From a virus: a stretch of 31,080 bases of DNA. The stretch lies in the IMG/VR virus record IMGVR_UViG_3300043772_000643, positions 1 to 31,080 of that record. One strand, written 5' to 3'. Below the pieces are notes generated by a model. It ran no database searches. It was not told the origin of the DNA and was given only the letters and a program-made list of their open reading frames with translations. Positions 1 through 31,080 of the stretch are shown in pieces (positions within the stretch are counted from its first letter, which is position 1; the number at the start of each line of letters is the position of its first letter). A program made the position numbers and the translations under genes.

Positions 1-1729
1 ACACCTGTTTTTGTACTTGAACCTGCCCACCTTGCTCATTTTCGTCGCTTTTTGACTCTTTTTTGTCCTTGGTTACCCGGTTTGCGATCAATCTAGGCTG
101 TAATTGCTCTGCAAAAGCGGCTGTAGCCAGTGCTGAAGCGATCACACGGTCATCTTTTGACCTACCAGTGGCGGCAATCGTGCCTCCATCACGCACAATC
201 CCCTTCATTTCGTCAATGCACTCTTCCGAATACACCTTTAGCATCCCGCGCTCGAAGTAATCCTTCAGGTAATTCAGCATTCGCTCCTTGGAAGAATGCG
301 TTGTCACCCAACCAATACTGTTGCTAATACCGAAACTGTCGTTTCTCCGCCACAAATAGTGCTGCATATTGCCTAAAACGTCGTTCAGGTGTCGGGCTTC
401 CGACGGTGGCAACGACATGGCCTGCCTTCTTAGGTTCCTCATCTCGTTAATCACGGCCTGTCCGGGGCCGTTGACTTCCAAGTTCAGCAAGGAATTGCCA
501 TAAGCGCCTGCCAGATAGCAGATCACCCAAGCGAATTGGAAGGTATTTAACTCCGAGGTGGCAAACTCTGCAACCTGTTCCATGCCATCAGCGTAGCAAC
601 GGAACACCTGAATGCAGAATCTATCTGCCCAGTCCGACGATCCATAGGCAGGATCAGCGCCCACGACGTAGTAGGCGTTGGGTACCGGCTCTTCCCAAAT
701 CTTTAGGGTTGCCAATCGTTCGCTACTTTGGATTAGCGTGGTGTCTTGGAAGTTGGCACCCATGCTAAAGCGATAGGGAATGAAGGGTGAACGCTTGGCT
801 TCCTTCATGGCGTCGGTACAACGGGCCGTAGAGAAGAAGGAGGTTCCCGTCATCACAAAGGCGTAGTCCTCTGTGGGTGGGAATTCCTGATACATCAGGC
901 CATCGTCCTTCAAACCTTCGTGCAGCTTCCAGCGCCACCAAGCAATCTGCCGAGAGTTGATCTCGTAGTTGTACATCTTCTTGATGTCTTTCGTCCATTC
1001 CTTCTCTTCGGGCGAAAGTTTGCCATCCCAGTACACCTTGTAGATGTCTGACTTGGGATCAGCCATGTACAACTGGTTGCGCCACCAGCCGCAAAAAATG
1101 GCTTTCTGTGTTCGCGCACGTTTGGCAGTTGTCCACATATCGTGGAACATATTGAAGCCTCGCGCCGTACTCTCGAACATATAGTAGCGAAGCGGGTTAG
1201 TTTCAGCCAAGGATGCCAAGAGCGACGCCAAGCCTTCCTCGTCGCCCCATGAAGACGTTTCCGTGCCATGCAAGAAGGTAATGCCCTTGCCTCGACCCAA
1301 TCCACCTTTAGCGCGAGTACCTGCCACCTGATAGAACATCCGGCTTCTGTTTTGCAGTACCAACTGATTGCGGTTGTGGCTCATCAGGGGAATCTTGTAC
1401 TGCTTGGGCAAACCATCCATGTACATGGACAACGTACTTCTGAACTGCTCCCGGTTCTCTTCCGTGTCAGTCGTTAGCGTTCCCTGCATACCGGGATAAA
1501 TGAAGTGCCAGTAAAGATCAAGCGCCAAGGAGATCGTGGTGATACCAAGCTGACGCCCTTTCAGTACGACAAAGAAATGGATGTCATCTTGCAAACCACG
1601 CGCTACCTCATCCATAACATAGGTTTGGGTGCCAAGCAAACGCTCACCCAAGGTGATCATGCCTTGTTCTTTGGACTCAATCCTTAACTGGCGGCAGAAG
1701 CGGTAGAAAGCCTTACGATCAAACTGCAT
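1..1729 (-). CDS. Phage terminase large subunit (partial, C-terminus beyond window)
   Basis: This is the motor ATPase and nuclease that cuts phage DNA and drives it into the prohead. The frame is open for 576 codons from the ATG at 1729 to the window edge, so the C-terminus is missing. An N-terminal ATPase shows a P-loop variant KGRQLGITT (about residues 57-65), a LHGTETSSWGDEEG segment (153-166) holding the likely Walker B glutamate, and FESTARGFNMF (185-195), the coupling region typical of this family. The C-terminal RNase H-like nuclease has GADPAYGSSDW with the first catalytic aspartate, NGPGQAV, and DDRVIASALA with a late aspartate. It overlaps the upstream glycosyltransferase-like gene by 11 bp. 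Portal and capsid genes are expected beyond the left edge. The family assignment is confident from motif order. Confidence 0.93.
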   Translation of the reverse strand, partial: MQFDRKAFYRFCRQLRIESKEQGMITLGERLLGTQTYVMDEVARGLQDDIHFFVVLKGRQLGITTISLALDLYWHFIYPGMQGTLTTDTEENREQFRSTLSMYMDGLPKQYKIPLMSHNRNQLVLQNRSRMFYQVAGTRAKGGLGRGKGITFLHGTETSSWGDEEGLASLLASLAETNPLRYYMFESTARGFNMFHDMWTTAKRARTQKAIFCGWWRNQLYMADPKSDIYKVYWDGKLSPEEKEWTKDIKKMYNYEINSRQIAWWRWKLHEGLKDDGLMYQEFPPTEDYAFVMTGTSFFSTARCTDAMKEAKRSPFIPYRFSMGANFQDTTLIQSSERLATLKIWEEPVPNAYYVVGADPAYGSSDWADRFCIQVFRCYADGMEQVAEFATSELNTFQFAWVICYLAGAYGNSLLNLEVNGPGQAVINEMRNLRRQAMSLPPSEARHLNDVLGNMQHYLWRRNDSFGISNSIGWVTTHSSKERMLNYLKDYFERGMLKVYSEECIDEMKGIVRDGGTIAATGRSKDDRVIASALATAAFAEQLQPRLIANRVTKDKKESKSDENEQGGQVQVQKQV

Positions 1730-2537
1730 GGATGGTGTATCCGTAGTGATTCTCAAACATGGCAAAGGCTTGTTCCTCGCCCATGATTTGCTTACGCTGC
1801 TCCTCAGTCAACTTGTAGAGCATCTCACCGTTGGATAACAACTGTCTAAAGCGGCTGTGATGACCAAATATCTTGGTTGAGTTCATGCCATTGTGAATAG
1901 GGCCAAAGTGTTCAAACGAAAAATACTTGGCAACGTCATCTGGCGCATAACGCATACCCACATTCTCCATCGCAGGACGCAAGAAGCACGACAACTGGAC
2001 ATCCTCGTTGTTCAACATGGCTTCAGGAAAGTTACGGCGCATGATGCCGTACTTAGTTGGTGCTTCCAAGAAGGCTTTGCTACGCAAGCTAAACCCACCA
2101 TTCTGGACAATCAAAGCACCTGTATAGTCCTTCTTATCCATGCACCATTGGTAGAGCGTTGAGAACTCGCCACTTGGCATTAAGGCTGCATGACTAGGGC
2201 CACCAATGTAGTCATAGTTGAACCAGTCATCGTTCCAATTCTTTGCATCTAACGCCCAACCATCGTGCTGCACAATTAAAGCGTAGTCAGTGTCGATGTA
2301 GTTATGCAGGGCATACATCACAAACTCGGAGTAAGCCTGATAGTCCAAGGGCGCACCAATGATTCTTTGGTGCATGAAGGTGATGTCTAACTCGGTGTTG
2401 GTAATCAAAAGCGACTTGCAGCCGGGCAAGGCCTCGGCAGTCTTTCTCAATGCTGGCAGTGCGATCTTTCCCCGACCATCGCCATAAATCGCAACTACTG
2501 TGATGTCTTCAAAACTTTTTTGTTTTACGTCGCTCAT
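1719..2537 (-). CDS. DUF5672-type glycosyltransferase-like protein
   Basis: A 272-aa protein resembling the DUF5672 family, which is related to GT-A glycosyltransferases. Visible motifs are TDYALIVQHDGWA (about residues 83-95, with an HD pair in the place of the sugar-nucleotide/metal-binding acidic motif), a VQNGGFSLRS segment (145-154) and NNEDVQLSCFLRP (177-189), where the acidic pair may be catalytic. No signal peptide or membrane segment is seen, so it should act in the cytoplasm. I chose the ATG at 2537, which has a GAGGG site 8 bases upstream; a TTG two codons earlier is possible. It overlaps both neighbours, lying between a small unknown gene and the large terminase, so it is made with packaging proteins. 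The target (virion protein, DNA or host glycan) cannot be read from sequence. Confidence 0.75.
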   Translation of the reverse strand: MSDVKQKSFEDITVVAIYGDGRGKIALPALRKTAEALPGCKSLLITNTELDITFMHQRIIGAPLDYQAYSEFVMYALHNYIDTDYALIVQHDGWALDAKNWNDDWFNYDYIGGPSHAALMPSGEFSTLYQWCMDKKDYTGALIVQNGGFSLRSKAFLEAPTKYGIMRRNFPEAMLNNEDVQLSCFLRPAMENVGMRYAPDDVAKYFSFEHFGPIHNGMNSTKIFGHHSRFRQLLSNGEMLYKLTEEQRKQIMGEEQAFAMFENHYGYTIHAV

Positions 2538-2763
2538 TGTCAAAGCCCTCTAAGTTCCAATTAGCAATCCTGTACCGCGCCTCGTAGTCTTTAGCCACAG
2601 CCAATAACTCTTTCACGATCTCAGGTCGAAACACCTCTTTCCAACCGGCAACCAAAGCACGCTTGGCAGCAGGCGTTGATGCTGCTATTGCCTTCCTCAT
2701 CTGATCCCGCAAGACTGTCCGCGATAACAACAGCTCTTCCTTGTAGCGGTCAGGATTGTCCAT
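2509..2763 (-). CDS. Small phage protein upstream of the terminase block, unknown function
   Basis: An 84-aa charged, probably helical protein beginning MDNPDRYKEELLLSRT and ending in a basic tail NERRKTKKF. It overlaps the upstream regulator gene by 14 bp and the downstream glycosyltransferase-like gene by about 29 bp, so it is part of one leftward transcript. The ATG at 2763 is preferred because it has an AAAGG site; a longer form would run deep into the regulator gene. I recognise no domain. Its size and place just ahead of the packaging genes would allow a small terminase subunit, but no helix-turn-helix is evident and this is inference only. Confidence 0.65.
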   Translation of the reverse strand: MDNPDRYKEELLLSRTVLRDQMRKAIAASTPAAKRALVAGWKEVFRPEIVKELLAVAKDYEARYRIANWNLEGFDNERRKTKKF

Positions 2764-2983
2764 CTGCCTTTTGCGCCAAATCCTTGATCTCATGAATCTC
2801 CAGTCCAAACACATCGTGGATTCCCAACATCAAGCTCGCACTGACCGGCAAATGCCCATGCCGCACCCGGCTGACATAACCCGACTGCACACCTAACTCC
2901 CGCGCCAACTCCCGGTCATTCCTCAACCCAAACCTATCCTTCAAATGATCGAACAAGGCGTGCGCCTTCTTTGCGTTCAACAT
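2750..2983 (-). CDS. Cro/XRE-type helix-turn-helix regulator
   Basis: A 77-aa DNA-binding protein, the usual length of a Cro-like regulator. The helix-turn-helix is at about residues 20-48: NDRELARELGVQSGYVSRVRHG, with the ELGV turn and a recognition helix containing SGYVSRVR. A C-terminal part GIHDVFGLEIHEIKDL completes the five-helix fold. The ATG at 2983 follows a strong AGGAGGGG site that overlaps the end of the upstream gene. It is in the leftward operon next to the divergent intergenic region 3205-3693, so it probably controls the early/late choice or its own operon by binding there; that is inferred from position. Confidence 0.85.
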   Translation of the reverse strand: MLNAKKAHALFDHLKDRFGLRNDRELARELGVQSGYVSRVRHGHLPVSASLMLGIHDVFGLEIHEIKDLAQKADGQS

Positions 2984-2991
2984 AGCCCCTC

Positions 2992-3204
2992 CTATTCAAT
3001 TCGCCATACCCGAATACCGTCACCTTCCCGACGGCACACAAACTTCCTCTCCAACCGCTTACCCCTAATCCGGTTGTAATTGCACAGCACATTCATATTC
3101 CCACCCGGCACAAAGAAACTCTCCCCCACCTGCAAAGCCTCATGCGGGTAGTTATGCCGAACCTTAACCTCAGGCATCGGTACATCGCTATCTATTTCAT
3201 ACAT
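2992..3204 (-). CDS. Small conserved phage protein with GESFFVPGG motif
   Basis: A 70-aa protein starting MYEIDSDVPMPEVKVRH. It holds a QVGESFFVPGG segment (residues about 33-43) and a basic C-terminal half ending in REGDGIRVWRIE. Proteins with this pattern are common near regulatory genes of phages, but their job is not known to me. The start at 3204 is fixed by a GGAGGT site directly upstream; an in-frame upstream extension to 3348 lacks such a site and would consume the promoter region. It is the first gene of the leftward operon, followed by the XRE regulator 8 bp on. Confidence 0.75.
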   Translation of the reverse strand: MYEIDSDVPMPEVKVRHNYPHEALQVGESFFVPGGNMNVLCNYNRIRGKRLERKFVCRREGDGIRVWRIE

Positions 3205-3236
3205 TCGCACCTCCGTTAATACAGTAAACCAACTGT

Positions 3237-3265
3237 AGCATAAATAGCAGGGAGGAAAACGTAAA
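3237..3265 (-). promoter_or_regulatory. Possible leftward promoter (TTTACG-N17-TATGCT)
   Basis: On the minus strand, TTTACG (3265-3260) and TATGCT (3242-3237) are spaced by 17 bp, each matching four of six consensus bases of a sigma-70 promoter. Transcription would start near 3230, about 25 bases ahead of the first leftward gene. This is a pattern match only. Confidence 0.35.
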
Positions 3266-3400
3266 TTTCCTTGGGGCGGGGAACGAAATAGGGCGCGCAA
3301 CCACGGAGGGTCAAGACCCATCGCGTTGCCACAAACATAACAGACCAATCCCTATCGACTGACCATGCCCGATAGAGTTGACCTATGCCCTTGTCATGCT

Positions 3401-3442
3401 GTCAATTGCATAAATGGCACCGTTGCCCCTATGTCAATTGAC
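3401..3442. promoter_or_regulatory. Putative operator: GTCAATTG repeat and palindrome
   Basis: GTCAATTG occurs twice, at 3401-3408 and 3433-3440; the second is part of a perfect 10-bp palindrome GTCAATTGAC (3433-3442). The spacing of 32 bp is about three helical turns, which fits a pair of dimer sites. The XRE-type regulator encoded about 450 bp away is the natural candidate binder; this link is inferred. Confidence 0.35.
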
Positions 3443-3693
3443 CGATAGACAATATTGCATAGAAAATAACCCTATTGCCCCATGTTAATAAATATACAAG
3501 GGCGCGGGGATTGACAATATACCAATTATCACCCGAGCAACTATCCCTAATAGATTACCTATATCCCTATATACAAGCCAATAGAAAAATATATACCTAT
3601 ATATCTATATGTAGCCCTTGACTTAATACATACATCGACTAACATGTGTACATACGCACTAGCGTATTTCCTAACTAAGCAAAGGGGCATCAA

Positions 3694-3852
3694 ATGAAAC
3701 AGTCAACTATCGCAATGCTCGTTTTTCTGGCTTTCACTCTCTGGTCGTTGGTTTTCACTGTACACGGCGAATTTTTATGCTCATTCGCTGCACTGGCTAT
3801 TGCTTTCATTAGCTGGCTAGTCGGCATCACGTTAGAACGCGAAGCTAAGTAA
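3694..3852 (+). CDS. Small membrane protein, unknown function
   Basis: A 52-aa protein with two hydrophobic stretches, about residues 6-23 (IAMLVFLAFTLWSLVFTV) and 30-45 (SFAALAIAFISWLVGI), and a short charged tail LEREAK. It is likely an inner-membrane protein with a hairpin topology. The ATG follows AAAGGGG, the ribosome-binding variant this phage uses repeatedly. It is the first gene of the rightward early transcript. Phages often make such small early membrane proteins for exclusion or host takeover, but nothing here proves this. Confidence 0.65.
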   Translation: MKQSTIAMLVFLAFTLWSLVFTVHGEFLCSFAALAIAFISWLVGITLEREAK

Positions 3853-3883
3853 CCGCAAACGACAATCAACTAAGGGGCGAGTA

Positions 3884-4087
3884 ATGAAAGTATTCAAAGA
3901 TGTTTACGGCAGCATGAATCGTCAAGCTGACGGCAGGCTATCAGGCCATGAAATGAGAATCTACGGTCTACGCAAAGATGGTAGGTATACCGTTACTCAC
4001 TTTTTCGGTAGCGGCAAGCGAATCAACAAAATGTATACCGCCGAGCAATTAGCAGAGCAAGTAAGTAAATTCGAATCTATCAACTAA
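3884..4087 (+). CDS. Small early protein, unknown function
   Basis: A 67-aa basic, soluble protein starting MKVFKDVYGSMNRQADG. A central GLRKDGRYTVTHFFGSGKR looks like a beta-hairpin, followed by a helix TAEQLAEQVSKFESI. It is preceded by CTAAGGGGCGAGTA at good spacing from the ATG. It lies between a small membrane protein and the ArdC-like gene in the early transcript. I do not recognise a family. Confidence 0.7.
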   Translation: MKVFKDVYGSMNRQADGRLSGHEMRIYGLRKDGRYTVTHFFGSGKRINKMYTAEQLAEQVSKFESIN

Positions 4088-4116
4088 GCATTATTCCTAA
4101 TTCTAAGGGGCTAAAC

Positions 4117-5007
4117 ATGAAAATTGACATCGCACAACAAATCACTGACCGCATCATTTCCGAGCTAGAAAAAGGGGCTACGCCATGGGTAAAGCCTTGG
4201 CGGTATCTCAAGCAACAACCGGGGCAGGGGATGCCGTTCAATCCTGCCAGCGGCACTGTTTACAGGGGCATCAATCATTTTTGGCTGTCAATGCAACCCT
4301 TTGCAGTTCCTCACTACGTTACGTTCAAGCAAGCGCAAATGCTCGGCGGTAGTGTCTTAGCCGATCAGAAGGGGACACCGGTTGTCTATTGGAATGTTCA
4401 CCGCAAGGAAACAATCGGCGACAAGGGTGAATCTGTTACCAGTGCCTATGCGTTCATCAAACATTACTATGTTTTCAACATAGAACAATGTTCCGGCATT
4501 GAATTACCGCCAATGCCTGAGATACCGGCAGTTGAATGGGATGCTTGCAACGAAGCTGATCAAATAGTTACTCGCTTGCAACTGTCCGGCGGGCTAACTC
4601 ACGCAGGCGATTCCGCTTATTACAGGCCGAGTACTGACGCCATTGTGATGCCACCACAAGCGGCATTCGATACCCGTGAAAATTACTATGCCACTTTGCT
4701 ACACGAATCAGTACACGCAAGCGGTCACGAAAAGCGATTAAAGCGCATTACTCCGGCTAGATTCGGAAGCGAAAATTATGCTTTTGAGGAATTAGTTGCT
4801 GAACTCGGTGCCGCTATGCTTTGCGCCAAATGTGGAATCGACGGCGATTTGCGCCATGCTGGATACATTGAGAATTGGCTACAGGCTTTGCGGAATGATA
4901 AAAAATTCATTCTTTCAGCCGCAGCAAAAGCACAAAATGCCTTGGATTATCTGACTGGTGAGCAAGTGAACGAGACCGAACAAGTAACGGAAGCAATAGC
5001 CGCTTAA
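4117..5007 (+). CDS. ArdC-like antirestriction protein (ssDNA-binding domain plus zincin-like domain)
   Basis: A 296-aa protein with the two-part layout of the ArdC family. The N-terminal domain (about 1-125) has the family's opening helix with EKGATPWVKPW, NPASGTVYRGIN and YVTFKQAQMLGGSV, which in known ArdC proteins binds single-stranded DNA. The C-terminal domain is a zincin-like metallopeptidase fold with LLHESVHASGH (HExxH at 196-200) and FEELVAELGAAML (224-234), giving the third metal ligand. Family members protect incoming plasmid or phage DNA from restriction. All metal ligands appear present. The start follows CTAAGGGGCTAAAC. Its place near the front of the early transcript suits a protein needed just after DNA entry. 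Confidence 0.85.
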   Translation: MKIDIAQQITDRIISELEKGATPWVKPWRYLKQQPGQGMPFNPASGTVYRGINHFWLSMQPFAVPHYVTFKQAQMLGGSVLADQKGTPVVYWNVHRKETIGDKGESVTSAYAFIKHYYVFNIEQCSGIELPPMPEIPAVEWDACNEADQIVTRLQLSGGLTHAGDSAYYRPSTDAIVMPPQAAFDTRENYYATLLHESVHASGHEKRLKRITPARFGSENYAFEELVAELGAAMLCAKCGIDGDLRHAGYIENWLQALRNDKKFILSAAAKAQNALDYLTGEQVNETEQVTEAIAA

Positions 5008-5016
5008 AACCTGACT

Positions 5017-5040
5017 GTAAGCCGCTTACGGGCGGTTTAC
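5017..5040 (+). other. RNA hairpin after the ArdC-like gene
   Basis: GTAAGCCGC (5017-5025) can pair with GCGGTTTAC (5032-5040) around a six-base loop, a 9-bp stem with one G-U pair. Only a weak TTTT follows 8 bases later, so it is not a clean terminator. It may reduce read-through or protect the upstream message. Confidence 0.4.
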
Positions 5041-5081
5041 GGGCGCGTTTTGTGCCATTTCCTAAACTTTAAGGGGCAATC

Positions 5082-5336
5082 ATGATCAAAATAGACCATG
5101 CGCGGATTCTTAATGCTTATCTGGCAAGGCTAACACTAGCAGATATTGACGCCATTCAAGCCGCCAATAGAACATGGGCGTATGCAGCAATGAATCAAAA
5201 TAATTCCTCGTTGTTGGAATGTCAGGCAAGTTTTTATGCCACAGTTGCCAATGCGGTAAATAATTTGATTCAGCACGATATTGCATACATTGAGCAAGTT
5301 ATCAGCGAGGAATTACATTATGCAGACTATACTTGA
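5082..5336 (+). CDS. Small early protein, unknown function
   Basis: An 84-aa, probably all-helical protein: MIKIDHARILNAYLARLT, then a central region with ANRTWAYAAMNQNNSS, and an acidic end SEELHYADYT. It has no cysteine pattern or membrane segment. The ATG is preceded by TTAAGGGGCAATC. Its last codons overlap the start of a 27-residue membrane peptide. No family recognised. Confidence 0.65.
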   Translation: MIKIDHARILNAYLARLTLADIDAIQAANRTWAYAAMNQNNSSLLECQASFYATVANAVNNLIQHDIAYIEQVISEELHYADYT

Positions 5337-5403
5337 GATTCTCGGCGGTTTACTAGGCCTTGCTGTTATGTGGGCTTTTCTTTTCGTTCTTCTGTCATTC
5401 TAA
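5320..5403 (+). CDS. 27-aa hydrophobic peptide
   Basis: A very short frame coding MQTILEILGGLLGLAVMW followed by AFLFVLLSF, a single membrane-spanning helix with almost no tail. The ATG lies 17 bp inside the end of the preceding gene and has a GCGAGGAA site at good spacing. The stop codon TAA at 5401-5403 opens the TAAGGGGC ribosome site of the next gene, so the three frames are interlocked. The tight arrangement supports it being real, but peptides this short are hard to prove. Confidence 0.5.
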   Translation: MQTILEILGGLLGLAVMWAFLFVLLSF

Positions 5404-5412
5404 GGGGCTACC

Positions 5413-5583
5413 ATGCAAAAGATTTTTTATCAGATTCGGGAATATAAAACTCCAGTTGCCTATAGCACGCCGTTGGGCCAAAAGCTGCGCCCTCGTTGGC
5501 GTTGCATTAAGCTGATTGCAAGGCTAACCCTTGCGGGGCATCGTGACATCGTGATGGTACCCTTTTCAGTGAATTGTAAATAA
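5413..5583 (+). CDS. Small basic protein, unknown function
   Basis: A 56-aa basic protein, MQKIFYQIREYKTPVAYSTP at the N-terminus, then GQKLRPRWRCIKLIARLT and an end in SVNCK. It has many Arg/Lys and no clear membrane helix. The ATG follows TAAGGGGCTACC. It is the last gene of the first early transcript; a strong terminator begins 25 bp after its stop. No family recognised. Confidence 0.55.
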   Translation: MQKIFYQIREYKTPVAYSTPLGQKLRPRWRCIKLIARLTLAGHRDIVMVPFSVNCK

Positions 5584-5607
5584 GCCTTTTTAAGACGTTT
5601 TCCCCTT

Positions 5608-5633
5608 AGCCGGTACTCTGTACCGGCTTTTTT
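5608..5633 (+). terminator. Rho-independent terminator of the first early operon
   Basis: AGCCGGTAC (5608-5616), loop TCT, and GTACCGGCT (5620-5628) form a perfect 9-bp stem; the top-strand T run covers 5628-5633. Confidence 0.88.
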
Positions 5634-5837
5634 ATTTCCTAGCCTTGTAGCGCGTTTTAATGCGTTTTAGGGGCATTCCTACACTTGCCGGTCAATCCGC
5701 TTTTCAAAAACCCCCTATGCAAAACTCAACCCTAGCTTGTTTGGCAACAAATGCAGGTTCATTCCTTTGACATTTGAATCCTCAAAAAAAATCGGAAATC
5801 ATGTTTCCAAATTGACACGCGCTTACCTATATCTGTA

Positions 5838-6056
5838 GTAACCGTATAGATTTAGAAACCGTATAGGAAAGTAAACGTATAGTCTTAGTAAACGACTATA
5901 CCTATAAGTTTTGAGAGATAGATGTTAGAACGATAGACCCTCGTATACCCATATGACGGTTTACCCTATAGCTATAGTTACCGTATAGCTATAGTAACCG
6001 TATATATATAGGAAACGTATAGCTATACGTTTACTTAGACTATAGTAAACGTATAG
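5838..6056. repeat. Iteron-like array, consensus GTAA(A/C)CGTATAG
   Basis: Copies on the plus strand: 5838-5849, 5855-5866, 5871-5882, 5977-5988, 5994-6005, 6011-6022 and 6045-6056, each within one or two bases of GTAACCGTATAG or GTAAACGTATAG. A reverse-strand copy at 6023-6034 abuts the one at 6011-6022 to form a 24-bp near-perfect palindrome. A diverged copy with an insertion is at 5888-5900, and a diverged reverse copy lies near 5955-5964. Spacing is irregular (about 16-17 bp in several places), and there are no unique spacers of constant length, so this is not CRISPR. Confidence 0.8.
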
Positions 6057-6099
6057 ATATATTTATATAGGTGTTCTACTTGCCAAAAAGAAACAGACT

Positions 6100-6130
6100 A
6101 CTTATCCACAGACTTATCCACAGGGGATAA
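6100..6130. promoter_or_regulatory. Tandem DnaA boxes
   Basis: ACTTATCCACAG is present twice in direct tandem (6100-6111 and 6112-6123). Each copy contains the perfect DnaA box TTATCCACA (6102-6110, 6114-6122). GGGGATAA directly after (6123-6130) is a partial inverted box. This implies use of the host DnaA protein for initiation or regulation. Confidence 0.75.
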
Positions 6131-6160
6131 TGCCTTTCACTCTATCTCTCAAAATAGTTG

Positions 6161-6189
6161 TTGACTTTGTGTATTCTGTGAACTATTGT
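6161..6189 (+). promoter_or_regulatory. Sigma-70-type promoter for the second early operon
   Basis: TTGACT (6161-6166) and TATTGT (6184-6189) are separated by exactly 17 bp, about 49 bp ahead of the first gene start at 6238. It is placed correctly to drive the rightward operon after the origin-like region. Confidence 0.55.
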
Positions 6190-6237
6190 GCGCGTGTGCT
6201 GATGCACATTATCCGTTTCCTAATCAGGGAGGTTCAC

Positions 6238-6423
6238 ATGATTTACACCCATCAGGATCAATTCGATCCTCGTCAAGACACAGACCTTATAGACCGTATC
6301 CGCAAGCAGGAAGCTGCTGCTCAAGCTGCTTTAGACCGTGCTAAAGCGTCTGTTCATCACCTGTCTGCTTCTGTTCTTCGCCTTCGTGAACGCCGTTTCC
6401 AATTGGTAGAACTCGACGCCTAA
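6238..6423 (+). CDS. Small coiled-coil protein, unknown function
   Basis: A 61-aa protein starting MIYTHQDQFDPRQDTDL. From about residue 18 it is a continuous charged helix (IRKQEAAAQAALDRAKASV, then LRLRERRFQLVEL), likely a coiled-coil dimer. The start at 6238 is set by a strong GGGAGG site; an upstream in-frame ATG at 6130 would lie before the promoter. It is the first gene of the second early operon. No family recognised. Confidence 0.65.
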   Translation: MIYTHQDQFDPRQDTDLIDRIRKQEAAAQAALDRAKASVHHLSASVLRLRERRFQLVELDA

Positions 6424-6454
6424 TCCGTTATTCCATCCATCTAGGGGCTTATCC

Positions 6455-6730
6455 ATGACTTACATTAAAGACATCAAACTTTGTGTTGATTGCTTCTTCT
6501 ATGGCAATGAACACGGTCAGAAAGACCGCTGCATCAATCCTGTTACCACGCAAGTTAGCCTAGTCACTGGCAAAGAGGAATTTGACTATTGCTTCGCTCA
6601 ACGCCAGTCTTACAGGGATGGTGACTGTGGGCCTAAAGCTATTTACTTCGTCCTGCACGCTGATAACCGGATCAGCAGAGAGAAAGCCAGACAAGAGTTC
6701 GAAGAGGCCATGCGTGATAGCCCCTTCTGA
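6455..6730 (+). CDS. Small cysteine-containing phage protein, possibly metal-binding
   Basis: A 91-aa protein. The N-terminal half has LCVDCFFYG (CxxC at about residues 10-13), a further Cys at about 26 in KDRCINP, FDYCFAQRQ (Cys about 46) and GDCGP (Cys about 58). The spacing would suit binding of a metal such as zinc, which is an inference. The C-terminal helix ISREKARQEFEEAMRD is charged. Short proteins of this make-up are frequent in phage early regions. The start follows CTAGGGGCTTATCC. Its end overlaps the likely GTG start of the next gene by 17 bp. Confidence 0.65.
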   Translation: MTYIKDIKLCVDCFFYGNEHGQKDRCINPVTTQVSLVTGKEEFDYCFAQRQSYRDGDCGPKAIYFVLHADNRISREKARQEFEEAMRDSPF

Positions 6731-6935
6731 ACGCGACATGATCGCCAAAGTCTTTAAACAAGGCGTAGAGGCTATTCATCGCTGGTGGGCTAGGTCGGTG
6801 TTTACCATCGCCCTGATGATACTGAGCTACTACATTGGCGCTGTTCAAACTGAGAGCCGTATAGCCGCTGATTGCAGGTTTGCTGCGGCCTTCAGGGTGG
6901 ACATTCAGGCGTTTACTTGCCAGAGGAAACTATGA
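6714..6935 (+). CDS. Small membrane protein with one transmembrane helix (GTG start)
   Basis: A 73-aa protein if begun at GTG 6714, which has GAAGAGG six bases upstream; an ATG at 6738 gives 65 aa but lacks a visible site. After a basic stretch EAIHRWWAR there is a hydrophobic helix SVFTIALMILSYYIGAV (about residues 27-43). The C-terminal part has ADCRFAAAFRVDIQAFTC, with two cysteines that may be bonded if it lies in the periplasm. It overlaps the next gene by ATGA. Similar single-helix proteins are common in phage early regions; the function is unknown. Confidence 0.6.
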   Translation: MIAPSERDMIAKVFKQGVEAIHRWWARSVFTIALMILSYYIGAVQTESRIAADCRFAAAFRVDIQAFTCQRKL

Positions 6936-7132
6936 CGAGAGATGACATCATGAGGATGGCGCGGGAAACAGACTGTCTTGACGATCAGCATTACGGTTCA
7001 GTATGGGCAGATAAACTAGAACGCTTTGCCAACCTAGTCGCAGCCGCAGAGCGAGAGGAATGTGCAAAAGTGTGTGATGCGCGTGATGCTGCTTACTGTG
7101 CTTTTGCTATCCGCGAAAGAGGTGCGCCATGA
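6932..7132 (+). CDS. Small conserved phage protein, unknown function
   Basis: A 66-aa protein starting MTRDDIMRMARETDCLDDQ. It has a long amphipathic helix WADKLERFANLVAAAEREEC, then AKVCDARDAAYCAFAIRERG. The pattern of a helix ending AAAEREECAKVC recurs in many phage early genes of unknown role. The ATG at 6932 overlaps the previous stop (ATGA) and follows GAGGAAA, which favours it over an in-frame ATG at 6872. It overlaps the following peptide gene by ATGA too. Confidence 0.7.
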   Translation: MTRDDIMRMARETDCLDDQHYGSVWADKLERFANLVAAAEREECAKVCDARDAAYCAFAIRERGAP

Positions 7133-7221
7133 TTGATAAATGGTTTTTTTTTGCGGCGTGTCTATATGTTATCAACGCTATTGGTTGGATGGTCTTTATT
7201 ATTTGGAAAGGGTGGCTATGA
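7129..7221 (+). CDS. 30-aa membrane peptide
   Basis: MIDKWFFFAACLYVINAIGW followed by MVFIIWKGWL is a single hydrophobic helix. Both ends overlap neighbours by the four bases ATGA (start 7129 with the stop at 7132; stop 7221 with the ATG at 7218). An AGAGGTGC site precedes it. Its exact fit in the coupled chain is the main reason to believe it is translated. Confidence 0.55.
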   Translation: MIDKWFFFAACLYVINAIGWMVFIIWKGWL

Positions 7222-7475
7222 CCATCACACTAACCCGCGAGGAAGCGCAGCAGCTATTAGAAGTGTTTGAATTGTTTTTAGAAGAAGCTGAAGACGTTAC
7301 CACCCTTGAAAATAACTTAGTCAAAATGCTCCGCACCCGAATAGCGCAGCCTGAACGCGAATGGCAAGGGCTTACGGATGACGAGATCATGGATTTGTGC
7401 GCGGCACAGTGGGCCTCACATCCGATTGAGGTTGCGCGAATAATCGAAGCCAAGCTGAAGGAAAAGAACGCTTGA
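7218..7475 (+). CDS. Small acidic phage protein, unknown function
   Basis: An 85-aa protein starting MTITLTREEAQQLLEVFELF. It is acidic and helical in its first half (FLEEAEDVTTLENNLVKML), followed by EREWQGLTDDEIMDLC, a module that recurs in many small phage proteins, and a C-terminal helix ARIIEAKLKEKNA. The ATG at 7218 overlaps the stop of the membrane peptide and follows GAAAGGGTGG. Its stop overlaps the TTG start of the next frame. Confidence 0.7.
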   Translation: MTITLTREEAQQLLEVFELFLEEAEDVTTLENNLVKMLRTRIAQPEREWQGLTDDEIMDLCAAQWASHPIEVARIIEAKLKEKNA

Positions 7476-7588
7476 ACACCTTTCAAATCATAACTTTTAT
7501 CGGTGCTGCTTTAGTGGGTGCTGGTGGGCTAGTAGCAATTATTGTCCTGTTGCTATCAGTCTTATTGTGGGATCAGGACGAAAACTAA
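7472..7588 (+). CDS. 38-aa membrane peptide (TTG start)
   Basis: Begins at TTG 7472 overlapping the previous TGA (TTGA), with GAAGGAAAAG ahead of it. MNTFQIITFIGAALVGAGGL and VAIIVLLLSVLLW form a hydrophobic segment of about 28 residues with a glycine-rich middle, then an acidic tail DQDEN. It is probably an inner-membrane peptide. The rare start and small size keep confidence moderate; the third such peptide in this transcript supports it. Confidence 0.5.
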   Translation: MNTFQIITFIGAALVGAGGLVAIIVLLLSVLLWDQDEN

Positions 7589-7600
7589 CTGGGGCTAAAT

Positions 7601-8494
7601 ATGAGTGACTTTTCACCCGAAGTGCGTAATAACGCATTGTGGTCTAACGATGCACGCCGTTTTGTTGAAGGTAGAAGCGGTGAGGTTTACGCTGAGAAGA
7701 TTGGCGTCAAACCTTTAGATGACTTATCCAACGTAGAAGCTGTGCAAATGGGTTTAGTGATGCAAGAACCCATTATGAAAGAGTTTGCACGCAGACAACG
7801 CATCAATTTCAAAGATGCTGACTACTCCCTGTACCACCCGCAACATAGCTTTCTTGCCTCACACTTTGATTACATTTCAGAGGATGGGCAGACACTCTAT
7901 GAGGTCAAGAATCTCGGTATCCACCAGCGCAAGAAGTACGGCGATGATGGTACAACTGACATTGACACAGGCTATCGCGTGCAATGCCTGCATGAATCCT
8001 TAGTCCACCGTATCCCTAACGTAGTCTTAGTGGTCTGCTTTGGCGGTCAGGAAATCTGCCACTATCCACAACATTTCTCAGAGGAACATTGGGATTTACA
8101 CGCCAGAGAGATGGCACAGTTTTGGGGGCGCATCAAGGCTAGAAACTTTGACCCTGAAACGATGGGTGATGCTGCCAAGATTGTCTATAAGGAAGACAAT
8201 GGCAACAGCCTGTTAGCCAATCAGGAATTGGAAAACATTTGCGAGATGCTGAAGATCGTCAAAGAACAGCGCAAAGCATTAGAAGCGCAGGAAGATGCCC
8301 TAGCTGCCAAAGTGCAAGGCTACATGATGGAAGCCAGCCAACTGGCTACCTATGACGGGCGAATCCTAGCCACTTGGAAGGCCAGCAAATCGACTAAATC
8401 TTTTTCTAAAGACTTGTTCCGCAATGCCATGCCAGAGATGTATGACAAGTTTGTGGTCGAGCAACCGGGTTCCCGCCGTTTTCTTTTGAAGTGA
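7601..8494 (+). CDS. YqaJ-type viral recombinase (5'-3' exonuclease)
   Basis: A 297-aa nuclease of the YqaJ/lambda-exonuclease fold that chews DNA ends to leave single strands for annealing. Residues: SNDARRFVEGRSG at 15-27, a glutamate region GLVMQEPIMKEFARR (51-65), the metal-binding aspartate in ASHFDY (Asp90), the ExK motif YEVKN (Glu101, Lys103), and YRVQCLHE, the QxxxE-like helix that follows in this family. The C-terminal third (about 205-245) is a charged coiled coil, then a beta-rich end with DGRILATWK. It begins after CTGGGGCTAAAT. The gene for its likely annealing partner lies one gene downstream, the common phage recombination pair. Confidence 0.88.
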   Translation: MSDFSPEVRNNALWSNDARRFVEGRSGEVYAEKIGVKPLDDLSNVEAVQMGLVMQEPIMKEFARRQRINFKDADYSLYHPQHSFLASHFDYISEDGQTLYEVKNLGIHQRKKYGDDGTTDIDTGYRVQCLHESLVHRIPNVVLVVCFGGQEICHYPQHFSEEHWDLHAREMAQFWGRIKARNFDPETMGDAAKIVYKEDNGNSLLANQELENICEMLKIVKEQRKALEAQEDALAAKVQGYMMEASQLATYDGRILATWKASKSTKSFSKDLFRNAMPEMYDKFVVEQPGSRRFLLK

Positions 8495-8501
8495 GGCTGA
8501 C

Positions 8502-8849
8502 ATGGATGAATTAAAACGCTTAGAAGCAATGACAGAAGCATTGATTGAGAAGTCGCCAAGTGCAAAAGAAGCGCTGGATAGTATTTTAAAACGAAGGCAG
8601 GCACACGGCGCAAAACCTGTCATTCGGGAAGTGCGCAGGTATCAGCAGGCAGTAGCAGGAATGAAAAGCATTATGAATATGTATGCCTCCAAAGTTTTGG
8701 ATGACAACGTAGAGTCTTTGCTACAAGGCGATAACTTTGATTATGAAGAGCAAATACCGAGAGCAATCGCTGGAATGCTGCACATTATCCAGATTGATAT
8801 GGCTGACTTATTAGAAACGTATGCGGACTTGGAGGTGTCAAATGAGTAA
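8502..8849 (+). CDS. Hypothetical protein between the exonuclease and annealing-protein genes
   Basis: A 115-aa, mostly helical, charged protein, starting MDELKRLEAMTEALIEKSPS. A mid-section has KRRQAHGAKPVIREVRRYQQ, and the acidic end has DMADLLETYADLEVSNE. It starts 8 bp after the exonuclease and overlaps the next gene by 8 bp, so the three products are made together. It may be an accessory recombination factor on the basis of place alone; no domain is recognised. Confidence 0.7.
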   Translation: MDELKRLEAMTEALIEKSPSAKEALDSILKRRQAHGAKPVIREVRRYQQAVAGMKSIMNMYASKVLDDNVESLLQGDNFDYEEQIPRAIAGMLHIIQIDMADLLETYADLEVSNE

Positions 8850-9687
8850 CGTAGTCAACATGGCAGGGGAGTCGGCAATGGTCGCACTTGATCCTGCTAT
8901 CCAATCATCCATTGTGTTGCGTGGTGACTTATCTGGACTGAACGAGGATCAGAAGAAAGAGTATTACTTGTATCGCTGCCGCCAAGTTGGTCTTGATCCA
9001 GCCGCTAAACCCTTTGACTTGCTAACACTCAATGGAAAACAAATCCTTTACGCGAACGCAGGAGCTACTCAACAGCTTTGTGCGCTCCACAAACTTTCCA
9101 CTCAGATTACGCATCGGGAACGTGTGGATGGAATTTACATTGTCTCCGTCCGATGCACGGGCGCTGACGGTAGAGTTTCAGAAAATCAAGGCGCAGTGGA
9201 TGTTTCAACCCTTGTCGGCGAGAGATTGGCTAATGCCATCCTTAAAGCGACTACGAAAGCAATACGCAGGTCGGTTCTTGCACATTGTGGACTCGGAATG
9301 CTTGATGAAACTGAAGTTGAAACCATCCCGGAAGCGCGTAAAGAGCCTCTGATCGTACCGCAAGCAGTCGCACCCATCGAAGTACCTGCACCACCACCAA
9401 AGCCCACCACAGGCGTGGCTTTCATGGTGCCGGGAAAGACCGAAGCCTATGCCTACCATGCCAACGACGATGAGTTTGTCAATGGCTACTTGGATATGGT
9501 CACAAGCATCATGGCAAGCGGGAAGCTAAACGCTGCCGAGAAGCTGGCAAAGATCACAGCACTAGAAGGCGCTAATGACTTTGTGCTTGGCATGATTGAA
9601 GCTGAGAAGCCAGTGCTGTTCGAGGTATGGACTAAGGGCGTGAAAAGGGCGAAGGAGGATTGCGATCAGCAGATAAAAAAGGGTTGA
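8842..9687 (+). CDS. Putative ssDNA-annealing recombinase (phage RecT/Rad52-like role)
   Basis: A 281-aa protein. The N-terminal 180 residues match a pattern seen in phage proteins paired with YqaJ exonucleases: DQKKEYYLYRCRQVGLDP, then KPFDLLTLNGKQILYANAGA, GADGRVSENQGAVDVSTLVG, and ANAILKATTKAIRRSVLAHC followed by GLGMLDETEV. A proline-rich linker (APIEVPAPPPKP) leads to a small helical C-terminal domain. The expected role is annealing the single strands made by the exonuclease. The start at 8842 is set by TTGGAGGTG; an upstream in-frame ATG at 8821 is inside the previous gene. The role is inferred from pattern and context; the fold was not tested. Confidence 0.6.
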   Translation: MSNVVNMAGESAMVALDPAIQSSIVLRGDLSGLNEDQKKEYYLYRCRQVGLDPAAKPFDLLTLNGKQILYANAGATQQLCALHKLSTQITHRERVDGIYIVSVRCTGADGRVSENQGAVDVSTLVGERLANAILKATTKAIRRSVLAHCGLGMLDETEVETIPEARKEPLIVPQAVAPIEVPAPPPKPTTGVAFMVPGKTEAYAYHANDDEFVNGYLDMVTSIMASGKLNAAEKLAKITALEGANDFVLGMIEAEKPVLFEVWTKGVKRAKEDCDQQIKKG

Positions 9688-9923
9688 AGCCAGCCAGCGG
9701 CAAGGGGCAATCAGCCATGATCCTCGATCACTTGCAGCAAGGTGATGGCATTACAGCCCTTGATAGCCTAAGACTGTACGGCGTGCTACGGCTGGCGGCA
9801 CGCATTGAAGAACTTAGGAAAGATGGACACACCATCGTGACGCAAACGGTGCGTGTTGGCAGGAAAGAGATAGCACGTTATTCATTAGTTAAGGAGAAGC
9901 AACATGGATCGACCAGACATTGA
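9660..9923 (+). CDS. Winged helix-turn-helix protein (phage HTH domain)
   Basis: An 87-aa frame. The domain GQSAMILDHLQQGDGITALD, SLRLYGVLRLAARIEELRKD and a C-terminal strand pair (VGRKEIARYSLV) looks like the small helix-turn-helix family (PF14090-type) often found by phage replication genes. The start is unclear: TTG 9660 has GAAGGAGG too close, TTG 9684 overlaps the previous stop, and ATG 9717 is preceded by AAGGGGCAATCAGCC, this phage's usual site, but would cut the first helix. I list the longest form. It may act as a regulator or replication accessory factor. Confidence 0.65.
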   Translation: MRSADKKGLKPASGKGQSAMILDHLQQGDGITALDSLRLYGVLRLAARIEELRKDGHTIVTQTVRVGRKEIARYSLVKEKQHGSTRH

Positions 9924-10185
9924 ACGCAAGATGGGTACAGGGGTACTACTGAGCAACCGTAACAAGAAGTCGCCTAGTAGTCCTGACTGGCGTGGTGAAC
10001 TTAAGGTATCTGAACACTACGCTCCGGGTGACACAATCAAGCTGGCAGCATGGACTAAGGACACGAAAGGGGGTGCGCTAATTTCGATCAAAGAAGATAC
10101 TTGGGTGCCACCTGAGAGTACCGGCCCCGGCAATGTCAACCCTTTCCCTAGCAAGCGGAAAGATGATTCTGATATTCCCTTCTGA
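9904..10185 (+). CDS. Small protein with SSB-like acidic C-terminal tip
   Basis: A 93-aa protein with a compact beta-rich body: NKKSPSSPDWRGELKVSEHY, then GDTIKLAAWTKDTKGGALIS and IKEDTWVPP, followed by a flexible Pro/Gly-rich linker and the ending KRKDDSDIPF. Bacterial single-strand binding proteins end in DDDIPF, the peptide that recruits replication and repair enzymes. The body is too short for a full OB fold of usual SSB size (about 110 residues) but could be a reduced one. Its place after the recombination genes fits a DNA-binding role. It starts after AAGGAGAAGCAAC and overlaps the previous gene by 20 bp. Confidence 0.65.
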   Translation: MDRPDIERKMGTGVLLSNRNKKSPSSPDWRGELKVSEHYAPGDTIKLAAWTKDTKGGALISIKEDTWVPPESTGPGNVNPFPSKRKDDSDIPF

Positions 10186-10195
10186 TGGAGGTCAC

Positions 10196-10342
10196 ATGAA
10201 ATATTTGATAGCGCTCTGGTTAGCCGTTACCGCACCACTGGTTTGGGCAAGCTGCACCTACAATACCTACTGCGATCAAGGTAGGTGTGTTACTTGTACA
10301 ACCTGCTGCTACGGCTCCAGTTGTCAGACCAACTGTTATTAA
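10196..10342 (+). CDS. Cysteine-rich exported peptide
   Basis: A 48-aa pre-peptide. MKYLIALWLAVTAPLVWA is a clear signal peptide with likely cleavage after residue 18. The mature part is about 30 residues with eight cysteines (SCTYNTYCDQGRCVTCTTCC and on to QTNCY), including adjacent CC and CxxC, so it is probably disulfide-bonded in the periplasm. The residue three before the first Cys is Trp, a poor lipobox, so a lipoprotein is less likely. A strong GGAGGT site fixes the start at 10196. The function is unknown; periplasmic superinfection exclusion or envelope inhibition are possibilities. Confidence 0.65.
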   Translation: MKYLIALWLAVTAPLVWASCTYNTYCDQGRCVTCTTCCYGSSCQTNCY

Positions 10343-10428
10343 CTCTTTTGGGGGAAAGCGGATGCTGGTTTGATGATTAACAAATCGTCAAGGATAGAGC
10401 CAGACGCAGCGAGTACCCCACCCCCACC

Positions 10429-10788
10429 ATGAGCAAACTTAACAGGCAGCGTGGCGCAAGCTATGAACGTGAAGTCGCCAATGCAATATTTGATCAACTA
10501 GGCATACGCATTCGACGGAACCTAAAGCAGTATCAGGTGTCCGATGAAGGTGACTTAATCCTTGGCAAATATCTCATTGAATGCAAACGCAGACGCAAGA
10601 TTGCAGTGTATGATTTTATGGAGCAAGCAGAGAAGGCTTGCGAGATAGGTCAAATACCCCTTGTAATCATGCGCGAGGATGGCAATAAGTCTTTAGCCAT
10701 GCTCCGACTTTCCGACTTGCTGACTCTGTTAGGTAACGAATTAACCCCCCATCAGCCACAGGATGAACCTTCGCCTGAAGGTAGTTAG
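10429..10788 (+). CDS. PD-(D/E)XK nuclease, Holliday-junction-resolvase-like
   Basis: A 119-aa protein of the size of archaeal-type Hjc or phage resolvases. It begins with the family helix RQRGASYEREVANAIFDQLG (catalytic Glu in YERE about 13-15), followed by DEGDLILGKYLIECKRRR with Asp42 and the Glu51-x-Lys53 pair. A helix DFMEQAEKACEIGQIPLVIM and the strand for packing complete the fold. It would resolve branched DNA after recombination or before packaging. The C-terminal tail (PHQPQDEPSPEGS) is disordered. The gene stands alone, 86 bp after the cysteine-rich peptide gene. Confidence 0.75.
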   Translation: MSKLNRQRGASYEREVANAIFDQLGIRIRRNLKQYQVSDEGDLILGKYLIECKRRRKIAVYDFMEQAEKACEIGQIPLVIMREDGNKSLAMLRLSDLLTLLGNELTPHQPQDEPSPEGS

Positions 10789-10842
10789 GAGCGTTGCGGG
10801 GCGCAGCGTCACTGTGGCACGCCCCACCCTTACGGAGATCAC

Positions 10843-11571
10843 ATGGAAAAGCAGAAACATATCTTTATTGCAACACCTATGTATGGCGGGCAATGCACAG
10901 GTGTATTTGTTCAGTCGTTGATTAACTTGATTGGCGTGCTAGGTAGCAAAGGTTACAAGACTTCTTGCTCCTTCATGTTTAATGAAAGCCTGATTACTCG
11001 CGCACGTTGCAATATGGCGCACCAATTCCTGCAAGGTGATGCTGATTACCTACTTTGGATTGACGCTGACATCAAGTTTCGGGCAGAAGATGCAGTCAAA
11101 ATGCTTGAAGCCGATGTTGATGTCATAGGTGGAATCTATCCAAAGAAGGAAATCAATTGGGATATGGTTAAACAAGCTGTGCTGGATGGCAAAGACAACT
11201 TGCACAACCACACAGGCAGCTTCGTAGTTAATCTTCTGGAAGGCGAATCTTCCATCACCGTGCCAGTAGATCAGCCGTGTGAGGTATCAGCCCTTGGCAC
11301 AGGCTTCATGCTGGTCAAGCGTGATGTCTTTGAGCAATTGAAGCCTCACACAGACACTTACGTTAGCGACATGACACACTTGGCAGGGCAGGAAATCTAC
11401 GCTTTCTTCCTTGATCCCATTGATCCAAAGAGCAAACGCTTGTTGTCAGAGGATTACTTCTTTTGTCACCAGTGGCGCAAAATTGGCGGCAAGATTTATG
11501 CAGCGCCTTGGTGCCAAATGGGTCACATGGGAACGTACCTGTTTGAAGGCGGCTTGATGGGTAGTGAGTAA
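10843..11571 (+). CDS. GT-A-fold glycosyltransferase-like protein
   Basis: A 242-aa protein with a nucleotide-sugar-transferase layout. It has an N-terminal strand HIFIATPMYGGQCTG, then FNESLITRARCNMAHQFLQG, and YLLWIDADIKFRAEDAVKML with the metal-binding DAD motif (about 74-76). Later come VDVIGGIYPKK, SALGTGFMLVKRDVFE and SEDYFFCHQWRKIGGKIYAA with a conserved acidic pair. No signal peptide or membrane helix is seen. It is the last rightward gene and starts after a TACGGAGATCAC site. It may modify phage DNA, a capsid protein or host glycan; the substrate is unknown. Confidence 0.72.
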   Translation: MEKQKHIFIATPMYGGQCTGVFVQSLINLIGVLGSKGYKTSCSFMFNESLITRARCNMAHQFLQGDADYLLWIDADIKFRAEDAVKMLEADVDVIGGIYPKKEINWDMVKQAVLDGKDNLHNHTGSFVVNLLEGESSITVPVDQPCEVSALGTGFMLVKRDVFEQLKPHTDTYVSDMTHLAGQEIYAFFLDPIDPKSKRLLSEDYFFCHQWRKIGGKIYAAPWCQMGHMGTYLFEGGLMGSE

Positions 11572-11598
11572 AAAACCCCCGCCAGAGGAAGGCGGGGG
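11570..11598 (-). terminator. Terminator of the late leftward operon
   Basis: CCCCCGCC (11576-11583) pairs with GGCGGGGG (11591-11598) around a 7-base loop. The A run at 11570-11575 reads as a T run on the minus strand, so it ends leftward transcription, just past the last late gene. It overlaps the stop codon of the convergent rightward gene. A further weak stem (11602-11607 with 11617-11622) has no T run on either strand. Confidence 0.85.
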
Positions 11599-11631
11599 AA
11601 AGCCTAGAAGGGAAGGCTAGGCCAGCAGAAC

Positions 11632-11784
11632 TTATCTCTTAGTCTTGCGTGCAGTCTTGGCAGACTTGCGGAATGCAGCATCGGTGGGCGCACCTTTACT
11701 TCCCGGCTTTCTCATGCGCTCACCACTTCCCGCTTTGATTCTTTCCTGTTTAGCATTGATGTTTGCGTATAGTCCTGTCTTCAT
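11632..11784 (-). CDS. Small basic conserved phage protein
   Basis: A 50-aa, very basic protein: MKTGLYANINAKQERIKAGS, then GERMRKPGSKGAPTDAAFRK and SAKTARKTKR. Proteins with the string GLYANIN...IKAGSGE.MRKPGSKGAPT are widespread in tailed phages near lysis or virion genes; their role is unknown to me, perhaps nucleic-acid binding given the charge. The ATG overlaps the stop of the upstream methyltransferase (ATGA). It is the last gene before the late terminator. Confidence 0.8.
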   Translation of the reverse strand: MKTGLYANINAKQERIKAGSGERMRKPGSKGAPTDAAFRKSAKTARKTKR

Positions 11785-12293
11785 TTGATCCCCCAAAAGT
11801 AAAGGTCATGGCAATCTGAGTTAGTGCTGAACTCATACCGCTTGAACACGCTTAAATCTATTTCCCGCCGCACATCTTCTTCAGTTAGATTGGCGTAGTA
11901 GTCACCGCAGAATGGCGCATCTTGTGGGCTAGTCCTGCGTGTACCGTGTTCTTTGCGTCCAGTGGTAGCGCAGCTAAAGAATACCAAACCTGACGCCATC
12001 CTGATCATATTTTTTAGCGTCGCCACCCACTCAGGGTTATGCTCAAAACACTCACAGCTTGCCACAACGTCGAAAGCACCATCTTCATAGGTGAGGTCTT
12101 CCCCTCTAGCCACCACATCAACGTCGGCTCCCTCGCCAAGATCAACCCCAACATAGGTGCATTTCTCAAAGAATGGTCTGATTGAACCGTTGATATTTAG
12201 ACTGCCTATTTCCAGCACATTCTTGCCAACAAAGTATTCTGGAAACTTAAACCGCAGATTTGCAACAAAGTCTATTTGTGCTGGATGACTCAT
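11781..12293 (-). CDS. Class I SAM-dependent methyltransferase
   Basis: A 170-aa protein with the Rossmann methyltransferase signature. It has motif I NVLEIGSLNINGS (about 25-37), an acidic end of strand 2 in TYVGVDLGEGADVDVV, and motif IV/V FDVVASCECFEHNPEW. The substrate is unknown; it lacks the DPPY/NPPY motif of DNA adenine methyltransferases, so a protein, sugar or small-molecule target is likelier. The ATG at 12293 overlaps the stop of the upstream gene and follows AAGAAGGTGG. A GTG four codons earlier is an alternative. Confidence 0.8.
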   Translation of the reverse strand: MSHPAQIDFVANLRFKFPEYFVGKNVLEIGSLNINGSIRPFFEKCTYVGVDLGEGADVDVVARGEDLTYEDGAFDVVASCECFEHNPEWVATLKNMIRMASGLVFFSCATTGRKEHGTRRTSPQDAPFCGDYYANLTEEDVRREIDLSVFKRYEFSTNSDCHDLYFWGIK

Positions 12294-12553
12294 CGGCAGT
12301 TCCACCTTCTTAGTGACGCCTTTGCCCGTGTAGCTGGCCCTTTAGCCTTACGCACTACACCAGCCATACGCGCACAGAAACTAGCCTTGCGGCCTGCATC
12401 CTTCTTAGTCCTTGGATTCGGCGCAGGGGGCTTTAGATTGCTGCCAGTCTCACGGTTAAGTTTGGCTCTGCCTTTTGCAGTCAGGCCAGCACCCTTGCTA
12501 ACAGGTAGCTTCTCGCCCCTGCCTATCGACAAACTAGGATTTTTTCGGGGCAT
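12290..12553 (-). CDS. Conserved phage protein resembling DUF6321
   Basis: An 87-aa basic protein starting MPRKNPSLSIGRGEKLPVSK. The strings GAGLTAKGRAKLNRETGSNL, KPPAPNPRTKKDAGRKASFC and ARMAGVV...RAKASLRRWNC are typical of a small conserved phage/bacterial family (DUF6321 from memory) with no known activity. The Cys and basic residues could bind nucleic acid. The ATG at 12553 is preferred, with AAAGGAAC nine bases upstream. It overlaps the endolysin gene by 20 bp and the methyltransferase by ATGA. Confidence 0.78.
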   Translation of the reverse strand: MPRKNPSLSIGRGEKLPVSKGAGLTAKGRAKLNRETGSNLKPPAPNPRTKKDAGRKASFCARMAGVVRKAKGPATRAKASLRRWNCR

Positions 12554-12977
12554 AAGGACGGGTTCCTTTTTTATCAATAATCAGCGCCATCTTGCGAGGC
12601 TGCTTGCCTTCAGGGGCAATGCTAACGTGCGTCCAGCTATCAAACTCTCTGATCACTTGATCAAAAGGCAACTTAGCTGCAATGATTGCCTGACAGATTT
12701 GATCAGGCGTCATGCCAGCAACCCGAATATCTGCTGCCTGTCCTTTGCAATGCTGGCTTGTCTTGCTACCACCAACGCTTGCATTCACCTCTGGCGCACG
12801 ATACGCCGAGTTAATGCGCACGCCCTTGCCAACCGCTGTTCTTACATCTTCTAAAAACAAAGCCAACCGCTTTAGGTCAAACAAGGCATCATTATCTGGC
12901 GTGTTATTCAAGCCTTTCCGTGCTGCGGTTTCGCTTACCGTCAACTCTTCTAGCGTGAAATGCTCAGACAGTTTCAT
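12534..12977 (-). CDS. Endolysin, peptidase M15 family
   Basis: A 147-aa peptidoglycan peptidase of the M15A type, which cuts peptide cross-bridges to release progeny. The N-terminus KLSEHFTLEELTVSETAARK is the family's usual start. Metal ligands appear at His76 in SKTSQHCKGQAADIR, Asp83 in the same motif, and His117 in WTHVSI. No signal peptide is present, so it needs a holin to cross the inner membrane, and the gene next upstream codes for one. Start ATG overlaps the holin stop (ATGA). Length fits a single-domain enzyme without a wall-binding domain. Confidence 0.88.
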   Translation of the reverse strand: MKLSEHFTLEELTVSETAARKGLNNTPDNDALFDLKRLALFLEDVRTAVGKGVRINSAYRAPEVNASVGGSKTSQHCKGQAADIRVAGMTPDQICQAIIAAKLPFDQVIREFDSWTHVSIAPEGKQPRKMALIIDKKGTRPYAPKKS

Positions 12978-13468
12978 TTTGTCAACGCCTCTGTTTTATC
13001 TTTGGAACCTTGCGACGATCCAAAGTAAAAGCTCAACACTTGACCAGCTACCGCAGTCACAAACCCAAGCACGAAGATCACAATACGCTCTTGAGAATCA
13101 GCAATCTCCACAAAGCAGAGAATGCCCACAAGGGTAAAGGTTGCCACAACCGTAAACACAGCAAGGAATGGCATAACAGCCTTTTCCCACCAAGGAATAT
13201 CCTTGTTTGTCACGATTGCTAGTCGGTTTGCTCTTGCTGAATCTCTATCTTTTTGATCTAGTTCAGCCATAAATTCTTTGTGTTTCATGGCGGCGGCTTC
13301 TACTTCAGCAAGTTTGGCAGGATCAAGGACGCCATCAGCATTCGGCGTTAGCTTAATGCCTAGTTTGTCTTCCACGGCATCTAAACCCTTGTCCATGACG
13401 GCATCAGCTACCTTCTGCATACCAGCGCCAGCAAGCTGAGAAAGAATCGGAGCAAGTAACGGCAACAT
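12974..13468 (-). CDS. Putative holin (two to three transmembrane helices)
   Basis: A 164-aa protein starting MLPLLAPILSQLAGAGMQKV. After an amphipathic N-terminal region and a charged helix (KHKEFMAELDQKDRDSARAN), it has two strong membrane segments: AVMPFLAVFTVVATFTLVGI plus LCFVEI, and RIVIFVLGFVTAVAGQVLSF, then YFGSSQGSKDKTEALTK. The WWEKAVMPF entry and YFGSS.GSK exit resemble 3TM-type phage/gene-transfer-agent holins. It lies directly ahead of the endolysin. The ATG at 13468 (TAATG overlap, AAAGGAAG site) is preferred over an upstream in-frame start at 13501. Confidence 0.75.
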   Translation of the reverse strand: MLPLLAPILSQLAGAGMQKVADAVMDKGLDAVEDKLGIKLTPNADGVLDPAKLAEVEAAAMKHKEFMAELDQKDRDSARANRLAIVTNKDIPWWEKAVMPFLAVFTVVATFTLVGILCFVEIADSQERIVIFVLGFVTAVAGQVLSFYFGSSQGSKDKTEALTK

Positions 13469-14037
13469 TAGAAACTTCCTTTCTGTTGAAGCATCCACCA
13501 CATTCCGTAGCCAAATGCAAAAATAACAATGCCTATAACAATAGCAGCAATGATTTGGTAAATCATATCAAGCTGTTGGCTTTTCTTGCGCTTTGCAGCC
13601 ATTTGTATTGCTTTTTGTTGCAGTCGTTTTTCCGTTTCTTTAGCCCTACGATCAGACCGCAACTTCTCTAATCGACTCCAAAACTCTTCATACAATCCGG
13701 GTTCTTGGAATTGATAAACAAACATCTCTCGCAACTCAACATAGAACTGCTTTAGTTGTCTTTCTGCCACCATCATGTCAATCACAATCTCGTAATCACT
13801 GCGATTGTCTTGCGCCACATCTTCTGGTGGGTTTTCCTGTAACTCTTTAGCCTTTGCTATACCTTCTTCTGCTTTTCCTGCGGCAGAAAAAAAGCTGGTC
13901 AATGCGCCCAATGATTCATGGGCAGACTTACCAGCTTCAGCACACTCTCTTATTTCATCAAAAGCATCTTTTGCTACATCAAATGCAGCCTTTGCACCTT
14001 TTATTAGAGCAATGGCTGTTGATATTTCAACAATCAT
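13468..14037 (-). CDS. Membrane-anchored coiled-coil protein in the lysis cassette
   Basis: A 189-aa protein: N-terminal helix (IALIKGAKAAFDVAKDAFDE), a middle with FSAAGKAEEGIAKAKELQEN, a highly charged stretch SRLEKLRSDRRAKETEKRLQ, and one C-terminal transmembrane helix (MIYQIIAAIVIGIVIFAFGY) ending in KGSF. The tail anchor would leave the bulk in the cytoplasm. Being just upstream of holin and endolysin suggests a lysis or virion role, but it lacks the N-terminal anchor of an i-spanin. Start ATG 14037 has GCGAGGATGAA. An 84-bp gap lies before it, the largest in this part of the operon. Confidence 0.65.
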   Translation of the reverse strand: MIVEISTAIALIKGAKAAFDVAKDAFDEIRECAEAGKSAHESLGALTSFFSAAGKAEEGIAKAKELQENPPEDVAQDNRSDYEIVIDMMVAERQLKQFYVELREMFVYQFQEPGLYEEFWSRLEKLRSDRRAKETEKRLQQKAIQMAAKRKKSQQLDMIYQIIAAIVIGIVIFAFGYGMWWMLQQKGSF

Positions 14038-14121
14038 TTCATCCTCGCACAGCCCCTCTGATTTATCTAACCTGTTGTGCAGTCATAATGATAAAAGGAA
14101 CGCCGAGTTATTTGCTACTAA

Positions 14122-14469
14122 TTACAAACCCTCACCCGGTGTGACATATACAGTCGCCGTACCCGAAGCCACAATCGCAGAGACATAAAATACATAGCCG
14201 CCTTCAGGGGTTGGTGCGCGAGGCGATGTAAAAATTACCGTTGAATTGTTATGCAAAACCGTGCCGTAATTAGGCGTGCCAGCTACAGGAATAGCTGCAT
14301 TGCTTGTTGCCGTTGTTCCGCAACGAATAAACACTTCTCCTGCTGTGCCATTATGAATACGAAGTTGGTTGCACGGAGAATCGGCTGTTATGGCTATCGT
14401 ATTAGCGGTGGTGGCGACGTTGATCCGCACCGTTTTGCCCATCTCTTGAAAAGCAATATTGTTAGCCAT
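14122..14469 (-). CDS. Small beta-rich virion-type protein, paralogue of the 25932-26264 protein
   Basis: A 115-aa protein starting MANNIAFQEMGKTVRINVAT and ending ASGTATVYVTPGEGL. Alternating Thr/Val/Ile strands, a CNQLRIHNGTAGEVFIRCGT segment and a YVTPG end suggest a beta sandwich. The product of 25932-26264 has the same plan (QYRILNAGSVTAFLGVG; end VIYITPGDGS), so the two are likely paralogues, probably small tail or capsid decoration proteins. It overlaps the upstream gene by TAATG. Confidence 0.7.
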   Translation of the reverse strand: MANNIAFQEMGKTVRINVATTANTIAITADSPCNQLRIHNGTAGEVFIRCGTTATSNAAIPVAGTPNYGTVLHNNSTVIFTSPRAPTPEGGYVFYVSAIVASGTATVYVTPGEGL

Positions 14470-14708
14470 TAGATGATCCTTTTACCGCCAGCGTTGCCCG
14501 GCTTTGATGTTGGCGACTTCTTCTGGTCAGGCGAACCCGAGAAACACTGCATACCCATGAAGCCCATAGGATTGGTGCGAGTAGGCTTGCCACGACCATA
14601 AGTGTCAGCCACAGAAGCGCAACGGTAGGGTTCACCCGCACTGCCCTTGTACTCACTATTGTCTGACATCATGACAGTCGTGCTAGTTTTGTTTATGTTA
14701 AGTTTCAT
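14469..14708 (-). CDS. Small hypothetical late protein
   Basis: A 79-aa polar protein, MKLNINKTSTTVMMSDNSEY, then YRCASVADTYGRGKPTRTNP and a glycine/lysine-rich end PDQKKSPTSKPGNAGGKRII. It looks largely disordered. The ATG at 14708 follows AAAGGAAATCAAC and overlaps the upstream stop (ATGA). No family recognised. Confidence 0.65.
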   Translation of the reverse strand: MKLNINKTSTTVMMSDNSEYKGSAGEPYRCASVADTYGRGKPTRTNPMGFMGMQCFSGSPDQKKSPTSKPGNAGGKRII

Positions 14709-14911
14709 GTTGATTTCCTTTCAACGATCATGCACGGTAAGTAAATAAAGACAGCAAAGAAAGCAGACATCGCCATCCTTTCCCATGTTGGCATCACCAT
14801 TGTCCAGCAAGCCAACACAAAGCAAAACAGCAGAGCAACGAACGTCAACACCTTGTGTGACAAAACATCCATTGCAATGTTAATAATTCTCAACGCAGCC
14901 CCGTCTACCAT
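14705..14911 (-). CDS. Small membrane protein, unknown function
   Basis: A 68-aa protein with two hydrophobic helices: VLTFVALLFCFVLACWTMVM and MAMSAFFAVFIYLPCMIV, ending ERKST. A helical hairpin in the inner membrane is likely; a holin-like or antiholin role is conceivable given the lysis genes nearby. The ATG at 14911 has GAAGGAGATGA upstream; a GTG one codon earlier is possible. It is tightly coupled to its upstream neighbour (TGATG). Confidence 0.65.
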   Translation of the reverse strand: MVDGAALRIINIAMDVLSHKVLTFVALLFCFVLACWTMVMPTWERMAMSAFFAVFIYLPCMIVERKST

Positions 14912-15117
14912 CACTCATCTCCTTCATCGTCAGGATTAAAAAACCCTTTGCCCCATTCATCGTCACTGATCTTTTGCTTGATCTGCTCTAGCTTCAACAC
15001 CCGATCAAGCACTTTGGTTTTATCAGTAAGTGATGCTATTGGATCATTCATTGTTTGTTTGAGTAGGTCATAAATAGCCTGCTCAAGTTCTGGATTCAGC
15101 CCCTTTTGTTTTTTCAT
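14911..15117 (-). CDS. Small acidic helical phage protein
   Basis: A 68-aa protein: MKKQKGLNPELEQAIYDLLK, then SLTDKTKVLDRVLKLEQIKQ and an acidic C-terminus GFFNPDDEGDE. It looks like a compact helical bundle. Its size and the position by virion genes would suit a small packaging or assembly factor; this is speculative. The start overlaps the upstream stop (ATGA), and the ATG is preceded by AAAATGGAGCG. Confidence 0.7.
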   Translation of the reverse strand: MKKQKGLNPELEQAIYDLLKQTMNDPIASLTDKTKVLDRVLKLEQIKQKISDDEWGKGFFNPDDEGDE

Positions 15118-15287
15118 CGCTCCATTTTCCGATTGTCACGTTTCTGACGCAGCATGGTAGTCCGAACGCTTACCAGCATTGGGCCACCTCGTTTGTCTGC
15201 CATTTGCTTGGCAGATTCTTTCATTCGGCGTAACTCCTCCACGCCAGAGTTCATCTTGTCGTTGCTACCACCATTGTCAAAGTTCAT
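15114..15287 (-). CDS. Small basic late protein
   Basis: A 57-aa protein: MNFDNGGSNDKMNSGVEELR, RMKESAKQMADKRGGPMLVS and VRTTMLRQKRDNRKMER. It is charged and helical with a basic C-terminus. The ATG at 15287 overlaps the upstream stop (ATGA) and is preceded by a GGGGGAGC site. No family recognised. Confidence 0.65.
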   Translation of the reverse strand: MNFDNGGSNDKMNSGVEELRRMKESAKQMADKRGGPMLVSVRTTMLRQKRDNRKMER

Positions 15288-15475
15288 CGCTTGCTCCCCC
15301 GTTTCATACGCGATTTGCCAGCTTTCGATAAAGCAATCGCCGAAGCCTGTTTGACAGCTTTACGCACGCTTGCAGGCTTACTCGTACCAATCTTGCCGGA
15401 TTCCTTGAAGCCACGAACCATCTCGCCAATGTTCTTGCTAATGGTTTTAGCACTTTTACCTTTCATTAGGGGCAT
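15284..15475 (-). CDS. Small basic conserved phage protein
   Basis: A 63-aa, strongly basic protein: MPLMKGKSAKTISKNIGEMV, RGFKESGKIGTSKPASVRKA and VKQASAIALSKAGKSRMKRG. This pattern (GKS.KTISKNI...SGKIG.SKP...KA.KQA.AIA) is very common next to phage virion genes, function unknown, perhaps nucleic-acid binding. The ATG at 15475 has AAAGGAT six bases upstream and lies 20 bp inside the end of the preceding large gene. Confidence 0.8.
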   Translation of the reverse strand: MPLMKGKSAKTISKNIGEMVRGFKESGKIGTSKPASVRKAVKQASAIALSKAGKSRMKRGSKR

Positions 15476-17870
15476 TTTCAATCCTTTCTGGCGCTCTAGT
15501 GCCAACTTGCGTACCAATGGTTTGACGGATCAGTGTAGCAATTACGCCCTGACGTTGCTCTTTGGGAGCGCTCATTACCTGTTGTCGTTTGACATCATCA
15601 GTCACAATGTCGCTAACGGCTGCACGAATGTTGGCAACATACTGGCGGTAACGATCTAGCGCAAATTTACCGCCAATAGCTACTGCAGCGCCTCCAGCAC
15701 CAGCTACGCCCGGCGTTATTTCTGGAACAAACCGGCTTCCTAAAGCGGTTAAACCTGCCGCATACAATCCGGCTACCGCCCCACCTTTTTTCATTTCAGC
15801 AAGTTCTTGATTGATTAGGCGAGTAAGCTCCTGCGCAGAAGATTCTGTACCCGGTACACGACCTATGTTTTGGGATGCCCGGCTAATAACATTTTGTATG
15901 CTTACCATGTCAGCAACAGCTTCATCTATAAACCGAAGCTCATCCGGCGTGTACAAGCCACTAGCCTGCATGGAAGGCTTGATGCGATCACGGTAACTTC
16001 TCTCAATTGCCCCCGGAGGCAAGGTGCCGATCAGGTCACGCACACCAGCCTTAAATGCTTCAGCACCTTCAGGTGTTCTACCCAAGACTTTGGCGGCAGA
16101 GGCAACGTCGCGCACGGTACTATTGCCCATAATCAAGTTTTTGAAACTCTCAGCTTGCTGTGTCTGAGTGCCACCCATCTCAAACATCTTGGCACGCTGC
16201 TCAGTTAGCTTGCCAGTCTTGGCTACGGTGCGCTCGGTCTGCGCTGCTTTTCGTGCGTAGTCAGCAAACTCTTTGTTGAGATTAGGAAAGCGCGTTAGCC
16301 ACTCACTGTTTTGGTTTAACCAAGAACGAATTTGCGCAGGCGTCTTTTCTCTAAGCTCTGCGCTTATATAATTTCTAGCCAGATTCTCAACAGCAGTCCG
16401 ATTACCACCAGTAAAGTTAACAAAGTCATCCACATTCTCCGGTGTGCTAAAAATTTTTGCAGGCAAAGTTGAGGCTTGTGTAGCCATTTCGCCTTTAATT
16501 TTTTCGCTAGGTGCGGTCAAAGCCTGACCAACCTCAGTCGCAAACTTGTTAATTGGCTGACTTAATTCCTCATAATCAGCACGGTACTTGTCAAACTTCT
16601 TGCCAGTAAACTCTGACATGATGCGCTCAACAAAGCCTTTTAGCTCTTTAGCATCTTGCTGACCAATAGCATCAAAGCCAGTTTCAGGCAGACCAGAAGC
16701 ACGATCACCTAACCGACGATGCAACTGCACAAGGCGCTCAAACCCGACTTTAGCTTTACTTGTTACTCCAGTTTGCGGGTCAATAATTATGCCAAGAGCT
16801 TCACGACGAACCTCATCAAACTGCGCTTTGGTTGCACCTGTAATTCTTTCCCGGCCTGTCACTGGGTCACGATAAAAAGCGCCTTCAACGGTCTTGCCAG
16901 TAACAGGGTCTTTGGAAGTGCCTAAAGCAATTTCCATGTTCTTGTAGGCATTTGTATTTTCAATGCCTTGACCAGCAAGCTCTTTGTCGCGTGCTTCGGT
17001 AAGCATGGCTTTTTTGTTAGTATCTGTTGCAGCTTCTCTAGCATCACGCAAGGCTTTTAATCTATCCCCAGCCAGCTTACGAGCATCAGCACCGATAGCC
17101 TCCATCGTGCGAGGCTGACTAATCTCTGCCAAGCGACGTTCAGTGCCAGCAACTAAGCTACTTGCCAATTGCTCACCACGACGGCGACCTTGAACCGACT
17201 CAATGTTTAGCAGCCTTGCAACTTCTGCCGCATCAATTGGTTCATTCATTGGCTTGCCACGCAACTTCTCTTGCGCAGCACGCACCATTGCACTTTTAGA
17301 TTCAACGGTTTCAGGTAATGCAGCCACTTGCTGCGGTGTCATGCTTCTAACCACACGCTCTGCCGCACGCTCAACACCACCGGGAACTAAGAAGCGCAAG
17401 CCACGACCAGCAACACCTAGTGAACGTGCAAGACCTTCACTGCCAACGCCAGCGGCAGTCTCGACGCCAAAACGAGCAAGTGGGCTAGTATCTTCAGGTA
17501 GCAGGTTGCTCGCTGTTTGCGCAGCAGCGCCACCCAAACCAGTCAAAGCACCTGTCTTGACTAATTCTCTGCCAGTCTTCGGAATAAAGATGTCAGCAGC
17601 ACGGGCAGCATAAGGTGCAAGTCTTGGGTAAGCACGCAGTCCAAGTTGGGCTAAACGTGCGCCACCACCTAAGATTGGCACAGCAGCCATAGCTTCTAGG
17701 CCAGTCTCAAATGGAGACTTGGTAACAACACGCTTTTCAGGCGGCAAGTTGGCAGCAGCGCGTAGCGTTTCATCACTTTGACCGGGAATCTGATCTACCA
17801 GACTACCGCCAAAACGATCTGTCTTAGGCTGTTCAGCTACTACCTCGCCACCAAAACGATCTCTTGCCAT
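15456..17870 (-). CDS. Large putative internal virion (ejection) protein
   Basis: An 804-aa, mostly helical protein. The N-terminus has a short duplicated DRFGG unit (residues about 4-8 and 18-22). Hydrophobic Ala/Gly stretches lie near 57-80 (LEAMAAVPILGGGARLAQLG) and near 690-740 (AGLYAAGLTALGSRF; AGGAAVAIGGKFALD), the latter possibly membrane-inserting. Between them are long charged helices. I see no transglycosylase or other catalytic motif. Size, composition and place (last of four such genes after the tail genes) match podovirus internal proteins that leave the head with the DNA and form a channel through the envelope. The specific role is inferred. Confidence 0.6.
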   Translation of the reverse strand: MARDRFGGEVVAEQPKTDRFGGSLVDQIPGQSDETLRAAANLPPEKRVVTKSPFETGLEAMAAVPILGGGARLAQLGLRAYPRLAPYAARAADIFIPKTGRELVKTGALTGLGGAAAQTASNLLPEDTSPLARFGVETAAGVGSEGLARSLGVAGRGLRFLVPGGVERAAERVVRSMTPQQVAALPETVESKSAMVRAAQEKLRGKPMNEPIDAAEVARLLNIESVQGRRRGEQLASSLVAGTERRLAEISQPRTMEAIGADARKLAGDRLKALRDAREAATDTNKKAMLTEARDKELAGQGIENTNAYKNMEIALGTSKDPVTGKTVEGAFYRDPVTGRERITGATKAQFDEVRREALGIIIDPQTGVTSKAKVGFERLVQLHRRLGDRASGLPETGFDAIGQQDAKELKGFVERIMSEFTGKKFDKYRADYEELSQPINKFATEVGQALTAPSEKIKGEMATQASTLPAKIFSTPENVDDFVNFTGGNRTAVENLARNYISAELREKTPAQIRSWLNQNSEWLTRFPNLNKEFADYARKAAQTERTVAKTGKLTEQRAKMFEMGGTQTQQAESFKNLIMGNSTVRDVASAAKVLGRTPEGAEAFKAGVRDLIGTLPPGAIERSYRDRIKPSMQASGLYTPDELRFIDEAVADMVSIQNVISRASQNIGRVPGTESSAQELTRLINQELAEMKKGGAVAGLYAAGLTALGSRFVPEITPGVAGAGGAAVAIGGKFALDRYRQYVANIRAAVSDIVTDDVKRQQVMSAPKEQRQGVIATLIRQTIGTQVGTRAPERIENAPNER

Positions 17871-17872
17871 GA

Positions 17873-19237
17873 TTACCTCATTGGTTTTTTAGCACGCTTG
17901 CCTGTTTGCGCATCAATGTACTCACCACCCGGAGGCACGGCATCAAACTCTGCTTGCGTGTTTACCGTTGGGATACGGGAGCCACCAGCACCGCTTAAAG
18001 AACCTACAAGTTCTTCAGGCGTTTGTGCTTTCAATGCGCCTAAAGCCTCTGTTTGTTTTCTTTTTATTGCATCATCTAAAACTTTTCGCTGGCGGCTAAA
18101 GTATAGTTTTGCGATTTCTGGTGTTGTGGCTGGCGTAATCGTAAAGCGCTCAAAGTCTGCCTGTTCGTTTGCAGTCAATGTAGCACCGTACAATTGATTT
18201 CTAACTTTAGAAATGTATTCCCAGTAAGATTTCCACCAGTTCACTGTTTGAGCATCTATTGGTTTACTGGCAACTCTGTTTGCAACATCCGCAAAATTGC
18301 CACCACGTTCAACGGCTTGAAGCATCAATGAACCAGCAGTTGCCGATGAGGTAATACCAAAGTATTTATCATTTTTTGTTGAATCAACATTGCTAAGGTT
18401 GGTAACAGCATCGCCAGCCTCTTTCAGTTGCTTACGCAAATCCGATGGCAAATCACTAATCTTGACCTTTTTCTCGCCACCACCGCCACCCATAGCTTTA
18501 AGTTCTTTTTTACCAGCCAAAATAGCCTTTTGCTTTTCTAAATCAGCATTAGCCTTATCTTCAGCTTCAATGGCTTTGAGGAATATGTCATAGGCTTCTT
18601 TGGTACGGCCTGCGCGTAACTTTGCAGAGATCAAGCCATTACCAGTTTGAGCCTCAATAATCTTTGCCTCTACCATTGCTGCATTACGGTCTTTGGAAAG
18701 CAGGTTTAGCATACGGTCAAAGCGATCCTTGAGCATATTGTTATGCTCTTTACGCACTTTGTCGGCTTCTTCAAACTTCAGCTTGGCAGCATTGAATCTT
18801 TCACCTTGCACACGATCTTCAGCATCCTGCATCTCGCGGATTGCCATTAGCTGTGAGCGTCCTGAAGCGCCACCAACGCCACCCACAATCAAAGACGATA
18901 GCAAACGCATACCAGCATTCTTGGCATAGTCCGACGCCTTAATCTGCGGCGCTTCAAACTGCGAATAAGGCTTCATGCCAGCTTCTAACGAAAGTGCTTC
19001 TGCTCTGGACTTTGAAGCTAAATCACGTTCAGCCTGAGCTTCTTTTTGAATTTGACCTTGTTGAATTTGAAACTCTTGCTTCGCCGCATCTTCTTCAGCC
19101 CTACCGCGAGCCTCAAAAGTTTCACCTAGTTTTTGCCGCGCAAAGTCTGCACGCGCTTTTGAAGTTGGTTGCGCACCAAAGGCTTTAACTAAGGATGGTG
19201 CTGTACCTAGTGCGTCACTCAATGTATCAACTGCCAT
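17873..19237 (-). CDS. Putative internal virion protein, coiled-coil rich
   Basis: A 454-aa protein. Residues about 30-85 and 125-245 are long charged helices (EARGRAEEDAAKQEFQIQQG; LNLLSKDRNAAMVEAKIIEA), with a glycine-rich break GGGGGEKK near 245-255. The last third includes NWWKSYWEYISKVRNQLYGA and a short disordered tail. A Gly/Ala stretch SSLIVGGVGGASG is near 112-125. The start lies 2 bp after the previous stop. It is the second of two adjacent large helical genes in the ejection-protein position; no enzyme motif is seen. Confidence 0.55.
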   Translation of the reverse strand: MAVDTLSDALGTAPSLVKAFGAQPTSKARADFARQKLGETFEARGRAEEDAAKQEFQIQQGQIQKEAQAERDLASKSRAEALSLEAGMKPYSQFEAPQIKASDYAKNAGMRLLSSLIVGGVGGASGRSQLMAIREMQDAEDRVQGERFNAAKLKFEEADKVRKEHNNMLKDRFDRMLNLLSKDRNAAMVEAKIIEAQTGNGLISAKLRAGRTKEAYDIFLKAIEAEDKANADLEKQKAILAGKKELKAMGGGGGEKKVKISDLPSDLRKQLKEAGDAVTNLSNVDSTKNDKYFGITSSATAGSLMLQAVERGGNFADVANRVASKPIDAQTVNWWKSYWEYISKVRNQLYGATLTANEQADFERFTITPATTPEIAKLYFSRQRKVLDDAIKRKQTEALGALKAQTPEELVGSLSGAGGSRIPTVNTQAEFDAVPPGGEYIDAQTGKRAKKPMR

Positions 19238-19239
19238 GA

Positions 19240-20403
19240 TTAGCTCCTAGCGGTTGTTGTTGTTGTTGTTGTAGCAGGCGCTTGAGTACGCTGTGCCTGC
19301 TGTACTTCACGGCCTAGAATGCCAGCAAACAACTGTGCCAACTGCTGATCACGTTGCAATTCCATCTCTAGTGCGCGACGGTCATACTGATCTGCAATGT
19401 TAGCAAGGCGCAAGGCTTCACCAAAACTCTCTTGACGGGCTAGGCTACGCGCACGACGTTGCTGTGCTGCCAGAATACCTGCGGCTGCACTGCCTGTTGG
19501 CGTACCACGCTGACCTAATTGCTCACGCGCACGGGCTTGTTGAATCTCTAACTCTTGCTGTTGCTCTGCGGTTAAGCCTTCTCCCGTAGCGCGACCCATT
19601 GCTTCAGATTGCGCTTGACGGAAAGGTTGTGCGGCAGCGCGAGTAGCTTCAATGTCACGACGCATCGCCTGATTAGCCTGATTGAACATCAAGGCTTGCG
19701 CCAAAACACTAGCGCCCGCAGTACCAGCGCGTGTCAGATTTGGGTAACGATCTAGTATGTCTTGCAGTTCTTGCAATCCCTGTTCGGCACGCTCTGCAAA
19801 TCCACCTCCACCACCTTCGCGTCTAGCGCCGACATCCATTCGTAAGGTGTAGTCTTCTAGCGGTGTTAGGTCTTTTAATGGCGTCATGCCTCCATACGGC
19901 TGAAAACGCTCATCAGTTGGCCTGCTAGTGAAGTAGGTGTCTGTTACCTCTGCTCTTGGTGGCATCCTGTCTGGGCTTATTCCACCATAAGGCTCATCTC
20001 TAAACTCTGAACTCTGTCTAGGAACAAAATAGGTATCTTGTGTAGCACCTCGCCCCGGCCTTACTTCTTGCAAATCAAAATCTGTATTTACTGGCACACG
20101 CTCTGTTCGTGAAGCGCCGCTGCCACTGACGGGTTGTGCCAAAATAGTATCTCTCACTGACCGCTGAGTATCATAAGCTGCACGATAAGGATCAAAGTCG
20201 TAGTCTTCACGAGCAAACTCAGGCAAGCCAGTCATCGGATTGATAGTGCCGCTACCACCAGCTTCCATCAGCATCTCAGCTTCTTCTGGCGTAATGTGAG
20301 CAAGCACGGTGTCACCACGACGCCCCATGCGGCGCAGCATCTCAGCCATCGCTTTAGCGTCACCCATGCCACGACTACCAACCATCATCTCAAGTATTTT
20401 CAT
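19240..20403 (-). CDS. Putative virion protein with conserved N-terminal HITPEEA...GSGTINP module
   Basis: A 387-aa protein. The N-terminus MKILEMMVGSRGMGDAKAMA and RRGDTVLAHITPEEAEMLME, then AGGSGTINPMTGLPEF form a module shared by many phage structural proteins. The middle (about 65-200) is disordered, with repeated PYGG units (DEPYGGISP, FQPYGGMTP). The C-terminal half is helical and Gln/Ala/Arg-rich (LTAEQQQELEIQQARAREQL), ending in ATTTTTTARS, coded by a GTT/GTA-repeat tract on the plus strand. ATG 20403 has AGGTGG upstream; a GTG three codons earlier is possible. It probably belongs to the internal virion set. Confidence 0.55.
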   Translation of the reverse strand: MKILEMMVGSRGMGDAKAMAEMLRRMGRRGDTVLAHITPEEAEMLMEAGGSGTINPMTGLPEFAREDYDFDPYRAAYDTQRSVRDTILAQPVSGSGASRTERVPVNTDFDLQEVRPGRGATQDTYFVPRQSSEFRDEPYGGISPDRMPPRAEVTDTYFTSRPTDERFQPYGGMTPLKDLTPLEDYTLRMDVGARREGGGGGFAERAEQGLQELQDILDRYPNLTRAGTAGASVLAQALMFNQANQAMRRDIEATRAAAQPFRQAQSEAMGRATGEGLTAEQQQELEIQQARAREQLGQRGTPTGSAAAGILAAQQRRARSLARQESFGEALRLANIADQYDRRALEMELQRDQQLAQLFAGILGREVQQAQRTQAPATTTTTTTARS

Positions 20404-20404
20404 A

Positions 20405-22570
20405 TTAGCCACCTAGTGCCTTTCTTAAACGCAAGGAACGGGTGTTCCATACGCTTTGCTGTGCATCTTCCTCACCACCAAAAATAGGTTCTTTTTCACC
20501 CACGATTGCTGCTGTTGGGCTAGTGCCTACGACGCGAGGACTGATTGAACTTGGTGCCACCCTTCTAGCGCCAACTCTCGCAGGACGAACATCTAATGGC
20601 TCAAAACCGCCTTCAATCTCCGGCTCAGTAAGCGGGAAAGTTTGACTTAACAAATCAATCAAATCTTGTTCAATCTGATCCAAGTCAAGTGGCTTTTCTG
20701 CCAGTTGAGTTTCTTCACCACCTTTTTGACCACCTTCTTCGCCCATGACGTTGCGTTCACTTTCCAACAACTCTGAACCACTTAACTCTTCAACAGGGCG
20801 ATCAGACGCAATTGGTGTGCGACCAGTTGGTACGTTATCACCACCAGTCAACGTAGGTGTAGTTCCAATATCTTCTGGAGTGCGCGTGCCAGTGTCAGTT
20901 CCAGTTTGCGTTCCGGTCTGAGTACCAGTTCTAGTCTGTGTTTGCGTTTGCGTTTGTGTTTGCGTTTCTGTTTTTGGAAAACGCTGGGTAGCTATTGCAG
21001 TTTCAGTACTAGGCGCTACCGCTTTCTTGCCGGGAATGACAACATTAAAATCTTTATTTAAGCTAATCCCGCCTTGATTATTAGCGGCTGCATACTCAAG
21101 AATTGCACGCTCACGCAATGGTAGAGTTTCAATATCAATCGTTTTGGCTTCTGGCGATGGGTTGCTCAGATAGTCAAAAATTGGAGAGTTTTTAAGTGCC
21201 GCAGCTTGTTTTGTTGTGATGTTGAGAATTTTTGCAACACGGTCAACTTCAACAGTAACAGGCGTAGCAACATTTCTTTGGTCTGCAAAGTCACCAATGT
21301 ATCGCTGTACACTTGATTTGTATTGCTCTGGCGTAAATTCAGGTTCAAATTTTCCTACAACCTCAATCTTTGGCAATACATTATCTTGACTTACTGTAGC
21401 TGCTCTAGTTGGATCAACTGGCTTTGCTGCCGCATCAATAATTGCTGACGCGAAAGCAAGATCAGGTGAAGCGCCACCAAGCATTTCATTCTCTTGCACT
21501 GCATTACGCAAAGCTCTTGCAGCTTCACTTGCGGTAACACCAGCAGCCAACAAAGTTGCACCAGCACCACCCGCAGGCAATGCTGCCATTGCGCTAACAG
21601 CTACCGCCAAGTCAACCATGCCAGCGGCACGCATAGCTTGTAAGTTTTGTGGCTGCGCAAGTTCTTTTAAGAACTTTGGATCAGCAGCAGCACGCGCCTT
21701 CCAAGTCTCGATTAGGTCAAGCGAGGCATTGCGTGCAATTTGGTTAATAGCATCAGGCGTAACCGGCCCTTGGAACGCTACCTGTACCGTGTTGTTTGGA
21801 TCGGTTAGTGCTTTGGTAATGTCATCTTCAACCCTAGCAACAGTTGTTTCTTCAACGCCAGCAGCTTTTTTAATTTCTTTTTGTATGTCAGCATCCGTTG
21901 GTGTGAGCAAATCTTTAGTAGCAGTACGACCTTCTCTTCTAACTGTAGAAAGTCCTGCTTGCAATAGCTCTTCACTTAAATTGCCACCCGCAACAGTACG
22001 ACCAGCCGCTTCACCAACGTCGGCAATAGTTTCCGCGACTTTGCCTGTTTCATCAATATCAAATTGAGATAAGGCACCAGAACGCGCCAAGGATGCGCCA
22101 GCAGAACCAGCAGCGCCAGTGATTGCTGAAAGACCAACATCGCCACCAACCGCCATAGCGCCAGCAGCACCACCAGCGCCGCCACCAACCGCATTGGCTA
22201 AAGCAGTTTGAATGGGTGTTTCAGCACCTTTAGCGCCAATTGCTGTACCAACTTTACCCGCTACTGCACCACCAATTTGAGCGCCAGCAAAGCTACCTAA
22301 CGCAGCTTTACCAATGTCTTCTAAGTCACCACCTTGCGACGCCGAAATCAATCCGGCGGTTACAGGTTCAACCGCAAGGCCAGTTACGCCAATTTTAGGC
22401 AAAAGCTGTGGCGCAGCAACGGCAATGATTAAAACTTCGGGGTTTTCAACAACATAGTCAACAACGTCAACGACTACTTCAACAACGTCCTCAACGACAT
22501 CGCCAACAAATTCAACAACATCACCGACTACATCGGCGGCACCTTCAAGAATATCTGCTACAACGCCCAT
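20405..22570 (-). CDS. Large low-complexity putative internal virion protein
   Basis: A 721-aa protein. The N-terminus is a run of Val/Asp/Glu repeats (DVVGDVVEFVGDVVEDVVEV, to about residue 42), then a hydrophobic stretch VLIIAVAAPQLLPKIG and a long Gly/Ala-rich region to about 180 (GGGAGGAAGAMAVGGDVG) that could insert in membranes. A second Ala-rich helix is near 310-345. Around 530-565 there is a Thr/Gln repeat (ETQTQTQTQTQTRTGTQTG). The C-terminus is acidic and disordered, with an end QSVWNTRSLRLRKALGG. The make-up fits an ejection or tape-like protein. No enzyme motif is seen. Confidence 0.55.
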   Translation of the reverse strand: MGVVADILEGAADVVGDVVEFVGDVVEDVVEVVVDVVDYVVENPEVLIIAVAAPQLLPKIGVTGLAVEPVTAGLISASQGGDLEDIGKAALGSFAGAQIGGAVAGKVGTAIGAKGAETPIQTALANAVGGGAGGAAGAMAVGGDVGLSAITGAAGSAGASLARSGALSQFDIDETGKVAETIADVGEAAGRTVAGGNLSEELLQAGLSTVRREGRTATKDLLTPTDADIQKEIKKAAGVEETTVARVEDDITKALTDPNNTVQVAFQGPVTPDAINQIARNASLDLIETWKARAAADPKFLKELAQPQNLQAMRAAGMVDLAVAVSAMAALPAGGAGATLLAAGVTASEAARALRNAVQENEMLGGASPDLAFASAIIDAAAKPVDPTRAATVSQDNVLPKIEVVGKFEPEFTPEQYKSSVQRYIGDFADQRNVATPVTVEVDRVAKILNITTKQAAALKNSPIFDYLSNPSPEAKTIDIETLPLRERAILEYAAANNQGGISLNKDFNVVIPGKKAVAPSTETAIATQRFPKTETQTQTQTQTQTRTGTQTGTQTGTDTGTRTPEDIGTTPTLTGGDNVPTGRTPIASDRPVEELSGSELLESERNVMGEEGGQKGGEETQLAEKPLDLDQIEQDLIDLLSQTFPLTEPEIEGGFEPLDVRPARVGARRVAPSSISPRVVGTSPTAAIVGEKEPIFGGEEDAQQSVWNTRSLRLRKALGG

Positions 22571-22572
22571 AG

Positions 22573-23019
22573 TTATGCACTCCTTTTCGGCCCAGTTTTC
22601 ACAGTGACGAAAAACTCACCTTTATCGGTGCGACGCACGTTGTAACCCATTTCTGGATTAGGTGGATTCTTTCCAATTACTCTAAAGATGGACAAAATTG
22701 TTGGATCAGTAAATTTGGTTGCCATCGTGTCAAAGCCCATTTTGTAACAGGCTTTAATAAACTCAATTCCGTTTTGCAAATAGTTTGCAGCAGTGTCGGC
22801 ATTGATTGCTCTAAACCATCCAATACGAGGGGCTGCTTTATGTATGATGAAAAGCGTATTTCCTTGGCGAAGGAATAAAGTATCATCCATACGAAGTTCG
22901 GCATTGATGCCACCAACTGCATCACCTTGCATAACGGATGAATCAGTATTCATAGCCGCAATGCCAATAATATCTTCTGGACTTAGTTCCCGTTCTCGGC
23001 TGTCGACCATCTGAACCAT
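22573..23019 (-). CDS. 148-aa late protein, possibly GNAT-fold or T7 gp13-like
   Basis: A mixed alpha/beta protein: SRERELSPEDIIGIAAMNTD, then DDTLFLRQGNTLFIIHKAAP, a helix AANYLQNGIEFIKACYKMGF and NPEMGYNVRRTDKGEFFVTV. The order strand-helix-strand with a final strand after Gly-Tyr recalls acetyltransferase-like (GNAT) folds, and some podoviruses have a protein of this type just before their ejection proteins. I cannot see a clear acetyl-CoA loop, so activity is uncertain. The start follows TGAGGTAATT. It is 2 bp after the beta-ketoacyl-synthase gene, so a link to acyl chemistry is possible but unproven. Confidence 0.5.
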   Translation of the reverse strand: MVQMVDSRERELSPEDIIGIAAMNTDSSVMQGDAVGGINAELRMDDTLFLRQGNTLFIIHKAAPRIGWFRAINADTAANYLQNGIEFIKACYKMGFDTMATKFTDPTILSIFRVIGKNPPNPEMGYNVRRTDKGEFFVTVKTGPKRSA

Positions 23020-23021
23020 AA

Positions 23022-24146
23022 TTACCTCACTGGGTCAAAGATTGCTGCGGAATACACATTACCCATTCCAGCGGCAAGACTAAGGATCAGCCCATCAGGA
23101 GTCTCGCAGTCTTCAGACAGAAAAATATCGTCTTTTTCTGTCCGGTTAGGAATAGCAGGTACAACACCATAAACCAGATTGTCAAGCAAAAGTAGCGTTT
23201 CTAGCAAGCCCGAAGCGCCCATTGTGTGACCTATTTTTGGTTTAAATGACGTTGCCACGAAATCACTTAAAGTGTTCATCAATGCTAACTTTTCAGACAC
23301 GTTGTTGGACTCCGTGCCAGTGCCGTGTGTCTTTACAATTTTGATGTCAGTTGGGAACACTTCTCCATACCGCATGGCACCTTCAATAGCATCTACATAG
23401 CCCGTGCCATCAGGCGCTTGACCTATGGCATTGTTCCATTTCTCTGCCGCATGGTAGGCACCTACCAGCCTAGCTTTTGGGGTCAGACCATAGTGGTTGA
23501 TCTCACCTTCTGTTTGCAAAACAGCAAAGGCAGCGCCTTGACCAACGTAAAAGCCGCCGTTTGTACTGTCAAAGGCGCTAGGCTTAATGTCTTTCTTAGT
23601 TTCTTCAGCCAAGGTTAGGCAGGCACCTGAATCACCAAAGAATTGCAAAACGGAATTAGATACAGCGTCTTCTACCGACAGGATAATGAAACGGGTAAAA
23701 CCAAAGGCTTCCAGCATCAAGCAGTCCATCATGACTTTAAGGCTAGAGGCGCAAGCAGAAGAGTCAGTGGCAATGTAATCGGGTTTGCAGATCATATTTG
23801 CCAGCCTGCCAGCCATGACTTGCGTTAAGGAAAACGGCAGAAACTTGTAGATATAGTGAAGCTGCGTGTGTACTTGGTTATCTTTGGCATTGATGCCAGC
23901 AAAGTGAGCGTTGCCTGCCGCCAGAATAAAAGCAGTCTTGCCTAGTGCCGGATTTTCCCGCAGCCATTCCAGCGTTGCTGGTGCCATCACCATGTTGGCA
24001 AGATTATGCGGAGCATACTTAAAGCCTTGTTTAGTGCCTTGGTAACTTTCCGGTATGAAATGCACACGCTGTGGGTGCAAAATGTCTTCCATCAGCGTGG
24101 TTTGTGGGTTGGATACGGTATGCCCGTAGGTTAGGAATAGGCTCAT
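23022..24146 (-). CDS. Phage-encoded beta-ketoacyl-ACP synthase (KAS) homologue
   Basis: A 374-aa thiolase-fold enzyme of the KAS I/II (FabB/FabF-like) type, which extends acyl chains on acyl carrier protein by condensation with malonyl-ACP. Catalytic residues are visible: Cys132 in ATDSSACASSLKV, His274 in VKTHGTGTESNN, Lys302 and His307 in SFKPKIGHTMGASGLLE. The C-terminal SLAAGMGNVYSAAIF replaces the usual GFGG loop. It is shorter than bacterial FabF (about 410 aa) and the N-terminus is atypical, so it is a divergent lineage. It overlaps the upstream acyl-carrier-protein gene by ATGA, so both are made together. The product is unknown: fatty acyl, beta-keto compound or acylated protein. Confidence 0.88.
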   Translation of the reverse strand: MSLFLTYGHTVSNPQTTLMEDILHPQRVHFIPESYQGTKQGFKYAPHNLANMVMAPATLEWLRENPALGKTAFILAAGNAHFAGINAKDNQVHTQLHYIYKFLPFSLTQVMAGRLANMICKPDYIATDSSACASSLKVMMDCLMLEAFGFTRFIILSVEDAVSNSVLQFFGDSGACLTLAEETKKDIKPSAFDSTNGGFYVGQGAAFAVLQTEGEINHYGLTPKARLVGAYHAAEKWNNAIGQAPDGTGYVDAIEGAMRYGEVFPTDIKIVKTHGTGTESNNVSEKLALMNTLSDFVATSFKPKIGHTMGASGLLETLLLLDNLVYGVVPAIPNRTEKDDIFLSEDCETPDGLILSLAAGMGNVYSAAIFDPVR

Positions 24147-24436
24147 TGCATCACCGCTATGGCTGAATTGACATCAAAACCTTCTACAGTCGCATTAGCC
24201 ACCAGAAAGTCTTTCATTTCACGCAAGTTTGCTGGCCTCATTTCTTTGCCAACCTCTTCTGGTACGGCAAAAGCATCACACAAGTACATAGCAATTATCA
24301 ATAAATCTAGGCTATCAACATCAATAGTTTCAAAGCCAGAATCTATTTGTTCGGCATTGACCGTTGGCTTTCCCATTGGTTTAGCCAGTGCCATTGCGGT
24401 GTTAAACAGCCGCAAGAAGTCTTCATCGGAAATCAT
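24143..24436 (-). CDS. Phage-encoded acyl carrier protein
   Basis: A 97-aa ACP, close to the usual 80-90 aa. The phosphopantetheine site is Ser42 in IDVDSLDLLIIAMYLCDAFA (residues 38-57), with the classic D-S-L and the amphipathic recognition helix after it. A helix before (LRLFNTAMALAKPM) and a last helix (ANLREMKDFLVANATV) complete the four-helix bundle. Helix II is less acidic than in bacterial AcpP, which may narrow its partners to its own synthase. It needs a holo-ACP synthase, none seen here, so host AcpS is implied. It overlaps both the gene upstream and the synthase gene downstream by ATGA. Confidence 0.85.
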   Translation of the reverse strand: MISDEDFLRLFNTAMALAKPMGKPTVNAEQIDSGFETIDVDSLDLLIIAMYLCDAFAVPEEVGKEMRPANLREMKDFLVANATVEGFDVNSAIAVMQ

Positions 24437-24780
24437 GTCACCCCCAGTGTTCGTGCTATCTGCTCATGGATCAACAAGTGACTGTTTACCCAATCGTAAA
24501 AGTCATCCTCTTGGTTGAAATCCAAGTCTAGCAGATTAAAGGGGTCATTTAGGTTAAGAATAGTGGAGTACGCTTGGTGTTCTTGTTGGTGTATTAACAG
24601 CCAATCGTCAAGGTCTTGCGGGTCAGCATCAATGATGGGATAGCGTGGCACATAGAAGCCAGCGTCAGTCAGTCTTTCCCAAAAGACTTGGTGTTGAATG
24701 CCGTTTTCAAACAGGAAGTCGCGGAGGCTGTCCGGCTCTCCGAAGATCGGAGTCGCCAGCGCATCCATATTCAGGCTCAT
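24433..24780 (-). CDS. 115-aa late protein upstream of the ACP gene, unknown function
   Basis: An acidic, helical protein: LRDFLFENGIQHQVFWERLT, PIIDADPQDLDDWLLIHQQE, NDPFNLLDLDFNQEDDFYDW and VNSHLLIHEQIARTLGV. Several His (IHQQEHQ; SHLLIHEQ) and Asp/Glu could bind metal, but no known site is recognised. Proteins like this occur among podovirus virion genes, so it may be structural. Here it overlaps the ACP gene by ATGA and its own start overlaps the upstream stop, so it forms a coupled trio with ACP and synthase. Role unknown. Confidence 0.68.
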   Translation of the reverse strand: MSLNMDALATPIFGEPDSLRDFLFENGIQHQVFWERLTDAGFYVPRYPIIDADPQDLDDWLLIHQQEHQAYSTILNLNDPFNLLDLDFNQEDDFYDWVNSHLLIHEQIARTLGVT

Positions 24781-24998
24781 CTATCAGCCTTTTGATCCAA
24801 GCGGTCAAAGATTTTGCCAAGCATTCCTTTAATATCTTGGATGTCTGAACGGTAATCATCCCGGTTGACATAGATCATCGGAATTTCCGAGATTCTGTCC
24901 TCGATCCTGACGATTGAGCGCGAGATACTGTTCAGTATCCACCCAAAAGCGGTTCCTGCGGCTGCAAAAAGAATGTTGATTAGGAACTGAGGCTCCAC
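24777..24998 (-). CDS. Small membrane-anchored coiled-coil protein (GTG start)
   Basis: A 73-aa protein. An N-terminal hydrophobic helix (FLINILFAAAGTAFGWILNS) is followed by a charged coiled coil (SIVRIEDRISEIPMIYVNRD; DIQDIKGMLGKIFDRLDQKA). The layout is common in phage proteins next to tail fibre genes and also suits an inner-membrane lysis accessory. Start GTG 24998 has GGAG six bases upstream and lies 2 bp past the fibre gene stop. No firm family. Confidence 0.68.
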   Translation of the reverse strand: MEPQFLINILFAAAGTAFGWILNSISRSIVRIEDRISEIPMIYVNRDDYRSDIQDIKGMLGKIFDRLDQKADR

Positions 24999-25000
24999 TG

Positions 25001-25912
25001 TCAGACTCCGTAATAAGGGATTTTCTTGGCGCTTCCGTTGACATAGACCGTTATGTAACCTTCTGGTGCCAGCGGCAAACTAGGATCAGGCATTGCCGCC
25101 GTGTTGCTGGTTGCTAAATTAGCATTGAGGTTGGATGTTACCGTAACATTCGATAACGTGGCGTTGCCACTGGTAATTGTGGTATTCGATAGTGTCAGAT
25201 TTCCGACACTGGTTGCCGTACCGCCCAAGGTCAACGTCGTGCTACCAAGCGTCGTAGAACTATTTGCTAGGTAGTTATTCGGGAAAGTTGCAACAACACT
25301 GGTAATGTTTGCATTGGCGTAAGTACCGCCAGCCAGCGTGACACTGCTGACATTGCCACCTGTGATTGCCACATTGTTGGCATTCTGCGTAGACATGGTG
25401 CCAAGGCCAGACACCGCAGAGTTCGCAATAGCAATGGCTACATTGGCTGCACTTGTGATGCGACCTTGAGCATCAACGGTAACTTGAGATACTTGGCTGG
25501 CTGTACCGTAAGTGCCGGGAGTTACTGCCGTATTAGCTAGGGTAACCGTGACATTGCCGGTCAACTGCCCACCACCGGAAATGCCTGTTCCTGCCAACAC
25601 AAACGCTGTATTCGGGGTTGCACCCACATCAGGGGCGGTTAGGACTACTAAGCCTGTCTGTCCGTTGACCGATAGTACCGCATCAGTGTTGTCTATCTTT
25701 TGCCAGACAGCACCATTAAATGCCGCAATGTCATTGACCTGCCAATCCGTAATTCCGTTCAGGTTAGTCGAACCTGCCACCGACACCACATAGTAATCAC
25801 CCTTATCACCAACACTGGAGGTCAACGTAGGATCGTTGGTCGCAGCGTTCCAAGTACCCTTGTAAACAAGCGCACCGATAACATTGATGTAATTACTGAC
25901 GGTCTTTAGCAT
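25001..25912 (-). CDS. Tail fibre protein with NVT-type repeats
   Basis: A 303-aa fibre. The N-terminal domain (to about 80) has ALVYKGTWNAATNDPTLTSS, GDKGDYYVVSVAGSTNLNGI and WQKIDNTDAVLSVNGQTGLV, a set frequent in phage fibres. The shaft is a repetitive Asn/Val/Thr/Ser sequence (NLTLSNTTITSGNATLSNVT), probably a beta-helix or collagen-like trimeric shaft. A short tail APEGYITVYVNGSAKKIPYY ends the protein. It is likely a tail or baseplate fibre contacting the host surface. Shares repeats with the longer fibre at 26875-28551. Confidence 0.8.
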   Translation of the reverse strand: MLKTVSNYINVIGALVYKGTWNAATNDPTLTSSVGDKGDYYVVSVAGSTNLNGITDWQVNDIAAFNGAVWQKIDNTDAVLSVNGQTGLVVLTAPDVGATPNTAFVLAGTGISGGGQLTGNVTVTLANTAVTPGTYGTASQVSQVTVDAQGRITSAANVAIAIANSAVSGLGTMSTQNANNVAITGGNVSSVTLAGGTYANANITSVVATFPNNYLANSSTTLGSTTLTLGGTATSVGNLTLSNTTITSGNATLSNVTVTSNLNANLATSNTAAMPDPSLPLAPEGYITVYVNGSAKKIPYYGV

Positions 25913-25931
25913 GATTTAACTCTCATGACGG

Positions 25932-26264
25932 TTATGAGCCGTCACCCGGTGTGATGTAAATCACCGCAGTGCTAGAACCTGTTACACCCGTAAAGTAAGC
26001 ATTTGGCACAAACGTGATGATTTCGTCTGTACCTGCTAGCAAGGGAATCGCAGCACCAGAAGAAGTTACTACCGCCGCAGCAGAGTTAGCCGCAGCCGCA
26101 GTAATGCCAACGCCCAAGAAAGCAGTCACAGAACCGGCATTCAGGATGCGGTACTGGTTGCCCCCAAGGGTCGTAGATACGGCCTGTATTGCAGCAGGCG
26201 CGGTAGTTGCTGCCGTAAACGTCACGGTATTACCGGACGGGGTAAAAGGTGCGTTGACAGCCAT
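25932..26264 (-). CDS. Small beta-rich tail-associated protein
   Basis: A 110-aa protein, MAVNAPFTPSGNTVTFTAAT to SSTAVIYITPGDGS. Alternating strands and Ala/Thr-rich loops suggest an immunoglobulin-like or jelly-roll fold. It shares its plan and terminal (I/V)Y(I/V)TPG(D/E)G with the 14122-14469 protein. ATG 26264 overlaps the upstream stop (TAATG) and follows GGAGCG; an in-frame start at 26276 is less likely. It lies between tail genes, so a fibre-associated or decoration role is probable. Confidence 0.7.
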   Translation of the reverse strand: MAVNAPFTPSGNTVTFTAATTAPAAIQAVSTTLGGNQYRILNAGSVTAFLGVGITAAAANSAAAVVTSSGAAIPLLAGTDEIITFVPNAYFTGVTGSSTAVIYITPGDGS

Positions 26265-26584
26265 TATGCGCTCCAAGGAAGCGGTGGCGTCACCACCGGA
26301 GGATTGATCTGATTTTGAATCTGTCGCTCAACATTGGCTTCAGTTTCATCCTTGTCCACACCATTCGCCCACACCCAAGTCAACACTTCTTCTTGGGTTA
26401 GGTCTTCATAAGGCGTAAAGCCGCCACCGCCATAGGCAACACCGCAAGTGCCATAGACATTAGTGGAGTAATCACCATTGACACCCGTACACGACCAATG
26501 AACGGTAATGACAACATCCGCATTGCCTTGAGATAGCGGTAAGCAGTCCATCGCGGTCACAGCCCAGTTAAATGTTGTACTCAT
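26264..26584 (-). CDS. Small tail-region protein (DUF7936-like)
   Basis: A 106-aa protein: FNWAVTAMDCLPLSQGNADV, VITVHWSCTGVNGDYSTNVY, FTPYEDLTQEEVLTWVWANG and IQNQINPPVVTPPLPWSA. This order (WxVxxMDC...VVxxVHW...FTPYxDLT...INPPVVTPxLPW) is found in many phages beside fibre genes; I believe it is the family called DUF7936, function unknown. The start overlaps the upstream stop (ATGA) and has a GAGGGTAAAAA site. Confidence 0.75.
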   Translation of the reverse strand: MSTTFNWAVTAMDCLPLSQGNADVVITVHWSCTGVNGDYSTNVYGTCGVAYGGGGFTPYEDLTQEEVLTWVWANGVDKDETEANVERQIQNQINPPVVTPPLPWSA

Positions 26585-26835
26585 TTTTTACCCTCCAATG
26601 CGGCTGCTTGCTGTGCTTGATACGCTGCAACCACTTCAGGTGTCCAAGCCGTATTGCAGATAGCAGCTACGTTAGCTGGCTGACCCTCAAGGTCTTGCCC
26701 CGGTGTCAGGCTAGTGCGGTGATAGGTCTGTGTCAGCACCTTACCGTCTTCAATGATTCGAGTTGCCTCACGGTACAGCACGATGCCGTTCTCGGTCACG
26801 GTGATCTGATCTACAACTGTTTCTTTGGTAATCAT
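26581..26835 (-). CDS. Small tail-region protein
   Basis: An 84-aa protein: MITKETVVDQITVTENGIVL, YREATRIIEDGKVLTQTYHR, TSLTPGQDLEGQPANVAAIC and a C-terminal helix TPEVVAAYQAQQAAALEGKK. It has a beta-rich N-terminal half, like the phage proteins of unknown function that accompany the DUF7936-like one next to fibre genes. The ATG at 26835 follows GGAAAGGAAAACAC, 40 bp after the long fibre gene. Confidence 0.75.
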   Translation of the reverse strand: MITKETVVDQITVTENGIVLYREATRIIEDGKVLTQTYHRTSLTPGQDLEGQPANVAAICNTAWTPEVVAAYQAQQAAALEGKK

Positions 26836-26874
26836 GTGTTTTCCTTTCCGTCTACACTAGTCCGGTGTAGATAA

Positions 26875-28551
26875 TTAAATTGGATACGTTAAGACGCCCC
26901 AATAGCCGGTGTTGTTGTTAAAGTTGCTGTTTGTTAAATCAGCTGAAAGACCGGTACTTGAATTATAAAATCGCAAGGTAACATTGGTATCTGCTGCTTC
27001 AATAAGCAAAAGCAAACCGCCGCAATTTGCTAAGGCTGGAGTGCTGTGGTAATAAGTAACAGCGCCCCCGCCCCTAGTAGTTCCGTTAGACGCAAATGGT
27101 AGACCGGTCAACTGGGCAGAACCGGTTGCAGAACCTTTGCTTGAAAGGTCAATATTAAATGTCGCATACACCATGTTTCCTATTTTTGTGTACAAACCAC
27201 TGCGCGCTGAATATGTAATTCCGGTCGTGTTTCCGCCAAATCGAATCCCGGGTGTCCAACTACCTTCCTCATAGTCGTCCAGCGTGTTTGCGTCAGACGA
27301 TGCGGATTGTGTAGCAGGGAAAGCGATACCTGTACCTGTTGCGGTTGTTGAGCCACCAGACAACGACAAGATATTGCCGGTGGAAAGTATCCGCATACGT
27401 TCGGTGTTGTTAGTTCTAAACTCCATTCCATAGTTATTAAATGTGCCGAGCACTCCAACGCCAGAGCCAGTGTTTCCAATTAAAACTTGCGGTGCTGAGT
27501 CTGACCCAAAAGAACCAAACCCATTAGAAACAAATGTTTCCGAACCAGTAAATGTTCCAGTGCGTCCAACCAATACCCTTCCGCTGGAGTCGATGAGCAT
27601 TCGAGTCTGTGCTGCTGTTCCATCGTAGAAGAACAACGAGCCAGCAAAACCAGAGGATGCGTTGCCTGTGCCTATTTGATAGGTGCGAGAACCTTTAAAA
27701 ACAACTTGAGTATTAGCGCCAGCATCTGTTGTAGTTAATGTAAGCGGTGTTCCCTGACCAGTTGCAGCCTTAATATGCACTTGCCCGTCAGCGCTCGTAG
27801 TGCCAACTTGCACAAGGCGGTTGGTATCAATCTGCATCGCCAAGCTGCCTCCGGTGTAGAAGGTCATGGGGAGGTAAGTGCCGGTGCCGCGAAAACCAGC
27901 ATTAAAACGAGCATCTGTTGAAAGCGATGAAACACTAAGAATGGATGTGTTCGCTAAATCACTGCTGCTGCCAAAGTTGACGCCAGAAACAGTGCCACTG
28001 CCACTTGGCAAAAACTCAACAATAGTGGCTGAGTTCGCCGTACTAGTCTGGAACATCACACGGTTAGCCAGCGTCGCATTGCTGAAATCGCCTGTAATGC
28101 GATTGCCTGTGCCGGTGAAGGTTAGGTTGCCGGAGTTACTCGCACCAGCAGACGTGACAGAACCAGTCGTGGCAAAGTTCGTACCATTAAACGTAAGACT
28201 TGCGCCTGTGGTTGAAACCTTGCTACCGTTTAAGTAAACAATCCCATTAGCCGCGCCATACGACAGCGTTTGACTGGTTGTAACAACCTCAGTTGCAATG
28301 TTGGCAGTCGTTACATTTGCTGTAGTGATCGTAGCGTTCGTTACATTAGCAGTCGTAACCGTCACGTTAGTTAGCGTCACATTGCCACTGGTGACAGTGA
28401 CATTCGCCAACGTCATGTTGTTCAACGTGCTAACCGTGTTGCCTAGCTGTATCGCCGTATTGCCAAGCGTAATCGTGGTTGCAAAGTTAGCATCCAGTTG
28501 CGATAACGGTATCGTTGCCGTTGCATTTGCAAATGTATTAGGTACTGGCAT
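26875..28551 (-). CDS. Long tail fibre / adhesin with repetitive shaft
   Basis: A 558-aa fibre. The N-terminus MPVPNTFANATATIPLSQLD is a usual attachment segment. Residues about 30-100 are a near-regular NVT repeat (NVTVTSGNVTLTNVTVTTAN), the rest of the shaft alternates Ser/Thr/Gly strands with SLAMQIDTNRLVQVG and RMLIDSSGRVLVGR, typical of phage fibre and chaperone-less trimers. The C-terminal domain begins NTLDDYEEGSWTPGIRFGG and ends in YWGVLTYPI, a recurring receptor-binding head in environmental phages. It should form the host-recognition fibre. Stop is followed by a 39-bp gap before the next tail gene. Confidence 0.85.
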   Translation of the reverse strand: MPVPNTFANATATIPLSQLDANFATTITLGNTAIQLGNTVSTLNNMTLANVTVTSGNVTLTNVTVTTANVTNATITTANVTTANIATEVVTTSQTLSYGAANGIVYLNGSKVSTTGASLTFNGTNFATTGSVTSAGASNSGNLTFTGTGNRITGDFSNATLANRVMFQTSTANSATIVEFLPSGSGTVSGVNFGSSSDLANTSILSVSSLSTDARFNAGFRGTGTYLPMTFYTGGSLAMQIDTNRLVQVGTTSADGQVHIKAATGQGTPLTLTTTDAGANTQVVFKGSRTYQIGTGNASSGFAGSLFFYDGTAAQTRMLIDSSGRVLVGRTGTFTGSETFVSNGFGSFGSDSAPQVLIGNTGSGVGVLGTFNNYGMEFRTNNTERMRILSTGNILSLSGGSTTATGTGIAFPATQSASSDANTLDDYEEGSWTPGIRFGGNTTGITYSARSGLYTKIGNMVYATFNIDLSSKGSATGSAQLTGLPFASNGTTRGGGAVTYYHSTPALANCGGLLLLIEAADTNVTLRFYNSSTGLSADLTNSNFNNNTGYWGVLTYPI

Positions 28552-30282
28552 TTAGAACCTCGCTCTCAATTCATGCTCAAACTCGAAGCCGTTAATCGTG
28601 AATGGAGTAACGCTACCCTCCAGCGTAATCCCCAAATACTTGCCAAACATTTTGGCATCTTTCTTGTACAAGTAGTAGCCACTGCCAGCACTGTTTGCCG
28701 CAGCCCACCCAATAATATTTCCAGAGCCATTGCTCCAAGAAATAGGACTGCCAACATTATTCAGCCAAATGATCGCATTGGAAAACTCAATGGCTGGCGA
28801 CTGTTGATTTTCTGAATCCACATAAGCATCAAAGATAATTGGCTCACCACCAAGGGTTGCTTCAATGCCAATCTTTAATGCCTGCTTGTCACGAATAGGA
28901 TCGCCCATTGGCAACAAAGCAGTTTCCAAAATCATATCTACCGGATTCAAGACATCTTCGTAAAACTGATGCAAGTCTTTTCCGCTAGTGCCATACAGGT
29001 TTAAGAATCCATCCTTAAATGCTGGCACAACAAAGTAGCAATCCGTTAATTGATTGGTAAAGAACCACTTGCGCTCAAAGAATGCTGCCTGTATCCAACG
29101 CTCAGTACCATCGTCATTAAACTTAAAGTTAAATACGGCACATAAAATGTTATTGATTAAGCACTGCCCACCGCTAATAAACTCATCAAAGTTAATTACG
29201 GGGAATACGCCATCCAACGGATCACTAATCTTAGTCGTGGTTGCACCCACCAACGCATAGACCCCGTACTCGTTCATAAACAGCACGGAACGGAAGTAAG
29301 GGAAAATAGCGTGTTTTAGCTTGGAACCAACTGAGGCAGATACGTTGGTATTCGTAAACAACGTAGTGCCAAGCGTAGAATCTACCCGCACATCCGAAAA
29401 GACGTTAATACTGTCTTCGCCAAACACATACAAGAAGTTGTTGGCAGAAAGAATGCGGGTAATTTCGGTACGCAACGTCGAATCACTTAACGTAATAAAG
29501 CCAGCCGTTAAGTTAATAAAATCATTGTAGGTATCGGTTGCTGTGTAATACACGGTACGATCCTGCGCAATCCAAGTACGACCTGAGAAAGTGGCAATAT
29601 CAGATCCACTCTGATTCAAAATCGTGCAAGTCACATTGGCATTGGTGCCTGCGCCAGTAATAGTGACAGTTGGTGCGGAGGTATAGCCTGTGCCAGCTTC
29701 CGTCACAATCACTTCCGATACCGCATTGGCAACCACTACCACCGTACCCGTTGCCTGTACGCCATTCGCTTCATTGGGTGCGCCAAAGGTAACAGCAGTA
29801 TTGGATGTCAGATAGCCACTGCCACCATTATTGATGGTAATCGTATTGATGCTGCCAATGGAATGCAAATTGGTGCCATCCCAAGTCTTGTAGCCTTTGA
29901 CCGGATCAATAATTAACGCACGTTCATTGCGCCACTGCGTAATCATTACATCGGCATTGGAAAAGGTATTTGCCGGAGCAATGTTTCCTTGAGCGCCTGT
30001 CGTAATGTTGACATACTGTGCCGATCCATTGTCTTGGAACGCCAGCACATACTCGTTGTTGCTAATGTTGACAGAGCCTTGAAACGAAACATTTGCAGTA
30101 AATGCAACATTCGCAAGCTGCTGATTGCCGGGTGTAATCTTGAGGTTGCCGTAGCCAATGGGCTGGATGTTTTCTAGCCAGCTAAACTCGCCATCACCAA
30201 TTACCGTGCGGTTATTTTTGGTGTTAAGACCTTTGAAGTCTTTGACTACGGCGTAATTTTTTTTCTGCTCTGCCGCAGCCAT
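28552..30282 (-). CDS. Tail nozzle-like protein with inserted beta domain
   Basis: A 576-aa protein. The start NYAVVKDFKGLNTKNNRTVI is typical of podovirus tail tubular B/nozzle proteins, followed by beta-propeller-like blades (YVNITTGAQGNIAPANTFSN; TQWRNERALIIDPVKGYKTW; FPYFRSVLFMNEYGVYALVG). At about residues 150-230 there is an inserted Gly/Val/Thr domain (ITINNGGSGYLTSNTAVTFG; SEVIVTEAGTGYTSAPTVTI), a repeated GG/GTGY-type module known from surface proteins. C-terminal strands end FEFEHELRARF. The gene is 1 bp from its neighbours in both directions. Confidence 0.75.
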   Translation of the reverse strand: MAAAEQKKNYAVVKDFKGLNTKNNRTVIGDGEFSWLENIQPIGYGNLKITPGNQQLANVAFTANVSFQGSVNISNNEYVLAFQDNGSAQYVNITTGAQGNIAPANTFSNADVMITQWRNERALIIDPVKGYKTWDGTNLHSIGSINTITINNGGSGYLTSNTAVTFGAPNEANGVQATGTVVVVANAVSEVIVTEAGTGYTSAPTVTITGAGTNANVTCTILNQSGSDIATFSGRTWIAQDRTVYYTATDTYNDFINLTAGFITLSDSTLRTEITRILSANNFLYVFGEDSINVFSDVRVDSTLGTTLFTNTNVSASVGSKLKHAIFPYFRSVLFMNEYGVYALVGATTTKISDPLDGVFPVINFDEFISGGQCLINNILCAVFNFKFNDDGTERWIQAAFFERKWFFTNQLTDCYFVVPAFKDGFLNLYGTSGKDLHQFYEDVLNPVDMILETALLPMGDPIRDKQALKIGIEATLGGEPIIFDAYVDSENQQSPAIEFSNAIIWLNNVGSPISWSNGSGNIIGWAAANSAGSGYYLYKKDAKMFGKYLGITLEGSVTPFTINGFEFEHELRARF

Positions 30283-30283
30283 A

Positions 30284-30922
30284 TCAATACCCCGCTGTGT
30301 AAGGTGTCGGCAGCCTGCGAGTAAAGGTGGTGTTCAGAGCTTCCATAACGTGCTTGGTGTACTCTTGCTTGAAGATTTCAGCCTCGCCGTAGGATTGCTC
30401 TTGGTATTTTGCTATGTAAGCGGCGTAGAACGGCACCGCTTCAGTAAAAGGTGTTGGTAATACTTCAACGTCAGCACCGTTGGTCATTGGATCAACCAAG
30501 ACAACAGTATCAATCTCCATCTCGTATGCCTGATCAGGCTTGGGGCCAATAAAAATCTTCTTAGGCCCGTACATGGAAAAGCCTACTGGACGCCCAGTGT
30601 AGTTTTGCCAATAGCGCAACTGTGCATTAAAGTCAGTCCAAGGCAGGTAGTACAGCGGAATGCGCGAGTTCCCCCAGTAGAGGATCACATTCAGCACATC
30701 AACGGTATTGACGCCTTCAGGCAAGTCAGCAAAGTCGATAGTTTCGACGTTGTAGGTTACCGTGTGATTTTGCAAAACGCGATTGCACCCTGAGTCTCGG
30801 ACTAGGGTGTTACGCCCATCGTTTATGTAGTCCGTTAGCTCTGCATCTGTCCAGAAGTTCGCATTAACGTCATGTAATAAACGCCGGGTCTGCGTAATGT
30901 AACCAGCAAGCGTATCTGCCAT
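30284..30922 (-). CDS. Tail adaptor (head-tail connector-like) protein
   Basis: A 212-aa protein. MADTLAGYITQTRRLLHDVN with FWTDAELTDYINDGRNTLVR is the opening of podovirus adaptor/tail tubular A-type proteins, which sit between portal and nozzle. Further motifs are DLPEGVNTVDVLNVILYWGN, RPVGFSMYGPKKIFIGPKPD, and a helical end FYAAYIAKYQEQSYGEAEIF. Size fits the family (about 190-230 aa). The nozzle gene starts 1 bp after its stop. The start at 30922 is 2 bp past the stop of the preceding gene. Confidence 0.8.
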   Translation of the reverse strand: MADTLAGYITQTRRLLHDVNANFWTDAELTDYINDGRNTLVRDSGCNRVLQNHTVTYNVETIDFADLPEGVNTVDVLNVILYWGNSRIPLYYLPWTDFNAQLRYWQNYTGRPVGFSMYGPKKIFIGPKPDQAYEMEIDTVVLVDPMTNGADVEVLPTPFTEAVPFYAAYIAKYQEQSYGEAEIFKQEYTKHVMEALNTTFTRRLPTPYTAGY

Positions 30923-30924
30923 TT

Positions 30925-31080
30925 TTAACCATCAAGGTTTGCAACTTTCGCCGCACCCTTTGCCTTGGGCATTGGGGCGGCTACTCGTTCCACCACTGGG
31001 GCTGACAAGTGGACGGGCTTTACAGACTCTTTCGAAAAAGAAAACAAGGCCAGCTTTTCCATTGCTTCGTCAAACTGGTT
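30925..31080 (-). CDS. C-terminal end of a late protein (partial)
   Basis: Fifty-one residues and a TAA stop are visible, running off the right edge of the window: NQFDEAMEKLALFSFSKESV, KPVHLSAPVVERVAAPMPKA and KGAAKVANLDG. The Ala/Pro/Lys-rich tail looks disordered. It lies directly upstream of the adaptor gene, where a capsid or connector protein is expected, but too little is seen for an assignment. Confidence 0.6.
   Translation of the reverse strand, partial: NQFDEAMEKLALFSFSKESVKPVHLSAPVVERVAAPMPKAKGAAKVANLDG

Follow-up and report, generated by a model that had tools for sequence, protein, structure and literature searches.

A non-coding region resembling an iteron plasmid origin, with tandem DnaA boxes, in a freshwater phage lineage

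Phage replication origins that combine iterons with DnaA boxes are known from phages that live as plasmids; phages of the lambda type bring their own O and P proteins, and T5 carries its own replication genes. The lambda origin is not known to use DnaA boxes. Plasmid origins are defined by iterons, AT-rich DNA, and DnaA sites, and the lambda origin can be activated by an outward-reading promoter downstream of it (PMC5043065, PMC4980987). As a rule, the iterons of plasmids follow the phase of the DNA helix (PMC5043065), and ori lambda is described as having iterons that adjoin AT-rich DNA and as being activated by an early promoter close by (PMC5043065, PMC7466680). In Salmonella genomic island 1 (SGI1), oriV combines four iterons of 17 bp with a putative DnaA box and AT-rich DNA, and replication from it has been tested experimentally (PMC7433901).

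The window analyzed here is a whole virus record of 31,080 bases from a virus that infects freshwater bacteria. It is a fragment, in which the left end truncates a terminase gene and from which ∼5 kb carrying the portal and capsid genes are missing by comparison with a relative of 36,037 bases with 45-bp identical ends (G003). The tail and lysis genes of the window read leftward, and the early region reads rightward in the order ArdC-like protein (4117-5007), non-coding gap, small unknown genes, YqaJ-type exonuclease, RecT-like protein, winged-helix protein, SSB-like protein, and RusA-like resolvase. The RecT-like annealing protein is taken for one from its own sequence, without a database match. 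The non-coding DNA at 5820-6240 is probably the replication origin of this phage, organized in the style of an iteron plasmid, from which host-dependent, theta-type replication would start through DnaA and a phage repeat-binding protein. The features of the region, and one related cluster upstream of it, are as follows.

3555-3609, no strand: second TACCTATA cluster, upstream of the ArdC operon promoter
5580-6238: non-coding gap
5608-5637, + strand: terminator-like hairpin at 5608-5628 with a T-run, at the end of the upstream (ArdC) operon and marking the left edge of the non-coding DNA
5823-6075, no strand: array of TACCTATA-type sites and 17-bp-phased repeats (iteron candidates), from the sequence
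5838-5849, + strand: repeat 1, GTAACCGTATAG, repeat scan
5855-5866, + strand: repeat 2, GAAACCGTATAG, repeat scan
5871-5882, + strand: repeat 3, GTAAACGTATAG, repeat scan
5909-5922, + strand: left arm, TTTTGAGAGATAGA, of a perfect 14-bp inverted repeat
5977-5988, + strand: repeat 4, GTTACCGTATAG, repeat scan
5994-6005, + strand: repeat 5, GTAACCGTATAT, repeat scan
6001-6060, no strand: lowest DNA stability in the region, candidate unwinding element, with TATAGATATATTTATATAG-like sequence in clades A, B, and F1, stability scan
6011-6022, + strand: repeat 6, GGAAACGTATAG, left arm of the near-palindrome, repeat scan
6023-6034, - strand: repeat 7 (inverted), GTAAACGTATAG, right arm of the near-palindrome, repeat scan
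6045-6056, + strand: repeat 8, GTAAACGTATAG, repeat scan
6102-6110, + strand: DnaA box 1, TTATCCACA
6114-6122, + strand: DnaA box 2, TTATCCACA, 12 bp after box 1
6141-6154, - strand: right arm of the TTTTGAGAGATAGA inverted repeat, just before the promoter
6161-6189, + strand: sigma-70-like early promoter TTGACT-17-TATTGT, reading away from the array, promoter scan
6195-6208, + strand: dyad TGTGCTGATGCACA in the early leader, conserved in clades A-E, with no second exact copy in the window
6238-6423, + strand: 61-aa protein, probably a coiled coil (by eye), the first gene after the region in clades A-E, with a similar protein in clade F

Eight copies of the GTAAMCGTATAG repeat family, each with no more than 2 mismatches, lie at 5838-6056, seven on the + strand and one inverted. 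They were located by a scan with the queries GTAACCGTATAG and GTAAACGTATAG, allowing up to 2 mismatches, that returned only a few scattered matches outside the array in the 31 kb. The biggest 12-mer family in 5838-6130 at this threshold has 8 members, compared with 2-5 in 200 dinucleotide-preserving shuffles, and the repeat spacing is mostly 17 bp, with a lag-17 autocorrelation of 52 against a shuffle 99th percentile of 12. Repeats 6 and 7 form a near-palindrome whose inverted arms (6010-6022 and 6023-6035) are 92% complementary with zero gap. Sites of the TACCTATA type extend the array leftward to 5823, making it slightly longer than first stated, and no ORF of 60 aa or more lies inside it. 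The region has a GC content of 33.8%, compared with 47.7% for the window, and only one other 60-bp stretch of the window is less stable than 6001-6060, which lies ∼4 SD from the mean. The tandem boxes, at 6102-6110 and 6114-6122, are the only exact TTATCCACA boxes in the window and are formed by two perfect copies of ACTTATCCACAG in a 12-bp tandem. The elements named in the first-pass annotation, which comprised at least seven near-identical 12-bp repeats, a 24-bp near-palindrome made by two of them, AT-rich sequence, and two perfect boxes in a 12-bp tandem, were thus all recovered, the repeats in a number that the shuffles, never exceeding 5, did not reach.

The TTTTGAGAGATAGA inverted repeat, of which the window holds only two copies, flanks the right half of the array together with the boxes and is kept in clades A-C. 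The promoter scan overall gave no more matches than shuffled sequence, while TTGACT-17-TATTGT is conserved in most clades. No clear series of DnaA-trios was seen by eye in 6123-6160, on the 3' side of the tandem boxes. No match to the IHF consensus occurs within 5500-6500, and the 61-aa protein had no family match of note.

Relatives were collected through IMG/VR scans, in which the YqaJ protein retrieved 80 loci and the ArdC protein 54. Thirty-eight YqaJ loci, picked regardless of boxes, have at least 3.6 kb of upstream sequence, and in 34 of them the tandem boxes (at most 1 mismatch) occupy the same place and orientation; shuffles gave none even at 3 mismatches. The boxes always lie upstream of YqaJ and co-oriented with it, including in relatives of 40-44% YqaJ identity among the box-pattern matches listed. 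Across 18 aligned clade representatives, no 20-bp stretch is better conserved than that of the boxes, at 96% against a mean of 40%, a figure that overstates their conservation because the representatives were selected for having boxes. The order of the elements, namely phased array, unstable right end, tandem boxes 12 bp apart, and outward promoter-like site, is kept in relatives as well. The repeat sequences differ between clades A to H, and the array is not helix-phased, its period by autocorrelation being 17 bp in clades A, B, C, and E, 18 bp in D and H, and 19 bp in G; the clade F array has only longer lags, of 36-44 bp. A core, ATACCTATA (at most 1 mismatch), recurs in 9 of 9 class representatives with a score of 31, compared with no more than 17 in shuffles, from which we infer that it marks where a single, drifting DNA-binding protein binds.

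Two close relatives are exceptions to this pattern. In L034 (YqaJ 96-97%), ∼50 bp including both boxes are deleted at its positions 5240-5270, with array and promoter kept, and L037 (YqaJ 96%) lacks boxes and array alike in its 12.3 kb. Both cases could reflect true variation, chimeras, or errors of assembly, and the loss of both boxes in L034 means that they may not be strictly essential. The tandem boxes are also absent from the distant complete relatives MW202753 and MW202825. In viral contigs generally, the tandem-box pattern gave at least 120 matches against ∼1 expected by chance, given a collection of an assumed size of some 3e10 bases. Since tandem boxes are frequent in viral contigs and identical in T5-like phages, the boxes alone are not special; the special feature is their conserved combination with the other elements.

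When the tandem-box query was compared with plasmids, the few matches included replication loci of Methylomagnum, Methylocystis, and Limimaricola plasmids. The box adjoins a gene annotated as a replication protein in the Methylomagnum plasmid, the Limimaricola locus has replication initiator protein A, and short repeats can be read beside the boxes at all three loci. With iteron plasmid origins (P1 oriR, F, RK2 oriV, pSC101, Methylomagnum pRS11DPr1, Methylocystis pMpar-1, and the Limimaricola plasmid), the phage region shares phased direct repeats, an AT-rich melting region, and DnaA boxes, and the position of the repeats, 5' of TTATCCACA-type boxes, is common to the phage, the Methylomagnum and Methylocystis plasmids, and R388 (IncW). 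It differs from these origins in that the phage has no recognized Rep gene, in its period of 17-19 bp, which is out of helix phase, and in a repeat sequence that turns over between clades. Because its layout matches that of the plasmid loci, the region has the appearance of an iteron plasmid origin and probably functions as one, though membership of the iteron-plasmid family is not claimed, given that no Rep was found and that the period is out of helix phase. A direct match of the array to plasmid iterons was considered and rejected, as mainly the boxes match and not the repeats. Between the Methylomagnum repeat GCTATAACTACCG and the phage repeat GCTATAGTTACCG, 11 of 13 bases agree, a resemblance that is possibly a coincidence. 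At positions 2300-2525 of the Methylomagnum plasmid locus (L257), repeats with GTCAGCTATAACTACC accompany a T-tract and a 22-bp tandem box identical to that of the phage.

Among phage origins, the lambda type shares with this region iterons beside AT-rich DNA and a nearby early promoter (PMC5043065, PMC7466680). The phage differs from lambda in having no O family gene (0 of 6 records), in that its region is non-coding and not within an O gene, and in the presence of DnaA boxes. The SGI1 oriV is a mobile-element origin that resembles the phage region in its 17-bp iterons, putative DnaA box, and AT-rich DNA; it differs in having its own rep gene beside it and in its GC-rich iterons. In T5-like phages, the 26-27-bp tandem box sequence is identical in several genomes and lies near or in the terminal repeat, but the T5-like stretch examined has no evident phased array by eye, unlike the region described here.

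Six records, the window and five relatives measuring 35.5-37.5 kb, were searched with profiles; Rep_3 (Rep3_N), Phage_rep_O, DnaB_C, DNA_pol_A, and integrase were detected in none of them, with controls matched. Among the genes scanned against Pfam, PHROGs, and NCBIfam, no replication initiator, helicase, primase, or other replisome gene came to light. The lineage is apparently non-integrating, and the phage possibly encodes an initiator of an unrecognized family. As neither the phage nor its near-complete relatives have a recognizable replication protein, the host machinery is probably borrowed. In the proposed mechanism, host DnaA would bind the tandem boxes, a phage repeat-binding protein would load on the array, and together they would melt the AT-rich DNA at ∼6001-6075. 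Transcription from the 6161-6189 promoter would leave negative supercoils behind it and so aid melting, as in lambda. Host DnaB helicase and replisome would be loaded next, since the phage has no recognizable ones of its own, and the YqaJ exonuclease, RecT-like annealing protein, and RusA-like resolvase may then support concatemer formation. The kept placement, repeats that change from clade to clade under a period kept in most of them, the likeness of the three plasmid loci, and the absence of own replication genes together lend good support to the origin first suggested for this region, although they fall short of proof. The check by GC skew that accompanied the suggestion was run on the window and seven relatives and proved uninformative, because the skew follows the coding strand and does not single out the region.

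Two proteins had been put forward as readers of the repeats. The XRE protein of the L097/L101 type is 60% identical to that of the window, as against 90% identity for the L097 array, and in clade B the repeat core persists although XRE identity is ∼41%. Since XRE changes freely while the array does not, this missing co-variation makes it an unlikely binder, and the proposal was set aside. The hypervariability of this protein (2750-2983) among otherwise close relatives could reflect phage-phage immunity or exclusion. The other protein is encoded as follows.

9660-9923, + strand: winged-helix protein (Pfam HTH_39), 87 aa, candidate repeat binder

The winged-helix protein is present in those loci with 17-19-bp arrays that have a complete RecT-SSB stretch, and clade F loci lack it and have other proteins in its place. 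This tracking, which involves few independent events, is suggestive of a repeat binder, and the protein is the best candidate for that role. Its helix-turn-helix core is, however, unchanged between clades A and E while the repeats change, so the earlier suggestion is upheld by the co-occurrence with the arrays and weakened by the fixed core, leaving the protein only a candidate that could also be tied to replication in another way. No credible match to solved structures was obtained for the winged-helix and RecT-like families. A bolder proposal, which we regard as rather doubtful and put forward tentatively, is that this ∼36-kb lineage has an iteron/DnaA-box origin without an initiator of the Rep or O/P type, in which host DnaA and a tiny single-domain winged-helix protein (61-87 aa) would be the entire initiation system, with fast-changing repeats and fixed boxes. 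The region matters in that an apparently non-integrating lineage has a plasmid layout but lacks every known initiator family that was searched for. Should the proposed mechanism hold, replication here would hijack host DnaA directly, and the clade series, in which the boxes stay fixed and the period is kept while the repeats change, offers a natural experiment for finding the protein that reads the repeats.

Other readings of the region place no origin here, or one without a phage initiator. At least eight phased sites are unusual for an operator, but a phage regulator bound to the 17-bp repeats might control the 6161-6189 promoter and, via the second cluster, the ArdC operon promoter, with the origin lying elsewhere. 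The TACCTATA sites that carry the repeat core cluster at just two places in the window, the array and 3555-3609, both upstream of early promoters and with a similar distribution in relatives; their position upstream of the ArdC operon promoter means that a regulator fits too, and a regulator-type protein (XRE) is encoded nearby. In this regulon comparison the core shared by the two early promoters is short and AT-rich. We consider an operator array unlikely, as XRE varies freely while the array does not, the boxes and plasmid-like layout are left unexplained, and the array, spanning ∼230 bp, stops ∼100 bp short of the promoter. Host DnaA at 6102-6122 could instead tune the early promoter to the replication state of the host and open no origin at all, in keeping with box 2 ending ∼40 bp before the -35 hexamer and with the stimulation of the lambda pR promoter by DnaA (cited in PMC7466680). 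Such a switch is quite improbable, since clades G and H retain the boxes without a clear promoter in the alignment, since it would explain neither the phased array nor the unstable DNA on the far side of the boxes, and since at the three plasmid loci the boxes adjoin repeats and a rep gene.

The region might also be an origin opened by DnaA alone, as in oriC, with the repeats merely easily melted or bent DNA and not sites of a phage protein. The tandem boxes with their 3-bp spacing match a known oriC unwinding module (PMC8287927), and no initiator gene was found in the profile searches of six records. The repeats nevertheless keep their period and a shared core, which plain melting would not need. 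The E. coli unwinding element is on the 3' side of box R1, opposite to the layout here, where the low-stability stretch precedes the boxes on their 5' side, and an origin of this kind is judged very improbable. An iteron-style origin read by both DnaA and a phage protein remains the favored reading.

No relative of the 1.2-kb region was found at the DNA level in a phage collection, a literature search with limited terms found no paper on such a phage group, and no known RNA families or tRNAs were found. The search of bacterial genomes for relatives returned a single match, L134 (JAGYJQ010000016.1; YqaJ 71%), a 37.6-kb contig in a Balneolaceae MAG; this contig is probably a misbinned phage and so was not taken to indicate the host. 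A beta-ketoacyl synthase (Ketoacyl-synt_C, 5.5e-14) is encoded at 23022-24146 amid the tail gene block, also in relatives G001, G002, and G004, and is adjoined at 24143-24436 by a small protein that by eye is acyl carrier protein-like. Upstream of the leftward terminase operon, a non-coding element at 3268-3310 (CCTTGGGGCGGGGA..GAAATAGGGCGCGCAACC) occurs in all clades seen, is duplicated in some, and is a candidate packaging (cos/pac) site.
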